Assembly: GCF_019739195.1 (NCBI RefSeq)
Contig: NZ_JAHHDS010000003.1
Location: 2,170,001-2,234,000, forward strand
Source of the DNA: Microcella sp.
GTDB lineage: Bacteria; Actinomycetota; Actinomycetes; Actinomycetales; Microbacteriaceae
Reading direction: 5' to 3'
DNA length: 64,000 nt
Made by a program: the position numbers and the translations under genes. The stretch's first letter is position 1; every line of letters begins with the position of its first letter. This document shows positions 1-64,000 of the stretch, piece after piece. The notes under the pieces were generated by a model. The model searched no databases and was not told the DNA's origin. It worked only from the letters and a program-made list of their open reading frames with translations.

Positions 1-53
1 GAGAGCGGTGCGCACGGGGAGTGCTCACGAACCACCCCACCACTAGGAGCACG

Positions 54-1550
54 ATGCCTCGTTCGACCCGATATGCCGTTCGCCCGTTCGCTGCGATCGC
101 CGCGCTCACCCTCGCGCTCTCGAGCTTCGCGCTCGCGCCTGCCTCAGCCGAGCCGACGGACGCGCCCGAGCGCGAGGTCAGTGACGGCACGTGGGGCTCG
201 TCGACGCCGACAGCGATGCGGTTGACCGAGTTTCCGGCCGACACCGCCGACCTCGAGCGTGACGAGCCGCAGCTGAGCCCCGCGGCGGCGCCGACCGTCT
301 CGGGAGTTCTCGAGTATCGCCTGCCCAACAATTCGACTGCGCCGGTAGTCGACGGGGTCATCCGCTTCTGGCGCGAGGTCAGCACTGACGTGTATGCGAA
401 CCTCGCCTCGGTCGGGTCGTTCGGTCCGAACGGCGAATTCTCGACGAGCCTCACGGCGGGCACCTACCGCATCGAGTTCATCACGTTTGATGTCGGGGCC
501 GGGGCGCGCACCTATTGGAACAACGAGCCGGTGTTCTTCGGTGCCGACAAGATTGTGCTCAACGAAGACTTCAATCAGAACCTGGGCACCGTGGTCATCG
601 AGCCGCTCAGCGTCAGCTTCGACCGCGTCGCGGGCCTCGACCGCTTCGAGACCGCCGCCGCGCTGTCGGCGGGGGTGCTCGACGGCACCAGCCCCGCTCC
701 GGTCGTCTACATCGTCAACGCCTTCGGCTTCGCCGACGCTCTGTCGGCGGGGCCCGCAGCAGCCGCGCAGGGCGGAGTGCTCTTGCCCGTGTACGACACG
801 AGCATTCCCGACGTCATCCGAGACGAGCTGACGCGACTGAACCCCGAACGCATCGTGATCGCGGGCGGCACCGGGGTGGTCTCGGCCGGCGTCGAGACCG
901 AGTTGCAGGCGTTCGTCGATTCGCCCGCCGATGTCGACCGCGTCGCCGGGCCTGATCGCTATGCGACGTCGAGAGCGATCGTGCTCGATGCGTTCGGAGA
1001 CACCGAGTTGATCACCCTGTTCTTCGCCACGGGTCGCGATTTTCCCGACGCACTCGCGGCAGGCCCCGCCGCCGCGTTCTTCGACACCGCCGTGCTGCTC
1101 GTCGACGGCTCAGCGAGCAGCCTGCCCCCCGCGACGCGCGCACTGATCGAAGGCTTCGACGACCCGTACGCCTTTCTGGCGGGCGGCACGGGCGTCATCT
1201 CTTCGGCGGTCGCGGCGGCGATCGCTGCCGAGGTGGGCGGCCCCGGGTTCACGCAACGGTTGGCGGGGGCAGACCGCTTCGAGACGTCGAGGGTGATCAA
1301 CGAGTACGTCTTCCGCAACTCTGCGGCGTACTCCGACTTCGCCTTCATCGCCAACGCTTACGACTTTCCCGACGCTCTGTCTGCCGGGCCGGTGGCCGCG
1401 GCGTTCCAGGCTCCGCTCTACCTTTCCGCCCAGCAATGCCTCGACGCGCGCACGGCCTCGGGCATCGCCGACCTGCTGGTGAGCCAGGCGTTCCTGGTGG
1501 GCGGAACCGGCGTGCTCAGCGATCGCGTACTCGCCGCCGACGTCTGCTGA
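54..1550 (+). CDS. secreted cell wall-binding repeat (CWB2) protein
   Basis: Predicted exported surface protein of 498 residues. The ATG at 54 is preferred over the upstream ATG at 21 because AGGAG lies at 45-49, four bases before it, and the protein then begins with a classical signal peptide (Arg-rich start, hydrophobic core, cleavage likely after ASA near residue 33). Residues about 80-185 look like a beta-sandwich, carboxypeptidase-regulatory/Cna-B type domain (FSTSLTAGTYRIEF). The C-terminal part holds three tandem CWB2 units beginning near residues 191 (RVAGLDRFETA), 296 (RVAGPDRYATS) and 402 (RLAGADRFETS). Each contains the FADALSAGP-like and GGTGVxS hallmarks. CWB2 repeats are known to anchor proteins non-covalently to wall polymers. 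The N-terminal domain's target is unknown. A paralogue follows directly. Confidence 0.88.
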   Translation: MPRSTRYAVRPFAAIAALTLALSSFALAPASAEPTDAPEREVSDGTWGSSTPTAMRLTEFPADTADLERDEPQLSPAAAPTVSGVLEYRLPNNSTAPVVDGVIRFWREVSTDVYANLASVGSFGPNGEFSTSLTAGTYRIEFITFDVGAGARTYWNNEPVFFGADKIVLNEDFNQNLGTVVIEPLSVSFDRVAGLDRFETAAALSAGVLDGTSPAPVVYIVNAFGFADALSAGPAAAAQGGVLLPVYDTSIPDVIRDELTRLNPERIVIAGGTGVVSAGVETELQAFVDSPADVDRVAGPDRYATSRAIVLDAFGDTELITLFFATGRDFPDALAAGPAAAFFDTAVLLVDGSASSLPPATRALIEGFDDPYAFLAGGTGVISSAVAAAIAAEVGGPGFTQRLAGADRFETSRVINEYVFRNSAAYSDFAFIANAYDFPDALSAGPVAAAFQAPLYLSAQQCLDARTASGIADLLVSQAFLVGGTGVLSDRVLAADVC

Positions 1551-1644
1551 GCATTCGTTTGATCTGAGATGGTGCGCGAGGTATTGTCACCGTGAGGCGC
1601 TCACGACCTGTGAATTCTTCTTCCTCCACGCTCTAGGAACCGGA

Positions 1645-3975
1645 ATGCACACAGCGCGCCACGCCTCCGTCGCTCTACTCACCGCAGTGGCGCTCGTACT
1701 CGGTTCCGCTACTACGGCAGGCACAACTGTCGCCCATGCGACTGGCATCGAAACGGGTAGCGTCAGTGGTCGGCTCGTCGGGCTTGCAGGGACCCCATTC
1801 ACCGGTTCGCCGACTAACTCTCTCTTCCTCGATGGAAGGTATCTCGCCCTGAGAGCTTTGCCCGTTTCCGGGGCGCCCACCGTCTCGACGAGTGTTCGAG
1901 GCGACGGCAGTTTCTTGTTCGAGGACCTGCCGGTCGGGGACTACCGACTGCTTTTCGAGTACGGCTCGCAAGGTCCATGGGTAAGTACATACGTCGGTGG
2001 AGCGATGACGGCAGAGGCAGCCGAAATCGTGGCGGTCAGTGTCGGCGAAACCACCGTCATCGAGCAAGAATTGCTGAAGGAAGGCTCTTTCAGCGTGACG
2101 ATTCGTGGGCCGGCGGGCGAGATTCTGCAGCGGTTTGACTACTACGACTATGTCTATCAACCTCCGGCTGGGGAAGGCGCGGGAGCTGCCGCTCTCCCCA
2201 CTATTCGCTACAACGGGACGACCGGGGTTCTGACCTACAGTCGCCTCAGACCTGGTGAGTATCGTTTTGCTGGCATACCGTCGTCAGGGTTCCACACTGT
2301 GTACTGGCCGTCGGTCGCTACCCTCGCCGAATCCAGTTCCATCGTTGTGGGTTCAGGGCAGGCGATCTCCGATCTCCACATGGTCGTGCCCTACACCCCC
2401 AAGGTCTCCGGCACCGTTGTCATTCAGAAGCCGACCGGCCACATTCCGGGTGCCGGGGTGAGCGTTCGTCTCGTCAATGCCGACGGGATTACGGCTCGGT
2501 CAACAACAGCAGACGGCAACGGCCAATTTGTCTTGACCGACATTGAGCCTGGAACCTACACGCTGTGCGTACCGCACACGCAGGTATTGCCGCAACCATT
2601 CGCCTATGCCTGTGTCGGCAGCAGCGATGACGCGCCCTTGGGAGTGCCGTTCGACGTGGCTTGGGGCGAGCACGTCACCGATCTAGAGGTGAAGCCTGCG
2701 GCAACTGCTCGAATCTATGGGCAGCTGTCGGTGTCGCATCTCGTCCTCTCCGGGTACTTCGACGCGTCGGGAGGCAGCGTCGTATTCTGGAAGCTCGAGC
2801 CTGAAGACGGCGAGTGGAACGCCGTCGCCGTTGCCCCATTCACCACAGGCGGGCGGTTCACGTCTCCAGTGCTTCAACCGGGTGAATACCGGGTTGAGTT
2901 TCGACCGTCCGGCAACATCGACGGGCTCATCGTGGTATCCCGCGGGTATTGGCCCGAAGAGCACCTTTTCGAGGACGCAGTATCAGTTCACGTGGCCGAG
3001 GGTGAACCTGTCGTACTCGAACCCGCCCAGTTGGAGTCGGGCAGGATCGACACGTATCGGGTGGCCGGAGAGGACCGCTATTCCACCGCGGTAAAGATTT
3101 CAGAGTGGCTTCGTTCCGAAAGGGTCGAGCGAACCCCAGCGGTCTACATCGTGAATGGGAGCGGCTATGCGGACGCTCTCTCCGCGGGCCCGGCTGCTGC
3201 CGCCGCCGGAGGAGTCATGTTGCTTGTGCAACGAGATTCGATTCCGCCCGCTGTGGCTCAAGAGCTTCGGGAGCTTCAGCCGGAACGTATTGTCGTCGTC
3301 GGTGGCACGGGGGTTATCGCGGCGAGTACGGAACGGGCGTTGCAGCAGTACGTCGACGAGCCCGAGGACGTAGACCGCATTGAGGGAGAAGATCGCTACG
3401 CCACATCAAGGATGCTCGTGCTGGACACCTTTGCGTCTCAATCTCCACTGCCAGCGCTCTTCCTAGCCACGGGTCGGAACTTCCCCGACGCTCTAGCTGC
3501 TGGCCCCGCAGCTTCCCACCTCGGCGGAGCAGTATTGATGCTCGATGGAAGCCTTGCGACTATTGACACGGAGACGCGCAGTGTTCTGGCAAGCCTTGAT
3601 CCCGATCACATTTACCTGGCGGGCATGACCGGGTCGATCAGTGGTGCTATCGAAAGTGGGCTTCGAGCCCTGCCTGGGCGGCCACAGGTAACCCGTCTTG
3701 GCGGGACAGATCGATACGCTACGGCGAGGGAAATCTCAAAGGTCTTTGGCGACGACCACGCGTGGACAGTGCTCGCTACGGGTACAGGTTTCGCTGACGC
3801 GCTAGCTGGGGGCCCGTTCGCCGCAGCGTACGGCGCACCGCTATTGCTGTCGCAACCACATTGCATCCCTTTCGACACTTTCACCAGGATGCTCCGTAGC
3901 GGCACCAATGTGATTGCGCTTGTAGGGGGTACCGGTGTGCTGAGCGATGACGTGCGTGCTGGCACCGTCTGCTGA
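1645..3975 (+). CDS. secreted multi-domain CWB2 protein
   Basis: A 776-residue exported protein, paralogous in its C-terminus to the gene upstream. The signal peptide spans about residues 1-32. The middle (about 35-465) contains several beta-sandwich repeats of the carboxypeptidase-regulatory/Cna-B kind, recognisable by G-x-F-x-F/L-x-x-L/I-x-x-G-x-Y strings such as GSFLFEDLPVGDYRLLFEYG and GQFVLTDIEPGTYTLCV. Three CWB2 units start near residues 471 (YRVAGEDRYSTA), 578 (RIEGEDRYATS) and 683 (RLGGTDRYATA). TAGGAACCGG before the ATG can serve as the ribosome binding site. By eye the base and codon use is less GC-biased than in the neighbours (TAT, GTA, ATT and CGA are common), suggesting different ancestry or relaxed selection. 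The last residues (VRAGTVC) mirror the upstream paralogue (VLAADVC), so both end in Cys. Confidence 0.87.
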   Translation: MHTARHASVALLTAVALVLGSATTAGTTVAHATGIETGSVSGRLVGLAGTPFTGSPTNSLFLDGRYLALRALPVSGAPTVSTSVRGDGSFLFEDLPVGDYRLLFEYGSQGPWVSTYVGGAMTAEAAEIVAVSVGETTVIEQELLKEGSFSVTIRGPAGEILQRFDYYDYVYQPPAGEGAGAAALPTIRYNGTTGVLTYSRLRPGEYRFAGIPSSGFHTVYWPSVATLAESSSIVVGSGQAISDLHMVVPYTPKVSGTVVIQKPTGHIPGAGVSVRLVNADGITARSTTADGNGQFVLTDIEPGTYTLCVPHTQVLPQPFAYACVGSSDDAPLGVPFDVAWGEHVTDLEVKPAATARIYGQLSVSHLVLSGYFDASGGSVVFWKLEPEDGEWNAVAVAPFTTGGRFTSPVLQPGEYRVEFRPSGNIDGLIVVSRGYWPEEHLFEDAVSVHVAEGEPVVLEPAQLESGRIDTYRVAGEDRYSTAVKISEWLRSERVERTPAVYIVNGSGYADALSAGPAAAAAGGVMLLVQRDSIPPAVAQELRELQPERIVVVGGTGVIAASTERALQQYVDEPEDVDRIEGEDRYATSRMLVLDTFASQSPLPALFLATGRNFPDALAAGPAASHLGGAVLMLDGSLATIDTETRSVLASLDPDHIYLAGMTGSISGAIESGLRALPGRPQVTRLGGTDRYATAREISKVFGDDHAWTVLATGTGFADALAGGPFAAAYGAPLLLSQPHCIPFDTFTRMLRSGTNVIALVGGTGVLSDDVRAGTVC

Positions 3976-3983
3976 GCATCCCT

Positions 3984-4008
3984 CGCCGCCGTAGCGCTTT
4001 TCGCGGCG
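3984..4008 (+). terminator. possible hairpin after the CWB2 pair
   Basis: CGCCGC at 3984-3989 can pair with GCGGCG at 4003-4008 around a 13-base loop, just after the stop codon of the second CWB2 gene and before the whiB2 promoter. There is no downstream T run, so termination is only a guess. Confidence 0.3.
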
Positions 4009-4053
4009 CGTCGCAACTGTGAATAGCGGGTCGAACCTTTTACTATCCGCGAC

Positions 4054-4082
4054 TTGACGCGAGCGAATGACACGAGTGTAAT
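4054..4082 (+). promoter_or_regulatory. predicted sigma-70-type promoter of whiB2
   Basis: TTGACG at 4054-4059 and TGTAAT at 4077-4082 are separated by 17 bases. Both are close to the -35 and -10 consensus of the principal sigma factor. Transcription would start near 4089, giving a leader of about 40 bases to the whiB2 ATG. Confidence 0.55.
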
Positions 4083-4129
4083 TAGGGCATCCCATGCAAC
4101 GGGGGTCGTGTGGGGGAAGGGGAGAAACG

Positions 4130-4450
4130 ATGAGCGAGTACCGGAACACCGTTCCCGGAGATTGGTTCGTCGACCCTGTTCGGCTCGGGGTTCCGGGCGT
4201 GCGCCGCCGTTCGGCCGTCGATGACGACGACAACGCGCTCGCCTGGCAGGCCGACGCGCTGTGCGCGCAGACCGACCCCGAAGCCTTCTTTCCTGAAAAG
4301 GGCGGCTCGACCCGCGACGCCAAGAAGATCTGCACGACGTGCGAGGTCAAGGCAGAGTGCCTCGAGTACGCCCTGCAGAACGACGAGCGCTTCGGCATCT
4401 GGGGCGGCCTGAGCGAGCGCGAGCGCCGCAAGCTTCGTCGCCGCGCGTGA
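4130..4450 (+). CDS. whiB2: WhiB-family iron-sulfur transcriptional regulator, WhiB2/WhmD type
   Basis: A 106-residue WhiB protein. The four cluster-binding cysteines are C45, C68, C71 and C77 (C-x22-C-x2-C-x5-C), followed by GIWGG and a basic tail (RERRKLRRRA). The family binds a [4Fe-4S] cluster and the principal sigma factor. WhiB2/WhmD controls cell division and septation in mycobacteria. The ATG at 4130 is chosen because AAGGGGAG precedes it closely; an in-frame ATG at 4094 lacks such a site. The WhiB2 assignment rests on the N-terminal extension before the first Cys and on the neighbours (large glycosyltransferase, DUF3499 and manB downstream), an order shared with M. tuberculosis. Confidence 0.9.
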   Translation: MSEYRNTVPGDWFVDPVRLGVPGVRRRSAVDDDDNALAWQADALCAQTDPEAFFPEKGGSTRDAKKICTTCEVKAECLEYALQNDERFGIWGGLSERERRKLRRRA

Positions 4451-4534
4451 ACGTCGCCGCGCCAGCGTGCGCGGTCTCGCCGACACCCCCGCTCGTGACC
4501 CCGGTCACCAGCCCATGACCGTAGGGTCGTAGAC

Positions 4535-7500
4535 GTGCAGCCTCGCGTCATCGCCATTCTTCTCGCCCGCCGCGGCGGCGAGGTGCTGCAGCAGACTCTG
4601 GATGCTCTCGCGGCACAATCGCGCCGCCCCGACCTGCTCGTGGTCGTCGACGCCGCGGGCGACGACGAGACCACGGCCCAGCTGAGCGCTGCCGGGCCCA
4701 CCCAGTTCGTCAGCGCGGGCACGTCGGTCGCGCTCGGCGAGCTCGTGCACCGTGCGCTCATGGCGGTGCCGCCAGTCGAGCCTGCGAGCTCGCCCTACGG
4801 CGGCGTCGATGAGTGGCTGTGGCTGCTGCGCCACGACACCACGCCCGACCCGCGCGCGCTCGAGCGTCTGCTCGGCGCTGTCGAGATCGCGCCCTCCGTC
4901 GCGGTGGCGGGGCCCAAGCAGCTCGAGGCCGAGCATCCGACCGTCATCGCCGGCTTCGGCGAGACGATGACGCGCTACGGCGCCTCGATCGCCCTCGCCG
5001 AGCGCGAACTCGACCAAGCGCAGCACGACCGCACCAGCGACGTGCTCGCGATGGGCGAGGCCGGGCTGCTCGTGCGCCGCGCCGCCTACCACCAGGTCGA
5101 GGGCTTCGACCCGGCGCTGACGACCGTCGATGCGGCGCTCGATCTGTGCGTGCGCATCCGTCTGGCGGGGCACCGCGTCGTGGGGGTGCCGCAGGCACGC
5201 GTCTTCGTGCACGAGGGCACGGTGCTCGCCGGGCGGCCGGGGTCGCACCCCAAGGTCTCACAGCGCGGCCTCGCCCGATTGCGCCGCCGCGCGCAGCTGC
5301 ACCGGCGCCTCACCTATGCGCCCGCGCTCGCCGTGCCGTTGCACTGGCTCAGCCTGCTGCCGCTCGCCATCGTGCGGGCACTCGGGCATCTGCTGCGCAA
5401 GCGCCCGACGCTCGTCGGAGCCGAGTTCGCCGCTGCGCTCTCGGTCGCGTTCTCGGGCTCGGCCGTGCCGAACGCCCGACGCCGTCTCGCGCGCGGCCGC
5501 ACCATGGGCTGGGCGGCGATTGACCCGCTGCGCTTGCCGCCCGACGAGGTGCGCCAGCGCCGGGCGATCGCACGGGATGCCCGTCTGAGCGCCCAAGAAG
5601 ACTCGCGCCCGCCGCGCCCCGCCTTCGCTCCCGGCGGAGCCCTCGTGGTCGTGCTGGCCGCGCTGCTGGGTGCCGCGCTGCTCTCGCCCCTCATCGGAGC
5701 CCCCGCTCTGCTCGGCGGAGCCTTCGCGCCGATCGCCGCCGACCTGCCCGCCCTGCTCGGCGCGCTCGAGCGCACGGTCGAGGGCGCGGCCGACCCCTTC
5801 GCCTTCGTGCTCGCCCTGCTGGGGCTCACGACGTTCTGGCAGCCTTCGCTCTCGCTCGTCGTGCTCGTTCTTGTCGCGTTGCCGCTCGCGGCGCTCGGCG
5901 GCTGGTGGGCGACGGCCGAGCTCGTGCGGCGGCCCGGCCCGGCCGCGGTCGGCGCGGTGCTGTGGGCCTTGTCGCCCGCGCTCATCGTGGCCGTCACCGA
6001 GGGCCGCCCGGCGGCGATCGTGGCGCACCTCGCTCTGCCGTGGCTCGTTGTCGCGGCCGCCCGCGCGGGGCGCTCCTGGAGCGCAGCGGGCGCCGCAGGC
6101 CTGCTCGGCGCGATCGTGGCGGCGTCGGCGCCCTCGCTCGTGCCGGCGCTGCTCTTCGCGTGGCTCGCCTGGATTCTCGTGAACCCCCGCCAGTTCGGCC
6201 GCCTGCTGACGCTGCCGGTGCCCGCCCTCGCGCTCTTCGCCCCGCTCGTCATCGACCAGCTTGTGCGCGGCACGCCTCTTGGGTTGCTAGCCGACCCCGG
6301 TCTGCCGGCCGTCACGGGCGCGAGCTCGCCGACGGGGCTGCTGCTCGGCTGGCCCGACCTGGCTCTGCTATTGGCCCCGCTCGAGGCGCTGCTGCCGGGC
6401 TTCGGCGAGGCGACGTTGCTGGGGCTGCCGCTCGTCGGCGTCGTGCTCGCTCTGCTGATGCTGCCCGTCGTGGCGCTCGCTCTGCTCGGCCTGGCCCTGC
6501 CCGACGGTCGCCGCGGCCTCGTGCCCCTCGTGCTCGCCGCGCTGGGCCTGCTCTCGGCGTGGGCGCTCTCGGGCGTCGCCGTCTCGGTGGCGGGCGGGCA
6601 GCTCGTGCCGATCGATGTCGGCCCCGCGCTGAGCCTCACCGCGCTCGGCCTCGTGCTCGCGGCCGCGATCGGTCTCGACGGGCTCGGAGCCCGGCCGGGC
6701 ACCGTGCCGGGGTCGTCGTATGCGTTCGTCGCGGGACGCGGCGCTGCAGTGCGCGGTCGACGGATGCTCGCCGCCGTTCTCGCCACGCTCGCCGTGTTGG
6801 CGGCCGCGGTCGTCGCGGCTCCGGCAGCGACGACGGTGCTCACGGGCACGGCCGCCGTGCGGGCGGGGGAGCCGCGCACGCTGCCCGCTCTCGTCGCCGC
6901 CGAGGCGGCGACCGACCCGGGGCTCGGCACGCTCGTCATCACACCGCTCGAGACAGGCGTCGCAGCGCGCCTCGACCGCGGCACGGGGGTCACCCTTGCT
7001 GAGCAGCGCACGATGCTCTCGACGGCGGTGCTCTCCGGCAGCGGTCTGCCCGGCACGAGTGCGCAGCCGTTCGGCATCTCGCTGCTCGACACCGCTCTGG
7101 TCGACGAGGTGCCGCGCGGCGAGGCGACCTTCGCCGAGGGCGACGGCGTCGTCGCCGCCGACGCGCAGTCGCTCGCCACCATCGTCGCCAACCTCGTCGC
7201 GCCGAGCGGCCGCGACCTCACCCCCGAGCTCGACGCCCTCGACGTGCGGTTCGTGCTGCTCGATAGCCCTGCGGGCGAGGCCAACAGCGCGGTTGCCGCG
7301 CTCGACGGCAACGCGCAGCTGGCCCCCGTCGGCGACACCGACGCCGGACGCCTGTACCGCGTGGTCGCCGACGACGAGAGCCGCGCGGCCTCGACAGTGC
7401 GGCCCGCCACGACGCCGGTGATTCTCGGGGTGCAGCTGAGCATCCTGGCCCTCACGCTGCTGCTCGCCGCGCCGACGAGTCTGCGTGCCCGTCGCCCGCG

Positions 7501-7564
7501 TGTCGACTCCGGGGTTGACGAGGGCCCCGCCGCGACCTTCGAGGCAGGTGACGACGATGACTGA
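4535..7564 (+). CDS. large membrane-bound family 2 glycosyltransferase
   Basis: A 1009-residue protein starting at GTG. Residues about 1-260 form a GT-A/family 2 glycosyltransferase domain: an N-terminal VIAILLARRGGEVL strand, DLLVVVDAAGDDET for nucleotide-sugar binding, and LLRHDTTPDPRAL in the place of the DxD region. A membrane part follows with many Leu/Ala-rich helices between about 265 and 780, then a soluble segment of about 190 residues and a last helix near 960-985. Family knowledge suggests transfer of a sugar to a lipid-linked wall polymer; donor and acceptor cannot be read from the sequence. It lies between whiB2 and a DUF5719 gene, overlapping the latter by 8 bases, so the two are probably co-translated. 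Confidence 0.8.
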   Translation: MQPRVIAILLARRGGEVLQQTLDALAAQSRRPDLLVVVDAAGDDETTAQLSAAGPTQFVSAGTSVALGELVHRALMAVPPVEPASSPYGGVDEWLWLLRHDTTPDPRALERLLGAVEIAPSVAVAGPKQLEAEHPTVIAGFGETMTRYGASIALAERELDQAQHDRTSDVLAMGEAGLLVRRAAYHQVEGFDPALTTVDAALDLCVRIRLAGHRVVGVPQARVFVHEGTVLAGRPGSHPKVSQRGLARLRRRAQLHRRLTYAPALAVPLHWLSLLPLAIVRALGHLLRKRPTLVGAEFAAALSVAFSGSAVPNARRRLARGRTMGWAAIDPLRLPPDEVRQRRAIARDARLSAQEDSRPPRPAFAPGGALVVVLAALLGAALLSPLIGAPALLGGAFAPIAADLPALLGALERTVEGAADPFAFVLALLGLTTFWQPSLSLVVLVLVALPLAALGGWWATAELVRRPGPAAVGAVLWALSPALIVAVTEGRPAAIVAHLALPWLVVAAARAGRSWSAAGAAGLLGAIVAASAPSLVPALLFAWLAWILVNPRQFGRLLTLPVPALALFAPLVIDQLVRGTPLGLLADPGLPAVTGASSPTGLLLGWPDLALLLAPLEALLPGFGEATLLGLPLVGVVLALLMLPVVALALLGLALPDGRRGLVPLVLAALGLLSAWALSGVAVSVAGGQLVPIDVGPALSLTALGLVLAAAIGLDGLGARPGTVPGSSYAFVAGRGAAVRGRRMLAAVLATLAVLAAAVVAAPAATTVLTGTAAVRAGEPRTLPALVAAEAATDPGLGTLVITPLETGVAARLDRGTGVTLAEQRTMLSTAVLSGSGLPGTSAQPFGISLLDTALVDEVPRGEATFAEGDGVVAADAQSLATIVANLVAPSGRDLTPELDALDVRFVLLDSPAGEANSAVAALDGNAQLAPVGDTDAGRLYRVVADDESRAASTVRPATTPVILGVQLSILALTLLLAAPTSLRARRPRVDSGVDEGPAATFEAGDDDD

Positions 7565-9158
7565 CCCGCAGACGCCGAGCACACCCGGCACGCCCAGCCC
7601 CGCCGAGCCGCCCGCCGCCACGCCTGCCGTGCCGCCGGCGCCGCCCGCCGCCACCCCAGAGTTGCCGAATGTGGCGAGAGTCGCCGAAAGTTCGGGCACA
7701 CGTGCCACGAACGGCGACTTTGGCGGCGCTGCTGACGCGCCGCCCGAGCCCGAGCCCGAGCCGCGCCGCACGCGGGCCCTGCTCGCCGCGAGCGGCCGCG
7801 CATCCCTCGCCCTCATCGCGACGGGGGCCGCCGCTGCACTCGCGCTCGGCGTGCTGTTCGTGCCGAGCCCCGCGCTCGCCCCCGAGCCGCTCGCGATCAC
7901 CGTGACGCCCGACCGCAGCGACCAGTCGCTCGTCTGCGCCGGAGCCGCCCTGGGCGTCACGCGCGGCGACGACCCCCAGGTGGCCGGCGTCGCTCTGCCG
8001 CTGCGCCGCAGCGCGGGTGCGGGGCTCGTCGAGTCGACGATCGCCGAGAGCGATGCGCTCGACGGCACGGCCACAGTCGTGACTCTGCCGCGCGATGCTC
8101 CGGCAGAAGCGGTCGCCGCGAGCGAGTCGGTGCGCCCGACCACGGCCGACGTCGCGGGGCTGGCCGCCGCCGAGTGCCTCACCCCTGCTCGCTCTGCCTG
8201 GCTCGTGGGTGGTTCGACCACGGTGGGCCGCAGCACGTGGATCGTGCTCAGCAACGCGGGCGCTGTCGACGCCACAGTGAGCCTGCGCATCATCGCCGAG
8301 AACGGCCCCATCGAGGCCCCGGGCACGACCGGCATCATCGTGGCGGCCGGCGAGCAGCGTGTGCTGCCGCTCAGCGGCATCGCGGTCAACGTCGAGTCGC
8401 CGGTCATCGAGGTGACGAGCTCGGGTGGGTCAATCGCCGCGACGCTGCAGCACTCGGTCGTGCGCGGGCTCGACCCGAGCGGCATCAGCATCGTGACGCC
8501 GATCGACGCGCCGGCCACGCGGCACGTGATTCCGGCGCTGCCGGTCATCAACGGCCAGGCCGTGCTCGAGCGCAGCACCGCAGACGGCGGCGCCGATGCG
8601 TTGACGGCTTTGCGGATGCTCGCCCCGGGCGACACGCCCGCCCAGGTCACCGTGCGCCTGATTCCTGAGGGCGACGGCACCGGTATCGCGCTGACCACGA
8701 CGCTCGAGCCGCAGACCGTGGTCGACCTACCCTTCACCGACCTGCTCGACGGCGACTACGCCGTTGTCGTCGAGGCGAGTGAACCGATCATCGTGGCAGC
8801 GCGCACCAGTTCGGCGGGCACGACCGGCCTCGACCTCGAGTGGTTTAGCCCCGCTCCGGCGATGGAGGCGGGCGTTGACGTGCTCGCCGCCGTGGCCCCC
8901 GTCGGCACCGCAGTCACGGCGCGCCTGCACCTGTTCGCCCCCGAGGGCGAGGCCACCGTCACCGTCGACGGCCGCACCGTGGTGGTTCCCGCCGACGGCG
9001 GCCTCGTGCTCGAGACCGCGACGAACGCGGCCGTGCAGCTGACCTCGACCGCACCTCTACACGCGAGCGTGAGCTACCGCGGTGATGCGGTGCTCGCGGG
9101 CACGCGCATCCTGCCCCCGCCGCAGGCCGCACGCCCGGTGACGGTGCTGCCCTACTAG
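7557..9158 (+). CDS. DUF5719 family membrane-anchored protein
   Basis: A 533-residue protein with a Pro/Ala/Glu-rich cytoplasmic N-terminus (about 1-75), one transmembrane helix near 78-100 and a large extracellular beta-rich domain with repeated short strands (STTVGRSTWIVLSNAG and similar). The start is the ATG at 7557, which overlaps the glycosyltransferase stop and has AGGCAGG upstream. An extended frame upstream of it lies inside the preceding gene. Proteins of this type usually follow the large glycosyltransferase in Actinobacteria. This suggests a partner role in cell-envelope polysaccharide assembly, but no catalytic motif is visible. Confidence 0.72.
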   Translation: MTDPQTPSTPGTPSPAEPPAATPAVPPAPPAATPELPNVARVAESSGTRATNGDFGGAADAPPEPEPEPRRTRALLAASGRASLALIATGAAAALALGVLFVPSPALAPEPLAITVTPDRSDQSLVCAGAALGVTRGDDPQVAGVALPLRRSAGAGLVESTIAESDALDGTATVVTLPRDAPAEAVAASESVRPTTADVAGLAAAECLTPARSAWLVGGSTTVGRSTWIVLSNAGAVDATVSLRIIAENGPIEAPGTTGIIVAAGEQRVLPLSGIAVNVESPVIEVTSSGGSIAATLQHSVVRGLDPSGISIVTPIDAPATRHVIPALPVINGQAVLERSTADGGADALTALRMLAPGDTPAQVTVRLIPEGDGTGIALTTTLEPQTVVDLPFTDLLDGDYAVVVEASEPIIVAARTSSAGTTGLDLEWFSPAPAMEAGVDVLAAVAPVGTAVTARLHLFAPEGEATVTVDGRTVVVPADGGLVLETATNAAVQLTSTAPLHASVSYRGDAVLAGTRILPPPQAARPVTVLPY

Positions 9159-9168
9159 GTCAGTCTGC

Positions 9169-9600
9169 TCACCAGTGCCGGAAGCGCTCCGGCGCGAGAT
9201 CCCACGGGTCTTTGCCGATCAGCTCGCCCACGGCCCGAAAGACGCAGCTCTCGACCATGAGGCGTCGATGCCAATCATCGTCGCGGTGCAGTCGGCTCAT
9301 GCGCTCGATGGGGATGCGGTACAGCACCACGAGGTGCTCATCCGCGTTAACTCTCCAGCGCGCGACGCCCTGCACCTGGTTCGGCTGATCGGGCATCGGC
9401 ATAACCTCGATGCGCAGGTTCGCGAGCTCGTCGGGCCACAGGTCGACGAGGTACTCGGCCGTCGACTGAACCGTGGTCTCAAAGAGGTCGCGGCGCGTGT
9501 GCGCGAGCGGCAGGTGGGGCCCCGTGACGGGCGAGCGCCCGTGGCGCCCGTGCCGCGCGCGTGCCCGTGCGCTCGGGTGCTGCCTGCTCGCTCGTGCCAC
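9169..9600 (-). CDS. small metallopeptidase-family-like protein (Rv3259 neighbourhood type)
   Basis: A 143-residue protein on the minus strand, starting at GTG and pointing away from the DUF3499 gene. The first 28 residues are Arg/His-rich and may be untranslated; a GTG inside the frame (near 9528) would give about 119 residues. The core (STAEYLVDLWPDELANLRIE, later LVVLYRIPIERM) resembles the short actinobacterial proteins annotated as metallopeptidase family found at this place in the whiB2-manB region. I do not see an HExxH motif: the equivalent helix reads VFRAVGELIG. Peptidase activity is therefore doubtful. It converges on the DUF5719 gene with a 10-base gap. Confidence 0.6.
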   Translation of the reverse strand: MARASRQHPSARARARHGRHGRSPVTGPHLPLAHTRRDLFETTVQSTAEYLVDLWPDELANLRIEVMPMPDQPNQVQGVARWRVNADEHLVVLYRIPIERMSRLHRDDDWHRRLMVESCVFRAVGELIGKDPWDLAPERFRHW

Positions 9601-9652
9601 GCTGTCAGCCTAACGCCGCCGCGTCGGCCGCCCGCCGTATGCTGAACCCACG

Positions 9653-9865
9653 ATGATCGGTCGACCGTGCAGCAAGGTGGCGTGCAGCGAAGCAGCTGTG
9701 CGCACCCTCACCTACGTGTACGCCGACTCGATGGCCGTGCTGGGCCCCTTGAGCGCTCGGCCCGAGCCCCACAGCTACGACTTGTGCGATCGCCACAGCG
9801 AGCGGCTCTCGGCCCCCAACGGCTGGCAGATCGTGCGCTACAGCGCGCTCGGCGAAGTCGGCTGA
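9653..9865 (+). CDS. DUF3499 family protein
   Basis: A 70-residue protein beginning MIGRPCSKVACSEAAV. Its Cys pattern (C-x4-C near the start, and YDLCDRH later) is that of the DUF3499 family, which I place by memory of the Rv3258c type. The cysteines and the CDRH element suggest a small metal-binding fold, but the function is unknown. It lies 37 bases before manB in the same direction, the conserved order in Actinobacteria. Confidence 0.78.
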   Translation: MIGRPCSKVACSEAAVRTLTYVYADSMAVLGPLSARPEPHSYDLCDRHSERLSAPNGWQIVRYSALGEVG

Positions 9866-9902
9866 GCGGCCCCGCTCGCCCCTCGACCAGTAGCCTGGAG
9901 TC

Positions 9903-11318
9903 GTGACCTCGACCCCTGATCTCGCCTCGTTCATCAAGGCCTACGACGTTCGCGGACTCGTCGGCACCCAGCTCACCGACGAGGTCGTCGAAGCGCTCGG
10001 CGCGGGCTTCGCCGACGAACTCGGGGCCGCGGGTGCCGAGCTCGCGGTCGGCCACGACATGCGCGACAGCTCGCCGGGGTTCGCCGCCGCATTCGCGCGC
10101 GGAGCCCAGGCGCGGGGCGCATCCGTCATCATGCTCGGGCTGTGCTCGACCGACCAGACCTACTTCGCCAGCGGTCACCTGAACGTGCCCGCCGCCATGT
10201 TCACCGCCAGCCACAACCCGGCCACCTACAACGGCATCAAGTTCTGCCGCGCGGGTGCCCAGGGCATCAGCCTCGACACCGGACTCGGCGGCATTCGCAA
10301 CCGCGCACAGGCCTACCTCGATGCTGGCGCGATTGAGGCCGTGGATGCTGTCGGCACCATCTCGCACCGCGACGTGCTCGCCCCCTACGCCGCCTACCTG
10401 CGCGAGCTCGTCGACCTCAGCGCTGTGCGCCCCCTGCGTGTGGTGGTGGATGCCGGCAATGGTATGGGCGGGCTCACGGTGCCTGCCGTGCTCGGCACCG
10501 CCGCGGGGCTGACGGCGCTGCCGCTCGAGATCATCCCGCTCTACTTCGAGCTCGACGGCACCTTTCCGAACCACGAGGCCAACCCGCTCGAGCCCGCCAA
10601 CCTCGTCGACCTGCAGAAGGCCGTCGTCGAACACGGCGCCGACCTCGGGCTCGCGTTCGACGGCGATGCCGACCGCTGCTTCGTCATCGATGAGCTCGGC
10701 CAGCCGGTGACGCCGAGCGCCGTCGCGGCCATCGTCGCGCTGCGCGAGATCACGCGCGTGCGGGCGCAGGGCGAGACCGGCGAGATTCGCGTCGTGCACA
10801 ACCTCATCACCTCGCGCATCGTGCCCGAGACGATCTCGGCCGCTGGTGCTATTCCGGTGCGCACCAAAGTGGGGCACTCGCTCATCAAAGACGTCATGCA
10901 TGAGACCGGCGCCGTCTTCGGCGGCGAGCACTCGGCGCACTACTACTTCCGTGACTTCTGGGGTGCCGACAACGGCATGCTCGCCGCCATGCACCTCATC
11001 GCGCAGTTCGGCGAATACGACGGGCCGCTGTCGGCCCTCGCCGCCGAGTTCACGCCCTACACGGCGAGCGGCGAGATCAACTCGACCGTGGCCGACGTGC
11101 CCGCCGCCTACGCGCGCATTCTCGAGGCCTTCCACGGCCGCGCGTCGATCGACGAGCTCGACGGCCTGACCTTCTCGGGCGCGACCGACGACTCGTGGTG
11201 GTGGTTCTCGGTGCGCCCGTCGAACACCGAGCCGCTGCTGCGCCTCAACGCGGAGGCCGAGACTGCTGCAACGATGGCCGCGATCCGCGACGAGGTGCTC
11301 GCCCTGATCCGCGCCTGA
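9903..11318 (+). CDS. manB: phosphomannomutase / phosphoglucomutase
   Basis: A 471-residue alpha-D-phosphohexomutase that interconverts hexose-6-phosphate and hexose-1-phosphate, feeding GDP-mannose and wall polysaccharide synthesis. The catalytic phosphoserine is S103 in TASHNPATYNG. The magnesium loop is DGDADR starting at D253. The sugar-binding GEHS loop is seen as FGGEHSAHYYF, and the C-terminal phosphate-binding domain has RPSNTEPLLRLN. Length is normal for the family. The start codon is GTG. Its 3' end overlaps the convergent DUF2306 gene by 74 bases. Confidence 0.92.
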   Translation: MTSTPDLASFIKAYDVRGLVGTQLTDEVVEALGAGFADELGAAGAELAVGHDMRDSSPGFAAAFARGAQARGASVIMLGLCSTDQTYFASGHLNVPAAMFTASHNPATYNGIKFCRAGAQGISLDTGLGGIRNRAQAYLDAGAIEAVDAVGTISHRDVLAPYAAYLRELVDLSAVRPLRVVVDAGNGMGGLTVPAVLGTAAGLTALPLEIIPLYFELDGTFPNHEANPLEPANLVDLQKAVVEHGADLGLAFDGDADRCFVIDELGQPVTPSAVAAIVALREITRVRAQGETGEIRVVHNLITSRIVPETISAAGAIPVRTKVGHSLIKDVMHETGAVFGGEHSAHYYFRDFWGADNGMLAAMHLIAQFGEYDGPLSALAAEFTPYTASGEINSTVADVPAAYARILEAFHGRASIDELDGLTFSGATDDSWWWFSVRPSNTEPLLRLNAEAETAATMAAIRDEVLALIRA

Positions 11319-11934
11319 CGCGTCGTCTGATGAGCAGCTCTGCCACAGCGCTGTTGATCATGAAGCCCGCGGCGACCAGCCACGTCTCGACGGCGACGTC
11401 GACGTCGCCGACGGGGATCGTCCACAGCGCGACGACGAGGGCCTGGGTTCCGCCCGAGACCGCGATCGCGTAGGCGCGCGTCATCTCTGCACCGTGCGCG
11501 GTGAAGTCTCGACTGCTGATGGCGATGACTGCCCGCACCAGGAAGACGGTCATGGCGGCGGCGAAGACAACACGGATCAGCGCCAGCGCCAGTTCATCAT
11601 CGGGGCCACCGAAGAAGACCCCGATCGGAACGCTCGAGAGCGCCGCGATGAACCCGATGGGGATGAGCCACTCGCCGGAGGCACGGTGCCACCCGCTCCG
11701 CTGTCGGAGAAGCGGTGAGAACTGGAAGGCGCCGACAAGGCAGAACACACTCATCGCCACGATGTGCGCCACGATCGCGACCGCGAGGGCCGGTGACGTC
11801 GCGCTGGCGGGGTCAGTGCTGAGGTCACCGAGGCGCAGCACGCCGCCGACCACCGGCAGCAGCCCGAGGAGCAGGAGGCCGGTGATCGCCAGCCACCCGC
11901 CCCTCGCGCGGTACGACTTCCTAGGCAACGGCAC
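11245..11934 (-). CDS. DUF2306 family membrane protein
   Basis: A 229-residue protein with about six hydrophobic segments. The string HIVAMSVFCLVGAFQFSPLL and the following RSGWHRASGEW resemble the DUF2306 family, known mainly as small membrane proteins of unknown role. It starts at GTG (11934), inside the last codons of the DUF6326 gene (14-base overlap), so translation is coupled. The C-terminus is a basic tail (IRRRVRRGSGRAPRRGS) encoded antisense to the end of manB. Expression is probably controlled with its partner by the divergent TetR regulator. Confidence 0.68.
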   Translation of the reverse strand: MPLPRKSYRARGGWLAITGLLLLGLLPVVGGVLRLGDLSTDPASATSPALAVAIVAHIVAMSVFCLVGAFQFSPLLRQRSGWHRASGEWLIPIGFIAALSSVPIGVFFGGPDDELALALIRVVFAAAMTVFLVRAVIAISSRDFTAHGAEMTRAYAIAVSGGTQALVVALWTIPVGDVDVAVETWLVAAGFMINSAVAELLIRRRVRRGSGRAPRRGSRPSLQQSRPPR

Positions 11935-12367
11935 GGGTTCGGGGCCACGCCCAGGCCCAGCGCAGGATAGCGGCGAGCAGCAGCACCTCGACCACGATGG
12001 CGAAGCCGTAGTAGACCAGCCATTCGCCGGTCTCGCCGACGGCGTTGAAGAGCGTGAAGGGAATGTAGAGAGTCGCGACGACGAGGTTGGAGACGCGGTT
12101 CGCGCGCGCGGGCAGTGCCGTCGACAGCACGACCATGACGGCCGGAATCGACACGGAGACGAGGAACGTCGTCAGCAATGCCGCACTGACCTCGAACTCC
12201 CAGACCAGGCCGTTCTGAATGCCGTCGAGAACGCCCGGCTTGTAGAAGCCGATCACGTCGACGTAGACGTAGAGAAACATGAAGCTCGTCCAGGCGGCGG
12301 CGAGCTTCGCCTGCACGGTGATCGGCGCGTTCTCGAGCAGCGCCGCGGTGGTCGTTCTGGTGGACAT
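11921..12367 (-). CDS. DUF6326 family membrane protein
   Basis: A 148-residue protein with four predicted transmembrane helices. The N-terminal segment KLAAAWTSFMFLYVYVDVIG followed by FYKPG matches the hallmark of DUF6326 proteins as I remember them. The start is the ATG at 12367, preceded by a purine-rich GAAAGAAGAA; the long in-frame extension upstream runs across the operator region and the tetR gene and is rejected. It is the first gene of a two-gene operon with the DUF2306 gene. Function unknown; transport or membrane stress protection under TetR control is an inference. Confidence 0.72.
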   Translation of the reverse strand: MSTRTTTAALLENAPITVQAKLAAAWTSFMFLYVYVDVIGFYKPGVLDGIQNGLVWEFEVSAALLTTFLVSVSIPAVMVVLSTALPARANRVSNLVVATLYIPFTLFNAVGETGEWLVYYGFAIVVEVLLLAAILRWAWAWPRTRAVA

Positions 12368-12431
12368 CGGTTCTTCTTTCGTGGGGAGGGTTCCGGTCGC
12401 CAGGGCGGCGGCGGGTCGAGTCGCACGGAGA

Positions 12432-12481
12432 GTCGTACACCGTACGTCGTACGCTGTACTATGGATCGTACGCTGTACGAT
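12432..12481. promoter_or_regulatory. three palindromic TetR operator candidates
   Basis: The divergent region between the DUF6326 gene and tetR carries three 17-base sites of form N7-N3-N7 with GTAC cores. Site 3 (12465-12481) is a perfect palindrome, ATCGTAC-GCT-GTACGAT. Site 1 (12432-12448) is GTCGTAC-ACC-GTACGTC with 6 of 7 arm bases matching. Site 2 (12446-12462) shares the CGTAC-GCT-GTAC core. Site 3 ends 30 bases before the tetR GTG. Autoregulation and repression of the membrane pair is the natural reading. Confidence 0.68.
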
Positions 12482-12510
12482 TGTCAAGTCGGTCGAAAGC
12501 GAGGAGCCCC

Positions 12511-13185
12511 GTGTCGACGAATCACGAGCGCCCCACCACGGCAGACGCGGGCCTGAGCGTGCAGCGCGTGGTGGCCGAGGCGATGCGGCTCGCCGACCGC
12601 GACGGTGTCGACGGGCTGAGCATGCGCCGACTGGCGGCCGAGCTCGGCGCGGGAGCGATGTCGCTCTACCACTACGTGGCGAGCAAAGAAGAGCTGCTCG
12701 ACGCCATGATCGACGTGGTGTTCGGCGAGATCGAGCTGCCGCCCGACGACGCCGACTGGCAGTCGGCACTGCGACGGCGCGCGACCTCGGCCCGACAGGC
12801 TCTTGCCCGCCACCCGTGGGCGATCACCCTCATGGAGTCGCGCACCACGCCGGGGCCCGCCAACCTTCGTCACCGCGAAGCGGTCACCGCGTGTCTGCGG
12901 CGGGCCGGGTTCTCGGTCGTCATGACCGCGCACGCCAACTGGTTGCTCGACAGCTATGTCTACGGCTTCGCCCTGCAAGAAGCCAGCCTGCCGTTCGACA
13001 CCGCCGAAGACCTCGCGGCGATGGCCGACGACGTTTTCATGCCCCAGCTTCCGGCTGATCAGTTCCCGTACCTCCGCGAGTCTGCCGAGGCGCTCTTCGC
13101 CGCCGGCTATGACGCGGCAGGTGAGTTCGACTTCGGCCTCGACCTCGTGCTGGCCGCCCTCGAGCCCCTGCGAACGATCGTCTAG
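12511..13185 (+). CDS. TetR-family repressor (tetracycline-repressor-like C domain)
   Basis: A 224-residue regulator. The N-terminal helix-turn-helix is [20 protein letters not shown] around residues 37-56, and the C-terminal ligand domain resembles TetR_C ([21 protein letters not shown]). GTG at 12511 is chosen because GAGGAG lies four bases upstream; a TTG at 12481 would fall on the last base of the operator. It is divergent from the DUF6326-DUF2306 pair and most likely represses it and itself. The ligand is unknown. Confidence 0.87.
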
Positions 13186-13220
13186 CCAAGGGGGCGGATG
13201 CGCGGGTTTCGCCTGCGAGA

Positions 13221-14714
<1,494 letters not shown>

Positions 14715-15566
14715 TCAGCCCCGATCAGGGAACCCGTGCGGCAGCGCGGCCAGCGTCGGCTGCAGCTCGTCGAGGCGCGCTCGCTCGAGCCTGAGCGCCG
14801 TGGCCTCGCGCTCGCGGCGCAGTGCGGCGACGCCGGCGAGGAAGAGCTCGGGGTCGCCACCGGGCACGGGCGACACGTAGAGGGCGGCTTCGGTCGCGAG
14901 GTCGCGCGCGAGACGTTCGCGCGTCGATGCCGTGTGGCCGCCCGCCTGCCGCAAGAACTGGGCGATGCGGCGAGACAGCGCGTCGGGCATGCGGGCGACG
15001 TCAGCGGTGGATGCCCATTCCACGAGCTCGACGGGAACCCCGTAGACGGGCGCCACCACACTCGAGACCCGCTCGTACTGGCTGTAGGTGCCGGCGAGCA
15101 GGTCGCCCAGCCGCTTGGCGCGCGAGTTGAGCATCGCGACGACCACGGCGAGACCGCCGCCCGTGAAGACGATCTCGAACACGCCGACGAGCGAGCGGAT
15201 GAACGCGTGGCGAAACGAGATGGCGCCGCCGTCGTCGCGCACGATGCGGTCGCCGAGGGCGAGGCGACCGAGCGACTTGCCCTGGCTCGCGGTCTCGACC
15301 ACGGCGGGCAGCAGCACGAGGCCGATCACGACCACGAGAATGCCGACGGCGGCGTAGAGCGCCTCGTCGAGGCCGAGATCGATCGCGAGCGAGAACACAC
15401 CCCAGGCGAAGAGCCCGGTCGCCACGAGGTAGACCAGGTAGTCGATGATGCCGCCAGCCATGCGCAGAATGACGCTCGTGGCGCGCAGCTCGAGGGCCAC
15501 GGCTTCGCCCGTAAGCAGCTCGCGCTCGCTGTCGTGCTGGCTCAGGTTCGCCGCAGTGCCAGACAT
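14715..15566 (-). CDS. RDD family membrane protein
   Basis: A 283-residue protein with an RDD domain (about residues 30-165): RMAGGIIDYLVYLVATGLFA, then GKSLGRLALGDRIVRDDGG, and FRHAFIRSLVGV, with three hydrophobic helices. The C-terminal 110 residues are soluble and Arg/Glu-rich. The function of RDD proteins is mostly unknown, with some linked to ion transport. Only 16 bases separate its ATG from that of the divergent SpoIIM-like gene. It belongs to the conserved RDD/SpoIIM/DUF58/MoxR neighbourhood. Confidence 0.85.
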   Translation of the reverse strand: MSGTAANLSQHDSERELLTGEAVALELRATSVILRMAGGIIDYLVYLVATGLFAWGVFSLAIDLGLDEALYAAVGILVVVIGLVLLPAVVETASQGKSLGRLALGDRIVRDDGGAISFRHAFIRSLVGVFEIVFTGGGLAVVVAMLNSRAKRLGDLLAGTYSQYERVSSVVAPVYGVPVELVEWASTADVARMPDALSRRIAQFLRQAGGHTASTRERLARDLATEAALYVSPVPGGDPELFLAGVAALRREREATALRLERARLDELQPTLAALPHGFPDRG

Positions 15567-15582
15567 GACATCATCTAAACAG

Positions 15583-16578
15583 ATGGATCTCGACGCTTAC
15601 TCCTCAGCCCACGCCGCCGAATGGGATCGGCTGCGCACGCTGGCGCGCCAGCGCCGTTTCGCGGGCCGTGACGCCGATGAGCTCATTGAGCACTACCAGG
15701 CGGGGGCCACGCAGCTCTCGGCCATCACGACGAGCGCCGGGCAGGTCTCGCAGGCGGCGACCCTCAGCGTGCTGCTGTCGCGCGCCCGGCTGCGCTTCAC
15801 GGGCGCGACCGCCGAGCCGCTCGCCCAGCTGGCCCGCTACGCGACGCGAGAGGTGCCGGCGGCGCTGTACCGCATCCGCCATCTGACGATTGCGATCGCC
15901 GTGGCCTTCGTGGCCGTCGCGACGCTCTATGCCGTCTGGGTCGCGACGAACCCCGACGTGCTCGCCGCGATCGGGCCCTATGACGACCTTCGCCGCTACG
16001 CCGAAGAAGACTTCGTCGGCTACTACAGCGAGTCGGGCGAGGCTGTGTTCGGCCTGCAGGTGTTCAGCAACAACGCGTGGATCGCCACGCAGGCCGTCGC
16101 CTTCGGCATCACCGGGGTGTTCGTGCCGTTCGTGCTCTTCCAGAATGCGCAGGGGCTCGGCATCAGCGCGGGCATCATGACCGAGTTCGACCGGCTCGAC
16201 GTGTTCTTTCTCAACATCCTTCCCCACGGCCAGCTCGAGATCTACGCGATCTTCGTGGCGGGCGCAGGCGGCCTCATGATCTTCTGGGCCTGGGTGTCGC
16301 CCGGCCCCCGCACGCGGCTGCAGGCGCTCGCCGAAGACGGCCGGGCGCTGTTCGCCGTCATCGGCGGGCTCGTCGCCGCTCTGCTCGTGAGCGGCATCAT
16401 CGAGGGCTACGTCACGCGGCAAGACTGGCCAGATGTCATTCGCATCGGCATCGGAACGGTCGCCTTGGTCGCGTTTCTGCTCTACCAGTGGATGCTCGGC
16501 GGGCGCGCCTACCGCGACGGCGAGACGGGCGACCTCGACCCGATCAGCCGCGGCGCGCGAGTCGTCGTCGGCCACTAG
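15583..16578 (+). CDS. SpoIIM (stage II sporulation protein M / DUF95) family membrane protein
   Basis: A 331-residue protein. Residues about 1-95 are soluble and helical (ADELIEHYQAGATQLSAI). Five to six hydrophobic segments follow, with the family features VFSNNAWIATQAVAFGITGV and NILPHGQLEIYAIFVAGAGG. The start is the ATG at 15583; the in-frame extension upstream lies antisense to the RDD gene. In sporulating Bacillus, SpoIIM takes part in peptidoglycan hydrolysis at engulfment. Here, in a probable non-sporulator, it travels with RDD and MoxR/DUF58 genes, suggesting an envelope-related module. Confidence 0.84.
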   Translation: MDLDAYSSAHAAEWDRLRTLARQRRFAGRDADELIEHYQAGATQLSAITTSAGQVSQAATLSVLLSRARLRFTGATAEPLAQLARYATREVPAALYRIRHLTIAIAVAFVAVATLYAVWVATNPDVLAAIGPYDDLRRYAEEDFVGYYSESGEAVFGLQVFSNNAWIATQAVAFGITGVFVPFVLFQNAQGLGISAGIMTEFDRLDVFFLNILPHGQLEIYAIFVAGAGGLMIFWAWVSPGPRTRLQALAEDGRALFAVIGGLVAALLVSGIIEGYVTRQDWPDVIRIGIGTVALVAFLLYQWMLGGRAYRDGETGDLDPISRGARVVVGH

Positions 16579-16583
16579 TCCCT

Positions 16584-16725
16584 GCACCTGGTGCGGCGCT
16601 CGCGGTGAGAAGTCGAACCGAATGTCGCCTCGCGCGTCCGTCGACACCACAGTGGTGCCCGGGAGACTCGTGAACTCAAGGAAGCAGGTTCGCAATCTCG
16701 TGCCGACTTCCTTGACTTCACGAGT
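16584..16725. repeat. cluster of inverted repeats in a convergent gap
   Basis: The 236-base gap between the SpoIIM-like and DUF58 genes has no convincing gene. It contains GCACC-T-GGTGC (16584-16594), CACCAC-A-GTGGTG (16645-16657) and a long inverted repeat. The latter has arms of 19 bases, 16666-16684 and 16707-16725, pairing at 18 of 19 positions around a 22-base loop. A transcript from either strand would fold into a stable hairpin. It may stop both convergent transcripts, or be the remnant of a small mobile element. There is no T run. Confidence 0.7.
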
Positions 16726-16814
16726 GGGCAGAGCGTACTGGTCGCGGGGACCATCATTCACTTCACCCGCCGATACTCTCGAAGGGTAGGAAGCGCGCGA
16801 GCAAGCCCGACGCG

Positions 16815-18152
16815 CTACAGCCGCCCGGCCGCCTTGTAGGCGAGGTATCGGTCGGCGACGGCGGGCGGCAGGTCGAGCGGGGCGCCGCTCACGACGTCGC
16901 CGCCGAGACGCCGCACGGCCGCAGCGACGCGCTCGGCGTCGAGCAGGGCGCGCTCGGCCGCCGCGGCGCGGTAGACCGATGCGCGGTCGGCGCGCTGGCC
17001 CGCCGCGTCGATGAGCGCGGGGTCGGTGACGGCCGCGACGAGCACGAGGTGCTTCGTGGTGAGTTGCGGCAGCACGGCGAGCAGCCCGCGCGTGGCTCCG
17101 GGCGACTCGAGCGGTGTCGCGAGCACGACGAGCGAGCGCTGCGACGTCATCGAGCGCACGAGGGCGGGCACGGCAGTCCAGTCGGTCTCGAGCAGCTCGG
17201 GGTCGACCGGTGCCATCATCTCGACGAGCTTCGTCAAGAGGGCAGCGCCACGCGCACCCTGCACCCTGCCACGCACGCGCCGGTCGAACACGGCGACGTC
17301 GATGCGGTCGCCTGCGCGATCGGCGAGGGCGCTCAGCAGCAGCGTCGACTCGAAGGCGGTGTCGAGTCGGGTCTCGTCGGCGATGCGCGCGGCGGCCGTG
17401 CGACCCGAGTCGACGATCACGACGACGTGCCGGTCGCGCTCGGGTCGCCAGGTGCGCACCATGAGGGTCTGCGCAGGGGCGCCGCCCGGCCCCGGACCGC
17501 CCGAGCGCCGCGCCGTCGCACGCCAATCGATCGAGCGCACGTCGTCGCCGCGCACATACTCGCGCAGGCTGTCGAACTCGGTGCCCTGGCCGCGCACCAT
17601 GACACTCGTGCGTCCGTCGAGCTCGCGCAGCCGCGCCAGTCGTGAGGGCAGATGCTTGCGCGACGCGAACTCGGGCAGCACCGTGATTTCTCCGGGCACG
17701 CGGATGCTCGCCTGACGCCCGGCCAGCCGCAGCGGCCCGATCGCCCGCACGGTGACCAGCACGGCTCGGCGTTCACCGCGACGCCAGGGCGTGAGCGCGG
17801 TCACGAGTGCGCGGCGCTCCCCGGCGGGCACGAGCACGCGCTGCCGCGTCGGCCGGGCACCGGCCGACGGTTCCCACGCATCGCGGATGATGCCGCGCAG
17901 CGTGCGCCGCGAGGGGTTCGTGACGTAGAGCGTCGCGCTCGCGGTCTCGGTGAGGCGCACGCGGGCATCCGTCTGCCGCTGCAGGCGCAGGGCGCGGGGT
18001 GACGCGGCCAGCATCAGGTCGACGACCATGAGCAGCAGGCAGAGCCCGAGCCAGGCGAGCAGCACGAGGCCCGCGGGCGCGACGTCGACGAGCGCGACGA
18101 CGGGCACGACGCCGAGGGCGACGAGCAGCACGAACCAGCCGGTGATGGCCAT
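16815..18152 (-). CDS. DUF58 domain-containing protein
   Basis: A 445-residue protein with two N-terminal transmembrane helices (about 5-55), a beta-sandwich stretch, and the DUF58 core with YVRGDDVRSIDWRATAR near residue 200. A von Willebrand A-like region follows (VVIVDSGRTAA, a reduced MIDAS-like motif). DUF58 proteins are typically encoded beside MoxR AAA+ ATPases and are thought to be their membrane-linked partners. It follows the moxR gene with a 20-base gap and is the last gene of a five-gene minus-strand operon. Confidence 0.86.
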   Translation of the reverse strand: MAITGWFVLLVALGVVPVVALVDVAPAGLVLLAWLGLCLLLMVVDLMLAASPRALRLQRQTDARVRLTETASATLYVTNPSRRTLRGIIRDAWEPSAGARPTRQRVLVPAGERRALVTALTPWRRGERRAVLVTVRAIGPLRLAGRQASIRVPGEITVLPEFASRKHLPSRLARLRELDGRTSVMVRGQGTEFDSLREYVRGDDVRSIDWRATARRSGGPGPGGAPAQTLMVRTWRPERDRHVVVIVDSGRTAAARIADETRLDTAFESTLLLSALADRAGDRIDVAVFDRRVRGRVQGARGAALLTKLVEMMAPVDPELLETDWTAVPALVRSMTSQRSLVVLATPLESPGATRGLLAVLPQLTTKHLVLVAAVTDPALIDAAGQRADRASVYRAAAAERALLDAERVAAAVRRLGGDVVSGAPLDLPPAVADRYLAYKAAGRL

Positions 18153-18172
18153 GGGCTAGGCGTTGGCCACGA

Positions 18173-19129
18173 TCACAGGGGCACCTGCACCTGCTGCACG
18201 ATCGAGCGCAGAATCGTGTCGGCCGAGACGCCTTCGAGCTCGGCCTCGGGGCGCAGGCCGATGCGGTGGCGCCAGACCGGCAGCAGCATGGCTTGCACGT
18301 GGTCGGGCGTGATGGCCTCGGCACCCTGCAGCCAGGCCCAGGCCTTCGCCGCGGCGAGCAGCGCCGTCGTGCCGCGGGGGCTCACGCCGAGCTTGACCGA
18401 GGGGCTCTGGCGGGTCGCGCGCGCGAGGTCGACGAGGTAGCCGAGCAGCTCGGCCGACGACCGCACCTCGCCCACGAGGGCGCGCGCAGTCGTGATGTCG
18501 TCGCCGCTCACGACGGGGCTCACGCCAGCCGCGGCGAGATCGCGCGGGTTGAAGCCCTCGGCGTGCCGCTGCATGATCTGCAGCTCGGCCCCGCGCGGGG
18601 GCAGGTCGAGCACGAGCTTGAGCAAGAAGCGGTCGAGCTGCGCCTCGGGCAGCGTGTAGGTGCCCTCGTACTCGACGGGGTTCTGGGTCGCCGCGACCAA
18701 GAACGGGTGCGGCAGAGCGTGGGTCTCGCCGTCGACGGTGACCTGCCGCTCTTCCATCGCCTCGAGCAGGGCTGACTGCGTCTTCGGGGGAGTGCGGTTG
18801 ATCTCGTCGGCGAGCAAGATGTTCGTGAACACCGGCCCCGTACGAAACTCGAAGTCGCCCGCCTTCGCGTCGTAGACCACCGAGCCCGTGACGTCGCCCG
18901 GCATGAGGTCGGGGGTGAACTGCACGCGCGTGGTCTGCAGGTCGAGCGCCGCGCTGAGCGAACGCACGAGCAGGGTCTTGGCCACGCCCGGCACGCCCTC
19001 GAGCAGCACGTGCCCGCCCGTCAGCAGGGCGACGATGAGGCCGCTCACGGCGCCGTCTTGGCCGACGACGGCCTTGCCGACTTCGGTGCGAACGCGCCCG
19101 AAGGCGTCGCGGAGGTCTGTGTCAGTCAT
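18173..19129 (-). CDS. MoxR-family AAA+ ATPase
   Basis: A 318-residue AAA+ ATPase. Walker A is GVPGVAKT near residue 40, Walker B with its downstream element is ILLADEINRTPPKTQSALLE near residues 105-125, and a C-terminal lid domain is present (SPRGTTALLAAAKAWA). MoxR proteins act as chaperones that mature or gate partner complexes, often with a von Willebrand A or DUF58 partner, which is the next gene. Its ATG overlaps the stop of the DUF4350 gene by 4 bases, so translation is coupled. Confidence 0.92.
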   Translation of the reverse strand: MTDTDLRDAFGRVRTEVGKAVVGQDGAVSGLIVALLTGGHVLLEGVPGVAKTLLVRSLSAALDLQTTRVQFTPDLMPGDVTGSVVYDAKAGDFEFRTGPVFTNILLADEINRTPPKTQSALLEAMEERQVTVDGETHALPHPFLVAATQNPVEYEGTYTLPEAQLDRFLLKLVLDLPPRGAELQIMQRHAEGFNPRDLAAAGVSPVVSGDDITTARALVGEVRSSAELLGYLVDLARATRQSPSVKLGVSPRGTTALLAAAKAWAWLQGAEAITPDHVQAMLLPVWRHRIGLRPEAELEGVSADTILRSIVQQVQVPL

Positions 19130-20427
19130 GAGTCCATTCTCTCTGGTGGGGTCGTGGAGTCGTCGTCGAGTGCCACGCGCTTCGCCACCTGACGCTCGAG
19201 CTCGAGCAGCCGGTCGCTCAGGTGCACGAGGTCGCGGTCAGAGCCGGGCTCGGTGCCGACGAGCAGTGCGCGTAGCGACTGAGGGTCGCGCCCGGTGATG
19301 CCCGCCACGGCGTTGATGATGTCGTCGACGCCGGCAGCGCGGCCGAGCGCGAGCCCTTCGGCGAGGCGTCGCAGCGTGCCGACCCGCAAGGCGTCGAGCG
19401 CCCGCAGGCGCGAGCCCTCGCGCGCGTAAAGGCGCGCACGCCCCTCCATCGTCTCGGTGGTCTTCACGACGACTGGCAGGTTCTCGATGACCACGGGGCC
19501 GAGCCGGCGTCCGCGCCAGACGGCGGCGGCGAGGCCGACGAGCAGGGCGAGCCAGGCCACCGGGTTGACCCAGCCGGGGGTGAGCTCAGAGAACGTCGGC
19601 GTGCTGAGGTCGGCGGGCGAGGGCTGGTACCAGACGAGGGTCTCGTGCTCGCCGAGCAGCCCCAGCACGAGGGCCGCGTTGCCCGCCCGTGTGATGTCGT
19701 CGTTCTGCAGCGCAGTGCCGGCGCCGAGCACCGTCACCTTCCGGCCGTCGACCTCGAGGCTCACGAGCGCGGCGCCCGCCTGCCCGGCGTCGAAGCAGAT
19801 CGTTCCCTCGAGGGTGCTGTAGCCGAGCCCGGCGGCGCTGATGCTCTCGGCCCGCTGCGCCGCGGGCACCCGGCACCCGGCGTCGAGGGTCACGCGGCCG
19901 CCGGCATCGCCGACCGGGCTGCCTGCGTCGGGGTCGCCGCTGTCGAGCGAGTCGGCGACGAGTGCGTCGATGCCCAGTCCGTCGAGCGCGAGTGCCGTCG
20001 GCTCGGCGATGACGGTGTGGTCGGCGAGCCCCAGCACCTCGCCCCACTGTTCTTGACCGAGGATGCCGCGGGCGTCGCCCACGAACAGCGTCACCCCGGG
20101 CCCGCCGTCGACCTGCGAGAGGTCTTCGAGCTCTGAGCGCGACTCGTCGAGCGTGCTCGTGACGACGACGTCGATGCCCTGATCGCGCAGCACCTCCACG
20201 AGTGCGCGCGAGCCCGACGGCGCCGTCTCGCCCGCACCCCAGCGCTCGGCGACCCGGCCGGCGCCGTTGAGCGCGACCATGACGAGGCCGAAGGCCAGCA
20301 GGGCACCGATCGCGACAGCCCAGTAGAGGCCGCGGCGCAACGAGCGACGCACCGTCGGGGTGATGATCTCGGTGCTCGAACCCGCGAACACGCTCGTGTC
20401 GTAGTCAGTCGCTGAGGTGGTGGTCAT
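19126..20427 (-). CDS. DUF4350 domain-containing membrane protein
   Basis: A 433-residue protein with one N-terminal transmembrane helix (GLYWAVAIGALLAFGLVMVA, about 33-52), an extracytoplasmic DUF4350-type domain (TAPSGSRALVEVLRDQGIDV near residues 67-86), a second helix near 300-320 and a cytoplasmic C-terminal tail. In Actinobacteria this family regularly lies between DUF4129 and MoxR genes, as here, with 4-base overlaps on both sides. Function unknown; coupling of an outside signal to MoxR is an inference. Confidence 0.82.
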   Translation of the reverse strand: MTTTSATDYDTSVFAGSSTEIITPTVRRSLRRGLYWAVAIGALLAFGLVMVALNGAGRVAERWGAGETAPSGSRALVEVLRDQGIDVVVTSTLDESRSELEDLSQVDGGPGVTLFVGDARGILGQEQWGEVLGLADHTVIAEPTALALDGLGIDALVADSLDSGDPDAGSPVGDAGGRVTLDAGCRVPAAQRAESISAAGLGYSTLEGTICFDAGQAGAALVSLEVDGRKVTVLGAGTALQNDDITRAGNAALVLGLLGEHETLVWYQPSPADLSTPTFSELTPGWVNPVAWLALLVGLAAAVWRGRRLGPVVIENLPVVVKTTETMEGRARLYAREGSRLRALDALRVGTLRRLAEGLALGRAAGVDDIINAVAGITGRDPQSLRALLVGTEPGSDRDLVHLSDRLLELERQVAKRVALDDDSTTPPERMDS

Positions 20428-21080
20428 CGCGGCACCGTGCTCGCACCGGTCAGTTCGCCCACGCTCGGCAGCGGCGACGGTGCACGGTCGATCGCGTCAT
20501 CGAGCTCGCGCACGAAGGCGTAGCCAACGGTGTCGCCCGGCTGGCCCAGGTAGCGCACCTCGTCGAAGCGGTCGGCCGCGCGCTGCAGCGCCGTGGAGTG
20601 CTCGCCGAACTGACGGCCCGCGGCGCTCGCGAAACCGTGAGCCGTCGTGCCGGGCAGGGTCGTGACGATCGTGCGCTCGTCGAGCGCGCGCGCGATGGCC
20701 CGGTAGCGCTCGGCGATGGCCGTGGCCCAGTCGCCCGCGCTCGCCGCCTTCTCGGCGTCGCGCCGCAGCTGCCGCGCGGTGCGGCGGTCGCGCTCGCCGA
20801 ACAGCTCGTCGTCGAGGCGGCTGCGCTGCCGCCAGCGCGGCAGGCCGTAGATGAGAATCGCGGTGAGTATCGCGATGACGCCGAGCACGAGCAGAATCAC
20901 GAGCACGAGCGGCGAGAACGCGCCCCCCTCGCCGAACCTCAGGCTGCCGAGCCAGTCGAGCACGGCCTGCGAGAGCAGGTCGAACCACGTGGGCTGGCTT
21001 TCGGCGTAGGCCGGGTCGCTGAGCTCGTCGAGCAGCAACTCGCGAGCATCCGGAGCATCGGGCTCGACCGGAACCGACAC
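20424..21080 (-). CDS. DUF4129 domain-containing protein
   Basis: A 218-residue protein starting at GTG. A short outside segment is followed by one transmembrane helix (about 65-85, LVLVILLVLGVIAILTAILI) and a cytoplasmic helical domain. The DUF4129 part is in the C-terminal half: AIAERYRAIARALDER, PGTTAHGFASAAG, then YLGQPGDTVGYAFVREL. It overlaps the DUF4350 gene by 4 bases and starts 2 bases after the preceding gene ends. Its role in the MoxR cluster is unknown. Confidence 0.83.
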   Translation of the reverse strand: MSVPVEPDAPDARELLLDELSDPAYAESQPTWFDLLSQAVLDWLGSLRFGEGGAFSPLVLVILLVLGVIAILTAILIYGLPRWRQRSRLDDELFGERDRRTARQLRRDAEKAASAGDWATAIAERYRAIARALDERTIVTTLPGTTAHGFASAAGRQFGEHSTALQRAADRFDEVRYLGQPGDTVGYAFVRELDDAIDRAPSPLPSVGELTGASTVPR

Positions 21081-21082
21081 GA

Positions 21083-22300
21083 TCAGCGCGCCGCGGGCTG
21101 GTACGGGTCGGGCGCGCTCGCGCCGCTCGCCCGCAGCTCGACGACGCGCTGAAGCTCGAGGTCGAGGCCCTCTTTACGCATGCGCAGATCGATGTAGATG
21201 AGCGCCGTGGCAGCCGAGAGCAGCACCGAGCCGATCGCGCCGACGACGACGGTCACCGCGATCGTCAGCACGTTGGCGCCGAGCAGCAGCCAGATGCTCG
21301 TCAGGTCGTCGCCCGCGGGGTTCACGAGCACAGTGCCGAAGCTCGCCGCGAAGCTGAATGGCGCCGAGACGACGCTCGAAGCCACTTGCACCATGACGGT
21401 GATGAGCAGCAGGGTGCCGAAGGTGCGCCAGAAGTGGCCGCGCACGAGGGTCCAGCCGCGGCGGATCGCGTCGCGCAACGGCAGGCGCTCGAGCATGATC
21501 GCGGTGGGCACGAGGGCGAGCTTGATCCACAGCCACATGCTGAGCGCCGTGAAGGCGAGACCGCCGAAGACGCCGAGCAGAACACCGATCGCGACGCCCG
21601 CGGGGCCGCCCGCCGCGATGAGCAGGGCGATCACCAGCACGAAGAGCGTCAGCCCGATGATGAGGGCGACCGAGAGCAGAGCGGTCCAGCCGATGAGCGC
21701 CCACCAGCGCCCCTTGCCGAGCGCGAGCAGCTGGCGCAACGTGAGCTTCTCGCCGAGGGTCGCGCGCGAGACCTCGAGCACGATCACCCCGAGCAGCACG
21801 GCTTGAGCCACGAGTGAGAGCGCGACCGCGATGAGCGCGGTGACGATGATGAGGCCGACCGCGCCTGCTTCGATAGCCGCGGCATCGTCGGCCGAGGCGC
21901 GAATCGAGCGGTCGAGGGCCCAGAAGCTCACGCCGAAGGTCAGGCCGAAGGCCACGATGACGACAAGAGCGTTGAGCAGCAGCGCGGCGCCGAAGGTCGG
22001 CCGCGGGTTGCGACGCAGTACCTGGAACGTCGCGCCGAGCAGCGTGCCGAAGTCGAGCGGACGCAGGGGAATGAGCCCGGGCTTCGGCGGCGGAGCCCAA
22101 CCGGCCGCCGGTGGCGGAACCGCCGGGCCGCTGGCGCTCTGAGAAGCGCCGGGCGCGTAGCCGCCGGGAGATGCCATAGCGCCGTCAGCGGCACCGGATG
22201 CGCCCGCCGTCTCGCCCGCGGCCTGGTCGCCGGCGGCACGCCCGTCGTCGGGCTTCTCGGGCTGCCAGCCGGGCGACGCCCAAGAAGTGGAATCGCTCAC
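21083..22300 (-). CDS. polytopic membrane protein (glycerophosphodiester phosphodiesterase membrane-domain type)
   Basis: A 405-residue protein starting at GTG with GAGGGG upstream. Residues 1-75 are Pro/Gly/Ala-rich and probably disordered; the rest has six to seven hydrophobic segments. The sequence PLRPLDFGTLLGATFQVLRR followed by amphipathic membrane helices is typical of actinobacterial proteins annotated with the membrane domain of glycerophosphoryl diester phosphodiesterase. No phosphodiesterase catalytic domain is present. It is the first gene of the five-gene operon that runs through DUF4129, DUF4350, MoxR and DUF58, divergent from mtrA. Confidence 0.72.
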   Translation of the reverse strand: MSDSTSWASPGWQPEKPDDGRAAGDQAAGETAGASGAADGAMASPGGYAPGASQSASGPAVPPPAAGWAPPPKPGLIPLRPLDFGTLLGATFQVLRRNPRPTFGAALLLNALVVIVAFGLTFGVSFWALDRSIRASADDAAAIEAGAVGLIIVTALIAVALSLVAQAVLLGVIVLEVSRATLGEKLTLRQLLALGKGRWWALIGWTALLSVALIIGLTLFVLVIALLIAAGGPAGVAIGVLLGVFGGLAFTALSMWLWIKLALVPTAIMLERLPLRDAIRRGWTLVRGHFWRTFGTLLLITVMVQVASSVVSAPFSFAASFGTVLVNPAGDDLTSIWLLLGANVLTIAVTVVVGAIGSVLLSAATALIYIDLRMRKEGLDLELQRVVELRASGASAPDPYQPAAR

Positions 22301-22418
22301 GGTCGTACCCCTCGCCTCGTACTCGGTCTGCTCGAAACGTATGGTGTCACACTCGTCTAGGCTGGGGCGAACAAAGGTCGGATTCTCGACTGAAGCCCCA
22401 AGGAAGAGGAGGCGGGTC

Positions 22419-23099
22419 ATGACGTCGCGCATCCTCGTCGTCGATGACGATTCGGCCATCGCCGAGATGATCGGCATCGTCTTGCGGGGCGAAGGCTTCG
22501 AGCCGCACTTCTCGTATGACGGTGCCGCAGCGATCGAATCGTTCCAGACCGTCAAGCCCGATCTCGTGTTGCTCGACGTCATGCTGCCCGGCATCGACGG
22601 CATCGAGGTCTGCACGCGCATTCGCGAGACCAGCGGCACGCCCATCATCATGCTCACCGCCAAGAGCGACGCGACCGATGTCGTGCGCGGGCTCGAGAGC
22701 GGCGCCGACGACTACGTCGTGAAGCCGTTCAATCCGAAAGAGCTCGTGGCGCGCATCCGCACCCGACTTCGCCCGACCCCGCAGTCGACGATCGAAACCC
22801 TGCCCATCGGCGACCTCGTCATCGACGTCACCGGTCACGAGGTGAAGCGCGGCGACACCCCCATTCTGCTGACGCCGCTCGAGTTCGACCTGCTGCTTGC
22901 GCTGGCCATGAAACCCAACCAGGTGTTCACCCGCGAGATGCTGCTCGAAGAGGTGTGGGGCTACCACTACAAGGCCGACACGCGCCTGGTCAACGTGCAC
23001 GTGCAGCGCCTGCGCGCCAAGGTCGAGCTCGACCCGGACAACCCGCGCATCGTGATGACCGTGCGCGGCGTGGGCTACCGGGCCGGCGCGGCGCACTGA
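22419..23099 (+). CDS. mtrA: response regulator MtrA
   Basis: A 226-residue OmpR/PhoB-type response regulator. The receiver domain has the acidic pocket VVDDDSA near the start, the phosphoacceptor D53 in LVLLDVMLPG and K102 in VVKPF. The C-terminal winged helix contains LLEEVWGYHYKADTRLVNVH and VRGVGYR. The ATG at 22419 follows AGGAAGAGGAGG. MtrA is essential in M. tuberculosis and controls cell division, wall hydrolases and replication genes. Its kinase gene mtrB and lpqB follow, the conserved actinobacterial order. Confidence 0.96.
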   Translation: MTSRILVVDDDSAIAEMIGIVLRGEGFEPHFSYDGAAAIESFQTVKPDLVLLDVMLPGIDGIEVCTRIRETSGTPIIMLTAKSDATDVVRGLESGADDYVVKPFNPKELVARIRTRLRPTPQSTIETLPIGDLVIDVTGHEVKRGDTPILLTPLEFDLLLALAMKPNQVFTREMLLEEVWGYHYKADTRLVNVHVQRLRAKVELDPDNPRIVMTVRGVGYRAGAAH

Positions 23100-23115
23100 G
23101 CGGGGGCCGGCCGGC

Positions 23116-24744
23116 ATGCTTCCGCTGACCTGGCGAAGCCTCGTGAGCCGCGCGCAGCAGGTGTGGCGCCGGTCACTGCAGGTGCGCACGGTCGCCATCA
23201 CGGTCTTCTTCTCGACCATCGCCGTCACGATCATCAGCGGCTACATGTCGATCAGCATCGCCACCAACCTCTATGAGGCGCGCAAGACGCAGGCAATCGC
23301 CGAAGCGCGGCAGGCGACGGTGAGCACCCAAGCACTCTTCGACAGCTCGGTGTCGTCGAACGGCACGATCGACGTCGAGGCGGTGAACGTCACGGCCGGC
23401 ACGACCATTCGCAGCGTGGCCTCGAGCCCGGGCGGCACGCAGTTCGCGATTCTGCGCACCCCCGGGCAGAGCACCGCGGTCACGATGACGTCGACGAGCA
23501 CGCGCGGGCTCGATATCGATGTCATCACCGACGAGCTGCGCGACCAGGTGTCGCTCGACGACGGGCAGCTCTACACGCAGGCCGTCACGCTCGAGGGCGA
23601 GGCGGCAGCCGACCCCGGTCTCGTCGTTGGCAGCGTGTTCGAGGTGCCGACTGCGGGCCAGTACGAGCTCTACCTGGTCTACAACGTTCGCGATGTGCAG
23701 CAGACCCTCGACTTCGTGCAGCAGACCCTGCTGATCGGCTCGCTGCTGCTGGTGGCGACGATCGGACTCGTCACGTTCCTGGTGACCCGGCTCGCGATCG
23801 AGCCCGTGCGGCTCGCGGCCGACACGGCCGAGAAGCTCGCCGACGGCGAGCTCGACCGGCGCATTCCCGAGAAAGGCGAAGACGTCATCGCCACTCTCGC
23901 CCGCTCGTTCAACCGCATGGCCGACAGTCTGCAGCGGCAGATCACCCAGCTCGCGGCGCTCTCGCGCGTGCAGCAGCGCTTCGTGAGCGATGTCAGCCAC
24001 GAGCTGCGCACGCCGCTCACGACCATCCGTCTCGCGGGCGACGTGCTCTACGAGCAGCGCGACCAGTTCAGCCCCACGACGGCGCGCACAGCCGAGCTGC
24101 TGCACGCGCAGGTCGGGCGCTTCGAGTCGATGCTCGGCGACCTGCTCGAGATGAGCCGCTACGACGCCGGCGCCGTCGAGCTCGACACCGAGCCGACCAA
24201 CCTCGTGCGTCTCGTCGAAGAGTCACTCGAGGCCATTCGCCCGCTCGCCGATGAGAAAGGCAGCGAGCTGCGCCTGGTCGCTCCCGGGGGTTACTTCGAG
24301 GCCGACGTCGAGGCTCGCCGCATCCGTCGCATTCTGCAGAACCTGCTCGGCAACGCACTCGACCACGGCGAAGGCCGACCCATCGTCGTCTATGTCGACA
24401 GCGACATGACCGCCGTCGCGATCGCGGTGCGCGACTACGGTGTCGGCATGGATTCCGCGCAGCTCGAGCGCGTCTTCGACCGCTTCTGGCGGGCCGACCC
24501 GAGCCGCCAGCGCAGCACGGGCGGCACCGGGCTCGGGCTCGCGATCGCCACCGAAGACGCGCAACTGCACGGCGGTCACCTCGACGTGTGGTCGGTGCCC
24601 GGCGAAGGCACGTGCTTCAGACTCACGCTGCCGCGTGAGCATGGGCAGTCGGTCGAGCACTCGCCGCTCGAGCTGCCGCCCGTCGAGGCCCTCGAGGCCG
24701 TGCTCGACGAACCGATCGAGCGGGATGGCGAGAACAGTGGCTGA
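23116..24744 (+). CDS. mtrB: sensor histidine kinase MtrB
   Basis: A 542-residue membrane kinase. Helix 1 lies at about 24-46, an extracytoplasmic sensor domain at 47-205, helix 2 at about 207-231, HAMP to about 285, then the dimerisation domain with phospho-accepting H295 in SDVSHELRTPLT. The ATP-binding domain has LLGNALDHGEG, DYGVGMD and GGTGLGLAIA. It phosphorylates MtrA. In mycobacteria MtrB localises to septa and poles. It begins 16 bases after mtrA and overlaps the start region of lpqB. Confidence 0.95.
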   Translation: MLPLTWRSLVSRAQQVWRRSLQVRTVAITVFFSTIAVTIISGYMSISIATNLYEARKTQAIAEARQATVSTQALFDSSVSSNGTIDVEAVNVTAGTTIRSVASSPGGTQFAILRTPGQSTAVTMTSTSTRGLDIDVITDELRDQVSLDDGQLYTQAVTLEGEAAADPGLVVGSVFEVPTAGQYELYLVYNVRDVQQTLDFVQQTLLIGSLLLVATIGLVTFLVTRLAIEPVRLAADTAEKLADGELDRRIPEKGEDVIATLARSFNRMADSLQRQITQLAALSRVQQRFVSDVSHELRTPLTTIRLAGDVLYEQRDQFSPTTARTAELLHAQVGRFESMLGDLLEMSRYDAGAVELDTEPTNLVRLVEESLEAIRPLADEKGSELRLVAPGGYFEADVEARRIRRILQNLLGNALDHGEGRPIVVYVDSDMTAVAIAVRDYGVGMDSAQLERVFDRFWRADPSRQRSTGGTGLGLAIATEDAQLHGGHLDVWSVPGEGTCFRLTLPREHGQSVEHSPLELPPVEALEAVLDEPIERDGENSG

Positions 24745-24748
24745 GCCG

Positions 24749-26461
24749 ATGTCGCGTGCGCGCCGAGCCCTCATCGCCCTCGCGGTGCTGCCGGCGCTGC
24801 TGCTGAGCGCGTGCGTCTCGGTGCCCTTCTCGGGCGGGGTCGAGGCAGCCGGTGACCTCACGACGGGCGCAAGCACAGGCGACGACTCAGGCGTCGACTT
24901 TCTCGTCGCCGGCCCGTCAGACGGTGCGACGCAAGAAGAGATTCTCGCGGGGTTCTTCGCCGCGGGTGCCGCGGCCCAGAACAACTACCGCATCGCCCGG
25001 TCGTACCTCGTCGATGACATCGCCGACGTCTGGAACCCCTATGCGAGCACCCTCGTGCGCAGCCGCGACGGCGCGACCTCGCGCACGAGCGACGACGTGC
25101 TCACCTACACGGTGCCCATCGTCGCCTCGGTCGACGCCGTGGGCCGCTACACGACCGCCGACGCCGGAGCCACGCAGGCCCTGCCGCCGTTCCGCTTCGC
25201 ACTGCAAGACGGCGAGTGGCGCATCGCCGAGCTCGGCGACGGCATTCTCATCTCGCAGCAGGCCTTCGCGAGCGCTTTCGGGCAGCACACCATCTACTAC
25301 TACGACGCGGCGTTCAGAAACCTCGTGCCCGACCTGCGCTGGTTCCCTGTGCGGTCAGAGGTCGCCACCCGCATCGTGCGCGCCGTGCTCGAACCGCCGA
25401 GTAGCTGGCTCGACTCAGGAGCGACGGTGTCGGCGATTCCGGAAGGCACGCAGCTCGCCCTCGCACCCGTGACCGTGTCGGCGGGTGTCGCCCAGGTTGA
25501 TCTCACCAACGAGGTGCTCGGGCTCAACGACCGCGAGCGGCAACGACTGCGCCTGCAGCTCGCCGCGAGTTTGCGCGGGGTCAGCGGCGTCGTCGGTGTA
25601 CAGCTCACGGTCGACCAGAACGCCGTCGCGATTCCTGACTGGACGTCGGGCTCGCCCGATATCGTGCCGCAGGTCGACCCGCGCGTGCTGCTCGCCACCG
25701 ACGAGGCCGAGTTCGGCTACGCCGCGCGCGACGGCATCGAACCGCTCGGCACGCTCAGCGCCGAAGTCATTGACCTCGGGGCACGGGCCGTCGCGCTCGC
25801 CCCGACCCGCACCCTCGCGACGCTGCTGAACGACGAGGGCGTGTGGGCGGTGCGCACCGGGGATGCTCCTTCGGTGCTGCTCGACGCCCGCCCGGGTCTC
25901 ATCGCCCCGAGCATCGACGGCTACACGTTCGTCTGGAGTGTTCCCGGCCAGGGCGGCGAGATTCACGCGACCGAGCTCGACGGCACCGTGCACGATGTCG
26001 AGGCCGCCCTGCCCAGCGATGCGCGCGTCGTGTCGCTCAACCTCTCGCGTGACAGCGCTCGCGTGCTGATTCTGCTCGACGGAGCCGGCGGGCCGCGCCT
26101 GGTCTACGCCGCCGTCATCCGCGATGAGGGCTCGGGCGTGCCGATTCGCCTCGGCGAGTTGCGCGACCTGCCGCTCGCGGGCGATCGGGCGATCGACGCC
26201 ACCTGGGTCGACGAGGTGCGCGTCGCGTCGGTCACCGCCACCGACGTGGCCGACGACGAGCAGCGCCTCGTCGAGTTGCACGAGCTCGGCGGCCGCAGCA
26301 GGCCGCTCGGCCTGCCGCCGGGGGCGACGCAGATCGTCGGCGGCAACGGAGGAGTCGACGGCATCCGTGTGCTGGGCGAGCTGGGAGTGGTGTTCGAGCC
26401 GCGCGGCTCGGGCTGGCAGAACACCGGCTTGCGCGCACTGTTCCTCGGCACGCAGCAGTAG
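24749..26461 (+). CDS. lpqB: lipoprotein LpqB, MtrAB accessory
   Basis: A lipoprotein of about 570 residues. The signal peptide ends in the lipobox LLSAC, with C22 counted from the ATG at 24749; in-frame starts at 24725 (ATG) and 24737 (GTG) overlap mtrB and are possible. After the lipid anchor come a GerMN-like domain (near residues 180-280, VSAGVAQVDLTNEVLGLNDR) and a C-terminal beta-propeller-like region. LpqB is known to bind the outer domain of MtrB and modulate MtrA phosphorylation in mycobacteria. The position directly after mtrB supports the call. Confidence 0.92.
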   Translation: MSRARRALIALAVLPALLLSACVSVPFSGGVEAAGDLTTGASTGDDSGVDFLVAGPSDGATQEEILAGFFAAGAAAQNNYRIARSYLVDDIADVWNPYASTLVRSRDGATSRTSDDVLTYTVPIVASVDAVGRYTTADAGATQALPPFRFALQDGEWRIAELGDGILISQQAFASAFGQHTIYYYDAAFRNLVPDLRWFPVRSEVATRIVRAVLEPPSSWLDSGATVSAIPEGTQLALAPVTVSAGVAQVDLTNEVLGLNDRERQRLRLQLAASLRGVSGVVGVQLTVDQNAVAIPDWTSGSPDIVPQVDPRVLLATDEAEFGYAARDGIEPLGTLSAEVIDLGARAVALAPTRTLATLLNDEGVWAVRTGDAPSVLLDARPGLIAPSIDGYTFVWSVPGQGGEIHATELDGTVHDVEAALPSDARVVSLNLSRDSARVLILLDGAGGPRLVYAAVIRDEGSGVPIRLGELRDLPLAGDRAIDATWVDEVRVASVTATDVADDEQRLVELHELGGRSRPLGLPPGATQIVGGNGGVDGIRVLGELGVVFEPRGSGWQNTGLRALFLGTQQ

Positions 26462-26506
26462 CGCTTTCTGCACAGGTCGCCGTCTGCCGGCGGTCAGTGG
26501 CCCACG

Positions 26507-27274
26507 GTGCACCACACTGCCGCGGTGACCCTGTTGCAGGCCTTCGCCGATGCGTGGGCGCTCGTCGCCCCGGTCGACTGCGCCGGATGCGGTGCCACCG
26601 ACCGCGCGATCTGCCCGACGTGCGCACTCGGGCTGCGATCGCGGCCACTGCTCGGCGAGCTCGAGCTGCACACGAGCACTCTGCCCGTCACCGCAGCCCT
26701 GCCCTACGACGGCGTCGCGCGCCGGGTTCTGCTGGCGTTCAAAGAAGAGGGGCGCACCGAGCTGGCCCGCCCTCTCGCCGGGCTGCTGAGCACGGCCGTC
26801 GAGCTCGCCTGCCGCGCGTCGCTGGCCGACCTGCTCGTTCCTGTTCCCGGTTCGTGGGCAGCGGCGGGCCGGCGTGGGTTCGACCCCGTCGCGCTCATCG
26901 CGCGTCGAGCCGGGCTGGTCGTCACCCCCGCCCTGCGCGCCGTGCGCGGCGGTGCTGAGCCGCAGAAGTCTCGTGGGCTCGCCGATCGGCTCGCCGCCGC
27001 CAGCAGCGCCGCCCCGCGCTGGCGGGTGAGCCCGCGCATGCGCGGGTGTCGCGTCGTGCTCGTCGACGACGTTGTCACGAGCGGGGCGACCCTGCGAGCC
27101 GCGGTGCTCGCACTGCGCGAGGCCGGAGCCGAGGTTGCAGGGTGCGCCGCGATCGCCGCAACGCCGCGTCGGGTGGGCACGTCGAGCATCCCCTGGAGAT
27201 TCTTATCGAACGATGACGAAGGTCCCGATGACAACGACGCTCGTGAGGACTACCGTGAGGGAAAGGAGGCGTGA
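26507..27274 (+). CDS. ComF-family phosphoribosyltransferase-like protein
   Basis: A 255-residue protein starting at GTG (26507; GTG at 26525 is an alternative). A double CxxC at C25/C28 and C36/C39 (CAGCG and CPTC) forms the zinc-ribbon-like N-terminus typical of ComFC. The PRPP-binding motif VVLVDDVVTSGATLR lies near residues 183-197. In naturally competent bacteria ComF helps DNA uptake. In Actinobacteria this gene sits between lpqB and hpf, and its role is not established. The C-terminal 25 residues are acidic and unordered. Confidence 0.85.
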   Translation: MHHTAAVTLLQAFADAWALVAPVDCAGCGATDRAICPTCALGLRSRPLLGELELHTSTLPVTAALPYDGVARRVLLAFKEEGRTELARPLAGLLSTAVELACRASLADLLVPVPGSWAAAGRRGFDPVALIARRAGLVVTPALRAVRGGAEPQKSRGLADRLAAASSAAPRWRVSPRMRGCRVVLVDDVVTSGATLRAAVLALREAGAEVAGCAAIAATPRRVGTSSIPWRFLSNDDEGPDDNDAREDYREGKEA

Positions 27275-27323
27275 CCATTCGCCTGAACCGACGGGCGACA
27301 CGCTGACGGCTCAGGAGGTCGAC

Positions 27324-28010
27324 GTGGACATCACTCTCACCGGTCGCAACATAGGAATCACCGACCGGTTTCGCGACTACGCCACCGAAAAGGCAGAGAA
27401 GGTCGAGCACCTCGCCGACCGTGCCCTCGTGCTTGAGATCAAAGTCTCGAGACACCACGAGAAGAACGGCCGCCCCGGTGATGATCGCGTCGAGATGACC
27501 CTCGTCGGGCCGGGCCCTGTGATTCGAGCCGAATCGTCGGGCAGTGACAAGTACGTCGCGTTCGACCTCGCCATCGACAAGCTCATGGAACGATTGCGCC
27601 GCGCGAAAGATCGCAAGAAGGTGCACCGCGGCAAGCATCGGCCCGTGTCGCTGCACGAGGCCTCGGCCGACGGGTTCAGGGTCGTCGACATCACGCCGGC
27701 GACGCCCGAGGTCATCGAGAAGGTTTCGACGGGCGCGATCGACCTGCCGACGACCGAGACCGGCACCGATGACGACGAGCAGTACTCGCCCGTCGTCATT
27801 CGGCAGAAGGTGTTTCCGTCGACGTCGATGACGGTCGATGAAGCGCTCGACCACATGGAGCTCGTCGGGCATGACTTCTTCTTGTTCATCGATGCCGAGA
27901 CCGATCGGCCGAGCGTCGTCTACCGGCGCACCGGATGGAACTACGGGGTGATCAGTCTCGAGACCGAGGTTGACGAGGCTGCGCCAGCGAAGTCACGGCG
28001 GCGCGGCTAG
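27324..28010 (+). CDS. hpf: long-form ribosome hibernation promoting factor
   Basis: A 228-residue protein. The N-terminal domain (about 1-105) is the S30AE/YfiA fold that occupies the decoding site of idle 30S subunits (DITLTGRNIGITDRFRDYA). The C-terminal domain (about 165-220; RQKVFPSTSMTVDEALDHME, ending YGVISLE) dimerises ribosomes into 100S particles in long-form HPF. GTG at 27324 is chosen because CAGGAGG lies five bases upstream; the open frame further 5' overlaps the ComF gene. Position between the comF-like gene and secA matches mycobacteria. Confidence 0.93.
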   Translation: MDITLTGRNIGITDRFRDYATEKAEKVEHLADRALVLEIKVSRHHEKNGRPGDDRVEMTLVGPGPVIRAESSGSDKYVAFDLAIDKLMERLRRAKDRKKVHRGKHRPVSLHEASADGFRVVDITPATPEVIEKVSTGAIDLPTTETGTDDDEQYSPVVIRQKVFPSTSMTVDEALDHMELVGHDFFLFIDAETDRPSVVYRRTGWNYGVISLETEVDEAAPAKSRRRG

Positions 28011-28147
28011 CGCCCTGCACCGCAACCCACGGTCGCGTCCATGCAGCAGTTGCTAGCATGGGCGCGCCGTGTTCTGCGGCGGTCTGCGGCGTGCCGTGAC
28101 CCGGCTGCCCCGCATCTGGTGGCTGCCTGACGAGTGGAGTAACCGAA

Positions 28148-31018
<2,871 letters not shown>

Positions 31019-31039
31019 TCATCGTTCGGGCGGTCGCCG

Positions 31040-32269
31040 TCAGCGCAGGTTCGAGCGCGCTACGGCGGCCGAGGTGCTCACGAGTAGCGCCGAGAGCACG
31101 ATGAAGATCGCGCCCGAGCCCGCGAAGGCCGCGACGGCGCCGACAGCGACCGGAATCATCGACTGACCCACGCGGTTGGCCGTGAGCCGCACGGCCAGCG
31201 CGGTCGCGCGCAGCTCGTCGGGCGCCGACCGCGAGACCCAGGCCATGGTGAGCGGCTGCCCGATGCCGAGCACGAGCCCCGTGACGGCCATGAGCACGAC
31301 GGCGACCCAGGCGGGCAGCTCGGGCGCCATGAGCAACAGCGCCGACGCACCGATGCCGCACGCCCCGACGAGCAGCGGTTTGCGGCCGAGCATCCGCACC
31401 AGGGGAGCGGTGCCGACTCGCACCGCGAACGAGAGCGCTGCGCGCACCGCCAGCAGGATGCTCACAAAAGCCACTGACCACCCTCGCTCGGCTCCGATCG
31501 CCGGCAGGTAGACCGTGAGCACGTCAGTCGCCGTGAGCACGACCATGCTCGCCCACAGCGCCTTACCCATATGCGGCGCGCGCAGCACAGTGCCGAGACC
31601 GCCTGGCTTGAGTTCCGCGGCGGAGTCGACGACTCGCGCCTCGCGCGTGCCGCCCGGAAACCGCGGCAGCCGCAGCGACGCAATCGCGGCCGCCGCGCAC
31701 AGCACGCCGGCGAGCACGAAGGTCGGCGTCGTGCCGTAGGGGTCGTCGGGCGTGGCGAACTCGGCGGCGATGAGCACTTCGGCCATGCCGCCCGCGACGA
31801 TCGGGCCGAGCACTTGGCCGAGCGAGACGGTGGCTCCGAAGAGGCCGAAGCGGGCATCCGCGCCGTCGGGCGGACCCGCGTGCGCGACGATCGCCTGCAG
31901 GCCCACGACCGCGAAGATGAGGCCGAGGCCGAGCACGGTGTGGGCCGCGATGAGCCCCAGGAGGTCGCTCACGATGCCGTGCGCGGCTGCCGCCCCGCCC
32001 ATGAGCGCGATGCCGCCGACGGTCGTGGCACGCGCCCCGCGCCGGTCGACGAGGCGTCCGATCGGAATGGCGACGGCGATCGAGAGGATGCCGAACGAGA
32101 GCGCGAGCAGCCCCAGCTGCTCGACCGAGGCGTCGAGGCCGAGGGCTCGGTACGAGGCCATCGGCCGGGTGGCGTGCTGCGCGAACTGCACGAGCATCGT
32201 GACGGCGAGCGCGAGCGCGAGGGTGGCACGCGCAGGGTTGCGAGCCACCGCGCGCTCCACCACGAGCAT
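31040..32269 (-). CDS. major facilitator superfamily transporter
   Basis: A 409-residue protein with 12 hydrophobic segments and the MFS loop 2-3 signature IPIGRLVDRRGARAT near residue 70. Homologous halves are visible, with a central cytoplasmic loop around residue 200 (REARVVDSAAELKPG). It probably exports drugs or small metabolites by proton antiport; the substrate is unknown. It converges on secA with a 21-base gap. The 102 bases between its start and the next gene upstream hold no gene. Confidence 0.82.
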   Translation of the reverse strand: MLVVERAVARNPARATLALALAVTMLVQFAQHATRPMASYRALGLDASVEQLGLLALSFGILSIAVAIPIGRLVDRRGARATTVGGIALMGGAAAAHGIVSDLLGLIAAHTVLGLGLIFAVVGLQAIVAHAGPPDGADARFGLFGATVSLGQVLGPIVAGGMAEVLIAAEFATPDDPYGTTPTFVLAGVLCAAAAIASLRLPRFPGGTREARVVDSAAELKPGGLGTVLRAPHMGKALWASMVVLTATDVLTVYLPAIGAERGWSVAFVSILLAVRAALSFAVRVGTAPLVRMLGRKPLLVGACGIGASALLLMAPELPAWVAVVLMAVTGLVLGIGQPLTMAWVSRSAPDELRATALAVRLTANRVGQSMIPVAVGAVAAFAGSGAIFIVLSALLVSTSAAVARSNLR

Positions 32270-32371
32270 CCTCTCGATGCCTCACCGCGTGGCCCACCGC
32301 CACGCATCTGAGACACTGTCTTACATTGGAGTCAACCAGCGCGCGCATGCGCCGTCAAGCAGGGGTGGCGG

Positions 32372-32944
32372 CTACAGCACGCTGATGGCGCTCGCGCGCC
32401 AGCGGCGGTCGAGACCCTCGAGCCGGATGGCGACGGCGCGAGCGCGCGCCCGGCTCGTGACGACCGTGACCGCCTCGATCACGCCGTCGCGGGGCTCGCT
32501 GATGCGCGGCTCGCCCACGCTGAAGGTCGGGCGCACGACGGGCGCGCCGCGGGCGGCACGCGCACGGGCGCTGATGCTCGCGCGCGTCAGCAAGGTGCGG
32601 TAGACGTCGTCGGTCACCCAGCGGGCGACCTGCTCGAGCTCGCGGGCGCCGGCCAGAATCTCGATGACGCACCGCGTCAGGTTCTCGACGAGGGGGCGGG
32701 GGTCGGGCAGGTCGGCGGTCGAGGTGGGCTGATAGTCGAAGAACTCTTCATGCGCGATGCGCGCGAGCGTGGTGCGGCCGCGAGGAGGAACAGCGACGGC
32801 TGCTGGCAGGGATGAGCCGCCCGACTCGGAGCGGTCTGCGACGGCATGGTCTGCGACGGCGCGGTCTGCGACGGCATGGTCTGCGACGGCGCGGTCTGCG
32901 GGGGCGATGTCTCGGGCGTCTAGGCGTACTGCGGCACTGGGCAC
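32372..32944 (-). CDS. DUF6459 / Rv3235-like protein
   Basis: A 190-residue protein. The C-terminal 120 residues (LVENLTRCVIEILAGARELEQ, then WRASAISVL at the end) match the Rv3235-like family found near secA in Actinobacteria; its function is unknown. The N-terminus holds a tandem pentapeptide A-V-A-D-R/H repeated five times, encoded by a 15-base tandem repeat, so this region is low-complexity and likely to vary in length between strains. A real start inside or after the repeat cannot be excluded. Confidence 0.72.
   Translation of the reverse strand: MPSAAVRLDARDIAPADRAVADHAVADRAVADHAVADRSESGGSSLPAAVAVPPRGRTTLARIAHEEFFDYQPTSTADLPDPRPLVENLTRCVIEILAGARELEQVARWVTDDVYRTLLTRASISARARAARGAPVVRPTFSVGEPRISEPRDGVIEAVTVVTSRARARAVAIRLEGLDRRWRASAISVL
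32831..32905. repeat. 15-bp tandem repeat inside the DUF6459 gene
   Basis: Five direct copies of a 15-base unit, alternately beginning gcg and atg before GTCTGCGACGGC, make a 30-base higher-order period. The last copy has one change (GGG for GAC within it). The unit length is a multiple of three, so the frame of the DUF6459 gene is kept whatever the copy number. Confidence 0.9.
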
Positions 32945-33136
32945 GGTCGGCTCCTCTGTTCCCCACGATTGTGCGCGGTCGGTCGTGCGGCCTCGTCGCC
33001 CCCCGACAGTAGACCGAGCTGTTCACCCTTGCGGGCAGACCTACTCAACCAAAAGTTTCCTCAGTCGTAAAGAGCATTCCTCGAACTGTGGAGAACTCGG
33101 TCGGTGCCGTCGGTGGCCGTCGCTACGGTCGTCCGC

Positions 33137-33724
33137 ATGCGCTGGGACCATCTCTTCGACGACCTCGCCGGTCAACTCGAGCACGAACTGCAGTCAGAAG
33201 AATCTGACCTGCGGCTCGAAGAAGAACGCCTGCGCCTCGGTCGGCTGCCGTTGCGCGAGCGGCTCGCCGTTCTCAAGGCCTCAGCAGATCCGGCACTGTC
33301 GCGCGTGCGACTGCGCGTGCGCTCGGGCGAGACGCACGACGTGCGGCTCGTCACGGTCGGGCGTGACTGGCTCGCGGGTGATATCGACGGTGGGGCGGGC
33401 GCGTCGCAAGCCATCTTTCCGCTCGCCGCTGTCGACTCGCTCGTGCTGACGCAGCAGCAGGCCGACGTCTCGCTCGACCCCCTCGTGGCGACGTCTGAGC
33501 TCGCGGCGCGGCTCGGGGTCGCATTCCTGCTGCGCGACCTCTGCCGACGTCGTGCTGCGGTCATCGTCGTCACGGCGGCCGGGTCGGCGACGGGCACGAT
33601 CGACCGCGTGGGCCGCGACCATCTCGACCTCGCCGTACACGATCTCGATGCGCCACGGCGAACGTCAGCAGTCGAGCATGTGCGGGTTGTGGCCTTCGAT
33701 CAGCTGTTGCTCGTGCGTCTCTGA
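33137..33724 (+). CDS. conserved hypothetical protein
   Basis: A 195-residue protein I do not recognise. Residues 1-60 are a charged helical stretch (LFDDLAGQLEHELQSEESDL and on). The remainder alternates short beta strands (VRLRVRSGETHDVRLVTVGR, AAVIVVTAAGSATGTIDRVG, HVRVVAFDQLLLVRL), resembling two small barrel-like units of the Sm or SH3 type. The ATG at 33137 is preferred to a more upstream frame opening. It overlaps the convergent helix-turn-helix gene by 25 bases, and the pair seems to be a local unit. Confidence 0.65.
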   Translation: MRWDHLFDDLAGQLEHELQSEESDLRLEEERLRLGRLPLRERLAVLKASADPALSRVRLRVRSGETHDVRLVTVGRDWLAGDIDGGAGASQAIFPLAAVDSLVLTQQQADVSLDPLVATSELAARLGVAFLLRDLCRRRAAVIVVTAAGSATGTIDRVGRDHLDLAVHDLDAPRRTSAVEHVRVVAFDQLLLVRL

Positions 33725-33993
33725 CCTCGACGGTCGCCGAAGAGCTCGGCGACGTCGGCGTACTGCGCCTCGTTCCAGAGAGCGATGCGGCGGGTCTCGT
33801 CGTACTTGTCGGCGATGAACGACTCGAGCACCCGCTGCTCGACGCGCCACTGCCCGATCGAGCCGAGGCGAATCGCCGGCAACTCGCCCGACCGAACCAG
33901 GGCAAGCACTTCGCCTGCCGTCAGGCTCAGCACCTCGGCGACGTCGGTGAGCGCGAGAAAGCGCCCGAAGGTGTCGTCGCTGTCGTCGCTCAT
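33700..33993 (-). CDS. BldC/excisionase-type helix-turn-helix protein
   Basis: A 97-residue DNA-binding protein of the MerR-like/excisionase class: FLALTDVAEVLSLTAGEVLA, then LVRSGELPAIRLGSIGQWRV is the typical helix-turn-helix and wing. The C-terminal part (RVLESFIADKYDETRR) is helical. BldC-type proteins regulate development and metabolism in Actinobacteria; the target here is unknown. It converges with the preceding gene with a 25-base overlap, so each mRNA is antisense to the other's 3' end. Confidence 0.85.
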   Translation of the reverse strand: MSDDSDDTFGRFLALTDVAEVLSLTAGEVLALVRSGELPAIRLGSIGQWRVEQRVLESFIADKYDETRRIALWNEAQYADVAELFGDRRGQRRTSNS

Positions 33994-34102
33994 TCATCGA
34001 TTATCCCGCTGATCTTCGTAACGCCACAGTCGTGTGGATAACTGGCATCGCGCTCGCCGGGCTTCGTCAGTATCGATCGCGTCACCGACACGAGGAGCAC
34101 TC

Positions 34103-34741
34103 ATGACCACGGCTTCACCGTCGACCGAGCGACGTGCTCGGCGCTACCGAGACCCGCGCCTGCTTATCGGCCTCATGCTGGTCACCGTGTCGATCGGGGC
34201 CGTCATCGGCATCGTCGCGCTTGCCGATGAGGGCGAAGAGGTGCTTGCTGCGCCTCGACTGCTCGTCGAGGGCGAGCGCATCGAACGCGACGACCTCGAA
34301 CCCCGTCGGGTCGTACTCGGGCTCGAGGCGCACGGGTACGTGACGGCCGCCGACATTCCTGAGGCGGGCGTCGTCGTCACGCGCACGATCGGCGCCGGCG
34401 AGCTCGTGCCGCTTTCGGCTGTCGGCGACGAACGCGGGCCTCGCTCGACGACGGTCGTCGTGACCCTCTCGACCGCGCTCGGCGCGACGGTTCGCCCGGG
34501 CGACCGACTCGACCTCTGGGCGGCACCGGCCGAGGAAGCGGGCCGGTTTGGCGCCCCAGCTGTCATCGCCTCGGGCACGCAACTCGTGCGCACGATCACC
34601 GCCGAAGGAATCGTGTCGAGCAGCGAAGCGGGCCGCATCGAGCTGCTGGTTCCGCGGCGCGATGTCGCGCGCATCCTGTTCGCGCTCGCGAATGGAGACG
34701 CGCTCTCGGCGATTCCGGCATCGCTCTCGGTCGGGGGCTGA
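34103..34741 (+). CDS. SAF-domain membrane protein (CpaB-like)
   Basis: A 212-residue protein. One transmembrane helix lies at about 22-43 (LIGLMLVTVSIGAVIGIVAL), then a SAF domain of the CpaB/FlgA type (VEGERIERDDLEPRRVVLG, VVTRTIGAGELVPLSAVG). A beta-rich tail follows with GATVRPGDRLDLWA, as in RcpC/CpaB proteins. GAGGAG precedes the ATG. CpaB homologues work in Flp/Tad pilus assembly, but no secretin, TadA ATPase or pilin gene is present here. One base separates its stop from the start of the CpaE-like gene, so they form an operon. Confidence 0.8.
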   Translation: MTTASPSTERRARRYRDPRLLIGLMLVTVSIGAVIGIVALADEGEEVLAAPRLLVEGERIERDDLEPRRVVLGLEAHGYVTAADIPEAGVVVTRTIGAGELVPLSAVGDERGPRSTTVVVTLSTALGATVRPGDRLDLWAAPAEEAGRFGAPAVIASGTQLVRTITAEGIVSSSEAGRIELLVPRRDVARILFALANGDALSAIPASLSVGG

Positions 34742-34742
34742 G

Positions 34743-36218
34743 ATGCTCATCGCTCTCGCCGTGCCGGGCCTCGACGCCGAGGCGATCGAGTGGGCAGTGT
34801 TGCGGGCCGGGCACCGCGTGGCCTGGCGCGCCGCCGACAGCGACGAAGTGCTGACCCAGTTGGCCAGGCTCGCCCCCGACGCCGTGCTGATCGCCGATCA
34901 CCCCGCCGTCGCCACCGCGACGATCGTCGGCTCGTGCGACTTGCTCGGGGTGCGTAGCTGCCTTGTCGTCGACGATAGGCCCATCTCGGTCGGCGCCGCG
35001 CGGCTCGAGCTCGCCGACGTTCTGCGAGTGGGGTCAGACGGCCAGCTCGACCTGGCGCCGCTCGACGCTGGGGGCGTAGTGCCAGTCGCCGCGCCCCCGA
35101 TGCCGGCAGCGCCTCCTATGCCGGCCGCGCCTCCCGCGTCGACGACATCGGCGCCCCCACCACCATCGCCCGCGACGACACACCTGCCGCCGGTGCCCCC
35201 GATGCCGGGGTCAGCAAGAACCGCACCGACGTCGGCAGGCCCGACGCTGCCCGTCACGATCGCCGCAGCGACGTCGACGCATACCGGCGCTCTGCTCGCG
35301 GCACCCGAGCCCGGCGAGCCGATCGTGGCCGCTGGCGCCGCGCCGGCTGCCGGGCTCGCGAATCCGCTTGTGGTCACCGTCTGGGGACCGACGGGCGCCC
35401 CCGGGCGCACGACGATCGCGATCGGGCTAGCAGCCGAACTCGCCGCACGCGGTCATGCGGTCTGCCTGCTCGATGCCGACACCTACGGGGGTACCGTGGC
35501 ACCCGCGCTCGGTCTGCTCGATGAAGCACCCGGCTTCGCCGCGGCGTGCCGACTGGCCGGTGCCGAGTCGCTCAACCACGCCGAGCTCGACCGCGTCGGG
35601 CAGGCGGTGGGTCGAGGCGGGCACGGCACCTTCGACGTATTGACCGGCATCGGCCGCCCGCATCGGTGGCCCGAGCTCTCGGCGGGCCGGGTCACAGCCG
35701 TGATCGAGCAGTGCCGCACCTGGCGCTCGATCATCGTGATCGACGCAGGGTTCAGCCTCGAGAGCGATGAAGAGGTAAGTAGCGACCTCGCTGCACCCCG
35801 TCGCAACGCTGCGACCATCGCCTCGTTGCGGGCCGCCGATCACGTCGTGGCCGTGGGCGCGGGCGACCCCCTGGGTCTCGCGCGCTTCCTGCGCACGCAC
35901 GCCGACCTGCTCGAGACGATCGAGTCGGCGCGGGTGCAGGTGGCGATCAACCGGGTACGGGCATCCGTTCTCGGCATCGACCCGCACGGCCAGGTGCGCC
36001 AGACGCTCGACCGCTTCGTCGGCGTGCGCGACGCCGTGCTCATCGACGACGATGTGGATGCGGCCGACGCTGCTCTGCTCACCGCCCGTGCCGTGACGCA
36101 TGCCGCGCCACGCAGTGCCCTGAGCCGGGGCATCGCCGAGCTCGCAGACAGGCTGGTCGCGCCCGCCGCGACGGCACGACCCGCACGAACGCCGACCTGG
36201 TGGCGGCGCACGGGCTGA
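34743..36218 (+). CDS. CpaE/TadZ-like P-loop protein
   Basis: A 491-residue protein. The N-terminal part (about 1-115) is a receiver-like atypical domain (AIEWAVLRAGHRVAWRAADS). A Pro/Ala/Met-rich linker spans about 118-160. The C-terminal SIMIBI/ParA-MinD domain starts near 210: its Walker A reads GPTGAPGRTT with Arg in place of Lys, followed by VCLLDADTYGGTVAPALGLL and IIVIDAGFSLESDEE. Such proteins position pilus machinery or septum factors in other bacteria. Here the partner is only the SAF-domain gene. The stop codon lies in a 23-base tandem duplication. Confidence 0.78.
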   Translation: MLIALAVPGLDAEAIEWAVLRAGHRVAWRAADSDEVLTQLARLAPDAVLIADHPAVATATIVGSCDLLGVRSCLVVDDRPISVGAARLELADVLRVGSDGQLDLAPLDAGGVVPVAAPPMPAAPPMPAAPPASTTSAPPPPSPATTHLPPVPPMPGSARTAPTSAGPTLPVTIAAATSTHTGALLAAPEPGEPIVAAGAAPAAGLANPLVVTVWGPTGAPGRTTIAIGLAAELAARGHAVCLLDADTYGGTVAPALGLLDEAPGFAAACRLAGAESLNHAELDRVGQAVGRGGHGTFDVLTGIGRPHRWPELSAGRVTAVIEQCRTWRSIIVIDAGFSLESDEEVSSDLAAPRRNAATIASLRAADHVVAVGAGDPLGLARFLRTHADLLETIESARVQVAINRVRASVLGIDPHGQVRQTLDRFVGVRDAVLIDDDVDAADAALLTARAVTHAAPRSALSRGIAELADRLVAPAATARPARTPTWWRRTG

Positions 36219-36256
36219 CGCGGCCGCGGCGCACGGGCTGACGCGGCCGCGGCGCA
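36205..36256. repeat. 23-bp tandem duplication over a stop codon
   Basis: Bases 36205-36227 and 36228-36250 are identical 23-mers rich in GC (core ACGGGCTGACGCGGCCGC), followed by six bases of a third copy. The TGA stop of the CpaE-like gene (36216-36218) lies in the first copy and the duplicate repeats it 23 bases later. Confidence 0.9.
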
Positions 36257-36287
36257 ACTGCCACGCCTCACGGACTAGCCTGGGGGC

Positions 36288-37793
36288 GTGTCGACGCTCT
36301 CAGATCTGGTGCATGAGCACGGTGCCGCCGACGAGACCGACATCGAGTGGCTGCACCTGCTGCTCGCCGACGGGCAGCTGATCGCCGACCTGGCCTTCGC
36401 CGACATCGTGCTGTGGGTGCCGACCACCGCGGGCGGCTTCATCGCCGTCGGTCACGCGCGCCCCAGCAGCTCGGCCACCCTGTTCTACCGCGACTTCGTC
36501 GGCCACGAGGTCAAGCCCGAGTGGCAGCGGCAGGTTACGCAGGCCTACGAGACGGCCCAAATCGTCGACACCTCGGCACCCGACTGGTACGAAGAGACGC
36601 CGACCAGAGTGCGGGCGGTGCCGGTGCTGCGCCGCCCGGGTCGCGACGGGGCGCGCGTGAGCGAGCATCCGATCGCCATCATCACGCGACACACCAACCT
36701 CAGCGAAGCGCGCATGCCGAGTCGGCAAGAGCTGACGTTCAACGAGTGCGCCAACGACCTGTTCCACATGATCGCCGCCGGCGACTTTCCTGACCTGGGC
36801 GCCCCCAGCGGCCCCCGCCGCGGAGCCCCGCGCGCCTCAGACGGCCTGCTGCGCCTCGACCTCGACGGCGTCGTCACCTTCGCGAGCCCCAACGGACTCA
36901 GCGCCTTCAACCGCATGGGCTTCGTCGGCGAGCTCGAAGGCGAGTCGCTCGCGAGTGTCACCACGACCCTGCTCGCCGGGCGCACGCTGCAGGTCGACGA
37001 GTCGCTGCCGCTCGTCGTCACCGGCCGTGCGCCGTGGCGCACCGACATCGAGTCGGGCGGGGTCACTGTGACGCTGCGCACCGTTCCGCTCGTGCGCGAC
37101 GGCCGACGCATCGGCGCGATGATTCTCGTGCGCGATGTCACCGAGGTGCGGCACCAAGAGCGTGAGCTCATCACGAAAGACGCGACCATTCGCGAGATTC
37201 ACCACCGCGTGAAGAACAACCTGCAGACGGTCGCCTCGCTGCTACGCATCCAGGCCCGCAGAGCCCACAGCGATTCGACGAAGGATGCTCTGACGCAAGC
37301 CATGCGCCGCGTGGCCGCGATCGCCGTCGTGCACGACACCCTCAGCGAGGGGCTGAACCAGAATGTCGACTTCGACGACGTCTTCGCGCGCGTGCTCATG
37401 CTCATCGCCGAAGTGGCATCGAGTCACAACACGGTCGTGCGGCCTCGCTCTACCGGCAGCTTCGGCACCCTGCCGAGCGAGTACGCCACGCCTCTCGCGC
37501 TCGCGCTCACCGAGCTCGTCACCAACGCGGTCGAGCACGGACTCGAAGGCCGCCCCGACGGCGAGGTCGAGATCGTCGCGACCCGCACCCACGACACCCT
37601 GTCGGTGAAGGTGCGCGACAACGGTGCCGGCATGCCCGAGGGCGTCGTCGGTTCAGGCCTCGGCACGCAGATCGTGCGCACCCTTATTCAGGGCGAGCTC
37701 GGCGGCACCATCGACTGGCACACGCTCGAGGGCGAAGGCACAGAGGTCACCATCGAGGTGCCGCTGCTCTACCTGCGCAAGAAGCGGGCATGA
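36288..37793 (+). CDS. pdtaS: PdtaS-type cytosolic sensor histidine kinase
   Basis: A 501-residue kinase without membrane helices, starting at GTG. It has an N-terminal GAF-like domain (about 1-165), a PAS-like domain (about 180-290), a HisKA_2 dimerisation helix with EIHHRVKNNLQT (H305/H306), and an ATPase domain with LTELVTNAVEHGLEG, DNGAGMP and GSGLGTQIV. This architecture and the convergent whiB1 neighbour match PdtaS (Rv3220c) of M. tuberculosis, which partners an ANTAR-type RNA-binding response regulator, PdtaR. No PdtaR gene is in this window. Confidence 0.92.
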   Translation: MSTLSDLVHEHGAADETDIEWLHLLLADGQLIADLAFADIVLWVPTTAGGFIAVGHARPSSSATLFYRDFVGHEVKPEWQRQVTQAYETAQIVDTSAPDWYEETPTRVRAVPVLRRPGRDGARVSEHPIAIITRHTNLSEARMPSRQELTFNECANDLFHMIAAGDFPDLGAPSGPRRGAPRASDGLLRLDLDGVVTFASPNGLSAFNRMGFVGELEGESLASVTTTLLAGRTLQVDESLPLVVTGRAPWRTDIESGGVTVTLRTVPLVRDGRRIGAMILVRDVTEVRHQERELITKDATIREIHHRVKNNLQTVASLLRIQARRAHSDSTKDALTQAMRRVAAIAVVHDTLSEGLNQNVDFDDVFARVLMLIAEVASSHNTVVRPRSTGSFGTLPSEYATPLALALTELVTNAVEHGLEGRPDGEVEIVATRTHDTLSVKVRDNGAGMPEGVVGSGLGTQIVRTLIQGELGGTIDWHTLEGEGTEVTIEVPLLYLRKKRA

Positions 37794-37796
37794 CAA

Positions 37797-37833
37797 CGCC
37801 CCGGGGCATCTGCGAGAGATGCGCACCGGGGCG
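37797..37833. terminator. bidirectional hairpin between pdtaS and whiB1
   Basis: CGCCCCGG at 37797-37804 pairs with CCGGGGCG at 37826-37833, and inside it GCATCT (37806-37811) pairs with AGATGC (37817-37822) around a five-base loop. It lies four bases after the pdtaS stop and 29 bases after the whiB1 stop on the other strand. It is a strong stem without a T run, well placed to end both convergent transcripts. Confidence 0.75.
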
Positions 37834-37862
37834 CGGTCGATGTCAGGCGATGCGTCGGGTGC

Positions 37863-38111
37863 CTAAGAGGCGCGGCGAGCGCGCGCAGCGCGGCGCTTGA
37901 GGGCGCGGCGCTCGTCTTCGCTGAGGCCGCCCCAGACGCCCGAGTCTTGATTCGTCTCGAGGGCGTACTGCAGGCAGGTCTCGGTGACCGTGCAACGGCC
38001 GCAGACCGTCTTGGCCTTCTCGATCTGGTCGACCGCCGGGCCGGTGTTGCCGACCGGGAAGAACAGTTCGGGGTCGGCCGTGAGGCAAGCTGCTTTGTCG
38101 CGCCAATCCAT
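37863..38111 (-). CDS. whiB1: WhiB1 iron-sulfur transcriptional regulator
   Basis: An 82-residue WhiB protein with cluster ligands C9, C37, C40 and C46, the GVWGG turn and a basic C-terminus (RRALKRRAARARRAS). Length, Cys spacing and the pdtaS neighbour fit WhiB1, an essential nitric-oxide-sensitive [4Fe-4S] regulator that binds the principal sigma factor. AAAGGAG lies upstream of the ATG. A near-consensus promoter about 150 bases upstream implies a leader of roughly 140 bases. Confidence 0.94.
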   Translation of the reverse strand: MDWRDKAACLTADPELFFPVGNTGPAVDQIEKAKTVCGRCTVTETCLQYALETNQDSGVWGGLSEDERRALKRRAARARRAS

Positions 38112-38257
38112 GGGGAAGTGCTCCTTTAATGTGGGTCAGGTAGCAGGCGCCGAAGGTTGACAGACGCGCTACATCGTCGGTACTCGCACCAGCGATTCGG
38201 TGAGAGAGAAAGTTCTTGGGAACGTCGCCCACTGCTCTGTAGGCGTCACATCAACCT

Positions 38258-38286
38258 CGTATAGGTTCCCATAGGCTGGTTGTCAA
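38258..38286 (-). promoter_or_regulatory. predicted whiB1 promoter
   Basis: On the minus strand TTGACA (38286-38281) and TATACG (38263-38258) are separated by 17 bases, close to the principal sigma consensus. The start of transcription would be near 38251, about 140 bases before the whiB1 ATG. An imperfect 21-base direct repeat (38261-38281 and 38291-38311) overlaps the spacer and the region upstream of the -35. Confidence 0.68.
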
Positions 38287-38314
38287 ATCAATAGGTACGC
38301 ATGGGATGGTTTGC

Positions 38315-38707
38315 ATGGAAGACACCCGACGTTCGCCTCTCGTCACCGTGCTGGTCATTCTTCTGGGGGCTCAGACGGTCTTCATCGTCGGGGTGACGAT
38401 CTATCTCGTGGTCGAACTACTTCTTGCCGAGGCAGACTTTCCGCCCACCGCGATCGCGCTGACCGTGCTCGTCGTGCTCGTCGCGATCTGGCTCGTCGCG
38501 ATGACGCGCGGAGTCTGGCGCGGCCGCGCCTGGACGCGCGGCAGCGTGCTCGTCTACCAGTTTCTGCAGCTCGCGATCGGCGTCGGCAGCATCCAAGGCT
38601 TCGTGCCGCGCCCCGACATCGGCTGGTGGGTGATCGCGACGGCTGTGCTCGGACTCGTGCTGGTGCTCAGTACGCCTGTGTCGAGCTACCTCGACGCCCG
38701 CGATTAG
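38315..38707 (+). CDS. small four-helix membrane protein
   Basis: About 130 residues with four hydrophobic segments (LVTVLVILLGAQTVFIVGVT first, VIATAVLGLVLVLSTPVSSY last) joined by short charged loops (RGVWRGRAWTRGS). I do not recognise the family; similar unnamed proteins are common in Microbacteriaceae. The start may be the ATG at 38315 or the in-frame ATG at 38306; neither has a clear binding site, so a leaderless message is possible. Its stop overlaps that of the convergent bcp gene (TTAG at 38704-38707). Confidence 0.7.
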   Translation: MEDTRRSPLVTVLVILLGAQTVFIVGVTIYLVVELLLAEADFPPTAIALTVLVVLVAIWLVAMTRGVWRGRAWTRGSVLVYQFLQLAIGVGSIQGFVPRPDIGWWVIATAVLGLVLVLSTPVSSYLDARD

Positions 38708-39180
38708 GCGTCGAGACCGAGCTTCTTGCGCAGGCTCGCGACGTGGCCCGTGGCCTTGACGTTGTAGAGGGCGTGCTCGATGACACCCTGCTCGTCGATG
38801 ACGAACGTCGAGCGGATAACGCCCATGACGGTCTTGCCGTACATCGACTTCTCGCCGTAGGTGCCGTAGGCGTTGTGCACCGCGAGGTCGGGGTCGCTCA
38901 ACAGCGGGAAGGGCAGGTGTTCTTCGGCGGCGAACTTCTGGAGAGCATCCGGCCCGTCTTTCGAGACGCCGAGCACGACGTAGCCGGCCGCCTGCAGCGA
39001 GGCCAGGTTGTCGCGGAAGTCGCAGGCCTGCGTCGTGCAGCCGGGCGTGCTGGCCGCGGGGTAGAAGTAGAGCACGACCTTCTTGCCGGCGTAGTTGGCG
39101 AGCGAGACGTGCGCGCCGTCTTTGTCGGGCAGCGTGAAGGCGGGGGCCGGGGTGCCGGCGTCGAGGCGGGGCTGGGCCAT
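38704..39180 (-). CDS. bcp: thioredoxin-dependent thiol peroxidase (Bcp/PrxQ)
   Basis: A 158-residue peroxiredoxin that reduces hydroperoxides with electrons from thioredoxin. The peroxidatic Cys is C48 in YPAASTPGCTTQACDFRDN and the resolving Cys is C53, the one-domain PrxQ layout. The ATG at 39180 has GAAGGAG upstream; the longer open frame is rejected. One oddity is the canonical Lys/Ala-Thr stretch replaced by PAASTPG. Cytosolic oxidative-stress defence. Confidence 0.93.
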   Translation of the reverse strand: MAQPRLDAGTPAPAFTLPDKDGAHVSLANYAGKKVVLYFYPAASTPGCTTQACDFRDNLASLQAAGYVVLGVSKDGPDALQKFAAEEHLPFPLLSDPDLAVHNAYGTYGEKSMYGKTVMGVIRSTFVIDEQGVIEHALYNVKATGHVASLRKKLGLDA

Positions 39181-39383
39181 GGGGTGCTCCTTCGTGGGCG
39201 AGGCGGCAATGTTGGGCTGGCGTAGCGGCGTGATGCGAGCGGATGCTCGACGCACGGCGCCGCACCGGCCAGCGACTCTGCACAGTGTATGGATGCGCGG
39301 CGCACGTCGGCTGAATGCCTGCCGAGTAGTGGCCCCCTCTCGCTCAGTGGTAGTGTTCTTTCTCGGCCCGCTCGCGGGCTCAC

Positions 39384-39456
<73 letters not shown>

Positions 39457-39458
39457 CG

Positions 39459-39496
39459 AAAGCCCCGGTTCGCTCTCGCCAGCAGCCGGGGTTTTT
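39459..39496 (+). terminator. rho-independent terminator of tRNA-Lys
   Basis: AAAGCCCCGG (39459-39468) pairs with CCGGGGTTTT (39486-39495), and the stem runs into a T5 tract. This is a textbook terminator three bases after the tRNA. Confidence 0.88.
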
Positions 39497-39625
39497 GCAT
39501 GCCCGGTGTCGGCACAGGGGACTTTGGTCACGAATATCGCTCAACCCGTCGCGAGAGAACGCTCTCACGCCCAGACTGGGCTCGCGCGACTCGCGCGACC
39601 ACCATTCTGAGCGGAGCCACCACCC

Positions 39626-41236
39626 GTGTTCGAGCAAGACGTCGACCCGGTCTTCGGGTCTCTGGCGCTGTCGGCTCTCGCCGCTGCGCTGCCCCTGCTG
39701 TTGCTGTTCGTGCTGCTGGGGGTGTTCAAGGTTCGGGCGCCCTTCGCGGCGATCGCGGCCCTGGGGCTCTCGATCGTGCTCGCGATCATCGGCTGGAACA
39801 TGCCGCCCGTGCAGGCTCTTAGCGCCGCGGGCGCTGGCGTCTTCTACGGGCTCTTCCCGATTCTGTGGATTCTCGTCAACGCCCTGTGGGTCTACCGCCT
39901 CACCACGGTGACGCGGTGGTTCGAGGTGTTCGGCCGCACGATCCGCTCGGTGAGCGATGATCTGCGCATCCTCTCGATTCTCATCGCGTTCTGCTTCGGC
40001 GCGCTGCTCGAGTCGCTCGCGGGCTTCGGAGCACCCGTCGCGATCTCGGCGGCCATGCTGCTCGCGGCGGGCATGGCACCGCTCAAGGCCGCGCTCGTGT
40101 CGCTGCTCGCCAACACGGCGCCCGTCGCCTTTGGCGCTCTCGCTGCTCCCGTCATCGCGCTCGCGGGCGTCACGGGCCTGCCGCTCGACGACCTCGCCTC
40201 GATGGCGGGTCGACAGACGCCGTTCATGGCACTGCTGGTTCCGATGATTCTCGTCTTCTTGGTGGATGGCCGCCGCGGCCTGAAGCAGACCTGGCCCGTC
40301 GCTCTGGTCGCAGGCTTCGTGTTCGGCCTCGCCCAGTTCGTGACGTCAAACTACTTCGCGGTCGAACTGACCGATGTGGTCGCGGCCGTGGCCACCATCG
40401 CAGCGGTGCTGCTCATGCTGCGCGTGTGGCAGCCGGCCGAGCTCGTGAGCATGAGCGGCGCCGTCGAGGTGGGGCAGCCCGCCGTCGAGCGGCCGCCCGT
40501 GCGCGAGGTGCTCATGTCGGTCGCGCCGTACCTCATCATCATGGCCGTGTTCTCGATCGCGCAGATCGCCGCCGTCAAGGCGTGGTTCGTCTCGCTCAGT
40601 GTCACCTTCGCGTGGCCGGGGCTCGATGTCGTCACCGCTGCGGGCGAGCCCGCGGGGGCGCAGATGCTCCACCTCGACACCCTCGGGGCGACGGGCACCC
40701 TGCTCTTGATCTCGGGGCTCATCACGGCCGCGGTCTACCGCATCGTGCCGCGCGCCGGGTTCGCTGCCTACGGCGCGACGCTACACCAGCTGCGCTGGAC
40801 GATCGTGACCGTCACCGCCGTGCTCGGGCTCTCGTTCGTCATGAACCTCTCGGGCCAGGCCACCTCGCTCGGTGTCGCGCTCGCTTCGGCGGGCGGGTTC
40901 TTCGTCGTGCTCTCGCCGATCATCGGCTGGATCGGCGTGGCCCTCACGGGGTCTGACACCTCGTCGAACGTGCTCTTCGGCCCCGTGCAGGTCGCCGCGG
41001 CCGAGCAGGTAGGTCTGGAACCCGTGCTCATGGCTGCGGCGAACTCGTCGGCGGGTGTGCTCGGCAAGATGCTCTCGGTGCAGAACCTCGCGGTCGCCGC
41101 TGCCGCCGTCGGCATGGTCGGCAGCGAGGGCACGCTGCTGCGCAAGCTGCTGCCCTGGAGCCTCGGCCTGCTCGCCCTCATCACGCTGCTGATCGTGCTG
41201 CAGTCGACTCCGGTGCTCGGCTGGATGGTGCCCTGA
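39626..41236 (+). CDS. lldP: L-lactate permease
   Basis: A 536-residue transporter with about 13-14 hydrophobic segments. Hallmarks are ALLESLAGFGAPVAISAAML near residue 130 and LTGSDTSSNVLFGPVQ near residue 445, both typical of the LldP/GlcA family that takes up lactate or glycolate with protons. Length fits. GTG start with GAGC upstream. No lactate dehydrogenase gene is adjacent. A GAGAG-N4-CTCTC palindrome lies at 39553-39566, about 60 bases before the start. Confidence 0.92.
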   Translation: MFEQDVDPVFGSLALSALAAALPLLLLFVLLGVFKVRAPFAAIAALGLSIVLAIIGWNMPPVQALSAAGAGVFYGLFPILWILVNALWVYRLTTVTRWFEVFGRTIRSVSDDLRILSILIAFCFGALLESLAGFGAPVAISAAMLLAAGMAPLKAALVSLLANTAPVAFGALAAPVIALAGVTGLPLDDLASMAGRQTPFMALLVPMILVFLVDGRRGLKQTWPVALVAGFVFGLAQFVTSNYFAVELTDVVAAVATIAAVLLMLRVWQPAELVSMSGAVEVGQPAVERPPVREVLMSVAPYLIIMAVFSIAQIAAVKAWFVSLSVTFAWPGLDVVTAAGEPAGAQMLHLDTLGATGTLLLISGLITAAVYRIVPRAGFAAYGATLHQLRWTIVTVTAVLGLSFVMNLSGQATSLGVALASAGGFFVVLSPIIGWIGVALTGSDTSSNVLFGPVQVAAAEQVGLEPVLMAAANSSAGVLGKMLSVQNLAVAAAAVGMVGSEGTLLRKLLPWSLGLLALITLLIVLQSTPVLGWMVP

Positions 41237-41271
41237 TCACGCCCCTGAGCCTGGCGCGACCTGGTCGTCGC

Positions 41272-41298
41272 GTCGTGGTGTCGCGAGGGAGCCACGAC
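41272..41298 (+). terminator. possible terminator after lldP
   Basis: GTCGTGG (41272-41278) and CCACGAC (41292-41298) form a seven-pair stem with a 13-base loop between lldP and the LysE gene. There is no T run; a weak call. Confidence 0.4.
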
Positions 41299-41314
41299 AC
41301 GGCAGGATGATGCC

Positions 41315-41926
41315 GTGACCATCGACACCTGGCTCATCTTCGCCCTCGCTGCACTCGGCCTGTCGTTCACCCCGGGGCCGAACGGACTTCTGGCCTTGAC
41401 CCACGGTGCGATCTACGGTCTGCGTCGCACCGTGGCCACGGTGCTCGGCGGCGCTCTCGGGTTTCTCGTCGTCATCGCGATCTCGATGTTCGGCATCGGG
41501 GCGCTGCTCACGGTGGTGCCCGAAGTGCTCACGGTGCTCAAGTGGGTAGGCGGTGCCTATCTGGTCTTTCTCGGCATCATGGTGTGGCGGTCTCCGGCCA
41601 TCACCGTGGGGCACGATGTCGAGCGGCCGAGCACCGCGTGGTGGTCACTCGCGCAGCAGGGCTTTCTCGCCGCGGTGACGAATCCGAAGGGCATCCTCTT
41701 CTTCGTCGCGTTCCTGCCCCAGTTCATCGACCCGCAGCGCGATCTCGGGGTGCAGTTCGCGATCATGGCCGCGACGTTCATCGTCATCGAGATCGTGTTC
41801 GAGCTGGTCGTGGCGGCGCTCTCGCAGTCGCTGCAGCCCCTGCTCGCGCGCGCCGGGCGCTGGTTCAACCGGGTGACGGGCGGGTTCTTCATCGCGATCG
41901 GCGTGCTGCTGCCCTGGCAGCTCTAG
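41315..41926 (+). CDS. LysE-family amino-acid exporter (first copy)
   Basis: A 203-residue membrane protein with five to six helices. The LysE/RhtB signature is near the start (LSFTPGPNGLLALTHGAIYG) and NPKGILFFVAFLPQFID lies in the middle. The family exports amino acids or related small metabolites. It starts at GTG. A second, divergent LysE-type gene follows 37 bases downstream in the same direction, so they may be co-transcribed. Confidence 0.88.
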   Translation: MTIDTWLIFALAALGLSFTPGPNGLLALTHGAIYGLRRTVATVLGGALGFLVVIAISMFGIGALLTVVPEVLTVLKWVGGAYLVFLGIMVWRSPAITVGHDVERPSTAWWSLAQQGFLAAVTNPKGILFFVAFLPQFIDPQRDLGVQFAIMAATFIVIEIVFELVVAALSQSLQPLLARAGRWFNRVTGGFFIAIGVLLPWQL

Positions 41927-41963
41927 CGCTAGAGGTGAACTGAGTTCGCCTAAGATCACCCTC

Positions 41964-42596
41964 GTGGTTCCTCTCCCCGAGCTGCTTGCCTTCGTCGTCG
42001 CAGCAATCGTCATCATCGCCATCCCCGGCCCGAGCGTGCTGTTCGTCGTGGGTCGGGCGCTCGTGCTCGGCAAGCGCGGTGCGCTGCTGAGCGTGCTCGG
42101 CAATGCGGCGGGAGTCGCCATCCAGATCATCGCTGTCGCCGCGGGGCTCGGCGTGCTCGTCGCACAGTCGGTCATGCTGCTCACGGTGCTGAAGATCGTG
42201 GGGGCGCTCGTGCTCGTCTGGCTGGGCATCCAGGCGATCCGCCACCGCCACGCCGTGTCGGGGGCAGACCTGCCCGCCGTGTCGGCGCGGCCCGCTCGCC
42301 TGCTGCGCGAGAGCTTTCTGGTGGGCATCAGCAACCCCAAGACAATCGTCTTCTTCGTGGCCGCCCTGCCGCAGTTCGTCGTGCCGGGCGCGGGAAGCCC
42401 GGTGCTGCAGATGCTCGAACTCGGCGCGATCTTTCTCGTGCTCGGTGTCGCGGGCGACAGCGTCTATGCGCTCGCCGCGGGCGCCGCGCGCGACTGGTTC
42501 GCGACGAACCCTCGCCGCATGAGCGGGATGCGCGCAACGGGCGGCGCGGCGCTCATCGGCCTCGGCGGCGCCATGGCCGTCACGGCGCGCTCCTAG
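41964..42596 (+). CDS. LysE-family amino-acid exporter (second copy)
   Basis: A 210-residue LysE/RhtB-type protein with IPGPSVLFVVGRALVLGKRG near the start and SNPKTIVFFVAALPQFV in the middle. It is clearly distinct in sequence from the copy upstream. Substrate unknown. It starts at GTG. The TAG stop lies inside the first unit of a 39-base tandem repeat that continues to the stop of the convergent ppsA gene. Confidence 0.88.
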   Translation: MVPLPELLAFVVAAIVIIAIPGPSVLFVVGRALVLGKRGALLSVLGNAAGVAIQIIAVAAGLGVLVAQSVMLLTVLKIVGALVLVWLGIQAIRHRHAVSGADLPAVSARPARLLRESFLVGISNPKTIVFFVAALPQFVVPGAGSPVLQMLELGAIFLVLGVAGDSVYALAAGAARDWFATNPRRMSGMRATGGAALIGLGGAMAVTARS

Positions 42597-42670
42597 CGCG
42601 CCGTGCACGGGAGAGCGCAGTCGGCGCGCTCGTAGCGCGCCGTGCACGGTACAGCGCAGTCGGCGCGCTC

Positions 42671-42677
<7 letters not shown>
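42584..42677. repeat. 39-bp tandem repeat between convergent stop codons
   Basis: Two copies (42584-42622 and 42623-42661) of a 39-base GC-rich unit differ at about three positions, and a third partial copy covers 42662-42677. CTAG in copy one is the stop of the LysE gene, and CTAG in the partial copy is the stop of ppsA on the other strand. The middle copy has GTAG instead. Confidence 0.9.
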
Positions 42678-45039
<2,362 letters not shown>

Positions 45040-45043
<4 letters not shown>

Positions 45044-45918
45044 GAGGTGCTCCTGTCGTCGGTGGCCGCCTCGCGGCGGCGCAGTGTGGCGAGAATCACG
45101 GCGGCCATCTCTTCGACCGAGCGGTCGGTCGAGTCGAGGTACGGCACGCCGTGGCGCCGGTAGAGGTCTTCGGCCCAGCGCACCTCTCGGCTGCACTGGG
45201 GGAGCGAGGAATAGACCGACCCGGGACGCCGGGCGGCGCGCACCTCGCTGAGTCGCTGCGGGTTGGCAGTGAGGCCGAAGAGCCGGTCGGCGTGGGGCCG
45301 CAAAGGCCGGGGCAGGTCGTCGCTCGGCCCGCCCCCTGATGGCAGGTCGTCGTCGGTGAGCGGATAGTTGGCGACGACGACACCGTGCTGCAGGGCGAGG
45401 TACATCGAGGTCGGAGTCTTGCCGCAGCGCGACGGGGCGATGAGGATCACCTGCGCCCGATCGAGGGCGCGCAGACTCTGACCGTCGTCGTGCTCGATCG
45501 CGTACTCGATCGCCCACATGCGGTCGTGGTAGCGATCGAGATCGCCGAGGCTGTGCACGGTGCCGCGGCCGGGCTGCGCACTCACACCGAGCGCGGCCTC
45601 GACCTCGCGCAGATGCCCGCCGAGCAGGTCGATGACGATCGCGGGCGCTGCAGCGACGCGCTGGCGCACGGCCAGATCTCGGATGGTCGTGAAGACGAGT
45701 GGCGGAGCATCCGTCGGCGCAGCACCGGCTTTCGCGGCGATCGTGGCCACCGCCTCAGTAGCCGCATCGGCGCTGTCGACGAAGGGGATCGTGTGTCGGT
45801 CGAGGGGCACGCCAGGAAAACTCACGAGCAGAGCGCTGCCGAGGGTCTCGGCCGTGATGGCGGTGCCGTCGGAGACGAAGAAGACGGCGCGCGGGGCAGG
45901 GATGGATGCGCTGCCCAT
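45040..45918 (-). CDS. ppsR: pyruvate, water dikinase regulatory protein (PSRP/DUF299)
   Basis: A 292-residue bifunctional kinase/phosphorylase that switches PEP synthase off by ADP-dependent phosphorylation and on by Pi-dependent dephosphorylation. Visible: [20 protein letters not shown] at the start, the P-loop-like [19 protein letters not shown] near residue 160, and a conserved YPLTDDDLP region. It is translationally coupled to its target, ppsA. Confidence 0.92.
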
Positions 45919-46025
45919 GCGGCCCTCCCCACGCGAATCCGGCGTCGACGCCGGTGCCTTCTCAGGCTAGAGGGCCCACGTGCGCGAGCGCAGGGGCCTT
46001 TGGTCCTGCGCGGTGTCGCAGGGGC

Positions 46026-46223
46026 TCAGTCCTCGAGCTCGAGCAACTCTCGTTCGCGGCTCTCTTCGATGACCGAGCCGACGGCCACGGCGACACTGAT
46101 GCCCCAGCTCACCCACATGAGGGCAAGGCGCCAGTCGCGCGGGCCGGTGCGGGTCTGGTTGATGACGCCGATCGCCGAGAACGCCGCGCCGATGACGGCG
46201 CCGTTGAACAGAAACTTGCGCAT
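46026..46223 (-). CDS. small two-helix membrane protein
   Basis: A 65-residue protein beginning MRKFLFNGAVIGAAFSAIGV, with two hydrophobic segments separated by QTRTGPRDWR and an acidic C-terminal tail (EESRERELLELED). The upstream GGGAGG is a strong ribosome binding site. No family recognised. Confidence 0.65.
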   Translation of the reverse strand: MRKFLFNGAVIGAAFSAIGVINQTRTGPRDWRLALMWVSWGISVAVAVGSVIEESRERELLELED

Positions 46224-46311
46224 GAGACCTCCCGAGTCGATGACTCCACGCTATCGGCTGGGCACGGCGGGCGGCGAAGTCTGAACGGTGCCCCAGAGCC
46301 AGCCACGAAAC

Positions 46312-46344
46312 TGACCGATCGGCCAGAGTCTGACCGCCTGGTCA
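46312..46344. promoter_or_regulatory. paired TetR operator candidates before the MMPL cassette
   Basis: TGACC-GCCT-GGTCA (46331-46344) is a perfect inverted repeat. TGACCGATCGGCCA (46312-46325) is a near-perfect one, with a palindromic CCGATCGG core. Their centres lie 19 bases apart, on one face of the helix or nearly so, and the second ends 14 bases before the tetR ATG. They probably bind the adjacent TetR protein. Confidence 0.65.
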
Positions 46345-46358
46345 ACTACCGTCGAGTC

Positions 46359-46916
46359 ATGCCTCTTCACGATGACCTGCGCGCGATCGCGCTCGCCGAG
46401 TTCGCCGCCTCCGGCTACGCGGCGACCTCGCTGCAGCGCATCGCCGATCTCGCGGGCACGTCAAAGGCGAGCGTGCTCTACCACTTCGCCTCGAAAGAGC
46501 TGCTGCTGGCCGACATCGTCAGCCCGGCCCTCGACGACATGGAGCGCCTCATCGAGACGATCGAGCACGGCGGCGGACTGCGCCGGGCGGAGTTCGTCGA
46601 GCAGTTCGTCGACCTGCTGCTGCTGCATCGCGAGGTCGTGCCGCTGGTGATCAACCAGGGCGCCACGCTCGATGACGTGCCCGTCATGCATCGGGCCACC
46701 GAGAGCATGCGCCGCGTCGCCGAGCTATTCAGGCTCGCGAGCGGTTCAACGATGGAGAAGCTGCGCTTCGGCGTGGCCTTCGGCGGCGTCGCCTACACTC
46801 TGGCGGCCGCCGAGCGACTGGGACTCAGCGGCGAGATCCCGATCGACGAGGTGCGCGGCGCGCTCCTGACGATTCTGCACGACCTGCTCGTGCCCGCTGA
46901 ATCCACCGCCCGCTAA
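46359..46916 (+). CDS. TetR/AcrR-family repressor of the MMPL cassette
   Basis: A 185-residue regulator. The helix-turn-helix is in TSLQRIADLAGTSKASVLYHF near residues 25-45, with an all-helical ligand domain after it. The ATG at 46359 is chosen: it starts an intact N-terminus just after the operator pair; upstream open frame would cover that operator and the small membrane gene. It is followed after 14 bases by the MMPL transporter and probably represses the three-gene operon. Ligand unknown. Confidence 0.87.
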   Translation: MPLHDDLRAIALAEFAASGYAATSLQRIADLAGTSKASVLYHFASKELLLADIVSPALDDMERLIETIEHGGGLRRAEFVEQFVDLLLLHREVVPLVINQGATLDDVPVMHRATESMRRVAELFRLASGSTMEKLRFGVAFGGVAYTLAAAERLGLSGEIPIDEVRGALLTILHDLLVPAESTAR

Positions 46917-46930
46917 GGAGCCCTACTCGC

Positions 46931-49834
46931 ATGGCCACGCTTCTCTACCGGCTCGGCCGGTTCTCATACCGACGCGCGCGACTCGTCATCATCGTCTGGG
47001 TGCTCGCGCTCGCGGCTGCCGTCGGTGCGGGAATCGGGCTCGGCGGGCAGACCGACGAGACCTTCAGCATCCCGGGCACCGAATCGCAAGTGGCGCTCGA
47101 CCAGCTCAACGCCCTGTTTCCGGCCGTTGCCGGGGCGAGTGCGCAGGCCGTCGTCGTCGCGCCCGAGGGTGCGAGCGTCACAGATGAGGCCCTGCGCGAC
47201 GAGATCGCGGTGCTCGTCGGCGAGCTGGAGGCCGTCGATGGTGTCGACTCGGTGCTCGGCCCGTTCGACGAGTTCGCCAGCAACCAGATCAGCGACGACG
47301 AGACGATCGCTCTCGTGCGCGTGCAGCTGGTGGGCGCGTCGAGCGACGTCAGCGAATCCACGCTCGACGAACTCATCGCAACCGCTGATGCGATCGACGC
47401 GCGCGTCGAGTTCGCCGGCCAGGTCTTTCAAGACACGACGGTGGGTCTGACCATCACCGAGGTGCTCGGCGTGCTCTTCGCGGGCGCGGTGCTCATCATC
47501 ACCTTCGGTTCGCTGCGGCCCGCCTGGATGCCTCTCGCCACCGCACTTATCGGCGTCGGCATCGTCATCGGCGGCATTCTGGCACTCGCGGCCGTGCTGC
47601 CGGTCTCGAGCTCGGCGCCGCTGCTCGCGGTCATGATCGGCCTCGCGGTCGGCATCGACTATGCCCTGTTCATCTTGTCGCGCCATCGAGGGCAACTGGC
47701 GAGGGGCATGGATGCGCCCGAGTCTGCCGCGGTGGCCGTCGGCACAGCGGGCAGCGCCGTCGTGTTCGCCGGGGTGACCGTCATCATCGCGCTGCTCGGC
47801 CTGCTCGTCGTCGGCGTGCCTTTCCTGTCGGTCATGGGCATCGGCGCGGCTCTCGCCGTGCTCGTCGCCATCGCGGGCGCGGTCACGCTGCTGCCCGCGC
47901 TGCTCGGTCTCGCGGGTGCGAAGCTCGCCCCGAAAGAGGGCTCGCGCGCCTGGAAGCGTGCGCACCCGACGGCGTCGACCAGCCCGACGATGGGTCGACG
48001 CTGGGTGCGCGGCGTCATGAAGCGCCCCGTGCTCACCACGATCTCGGTCGTCGCTGTGCTCGGCGTGCTCTCGATTCCGGCGTTCTCGCTCGACCTCAAT
48101 CTGCCCGACGGCGGCAGCGAGCCTGCTGGCTCGACGCAGCGCGAGGCCTACGACCTCATCGCCGAGGGCTTCGGCCCCGGCACTGCGGGTCCGCTGCTCG
48201 TGACCCTCGACATCACGCAGACGACCGATATTCTCGACGACCTCGCCGACATCCGTGCTGAGCTCGAGGGGGTCGACGGGGTCGCGAGCGTGAGCCCGGG
48301 CATCCCGTCACCGGGCCTCGAGACGGCGATCTTCCAGGTTGCTCCCGAGACCGCACCCGACGACCCCGCCACCAAGCTCGTCGTTGCCGACCTGCGCGAG
48401 CTCGCGCCGTCGATCGAAGCCGAGTTCGGCACGCCGCTGGCCGTCACGGGCGTCACAGCGATCGGCATCGACATCTCGACACGGCTCACGAACGCGCTCG
48501 TGCCGTTCGGTCTCGTCGTCGTCGGGCTCTCGGTGATTCTGCTCATGGCGGTGTTCCGATCGGTGCTCGTTCCCGTCAAGGCCGCGCTGGGCTTTCTGCT
48601 CTCGGTCGGCAGTGCGATGGGCATTACGGTCGCCGTCTTCCAGTGGGGCTGGGGCGCAGAGCTGCTGCACGCCGAGCCCGGCCCGATCTTGAGCTTCATG
48701 CCGATCATCCTCATGGCAGTGCTCTTCGGCCTCGCGATGGACTACGAGGTGTTTCTCGTCTCGGGCATGCGCGAAGAGTTCGTGCGCACGGGCGACCCGC
48801 GCACGTCGATCGAAGACGGCTTCGCGAACGGCGCGCGCGTCGTCACAGCGGCAGCGCTCATCATGTTCTTCGTCTTCGCCTCGTTCGTGCCCGAAGGCGC
48901 GGGGCTCATCAAGCCCATCGCCCTGAGCCTCGCCGTGGGCATCGCGATCGATGCCTTCATCGTGCGCATGACGCTCGGCCCTGCCCTCATGACGCTGTTC
49001 GGTCGCGCCGGCTGGTGGTTTCCGCGCGTGCTCGACCGGCTGCTGCCCGACCTCGACGTCGAGGGCGAGAAGCTGCGGCACCACCGCGATCACCGCGAAT
49101 GGGCGGCACTGCAGGGCGACTCCATCATCGTCGCCGAGGGGCTGCGACTGTCGGGGTCGGATGCCCGCCTCGACGTCGTCGCGGGGCCCGGCTCGCGCAT
49201 CGACCTCGTCGGCGATGCCGCCACGCGGCGACTCGTCGGCGCGACCCTCGCGGGCTACCTGCCGATCGCCGGTGGGCGCGCGGTCATCTCCGACGCTGTG
49301 CTGCCCTCCGAGGCGGGTCGTGCCTCGCGTCGGGTCACCCTCGTCGATGTGAGCGGCGACCGGCTCGCGCCCTCGGTGACGATCGGCGCGCTCGTGAGCG
49401 AGCGCATGGCTCTGGCTGCCGGATACCCTCGCGCCCCCCGTCGCGTGCGCCGCTGGCTCGGCAGACTCGCGGCGACGGTCGACGCGCTCGGCGTCGACGC
49501 CCAGGCGATCCGCGACCCCGAGAGCGGCGTCGTCGCGCTCGACGCGCGCCGACGGGCGCTCGTGCTCGCGGCCGTCGCCACACTCGACGCCACCGCCGTG
49601 ATCGTGCTCGACCACCGTGACGACGCGCTCAGTGCCGCCGACATCGACCTCGCCGACGCGCTCGTGCAGCGACTCGCACCGCCCTCGGTCGTGCGTGTCT
49701 GGGGGCGCGAGCCCGGCTCTGTCGCCTCGACTGCCGCGACCACGATCGTGCTCGACGCAGTGCCGGGCTCGATCGGCACCTCGACCGACAGCGACCTTCG
49801 ACCCGCCCTCGCAGACAGGAGCGACGTCTCATGA
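46931..49834 (+). CDS. MMPL/RND transporter with a degenerate ABC-ATPase-like C-terminal domain
   Basis: A 967-residue protein. Residues about 1-715 are a normal MMPL/RND exporter with two sets of six helices, two outside loops, and the motifs GLAVGIDYALFILSRHR and LFGLAMDYEVFLVSGMREEF. Residues about 725-945 are not part of the usual MMPL layout. They read like an ABC ATPase stripped of its catalytic residues: GPGSRIDLVGDAATRRL near 750 in place of Walker A (no GKT/S), GYLPIAGG after it, ALDARRRALVLAAVATLDAT near 868 in the signature position, and VIVLDHRDDALSAADIDLAD as Walker B with His for Glu. The next gene, a YhgE/Pip protein, overlaps by 4 bases. The pseudo-ABC reading is inference from spacing and residue pattern. 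Confidence 0.85.
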   Translation: MATLLYRLGRFSYRRARLVIIVWVLALAAAVGAGIGLGGQTDETFSIPGTESQVALDQLNALFPAVAGASAQAVVVAPEGASVTDEALRDEIAVLVGELEAVDGVDSVLGPFDEFASNQISDDETIALVRVQLVGASSDVSESTLDELIATADAIDARVEFAGQVFQDTTVGLTITEVLGVLFAGAVLIITFGSLRPAWMPLATALIGVGIVIGGILALAAVLPVSSSAPLLAVMIGLAVGIDYALFILSRHRGQLARGMDAPESAAVAVGTAGSAVVFAGVTVIIALLGLLVVGVPFLSVMGIGAALAVLVAIAGAVTLLPALLGLAGAKLAPKEGSRAWKRAHPTASTSPTMGRRWVRGVMKRPVLTTISVVAVLGVLSIPAFSLDLNLPDGGSEPAGSTQREAYDLIAEGFGPGTAGPLLVTLDITQTTDILDDLADIRAELEGVDGVASVSPGIPSPGLETAIFQVAPETAPDDPATKLVVADLRELAPSIEAEFGTPLAVTGVTAIGIDISTRLTNALVPFGLVVVGLSVILLMAVFRSVLVPVKAALGFLLSVGSAMGITVAVFQWGWGAELLHAEPGPILSFMPIILMAVLFGLAMDYEVFLVSGMREEFVRTGDPRTSIEDGFANGARVVTAAALIMFFVFASFVPEGAGLIKPIALSLAVGIAIDAFIVRMTLGPALMTLFGRAGWWFPRVLDRLLPDLDVEGEKLRHHRDHREWAALQGDSIIVAEGLRLSGSDARLDVVAGPGSRIDLVGDAATRRLVGATLAGYLPIAGGRAVISDAVLPSEAGRASRRVTLVDVSGDRLAPSVTIGALVSERMALAAGYPRAPRRVRRWLGRLAATVDALGVDAQAIRDPESGVVALDARRRALVLAAVATLDATAVIVLDHRDDALSAADIDLADALVQRLAPPSVVRVWGREPGSVASTAATTIVLDAVPGSIGTSTDSDLRPALADRSDVS

Positions 49835-51678
49835 CCTCGACCCCCGGCACCTCCCGCAGCTCACGGCGCGGCCTCCGCCGCTGGCTCACGCTCGCCGCGG
49901 CGGTCGTCGTGCCGCTCGCCCTTGTCGGCCTCGCGCTCGCCGCCGTCGGCAGCGATTCCGACGCGCTTGAGCGCATCCCCGCTGCCGTCGTCAATGACGA
50001 CACGCTCATCACGACCACCGACGCGAACGGCGACGAGCAACTGGTCTTCGCGGGCCGGCAGCTGGTCACCGAGCTCACGGCCCCCGATGCCGACGGTTTC
50101 GACTGGACGGTCACGAACGCCGACGAGGCCGAGGCCGCTCTGGCCCGCGGCGACGTCTACGCCGTGCTGACCATTCCGCCGACGTTCTCAGAGTCGCTGC
50201 TGACGATCGGCACACCCGACCCCGTGCAGGCGCGATTGGCGATCGAGACCGACGACGCGCACAGCTATCTCGCCGGCGCTGTCGTGCAGTCCGTCGGCAG
50301 CGGCCTCGCGCAGCAGTTCGGCGCCGCGATCACGGCGCAGTACCTCGACGGGCTCACGACGGGCCTCGGCGAGCTCGGCACCGCGCTCGAGCAGGCCGCC
50401 GACGGCGCGACCCAGCTGGGCGACGGCGCGACCGATCTCAGCGTTGGCTTGAGCGACCTGAGCGACGGCGCCTCGGCCTCGGCGAGCGGCGCCCGTTCGC
50501 TCTCGAACGGCGTGCGCGACTACACCAACGGTGTCAGCGCCCTCTCATCGGGGCTCGCCGAGCTGAAGGCGGGCGCGAACCAGCTCGACCCGCTGCAGCA
50601 GGCGGCGGGCGGTCTCGTGCCGCAGTCGGGCGCGGTCGCCGGCAGCCTGGCCGCGCTCGCGCCGGCCATCGCCGCCTCCGACCTCAGCGATGCCGACAAG
50701 GCGGCGTTCCAGGCCGCGCTCGGTGACGCGCAGGTGCTCGCGGGCACCGCGGGCGCCGTGGTGCCGCAGCTGAACGGTGCGCTCGACGGCCTCCAGTCGG
50801 GCATCGCGCAGAGCGCGAGCGGGGCCGCGGCGCTCGCGGCCGGGGGAGCCGAACTGCGTGGGGGAGCCTCGTCACTTGCCTCGGGCCTCGGCAGCCTCGC
50901 CTCGGGCACCGACCAGGTCACCGCGGGCGCCGTGTCGCTCGCCGACGGTGCCGACGAGCTTGCGACCGGACTCGCAACGGGTGCCGCTGAGATTCCTGAA
51001 GCGGGAGACAGCGCGATCGCGACCGAGCCGGTCATCGTCGACGCGAGCCGCAGTAACGAGGTCGACGGCGTGGGATCGGTGATCGCCGAGACCCTCGTGC
51101 CGGTCGGTCTGTGGATCGGCGCGCTCGCGACCTTCCTCGCCCTGCGCCCCGCTGCGCGCGGCGTCATCGGCACGTCGGCGGCGGGCGGCACGATCGTGCG
51201 CCGTTCGCTCGGCCGAGCCTCGCTCATCGCGCTCGCCCAAGCGGCGCTCGTCACCCTGCTGGTGCACTTGGTGAGCGGCGTCGACTGGATGCTGATGCCG
51301 GCGACCCTCGCCCTGACGAGCGCCATCGCGCTCGCGTTCACGGCGCTGCACGCGGCGCTCACCTTGGCGCTCGGGCGCGCGGGCCTCGTGGTGTCGCTGC
51401 TGCTGCTCGCCGTGCAGCTCGTCGCGACCGGCGGCATCGTGCCGATCGCGGCTCTCGCCGATCCCTTTCCGGCGCTGAGCGCGGTGCTGCCGCTGACCTA
51501 CGCGGTCGACGGCCTGCAGGCGCTCTTCGCGGGCGGCGAGCCGTCGCGCATCGTCGCCGCGTTCGGGGTGATGGTGCTGCTCGGTCTCGTCTCGCTCGCG
51601 GTCGCGCGCCTCGCGGCGGGCCGATCGCGTCGCCGCGATGCGCTCGACGCGTTCGCGCCCGCGGTCGTGACCGCCTAG
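49831..51678 (+). CDS. YhgE/Pip-family membrane protein
   Basis: A 615-residue protein. Helix 1 lies at about 17-40, followed by a long outside domain including AAVVNDD near the start. A heptad-like region of repeated D-G-A/L-S-x-L motifs (about 175-385; QLGDGATDLSVGLSDLSDGA, SLASGLGSLASGTDQVTAGA) follows, then five to six C-terminal helices from about 420. This is the usual YhgE/Pip layout, related to ABC-2 permeases and linked to phage infection and type VII-like secretion in Firmicutes. Its stop shares CTAG with the convergent isomerase gene. Confidence 0.87.
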   Translation: MTSTPGTSRSSRRGLRRWLTLAAAVVVPLALVGLALAAVGSDSDALERIPAAVVNDDTLITTTDANGDEQLVFAGRQLVTELTAPDADGFDWTVTNADEAEAALARGDVYAVLTIPPTFSESLLTIGTPDPVQARLAIETDDAHSYLAGAVVQSVGSGLAQQFGAAITAQYLDGLTTGLGELGTALEQAADGATQLGDGATDLSVGLSDLSDGASASASGARSLSNGVRDYTNGVSALSSGLAELKAGANQLDPLQQAAGGLVPQSGAVAGSLAALAPAIAASDLSDADKAAFQAALGDAQVLAGTAGAVVPQLNGALDGLQSGIAQSASGAAALAAGGAELRGGASSLASGLGSLASGTDQVTAGAVSLADGADELATGLATGAAEIPEAGDSAIATEPVIVDASRSNEVDGVGSVIAETLVPVGLWIGALATFLALRPAARGVIGTSAAGGTIVRRSLGRASLIALAQAALVTLLVHLVSGVDWMLMPATLALTSAIALAFTALHAALTLALGRAGLVVSLLLLAVQLVATGGIVPIAALADPFPALSAVLPLTYAVDGLQALFAGGEPSRIVAAFGVMVLLGLVSLAVARLAAGRSRRRDALDAFAPAVVTA

Positions 51679-52496
51679 CGCTCGCGCGGCGCGTCGACCG
51701 ACAACGGGGCCGTGTGCTCGCGCGCGAACCGCACGGTCTCACGCAGCAGCTCGACGCGCGCGTCGTCGTCGTTGGCGCACGAGCGGGTGTTGATCTCGGC
51801 GACGATCGCGCCGTCGAAGTCGCGGTCGGCCAACGATCGCAGCACCTCGGCGACGGGCTGAGCGCCGTGCCCGGGCAGCAGGTGCTCGTCGAAGACTCGG
51901 TCGTTGGGCTCGGTCGACGAGCCGTCGCACAAGTGCACGTGCCGCAGTCGGTCGCCCCACTGCCGCGCCAGGTCGAGCGCGCTCACGCCGGCGAGTGCGG
52001 CGTGCGAGAAGTCGAGCGTCAGCGCATCGATGGCAAGGTCGCCGGGGTTCCAACTCGGGGCGTAGGCCTCGCGGTCTCGGCCGCGCACCGTGACAGGAAA
52101 CATGTTCTCGACGGCGACGGTCACCCCGTGCCGCGCTTCGAGCTCACGTACCGAGGCCTCGAAGCGGCGGGCGGCAAGCATTTGCCACCGAAACGGCGGG
52201 TGCACCACCACGGTCGATGCTCCGACCCGCTGCGCGAGCGCGATGCTGCGGTCGAGCTTCACGTGCGGGTCGAGGCCGTAGACGAAGGCGGTCAAGACCA
52301 GAACGGGGGCGTGGATGCTCAGCACGGGCATCCCGTATCGCTCACTGAGTGCGCCGATGACGCGAGGGTCACGCGTATCGGGGTCGCTCGTCACCATGAT
52401 CTCGACGCCATCGAAGCCGGCGTCGGCGGCGAGGCGGAAGGCGTCGTGCAGGCGACGAGGCAAGACGCTCGTGGTTCCCATTCCGATGCTGATCAC
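51675..52496 (-). CDS. sugar phosphate isomerase/epimerase (xylose isomerase-like TIM barrel)
   Basis: A 273-residue protein with an AP-endonuclease-2-type TIM barrel. It has LAADAGFDGVEIMV near the start, and metal-ligand candidates in HAPVL, VVHPP, VAVENMF, LDFSHA, HVHLCDG and IVAEINTR. The GTG at 52496 is chosen; an ATG at 52481 is possible. The family includes sugar epimerases and inosose dehydratases; no substrate can be assigned. It is divergent from otsA with a 178-base gap. Confidence 0.78.
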   Translation of the reverse strand: MISIGMGTTSVLPRRLHDAFRLAADAGFDGVEIMVTSDPDTRDPRVIGALSERYGMPVLSIHAPVLVLTAFVYGLDPHVKLDRSIALAQRVGASTVVVHPPFRWQMLAARRFEASVRELEARHGVTVAVENMFPVTVRGRDREAYAPSWNPGDLAIDALTLDFSHAALAGVSALDLARQWGDRLRHVHLCDGSSTEPNDRVFDEHLLPGHGAQPVAEVLRSLADRDFDGAIVAEINTRSCANDDDARVELLRETVRFAREHTAPLSVDAPRER

Positions 52497-52674
52497 GAGG
52501 ACACTGTACGTCGCCGCTGTGCGCACTCCCGAGAGGCCGGAGTGAACGCTGCGTGACGTGCTTTCGAACCCGCGTCGACCGGCTCTTTCCTGAAAAGCCT
52601 CTGAGATTCGGCTGATACGGTGGCTCGCGGCGGCCCCGCCCCGACGATTTCCCACCAGGAGACGCACGAGCGAC

Positions 52675-54123
52675 ATGACCTCTGACTCACGTAGCGACGA
52701 GCACGCGCAGTACGACTTCATCGTCGTCTCGAACCGGCTGCCCGTCGATCGCGTCATCGACGCCGAGGGCGTCGAGACCTGGCAGCGGTCGCCCGGCGGT
52801 CTCGTCACGGCGCTCGAACCCGTCATGAAAGCGTCAGAGGGCGCGTGGGTCGGCTGGGCTGGCAAGCCCGACCTTCAGCTGGCGCCGTTCACCGACAACG
52901 GCACCTACCTTGTGCCCGTGCCGCTGAGCCCCGGCGAGATCGAACAGTATTACGAGGGATTCAGCAACGACACGCTGTGGCCGCTCTACCACGACGTCAT
53001 TGCGCCCCCGAGCTTCCATCGCGAGTGGTGGGATGCCTATGTGTCGGTGAACCAGAGGTTCGCCGATGCGAGCGCGCGCATTGCCGCACCCGGCGCGACC
53101 GTCTGGGTGCAGGACTATCAGCTGCAGCTCGTGCCGAAGATGCTGCGCGAGCAGCGGCCCGACCTGACGATCGGGTTCTTCAACCACATCCCGTTTCCGC
53201 CCTACGGCATCTACGCGCAGCTGCCGTGGCGCAAGCAGGTCATCGAGGGGCTTTTGGGCGCCGATGTCATCGGCTTCCAGCGCGTCGCCGACGCCGGCAA
53301 CTTCTCTCGAGCCGTGCGCCGACTGTTCGGCTACGCCACGCGCACTCCCGAGATCCACGTGCCCGACGGTCCGAGCGGCCACCGCAGCGTCATCGCCAAG
53401 GCATTTCCGATCTCGATCGACGTGGCGAGCTTCGAAGAGCTCGCGCGACGCCCCGATGTGCAGGCGCGCGCGCAACAGATCCGCGACGATCTCGGCAACC
53501 CGAGCACGATCATGCTCGGCGTCGACCGCCTCGACTACACGAAGGGCATCCGTCATCGTCTGAAGGCGTTCGGCGAGCTGCTGCGTGACGGCGCGACGAA
53601 GCCCGGAGAGACCGTGCTCGTGCAGGTGGCGAGCCCGAGCCGCGAGCGGGTCGCCGCCTACATGCAGCTGCGCGACGAGATCGAGCTCACGGTCGGTCGA
53701 CTCAACGGCACTTACGCGACCATCAGCCATCCGGTTGTGTCGTACCTGCACCACGGCTACCCGCGCGAAGAGATGGTCGCGCTCTACCTCGCCGCCGACG
53801 TCATGCTCGTCACGGCTCTGCGCGACGGCATGAACCTCGTCGCGAAAGAGTACGTCGCGTGCCGACACGACGAAGACGGCGTGTTGCTGCTGAGCGAGTT
53901 CGCGGGGGCGGCCGACGAGCTCAAGAACGCCCTGCTCGTCAATCCGCACGACATCGACGGGCTCAAAGAATCGATGCTGCAGGCGATGCGCATGCCGCAG
54001 CGGGAACGCACGACACGGATGCGCGCTCTGCGTCGCCGGCTGGTCGACAACGATGTGGCGCGCTGGTCGCAGAGTTTTCTCGACACGCTGCGGCACGCGA
54101 ACCACCACTCTGATGCCCGATGA
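52675..54123 (+). CDS. otsA: trehalose-6-phosphate synthase
   Basis: A 482-residue family 20 glycosyltransferase that joins UDP-glucose (or another NDP-glucose) and glucose-6-phosphate. Motifs: [13 protein letters not shown] at the start, [52 protein letters not shown], and [14 protein letters not shown]. It overlaps otsB by 4 bases, giving the complete OtsA-OtsB trehalose pathway for osmotic and desiccation stress. Confidence 0.95.
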
Positions 54124-54160
54124 GCGAGCGCCCGATGAGCGAGCGCCCGATGAACGAGCC
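54116..54160. repeat. triple 15-bp repeat containing three otsB start codons
   Basis: Three direct copies of CCCGATGAGCGAGCG (the third with two changes) begin at 54116, 54131 and 54146. Each provides an in-frame ATG (54120, 54135, 54150), so the OtsB N-terminus is MSERP repeated twice and then MNEP. Confidence 0.92.
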
Positions 54161-54956
54161 CCGCGACGGCAGCGCACCCGTACGCCCGCTCGACGCCGGT
54201 CTCGTCGCTGAGCTGCGACGGTTCGCCGCTCGTGAGACTGTGCTCATTGCGCTCGACTTCGACGGCACGCTCGCGCCCGAGGTCGACGTGCCCGACGAGG
54301 CACGGGCGCTGCCCGCTGCGGTGGAGCAGCTCGAGGCCCTGCAGCGGGCACCGGGCGTCACGATCGCCTTCGTCTCTGGCCGGTCGCTCGCGAGCCTCGA
54401 CGTCGTGGTGCCGCCGAGCGTGACAGCCGCGATGATCGGCTCGCACGGTCTCGAGTTGCGCCTCGCGCCGGGCGACGAGGTTCCCGCTGTTGACGCTGCC
54501 GATCGTGCGCGGGTCGAGGCGCTGCTCGACGTGCTCTCGCCCCTGGTCGACGCGGTCGAGGGTGCCTGGATCGAGCATAAGCCCGCGGGTTTCGCCGTGC
54601 ACACTCGCGTGGTCGAGACGGATGCTGCGGCCGCCCTGCAGGCCGCCGTGCGCGAGGCGGCTGCCGCACTCGATGCCGGGCTCACGGTGCGCGATGGCAA
54701 GAACGTCGTCGAGTTCGCCGTGCGCGATGCCACGAAGGGCGATGGCCTGCGCGCGCTGCGATCGAGGCTGCGGCCCGACGCCGTGCTCTTCGCGGGAGAC
54801 GACGTGACCGACGAAGACGCGCTCGCAGCGCTCGAGCCCGGCGATGTCGGCATCAAGGTCGGTGATGCTTCGACCGTCGCGCCGTGGCGGGTGAGAAGCC
54901 CGCAGCAGCTTGTGCTCGTGCTCGCGGCGCTCGCCGATGCGCGGCAGAGCGCCTGA
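54120..54956 (+). CDS. otsB: trehalose-6-phosphate phosphatase
   Basis: A 278-residue HAD-family phosphatase. The catalytic aspartates are D46 and D48 in [13 protein letters not shown] (counted from the ATG at 54120). Later come [22 protein letters not shown], the trehalose-phosphatase type [13 protein letters not shown], and the acidic motif [12 protein letters not shown]. The first ATG overlaps the otsA stop as ATGA; two more in-frame ATGs lie in the following repeat copies. It completes trehalose synthesis with OtsA. Confidence 0.94.
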
Positions 54957-55112
54957 GTTGGGGTCGCCGCTCCTGGAGTGTGAGTGATTCCTCGATGGCG
55001 GCCACCCGCACTCGGAAACGTCACGGGTCTCGCTCAGTAAGATGAACACATCCGGCGACCACGCCGTGACGCCCTACCCCCTTGCCGACACACCGACACC
55101 GAGGGAGGACGC

Positions 55113-58067
55113 ATGCTCGCCGTCCTGACGGTGTTCGGGCTGGCCGCCATGGCTCTGCCGTTCTTGGCGCGCGTCATGGGCACTCGGGTCTTCTGGGTCG
55201 CCGCGCTCGTCTCGCTGGGTGCCTTCGTGCACACCCTGCTGCAGGCACCCGCGGTGCTGAGCGGCGACGCGAAGCAGCTGCCGTTTGAGCAGGTCACCTA
55301 CATCGCTCAGCTGCAGTTCACCCTTGACGTTCGCATGGACACCCTGTCGTGGGTGCTCGCTCTCATCATCACGGGCATCGGCAGTCTCGTGCTGTTCTAC
55401 TGCGGGTCGTACTTTCGAGACGACGAGAAGGGCTTAGGGCGGTTCGCCGCCGTGCTGCTCGCGTTCGCTGGGGCGATGTACGGGCTCGTGGTCGCCGACG
55501 ACGTCTACCTGCTCTTCGTCTTCTGGGAGGCCACGAGCGTCTTCTCGTACCTGCTCATCGGGCACTACACCCACCGCAAGGCGAGTCGTGGCGCGGCCCT
55601 GCAGGCTCTCATCACCACGACCCTCGGCGGCCTCGTCATGCTCGTCGGCCTCGTGCTGCTGGCCGTGCAAGCCGACTCGTCGAGTCTCTCGGTGATTCTG
55701 GCGACGACCCCGGCGACCACCCTCACGACGGTGGCCGTATATCTCGTGCTCGTCGGCGCGCTCTCGAAGTCGGCGATCGTGCCGCTGCACTTCTGGTTGC
55801 CGGGCGCCATGGCCGCACCGACTCCGGTCAGCGCTTACCTGCATGCCGCGGCGATGGTCAAAGCGGGCATCTACCTGCTCGCACGGCTCGCGCCCGCCTT
55901 CGTCGAGGTGCCGGGATGGCGCGAAGTGCTCGTCGTGCTCGGGCTCGCCACGATGCTGCTCGGTGGGTGGGTCGCGCTCAAGCAGACCGACCTCAAGCTG
56001 CTGCTCGCGTACGGCACGGTCAGTCAGTTGGGCTTTCTCACGGTCGTCGCCAGCTTCGGAACCCGTGACAGCGCTCTCGCGGCGATCGCGCTGCTACTCG
56101 GTCACGCACTCTTCAAGGCCGCCCTGTTTCTCGTCGTCGGCATCATCGACCACGAAGCAGGAACCCGCGACCTGCGCAAGCTATCGGGATTAGGGAGGCG
56201 GTCGCCCGTTCTCGCCGTTATCGCGGGGCTCGCTCTCGCCTCGATGGCGGGCGTGCCTCCGCTCTTCGGGTTCGTCGCCAAAGAAACGGTGCTGCACGCC
56301 CTGCTCGAGGCCGCTGCCGGCCGCGGCGGTGAGCAGCTCGGCGCGAACGGCCAGCTGTGGGGGACCATCGCCGTTGTCGGTGTGCTGGTCGGCTCCGTGC
56401 TCACCGTGGCATACAGCCTGAGGTTCTTCTGGGGCGCATTCGCGCGCAAACCCGACGTGGACGACGTCACAGCGCTCGCGACCGTCAGCCGACTGTTCCT
56501 CTTCGCACCTGCCGTGCTCGCGGTGACGAGCCTCGCGCTGGGCCCGCTCGCAGGCTTCGTCAACACTGGCCTGGCGGGGTACCCGGCTCTGTTCCCCTTC
56601 GTCGGCGAAGAGCCGTACGCGCTCGCGCTCTGGCACGGCTTCGCTCCGGCGCTCGGGCTCTCGGCGATCACGATCGTCGGGGGAGCCGTGCTGTTCGTGC
56701 TGCGCACTCGTGTTGCGCGCGTGCAGGCTCGACTGTCGACGGGCCTGAACGCCTCGGACGCCTATTGGGACACCATGAGTGCCGTCGACCGCTTCGCCGC
56801 CAAGGTGACGAGCCTCACGCAGCGCGGGTCGCTGTCGTTCTACCTCGGCGTCATTCTCGTGGTCTTCGTCGGAGTCATCACGGCGGGTCTCGTGACCGGC
56901 GACAGCTGGCCGACCGAGCTGCGCGCCTGGGATCAGCCCGCACAGCTCGCCATCGGGGCCGTCATGATTGGTGCGGCCATCGCCGCCACCCAGGCGCAAA
57001 AGCGGTTCGCGGCGCTCGTGATCGTCGGTGTCACGGGCTTCGGCATGTCGGCGCTCTTCGCCCTGCAGGGCGCGCCCGATCTCGCCATCACGCAGATTCT
57101 CGTCGAGATCGTGACCCTCATCGCGTTCGTGCTCGTGCTGCGGCGCCTTCCGGCCAAACTCGGCGACCGGCACGGCAGCACGCACAAAGCGCTGCGTGCC
57201 GTGATCGCCATCAGCGTCGGCGTCGTCATGGCGCTCGTCGCCCTCATCGCGGCCGGCTCGCGCATCGCCGAGCCCATCTCGCTGGCGTGGCCCGAGTTGG
57301 CCTTCGTGCAAGGGCACGGCCGCAACATCGTCAACGTCGCGCTCGTCGACCTGCGCGGGTGGGACACCCTCGGTGAGCTCGCCGTCGTCATCGCTGCTGC
57401 GACGGGAGTCGCGAGCCTGCTCTTCTTGCGCGACCGCGGCGACACCCCGACCCGCATCGGCCGCTCAGTCATCAAGAACCGCATCGCCTCGAAGCTCGAG
57501 CGGGTGCGCGAGCTGGGCGCCGAGGGCGAGCGCCGCAATGCCTGGATTCTCGCCGGGCCCACGCTCGACCCGCGCCACCGATCCATCTTGCTCGAAGTGG
57601 TCGTGCGCCTCACCTTCCACGCCATCGTCGTCTTGTCGCTCTACCTGCTGTTCGCCGGCCACAACCTGCCGGGCGGCGGGTTCGTGGGCGGCCTCGTCGC
57701 GGGCCTGGCCCTCGTCGGGCGCTATCTCGCTGGTGGACGCTACGAGCTCGGGGTCGCCTTGCCGGTCGGCGCGGGTGCCGTGCTCGGCACGGGACTCATC
57801 ATCGCCGCGGGCGCCGCGCTCGTGCCCGTGTTCTTCGGGGCGCCGCCGCTCACCTCTACCTACTGGGAGGCCGACGTCTGGCTGCTGGGCGAGATCGAGT
57901 TCGTCACCTCGACCATCTTCGACATCGGCGTCTACCTCATCGTGATCGGGCTCGTGCTCGACGTGCTGCGCAGTCTCGGCGCCGAGGTCGATCGGCAGGG
58001 CGGCGATGAGCAGGCGCCGCCCGCGCTCGCCGCGCGCGCCCGCGCTCAGAGGGAGGCCACGCGATGA
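55113..58067 (+). CDS. mrpA: Na+/H+ antiporter subunit A (MrpA-MrpB fused form)
   Basis: A 984-residue subunit. The N-terminal two-thirds is a complex-I NuoL-like antiporter module (FWEATSVFSYLLIGHYTHRK, SAIVPLHFWLPGAMAAPTPV, LLAYGTVSQLGFLTVV). The middle has the MrpA-specific DUF4040-like helices (LAITQILVEIVTLIAFVLVL). The end (about 825-970) is an MnhB-type domain (HAIVVLSLYLLFAGHNLPGG), so no separate mrpB exists. First gene of the Mrp operon; overlaps mrpC by 4 bases. The complex expels Na+ against protons and supports pH and salt tolerance. Confidence 0.93.
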   Translation: MLAVLTVFGLAAMALPFLARVMGTRVFWVAALVSLGAFVHTLLQAPAVLSGDAKQLPFEQVTYIAQLQFTLDVRMDTLSWVLALIITGIGSLVLFYCGSYFRDDEKGLGRFAAVLLAFAGAMYGLVVADDVYLLFVFWEATSVFSYLLIGHYTHRKASRGAALQALITTTLGGLVMLVGLVLLAVQADSSSLSVILATTPATTLTTVAVYLVLVGALSKSAIVPLHFWLPGAMAAPTPVSAYLHAAAMVKAGIYLLARLAPAFVEVPGWREVLVVLGLATMLLGGWVALKQTDLKLLLAYGTVSQLGFLTVVASFGTRDSALAAIALLLGHALFKAALFLVVGIIDHEAGTRDLRKLSGLGRRSPVLAVIAGLALASMAGVPPLFGFVAKETVLHALLEAAAGRGGEQLGANGQLWGTIAVVGVLVGSVLTVAYSLRFFWGAFARKPDVDDVTALATVSRLFLFAPAVLAVTSLALGPLAGFVNTGLAGYPALFPFVGEEPYALALWHGFAPALGLSAITIVGGAVLFVLRTRVARVQARLSTGLNASDAYWDTMSAVDRFAAKVTSLTQRGSLSFYLGVILVVFVGVITAGLVTGDSWPTELRAWDQPAQLAIGAVMIGAAIAATQAQKRFAALVIVGVTGFGMSALFALQGAPDLAITQILVEIVTLIAFVLVLRRLPAKLGDRHGSTHKALRAVIAISVGVVMALVALIAAGSRIAEPISLAWPELAFVQGHGRNIVNVALVDLRGWDTLGELAVVIAAATGVASLLFLRDRGDTPTRIGRSVIKNRIASKLERVRELGAEGERRNAWILAGPTLDPRHRSILLEVVVRLTFHAIVVLSLYLLFAGHNLPGGGFVGGLVAGLALVGRYLAGGRYELGVALPVGAGAVLGTGLIIAAGAALVPVFFGAPPLTSTYWEADVWLLGEIEFVTSTIFDIGVYLIVIGLVLDVLRSLGAEVDRQGGDEQAPPALAARARAQREATR

Positions 58068-58531
58068 CCGTCTCACTCGTGCTCGTCGTCGTCATGGCGG
58101 CGCTCATCGCCAGTGGCGTGTACCTGCTGCTCGAACGCAGCCTCACGCGCGTCGTGCTCGGCTTCTTGCTCATCGGCAACGGAGTCAACCTGCTGATTCT
58201 CATCATGGCGGGCCGACCGGGCATCGCCCCGATCGTCGCCGACGGCGTGGCGCCCGACGAGTACACCGACCCGCTGCCGCAGGCCCTCATCCTCACCGCG
58301 ATCGTCATCACGTTCGCCGTCTCGGCCTTCTTGCTCGCCCTCATCTACCGGTCATGGCGGCTCGCGAACGCCGACGACGTCTCGGACGACGCCGACGACG
58401 TCGCCCTGCGCGAGGGCGCCTTCTCGATGCCGGTCGAAGAGCCCGCGCCCGACGACGGCGGCACCGACTTCCCCGTCGAGCCCGACGACACCGTCATCCC
58501 GACCTCGACCGCGGGGGAGGAGCAGCGATGA
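58064..58531 (+). CDS. mrpC: Na+/H+ antiporter subunit C
   Basis: A 155-residue NuoK-like subunit with three transmembrane helices (residues about 1-95; RVVLGFLLIGNGVNLLILIM is typical) and an acidic C-terminal tail of 50 residues (DDVSDDADDV and on). It overlaps mrpA and mrpD by 4 bases each. Confidence 0.91.
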   Translation: MTVSLVLVVVMAALIASGVYLLLERSLTRVVLGFLLIGNGVNLLILIMAGRPGIAPIVADGVAPDEYTDPLPQALILTAIVITFAVSAFLLALIYRSWRLANADDVSDDADDVALREGAFSMPVEEPAPDDGGTDFPVEPDDTVIPTSTAGEEQR

Positions 58532-60102
58532 CCGCCCTCGTGCCCCTCGTCGTGCTCGTGCCGCTGCTCGGCGCGGCGCTGACCCTCGTGCTCGGGCGTC
58601 GAGCCCGGCCGCAGCGCATCGTCGCCGCACTCTCGCTCGTCGCCGTGCTCGCAATCGGTATCGCTCTGCTGATCGCCGTCGACACCGGTTCGCCGATCGT
58701 GGTCGAGGCCGGCAACTGGCAGGCGCCGTTCGGCATCGTGCTCATCGTCGACCGGCTCTCGGCGCTCATGATCGTGGTCTCGGCCGTCGTGCTGCTCGCC
58801 GTGCTGATCTTCTCGATCGGGCAGGGTCTCGCCGACGGTGACGACGAGACGCCCGTGTCGATCTACTACCCGACCTACCTGATTCTCACCACGGGCGTCA
58901 TGGTGGCGTTCATCGCCGGCGACCTCTTCAACCTCTACGTGGGCTTCGAGATCTTGCTCGTGGCGAGCTACGTGCTCATCACGCTCGGGGGCACCGAGTC
59001 GCGCATTCGCGCCGGTGTCACCTATGTCATCGTCAGCCTGCTGTCGTCCATCTTGTTCCTCGCTGCGATCGGCATGGTCTACGGAGCGCTCGGCACCGTC
59101 AACCTGGCTCAGGTCGCGCAGCGCGTGCAAGAGCTGCCGATCGACGTGCAGATCTTGCTGCACGTCATGCTGCTCGTCGCCTTCGGCATCAAGGCCGCCG
59201 TGTTCCCGCTCTCGTTCTGGCTGCCCGACAGCTATCCGAGCGCGCCCGCACCCGTCACGGCGGCCTTCGCGGGCCTGCTCACCAAGATCGGCGTCTACGC
59301 GATCATCCGGGTCGAGACGGTCATCTTCCCGAGCCCCGAGCTCAACCCGGCTCTCATGGTGCTCGCCCTGCTGACCCTGGTGGTGGGCGCACTCGGCGCC
59401 GTCGCCCAGGCCGATATCAAGCGCATCCTGTCGTTTACGCTCGTGAGCCACATCGGCTACATGATTCTCGGCGTCGCGCTCGGCACGGTCGCGGGCACCG
59501 CGGCGGCGATCTTCTACATCGTGCATCACATCGTCGTGCAGACCACGCTCTTCCTCGCAGCGGGGCTCGTCGAGCGCGAGGCCGGCAGCACCTCCATCAC
59601 GAAGATCGGCGGGCTCTTGGCGAGTGCTCCGATCGTCGCCGTGCTGTTCTTCATCCCTGCCCTCAACCTCGGTGGCATTCCGCCGTTCTCAGGCTTCATC
59701 GGCAAGCTCGGCCTCTTCCAGGCCGCGGCCGAGCAGGGCGATGCGCTCGCTTACATCCTCATCGGCGCGGGAGCACTCGTCTCGCTGCTCACCCTCTACG
59801 CGCTCGTGCGCGTCTGGAACCTCGCCTTCTGGCGGCCCGCGGGCGATGTGGAAGGCGACGAGACGCGACTGCTGCGCACCGTCGAAGAGGCGCCCCTGAC
59901 GACCGGCTCGATCGCGGTCACCAGGGCGACGCCCCGACTCATGACTCTCAGCACGGGCGCCATGGTCGCGGTGGGCGTCGCCCTCACGATCTTCGCGGGG
60001 CCGCTCTACGCGATCTCCGACCGTGCCGCGCAGAACCTCGATGGCCCCGAGCCCTACATTCAGCTGCTGTTCCCCGAATTCGAAGAGGGGGTCGCCGAAT
60101 GA
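58528..60102 (+). CDS. mrpD: Na+/H+ antiporter subunit D
   Basis: A 524-residue NuoM/N-like antiporter subunit with about 14 helices. Motifs: LFNLYVGFEILLVASYVLIT, IKAAVFPLSFWLPDSYPSAP, and DIKRILSFTLVSHIGYMILG. The ATG at 58528 overlaps the mrpC stop as ATGA and has GGGGGAGGAG upstream; a much longer frame upstream is antisense-like overlap with mrpA/C and is rejected. Confidence 0.93.
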   Translation: MTALVPLVVLVPLLGAALTLVLGRRARPQRIVAALSLVAVLAIGIALLIAVDTGSPIVVEAGNWQAPFGIVLIVDRLSALMIVVSAVVLLAVLIFSIGQGLADGDDETPVSIYYPTYLILTTGVMVAFIAGDLFNLYVGFEILLVASYVLITLGGTESRIRAGVTYVIVSLLSSILFLAAIGMVYGALGTVNLAQVAQRVQELPIDVQILLHVMLLVAFGIKAAVFPLSFWLPDSYPSAPAPVTAAFAGLLTKIGVYAIIRVETVIFPSPELNPALMVLALLTLVVGALGAVAQADIKRILSFTLVSHIGYMILGVALGTVAGTAAAIFYIVHHIVVQTTLFLAAGLVEREAGSTSITKIGGLLASAPIVAVLFFIPALNLGGIPPFSGFIGKLGLFQAAAEQGDALAYILIGAGALVSLLTLYALVRVWNLAFWRPAGDVEGDETRLLRTVEEAPLTTGSIAVTRATPRLMTLSTGAMVAVGVALTIFAGPLYAISDRAAQNLDGPEPYIQLLFPEFEEGVAE

Positions 60103-60662
60103 CCGACAACTCTGTCGCCGTCGTCAGCGAGCCCTCGCGTCGCGCGTCGTTCGTCGAGCAGCTGCCTCTGCTCGTCGCGCTCGTACTGCTGTGGATGCTG
60201 CTGTGGGGCTCGCTGACCCCCCTCACGATCGTGACGGGCATCATGGTCGCGATCGCCGTCACCCGCGCGTTCTACCTGCCGCCGGTCGAACTCTCCGGAC
60301 GGTTCAACCCGTTCTGGTTCGCCGTCTTCCTGGGCCGGTTCTTGGGCGAACTCGCGATCGCCTCGTTTCAGGTGGCCCTGCAGGCCTTCGCCGCTACTCC
60401 GGTGCCGCGCAGCGCGATTCTGCGCATCGATCTGCGCACCCGATCCGACTTCATCATGACCGGGGTCTCGCTCGCCGTCTCGCTCGTTCCGGGTTCGCTC
60501 GTCATCGAGGTCGACCGCACAAATGCGCGGCTCTATGTGCACCAGCTCAACGCGCGCACTCCCGACGAGCTCGAGAAGGCGCGCGCGCACGTGCTGAGCC
60601 TCGAGCACGACCTGCTGCGGGCGTGGGGCTCGCGCGACGAGTGGCAGGCGGCGCGCTCATGA
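60099..60662 (+). CDS. mrpE: Na+/H+ antiporter subunit E
   Basis: A 187-residue subunit with two N-terminal helices (LPLLVALVLLWMLLWGSLTP) and the soluble MrpE core (LRIDLRTRSDFIMTGVSLAV, SLVPGSLVIEVD, LYVHQLN). Overlaps its neighbours by 4 bases. Confidence 0.91.
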   Translation: MTDNSVAVVSEPSRRASFVEQLPLLVALVLLWMLLWGSLTPLTIVTGIMVAIAVTRAFYLPPVELSGRFNPFWFAVFLGRFLGELAIASFQVALQAFAATPVPRSAILRIDLRTRSDFIMTGVSLAVSLVPGSLVIEVDRTNARLYVHQLNARTPDELEKARAHVLSLEHDLLRAWGSRDEWQAARS

Positions 60663-60952
60663 TCGACATCGTGCTCTACGTCGCCGGCGGCATGCTCGCC
60701 ATCGCCGGGCTGCTGCTGCTCTATCGCGTCGTCGTCGGGCCGTCGCTCGTCGACCGCGTCATCGCCTCTGACGTGCTGCTGACGACGCTCATCATCGTCG
60801 TGGGCGCCGAGATGGCCATCAATGGCCACACGCGCACGATTCCGCTCATGGTCGTGCTCGCCGTGATCGGCATTCTCGGCAGCGTCTCGGTCGCCCGGTT
60901 CGTGCAGCGCGCGCCGTCGACCTCAGCCTCGGGCGGAGAGGGAGAGCTGTGA
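60659..60952 (+). CDS. mrpF: Na+/H+ antiporter subunit F
   Basis: A 97-residue subunit with three helices and the family string LLYRVVVGPSLVDRVIASDV, then a short polar tail. The ATG at 60659 overlaps the mrpE stop. Confidence 0.91.
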   Translation: MIDIVLYVAGGMLAIAGLLLLYRVVVGPSLVDRVIASDVLLTTLIIVVGAEMAINGHTRTIPLMVVLAVIGILGSVSVARFVQRAPSTSASGGEGEL

Positions 60953-61413
60953 TCGCCGACCTGATGCGAACATCCACGACCTTCGTCGACAGCGAGCCCG
61001 TCGCGACGATTCTCGATGCCGTCGCTGCCGTCTTCATTCTTCTCGCCGCGTTCCTGACTCTCGCCGCGGCCATTGGGCTCATCAGGTTTCCGGATGCTCT
61101 CGCGCGCCTGCACGCGGCCACCAAGCCGCAGATTCTCGGCGTCATTCTCGTCGTCGTGGCGATCGCGCTCAGCGTGCGAAGTTGGGTTGTTCTGCTGCTG
61201 CTGATTCCCGTCATCGTGTTCCAGCTGCTCACGGCGCCGATCTCGGCCCACATGGTGGGTCGCGCGGGGTACCGAGCGGGCGACTACGACCCCGACACCC
61301 TCGCGGTCGACGAGCTCGCCCCGGATGTCGCGGCCGCAGGCAAGTCAGACCTGCCGGGCGGAGGCTTCGACGACGAGTCGGGCACGGCGCAGCGTCAGCA
61401 GGGCGGGCCGTAG
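60949..61413 (+). CDS. mrpG: Na+/H+ antiporter subunit G
   Basis: A 154-residue subunit with three helices, including LAAAIGLIRFPDALARLHAA followed by TKPQILGV, the MrpG hallmark. It has a longer acidic tail than usual (DVAAAGKSDLPGGGFDDESG). GTG start overlapping the mrpF stop; last gene of the operon, 9 bases before ilvD. Confidence 0.91.
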   Translation: MIADLMRTSTTFVDSEPVATILDAVAAVFILLAAFLTLAAAIGLIRFPDALARLHAATKPQILGVILVVVAIALSVRSWVVLLLLIPVIVFQLLTAPISAHMVGRAGYRAGDYDPDTLAVDELAPDVAAAGKSDLPGGGFDDESGTAQRQQGGP

Positions 61414-61422
61414 ACTCGAGCC

Positions 61423-63117
61423 ATGTCGAAGGCCGACCACAAGCCCCGTTCCCGCGTCGTCACTGACGGAATCGAAGCCACCACCTCGCGCGGCATGCTG
61501 CGCGCTGTGGGCATGGGCGATGACGACTGGGGCAAGGCCCAGATCGGCATCGCGAGTTCGTGGAACGAGATCACCCCCTGCAACCTCTCGCTCGGCCGCC
61601 TCGCGCAGGCCGCGAAAGAGGGCGTGCACGCCGGCGGCGGCTACCCGCTGCAGTTCGGCACCGTGAGCGTGAGCGACGGCATCTCGATGGGTCACGAGGG
61701 CATGCACTTCTCGCTCGTGAGCCGCGAAGTCATCGCCGACTCGGTCGAGACCGTCATGCAGGCCGAACGGCTCGACGGCTCGGTGCTGCTCGCCGGTTGC
61801 GACAAGTCGATTCCCGGCATGCTCATGGCCGCCGTGCGCCTCGACCTCGCGAGCGTCTTCCTCTATGCGGGCTCCATCGCTCCGGGCTGGGTCAAGCTCA
61901 GCGACGGCACCGAGAAAGAGATCACGATCATCGACAGCTTCGAGGCTGTCGGCGCCGTCAAAGCGGGCAAGATGTCGGCCGAAGACGCCCACCGCATCGA
62001 GTGCGCCTTCGCTCCGGGCGAAGGTGCCTGCGGCGGCATGTACACCGCGAACACGATGGCGAGCGTGGCCGAGGCGCTCGGGTTGAGCCTTCCGGGTTCG
62101 GCGAGCCCCGCGTCGTACGATCGCCGCCGCGACATGTACGCTCACCGCAGTGGCGAGGCCGTCGTCAACCTGCTGAATAAGGGCATCACGGCGCGCCAGA
62201 TCGTCACGCGCGAGGCGCTCGAGAACGCCGTCACGGTCGCGATGGCGCTCGGCGGCTCGACCAACGTCGTGCTGCACCTGCTGGCGATCGCGAACGAGGC
62301 CGAGGTGCCGTTCACGCTCGATGACTTCAACCGCATCGGCAGCAAGGTTCCGCACATCGGCGACCTCAAGCCGTTCGGTCGGTACGTCATGAACGACGTC
62401 GACCGGCAGGGCGGCCTGCCCGTGCTGCTCAAGGCGCTTCTCGATGCCGGGCTGCTGCACGGCGATGTCATGACCGTCACGGGCAAGACGATGGCCGAGA
62501 ACCTGGCCGAGCTGAACCCCGACCCGCTCGACGGCGACGTGCTGCGCTCGCTCGACAACCCGATTCATGCCACGGGCGGCATCACCATCTTGCACGGCTC
62601 GTTCGCCCCCGAGGGTGCGGTCGTCAAGACGGCCGGCTTCGATGCGGCCGTCTTTGAGGGCCCGGCCCGCGTCTTCGAGCGCGAGCGCGCGGCGATGGAT
62701 GCCCTGACCAACGGTGAGATCTCGGCGGGCGATGTCGTCGTCATCCGTTACGAGGGGCCCAAGGGCGGCCCCGGCATGCGCGAGATGCTCGCGATCACGG
62801 CCGCCATCAAGGGCGCTGGGCTCGGCAAAGATGTATTACTCTTGACCGACGGTCGATTCTCAGGCGGCACAACCGGACTGTGCATCGGCCATATAGCTCC
62901 CGAAGCGGTAGACGCTGGTCCTATCGCCTTCGTGCGCGATGGTGATCTGATCCGGGTTGATATCGCTGCTCGCTCCCTCGACCTACTGGTCGACGCAGAC
63001 GAGCTTGAGGCGCGCCGCACCGACTGGGCGCCCCTGCCCCCGCGCTATACCCGTGGCGTTCTCGCCAAGTACTCGAAGCTCGTGCGCTCTGCCGCGCAAG
63101 GAGCCGTCACCGGGTAG
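61423..63117 (+). CDS. ilvD: dihydroxy-acid dehydratase
   Basis: A 564-residue iron-sulfur enzyme that dehydrates dihydroxy acids to the keto acids of valine, isoleucine and leucine. Motifs: C126 in [14 protein letters not shown], and [14 protein letters not shown] with a second cluster Cys. The C-terminal swivel part has the family strings [22 protein letters not shown] and a final PLPPRY. Bases about 62827-63000 use codons rare in the neighbours (GTA, TTA at 62836, ATA at 62893), unlike the rest of the gene. ilvB follows 55 bases later. Confidence 0.94.
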
Positions 63118-63172
63118 ACAGCTGCGGGCTTTCCGCTTTCGATCACCGACCTCTCGCTAGGACACTCATCTC

Positions 63173-64000
63173 ATGACCACGGAATCGACCCCCGTGACCA
63201 CACCGTCGGCCCCTGCGCCGAAGGCCTCCGCTCGCGCGGCGAAGAGCGCCGCCGAGCCGCCGATGCTGACGGGCTCGGGCGCCATTCTGGCCTCGCTCGA
63301 GAAGCTCGGCGTCACCGACGTCTTCGGCCTGCCCGGCGGCGCGATCATGCCTTTTTACGACGAGCTCATGGCCTCGACGGCGATCCGCCACATCCTCGTG
63401 CGCCACGAGCAGGGTGCGGGCCACGCGGCTGAGGGCTACGCTGCCGCGAGCGGCCGCCTTGGCGTGTGCATTGCGACGTCGGGCCCCGGCGCGACGAACC
63501 TCGTCACGGCGATCGCGGATGCTCACATGGACTCCGTGCCCCTGCTCGCGATCACCGGCCAGGTGTTCTCGAGCTCGATGGGCACCGACGCCTTCCAAGA
63601 GGTCGACATCACCGGCATCACGATGCCCATCACGAAGCACTCGTTCCTCGTGACCGACCCGGCCGACGTGCCGGGAGTCATCGCTGCCGCTGTGCACATC
63701 GCCACGACCGGCCGCCCTGGCCCGGTGCTCGTCGACGTCACGAAAGACGCGCAGCAGAAGTCGGCGCCATTCATCTGGCCGCCGAAGGTCGACCTGCCCG
63801 GGTACCGCCCCGTGACCAAGGCGCACGGCAAGCAGATTCAGGCCGCGGCCCAGATGATCGTCGAGGCGCGCAAGCCCGTGCTGTACGTCGGAGGCGGCGT
63901 CGTGCGTTCGGGTGCGAGCCGAGAGCTGCTGGCTTTCGCCGAAAAGACCGGCGCGCCCGTTGTGACGACGCTCATGGCCCGCGGGGCCTTCCCCGACTCG
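63173..64000 (+). CDS. ilvB: acetolactate synthase large subunit (5' part, cut by window end)
   Basis: The open frame runs off the window after 276 codons. After a disordered Ala/Pro/Thr-rich leader of about 30 residues comes the thiamine-diphosphate PYR domain: [15 protein letters not shown], the catalytic Glu E79 in [30 protein letters not shown], and the start of the central domain ([12 protein letters not shown]). It condenses pyruvate to acetolactate, or pyruvate with ketobutyrate, the step before IlvC and IlvD. Confidence 0.93.

Follow-up and report, generated by a model that had tools for sequence, protein, structure and literature searches.

An MMPL transporter with a degenerate ABC nucleotide-binding domain, encoded beside a YhgE/Pip protein in Microcella sp.

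We analysed a stretch of 64,000 nucleotides of a Microcella sp. contig (the window), which encodes a 967 aa MMPL (RND) transporter whose C-terminal tail, as judged from profile comparisons, is the descendant of the ABC nucleotide-binding domain (NBD) that accompanies YhgE in the window's class. On the alignments, the tail is devoid of four requirements of an ABC ATPase, namely the Walker A Lys, the Q-loop Gln, the signature and the catalytic Glu. We consider it probable, with real room for doubt, that the transporter is part of a hybrid exporter in which the dead NBD serves as an adaptor that docks on YhgE and couples the proton-driven MMPL pump to it.

Locus layout and the RND part

The transporter gene (46931..49834, + strand) starts 14 bases after the end of a gene for a TetR-family regulator (46359..46916, + strand; PF00440, 45 bits; start codon picked by eye), and its stop shares the letters ATGA with the start of the YhgE/Pip gene (49831..51678, + strand), with an AGGAG lying upstream. 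The TetR gene likely opens an operon containing the MMPL and YhgE genes. Of the 39 MMPL loci fetched from the family, 25 have a TetR homologue; among loci L085-L098 the count is 0/14. Scanning of positions 46200-51900 returned a single weak promoter match, within coding sequence, and no terminator; a tRNA was the sole Rfam match. The same genome carries a second MMPL gene, the open frame of which is just 728 aa long.

Residues 1-705 (46931..49045, + strand) form the RND/MMPL part, in which the MMPL domain is duplicated, PF03176 matching as two stretches (275.4 bits, cut-off 20.5). The closest solved relative is MmpL3, the trehalose monomycolate exporter from the MMPL branch of the RND superfamily. 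MmpL3 chain 7nvh was aligned to residues 9-331 and 357-705 (phmmer, E 2e-50), and other MmpL3 chains extend to residue 711. Because the MmpL3 alignment stops at about residue 705, some 250 residues lie beyond the RND part, in agreement with the original prediction that the protein runs on past its pump. Both Asp-Tyr pairs of MmpL3 are intact, the first in GIDYALF (residues 241-247; 47651..47671, + strand), aligned to MmpL3 IDYGLF, and the second in AMDYEVF (residues 602-608; 48734..48754, + strand), aligned to TDYEVF; these pairs make up the proton relay of MmpL3. The window protein nevertheless scores 192.1 bits against an NCBIfam MmpL3 cut-off of 1400, and MmpL3 is not known to have an ABC-derived domain or a YhgE partner.

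The neighbouring YhgE/Pip protein (615 aa) is ABC-2-like and carries LxxG heptad repeats, which are presumably extracellular. Both terminal domains score over their cut-offs (TIGR03061, 113 bits against 96.15; TIGR03062, 132.7 bits against 102.2), as do TIGR03057 (34.5 bits) and ABC2_membrane_3 (PF12698, 63.4 bits). The first two matches are shared with the YhgE/Pip proteins of Firmicutes, known as phage infection proteins. The N-terminal part also resembles EsaA of type VIIb secretion (TIGR03929, 31.5 bits, E 1.2e-7), but this score stays under the cut-off of 122.

Descent and motif state of the tail

Taken alone, the window tail has no match in Pfam, NCBIfam or the PDB (phmmer, single sequence). 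Homologous tails were collected into two alignments: A2, with 21 of 28 loci (near-copies or fragments L008, L013, L017, L025, L028, L032 and L034 were left out), and A3, with 37 rows, in which the window is joined by 6 rows from the genus and 30 of 39 family tails (without L072, L082, L084, L086, L088, L090, L092, L096 and L102). Scanned singly against Pfam, the A2 tails gave weak matches to just four families. Searched as a profile against the PDB, A3 matched 437 distinct sequences at E <=10, with a best E of 4.6e-14 and in the right register. The best 60 of the 437 are all ABC proteins and the very best is ABCA3, whose membrane architecture is of the ABC2_membrane_3 type, the Pfam match of YhgE. 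Compared by hhalign with 16 canonical ABC domains taken from this genome, A2 reached 94.3% and A3 97.8%. The 60 shuffled controls were run with A2, none with A3, and gave at most 0.8% for 30 column-shuffled canonical alignments and at most 0.5% for 30 shuffled A4 alignments; YhgE gave 0.1% with A2. Against the free NBDs that partner YhgE, A2 reached 99.3%.

The descent is further documented by intermediates. Two MMPL-fused tails (L175 and L176) retain an intact GPSGSGKT, and L175 scores 60.7 bits with ABC_tran (cut-off 25); the free-NBD locus L117 scores 49 bits with that model, and many free NBDs read GPSGSGRT, with Arg for Lys. The closest free relatives of the tail are ABC-like genes immediately upstream of YhgE. 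Matches to the tail were found in 65 of the 85 genera of the family sample and in 180 of 299 genomes, part of them true ABC ATPases; a broader tally of 244/248 genomes is uninformative, since true ABC ATPases match there as well.

A conserved linker (PDLDVEGEKLRHHRDHREW, residues 706-724; 49046..49102, + strand) joins the RND part to the NBD-like domain. Its motif [DE][VILMA]EG occurs in 71/71 MMPL-fused proteins, and Trp724 accounts for all 35 letters in the long fused type. The degenerate NBD itself, recognised by the A3 profile against the PDB and by hhalign, spans about residues 725-945 (~230 residues; 49103..49765, + strand). In a 133-row alignment, R766-R767 occupy the Walker A Lys-Ser/Thr columns, L870 that of the LSGGQ Leu, and D894-H895 the Walker B Asp-Glu columns. 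The original prediction had read the same order and register of ABC motifs from the window, together with the loss of the catalytic residues, and on both points as well as on ABC descent it is borne out.

Motif losses were counted over 117 aligned NBDs (after removal of the spurious ORF L154b and loss of L151, whose domain is shorter than 120 aa) and set against the 16 canonical domains. The Walker A remnant LVGDAATRRL (residues 759-768; 49205..49234, + strand) has Arg766-Arg767 in place of Lys-Ser/Thr. The Lys, universal in the canonical set (16/16), is kept in 13/117 NBDs, with Arg at its place in 78/117. Within the genus Arg fills the column in 9/9 rows (Lys in 0/9) and the following Ser/Thr is gone in 8/9, and long fused rows have Arg at the Lys column in 33/36 and the second Arg in 31/36. 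By the alignment, this Arg-Arg has been conserved as a substitute and is not a product of random decay, and its conservation hints at a new structural contact where the phosphate used to bind. The Q-loop strand and the stretch after it (RRVTLVDV...VSERM, residues 800-826; 49328..49408, + strand) contain no Gln, a residue found in 1/117 NBDs (not the window's) and 16/16 canonical domains. R825, in an ERL-like motif, is Arg in 33/36 long fused and 31/47 free NBDs and falls outside the three commonest canonical letters.

At the signature position, the helix ALDARRRALVLAAVATL (residues 869-885; 49535..49585, + strand) has LSGGQ reduced to its Leu; LSGGQ stands at these columns in 0/117 NBDs and in 16/16 canonical domains. 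LSGG does occur away from the signature columns in L092 and L122. The Walker B remnant VIVLDHRD (residues 890-897; 49598..49621, + strand) retains Asp894, as do 100/117 NBDs, while His895 replaces the catalytic Glu, which is found in 0/117 NBDs against 16/16 canonical domains. Near the expected H-loop the window reads VRVWGRE, the H column being placed unreliably by pattern. The signature columns are empty in 33 of 70 fused rows, and short fused tails lack much of the helical part too. This helical stretch, where the docking groove would be expected to lie, is poorly conserved overall, with a mean entropy in long fused rows of 2.31 bits against 1.51 for Walker A to Q-loop and 2.12 in canonical ABC domains; the exceptions are isolated positions such as R825.

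Several traits are shared with ABC-2/ABCA-like exporters, in which an ABC_tran ATPase serves a membrane part of the PF12698 family: a permease over the PF12698 cut-off, a best PDB match to ABCA3 and, in the window's relatives, a permease gene right after the NBD gene. The window NBD differs from theirs in having lost Lys, Gln, signature and Glu and in being joined to an RND pump. Set against a complete ABC-2 exporter, the locus has the permease part, in YhgE, and misses the ATPase motifs.

Association with YhgE and history of the fusion

The original prediction linked the tail to YhgE and called for a survey of relatives in which a free ATPase gene might stand in its stead; both ideas fit what we find. 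Starting from YhgE, a survey of the class found an NBD directly upstream at 31/31 over-cut-off matches, 27 of them free genes and 4 MMPL-fused. Three of the 24 below-cut-off YhgE matches were inspected (L093, L094 and L183), and all are MMPL-NBD loci. Conversely, YhgE comes next on the same strand at 62/62 fetched MMPL-NBD loci. Outside the class, YhgE was found in 16 genomes and loci were fetched from 12. Among 12 loci retrieved from other parts of the phylum, 11 lack an NBD beside YhgE, and at the one Listeria gene examined YhgE has no adjacent ATPase; hence YhgE needs no NBD in general. E-values of the locus searches refer to small ORF sets, and the 20 free-NBD loci L115-L134 were taken from the head of a ranking by similarity to the tail, so that they do not sample motifs at random. 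Distances in the NBD and YhgE trees are correlated (Spearman 0.63 over 109 rows; best of 999 permutations 0.14; YhgE tree without 8 genus rows), a correlation that partly reflects the common ancestry of the host genomes.

Two arrangements were seen at the fetched loci: a free NBD gene with YhgE, and MMPL-NBD with YhgE. At none of them did MMPL, NBD and YhgE each have a gene of their own, and BLAST within flanks of a few kb at 46 loci detected no MMPL beside a free NBD and YhgE. The earlier interpretation thus stands for ABC descent, catalytic loss and the YhgE link, and finds no support for its ancestral set of three genes. Since free genes already lack signature and catalytic Glu (0/117 for each over all NBDs, free and fused), loss of both would have preceded the fusion or been independent of it. 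The NBD tree requires three changes of the fused label. In it, eight very degenerate free NBDs (L168, L172-L174 and L177-L180) adjoin the long fused tails (SH-aLRT 98), and the fused tails L175 and L176 adjoin free NBDs (support 86). The YhgE tree requires one change (support 24), and on the question of a single fusion the AU p was 0.363.

Proposed coupling and alternative readings

In the hybrid exporter that we favour, the dead domain would dock on YhgE from the cytoplasm, in the position that an active NBD takes on its permease, and this docking would lock the MMPL pump to YhgE. Energy would be supplied by the proton gradient through MMPL and not by ATP, while YhgE with its repeat stalk would receive or escort the exported cargo. 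By analogy with MmpL3 we guess that this cargo is probably a lipid or glycolipid. The TetR protein would govern expression. In favour of this model stand the homology of the tail to ABC domains, the constant YhgE neighbour in the class, the correlated tree distances, the lost catalytic residues, the intact Asp-Tyr pairs and the low dN/dS of the tail between close relatives. Against it count the poorly conserved helical stretch, the gaps at the signature columns, the reduced helical part of short tails, the higher dN/dS of the tail against more distant relatives, and the YhgE loci that have no NBD.

Other readings of the tail were weighed. Mere chance, with hydrophobic strands in a GC-rich tail read as an ABC fold, would agree with the empty single-sequence searches; in our view it is already refuted by the profile tests with their controls and by the series of intermediates with intact motifs, and we give it practically no credence. 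Alternatively, the tail could be a decaying, functionless relic of an accidental fusion, as the vanished catalytic motifs and the variable length and helical part might suggest. Relative to three more distant relatives, tail dN/dS (0.32-0.34) is in each comparison higher than that of MMPL (0.11-0.16) and YhgE (0.19-0.30), which would also suit a relic. Against two close relatives, on the other hand, dN/dS was 0.077 and 0.103 for the tail, 0.087 and 0.067 for MMPL, and 0.069 and 0.066 for YhgE, values that place the tail under purifying selection. No listed match has an internal stop, and the conserved Arg-Arg, linker and R825 and the spread over genera (some matches being true ABC ATPases) further make a relic improbable.

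A functional domain could also act otherwise than by docking. It might be a nucleotide sensor that binds ATP or ADP without hydrolysis and switches MMPL by energy state, its contact with YhgE being secondary. Survival of the Walker A Lys in some NBDs that have lost Glu and signature, the mostly retained Walker B Asp and the many GPSGSGRT loops are in line with such a role; the altered P-loop of the window (GDAATRR) and of its genus is not, nor is the constancy of YhgE rather than MMPL as neighbour in the class survey, where most NBDs are free genes. We regard a sensor as unlikely, though worth keeping in mind. Pairs of degenerate and active NBDs are known in ABC exporters, and with 82 ABC_tran matches in the genome the dead domain could in principle be the inactive half of a heterodimeric ATPase whose active half is a separate ABC ATPase, YhgE then being a true ABC exporter. 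Yet no second NBD gene was recognised in the operon, surveyed loci have one NBD match per YhgE gene, and none of the 117 NBDs retains the signature with which the site of the partner would be completed, leaving this reading very improbable.

Returning to the adaptor on YhgE, a bolder form of the proposal is that RND pump and ABC-2-type permease make up one machine, the former ATPase providing mechanical coupling and an ABC-like exporter thus being powered by protons and not by ATP; we put this forward tentatively, as a possibility that may well fail. We found no earlier description of such a combination of the RND and YhgE transporter families. The YhgE/Pip domain is described as lacking a known function in a passage of PMC4999554. 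If true, the hybrid machine would be a new class of transporter. The NBDs beside YhgE probably provide a case from nature in which an ATPase domain became an adaptor that links two transporter superfamilies. Annotators gain a means to recognise a domain that Pfam and NCBIfam miss in the window, and the role of YhgE becomes testable, as that of a permease with a swapped engine.

An MMPL protein with a C-terminal extension

In the 2.88 Mb genome carrying the window, a TetR gene on the plus strand ends at 46916, 14 bases before the start of the MMPL gene (46931-49834, plus strand, 967 aa), which is followed on the same strand by the YhgE/Pip gene (49831-51678, 615 aa). The MMPL stop and the YhgE start overlap as ATGA, and AGGAG precedes them. 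From the translations, we take the genes before the operon (42671-45918, minus strand) to encode a PEP synthase and the protein that regulates it, and those after it (52675-58067) to encode an Mrp-type antiporter subunit as well as a trehalose-phosphate synthase and phosphatase. The sugar in the cargo of MmpL3 is trehalose. The MMPL protein aligns with MmpL3 (7nvh) over residues 9-331 and 357-705, with both Asp-Tyr pairs of MmpL3 retained in this alignment, and about 250 residues lie beyond the aligned part (the tail). The same genome holds another strong MMPL match, an open frame of 728 aa, and a weak third one (E 7e-11). MMPL matches occur in 128 plasmid records, in none of which any region covers 80% of the 967 aa.

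The YhgE/PIP domain is described as without known function (PMC4999554), and a YhgE/Pip gene is mentioned upstream of Mce family genes (PMC12584985). Neither an ABC-derived domain on an MMPL protein nor a YhgE-partner ATPase was the subject of any of the titles and abstracts listed, which cover mainly the open full-text literature.

Origin of the tail and loss of its catalytic motifs

As a single sequence, the tail had no match in Pfam, NCBIfam or PDB; when 60 genomes were searched with it, 27 of the genomes had a match at E 1e-3, and 25 of these belong to Microcella (own genome counted). At E up to 10, a profile of 21 tails (A2) matched 56 PDB sequences (best 0.001), by name 54 ABC or SMC proteins, with New1 taken to be an ABC protein, and two DDX6 helicases. 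A profile of 37 tails from Microbacteriaceae (A3), in none of which the Walker A Lys is present, gave 437 PDB matches (best E 4.6e-14), the best 60 of the 437 all being ABC proteins. In hhalign, A2 and A3 reached 94.3% and 97.8% against 16 canonical ABC domains taken from the window's own genome; the controls run with A2 gave at most 0.8% (30 shuffled canonical alignments), at most 0.5% (30 shuffled A4 alignments) and 0.1% (YhgE). Against 47 free nucleotide-binding domains (NBDs), encoded by separate genes before YhgE, A2 reached 99.3% (E 2.7e-20, 202 columns). The original prediction had likened the tail to an ABC nucleotide-binding domain, and with ABC matches far above shuffled controls, we conclude from profile comparison that the tail descends from one.

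Motifs of 117 YhgE-partner NBDs (47 free, 70 fused) were compared by aligning them with the 16 canonical domains; the canonical domains all have the Lys, Gln, signature and Glu. None of the 117 has the signature or the catalytic Glu, one has the Q-loop Gln, and 13 keep the Walker A Lys (10 free, 3 fused). Arg occupies the Lys position in 78/117, and the Walker B Asp is kept in 100/117. Of the 36 long fused rows, 33 have Arg in the Lys column and 31 have it in the column that follows; in this alignment, the Lys-Ser/Thr of Walker A is replaced by a conserved Arg-Arg pair. Because none of the four defining features tested was found, we place the window protein among the MMPL transporters, as one that carries a degenerate ABC-derived domain, and not among the ABC ATPases.

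ABC_tran matched 39/47 free and 8/69 fused NBDs at E up to 1e-3, the window tail not being among the latter. Intermediate forms exist: at loci L175 and L176, the NBD joined to MMPL retains GPSGSGKT intact (ABC_tran 60.7 bits in L175, cut-off 25), L153 retains GARPCGKS, and GPHRSGRT is found in L087, L089 and L090. The free NBDs of L115-L122, which come from one family of Actinomycetales, combine an intact Walker A with a Walker B that regularly reads Asp-Asp (VVDDVD[SA]LR). All 117 partner NBDs fall on one side of the branch from the 16 canonical ABCs (SH-aLRT 100, quick tree). Some genomes carry both free and fused systems, among them G414 (L125 free, L137 fused) and G516 (L129 free, L135 fused).

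Association of the domain with YhgE

When Actinomycetales were searched with A3, free ABC-like genes were among the best matches outside the fused form. The original prediction had called for a survey of homologues for a free ATPase gene, and such a gene was found: at 20/20 free-NBD loci fetched near the top of the list, it lies directly before YhgE on the same strand. As this list is ranked by tail similarity, a reverse survey was made from the YhgE side, with TIGR03062 in 118 genomes of Actinomycetes. All 31 matches over the cut-off have an NBD directly upstream, free in 27 (weakly matched in L177 and L180, 22 and 24 bits) and MMPL-fused in four (the window, L077, L175 and L176). Three of the 24 class matches below the cut-off were examined, and all are in MMPL-NBD loci (L093, L094, L183). 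YhgE is the next gene in 62/62 MMPL-NBD loci fetched, comprising 39 of the first 40 regions (the fortieth being an unrelated ABC match without MMPL), 20/20 of a second set and three from the YhgE survey. NBD and YhgE tree distances correlate (Spearman 0.63, 109 rows; 999 permutations at most 0.14), shared host ancestry contributing to this value.

Outside the class, an NBD was found at 1/12 fetched YhgE loci of Actinomycetota and not at the one Listeria YhgE locus fetched; the pairing of NBD and YhgE thus characterises mainly this class, not YhgE generally. The single pair (L223:3005-3790) has an intact Walker A (GRNGSGKT) and the Walker B VVDDVED, the usual Glu again being absent. Each of seven fetched loci outside the class (L225-L231) has two tandem YhgE genes and no NBD match, as if the two products perhaps formed a heterodimer. 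A weak match to the TetR of the window (E 4e-6 to 3.5e-5) lies downstream of the free NBD-YhgE pair in L155, L157-L161, L163 and L165. In L085-L098, from Microbacteriaceae, no TetR match was found.

Conservation and possible role of the tail

The dN/dS ratios against two close relatives were 0.077 and 0.103 for the tail, 0.087 and 0.067 for MMPL, and 0.069 and 0.066 for YhgE. Against three more distant relatives, they were 0.32-0.34, 0.11-0.16 and 0.19-0.30, the tail exceeding MMPL and, in each of the three comparisons, YhgE. By these ratios, the tail is under purifying selection. The linker motif [DE]-[VILMA]-E-G is present in 71/71 fused proteins.

In ABC structures, the part of the domain holding the region of R825 contacts the permease, and docking to YhgE would therefore predict a partner-typical residue there. 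R825, after the Q-loop strand, is such a residue: Arg in 33/36 long fused and 31/47 free NBDs, and Gly, Pro or Val in 13/16 canonical domains. However, the helical stretch is poorly conserved overall (mean entropy 2.31 bits), which counts against this argument. As the signature columns are gaps in 33/70 fused rows and short tails are without much of the helical part, docking, if real, could not depend on that part everywhere. The short type, with the signature and much of the NBD helical part lost, occurs in L085-L095, L097 and L135-L154.

In the MMPL protein of the window, the catalytic residues of the tail are lost and the proton relay motifs are intact; YhgE is the constant partner in the MMPL-NBD loci fetched. 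The main rival explanation is that the tail acts as a nucleotide sensor. In the docking model, the dead domain would dock on YhgE and thereby tie it to the proton-driven pump, whose cargo, by analogy with MmpL3, is probably lipid-like.
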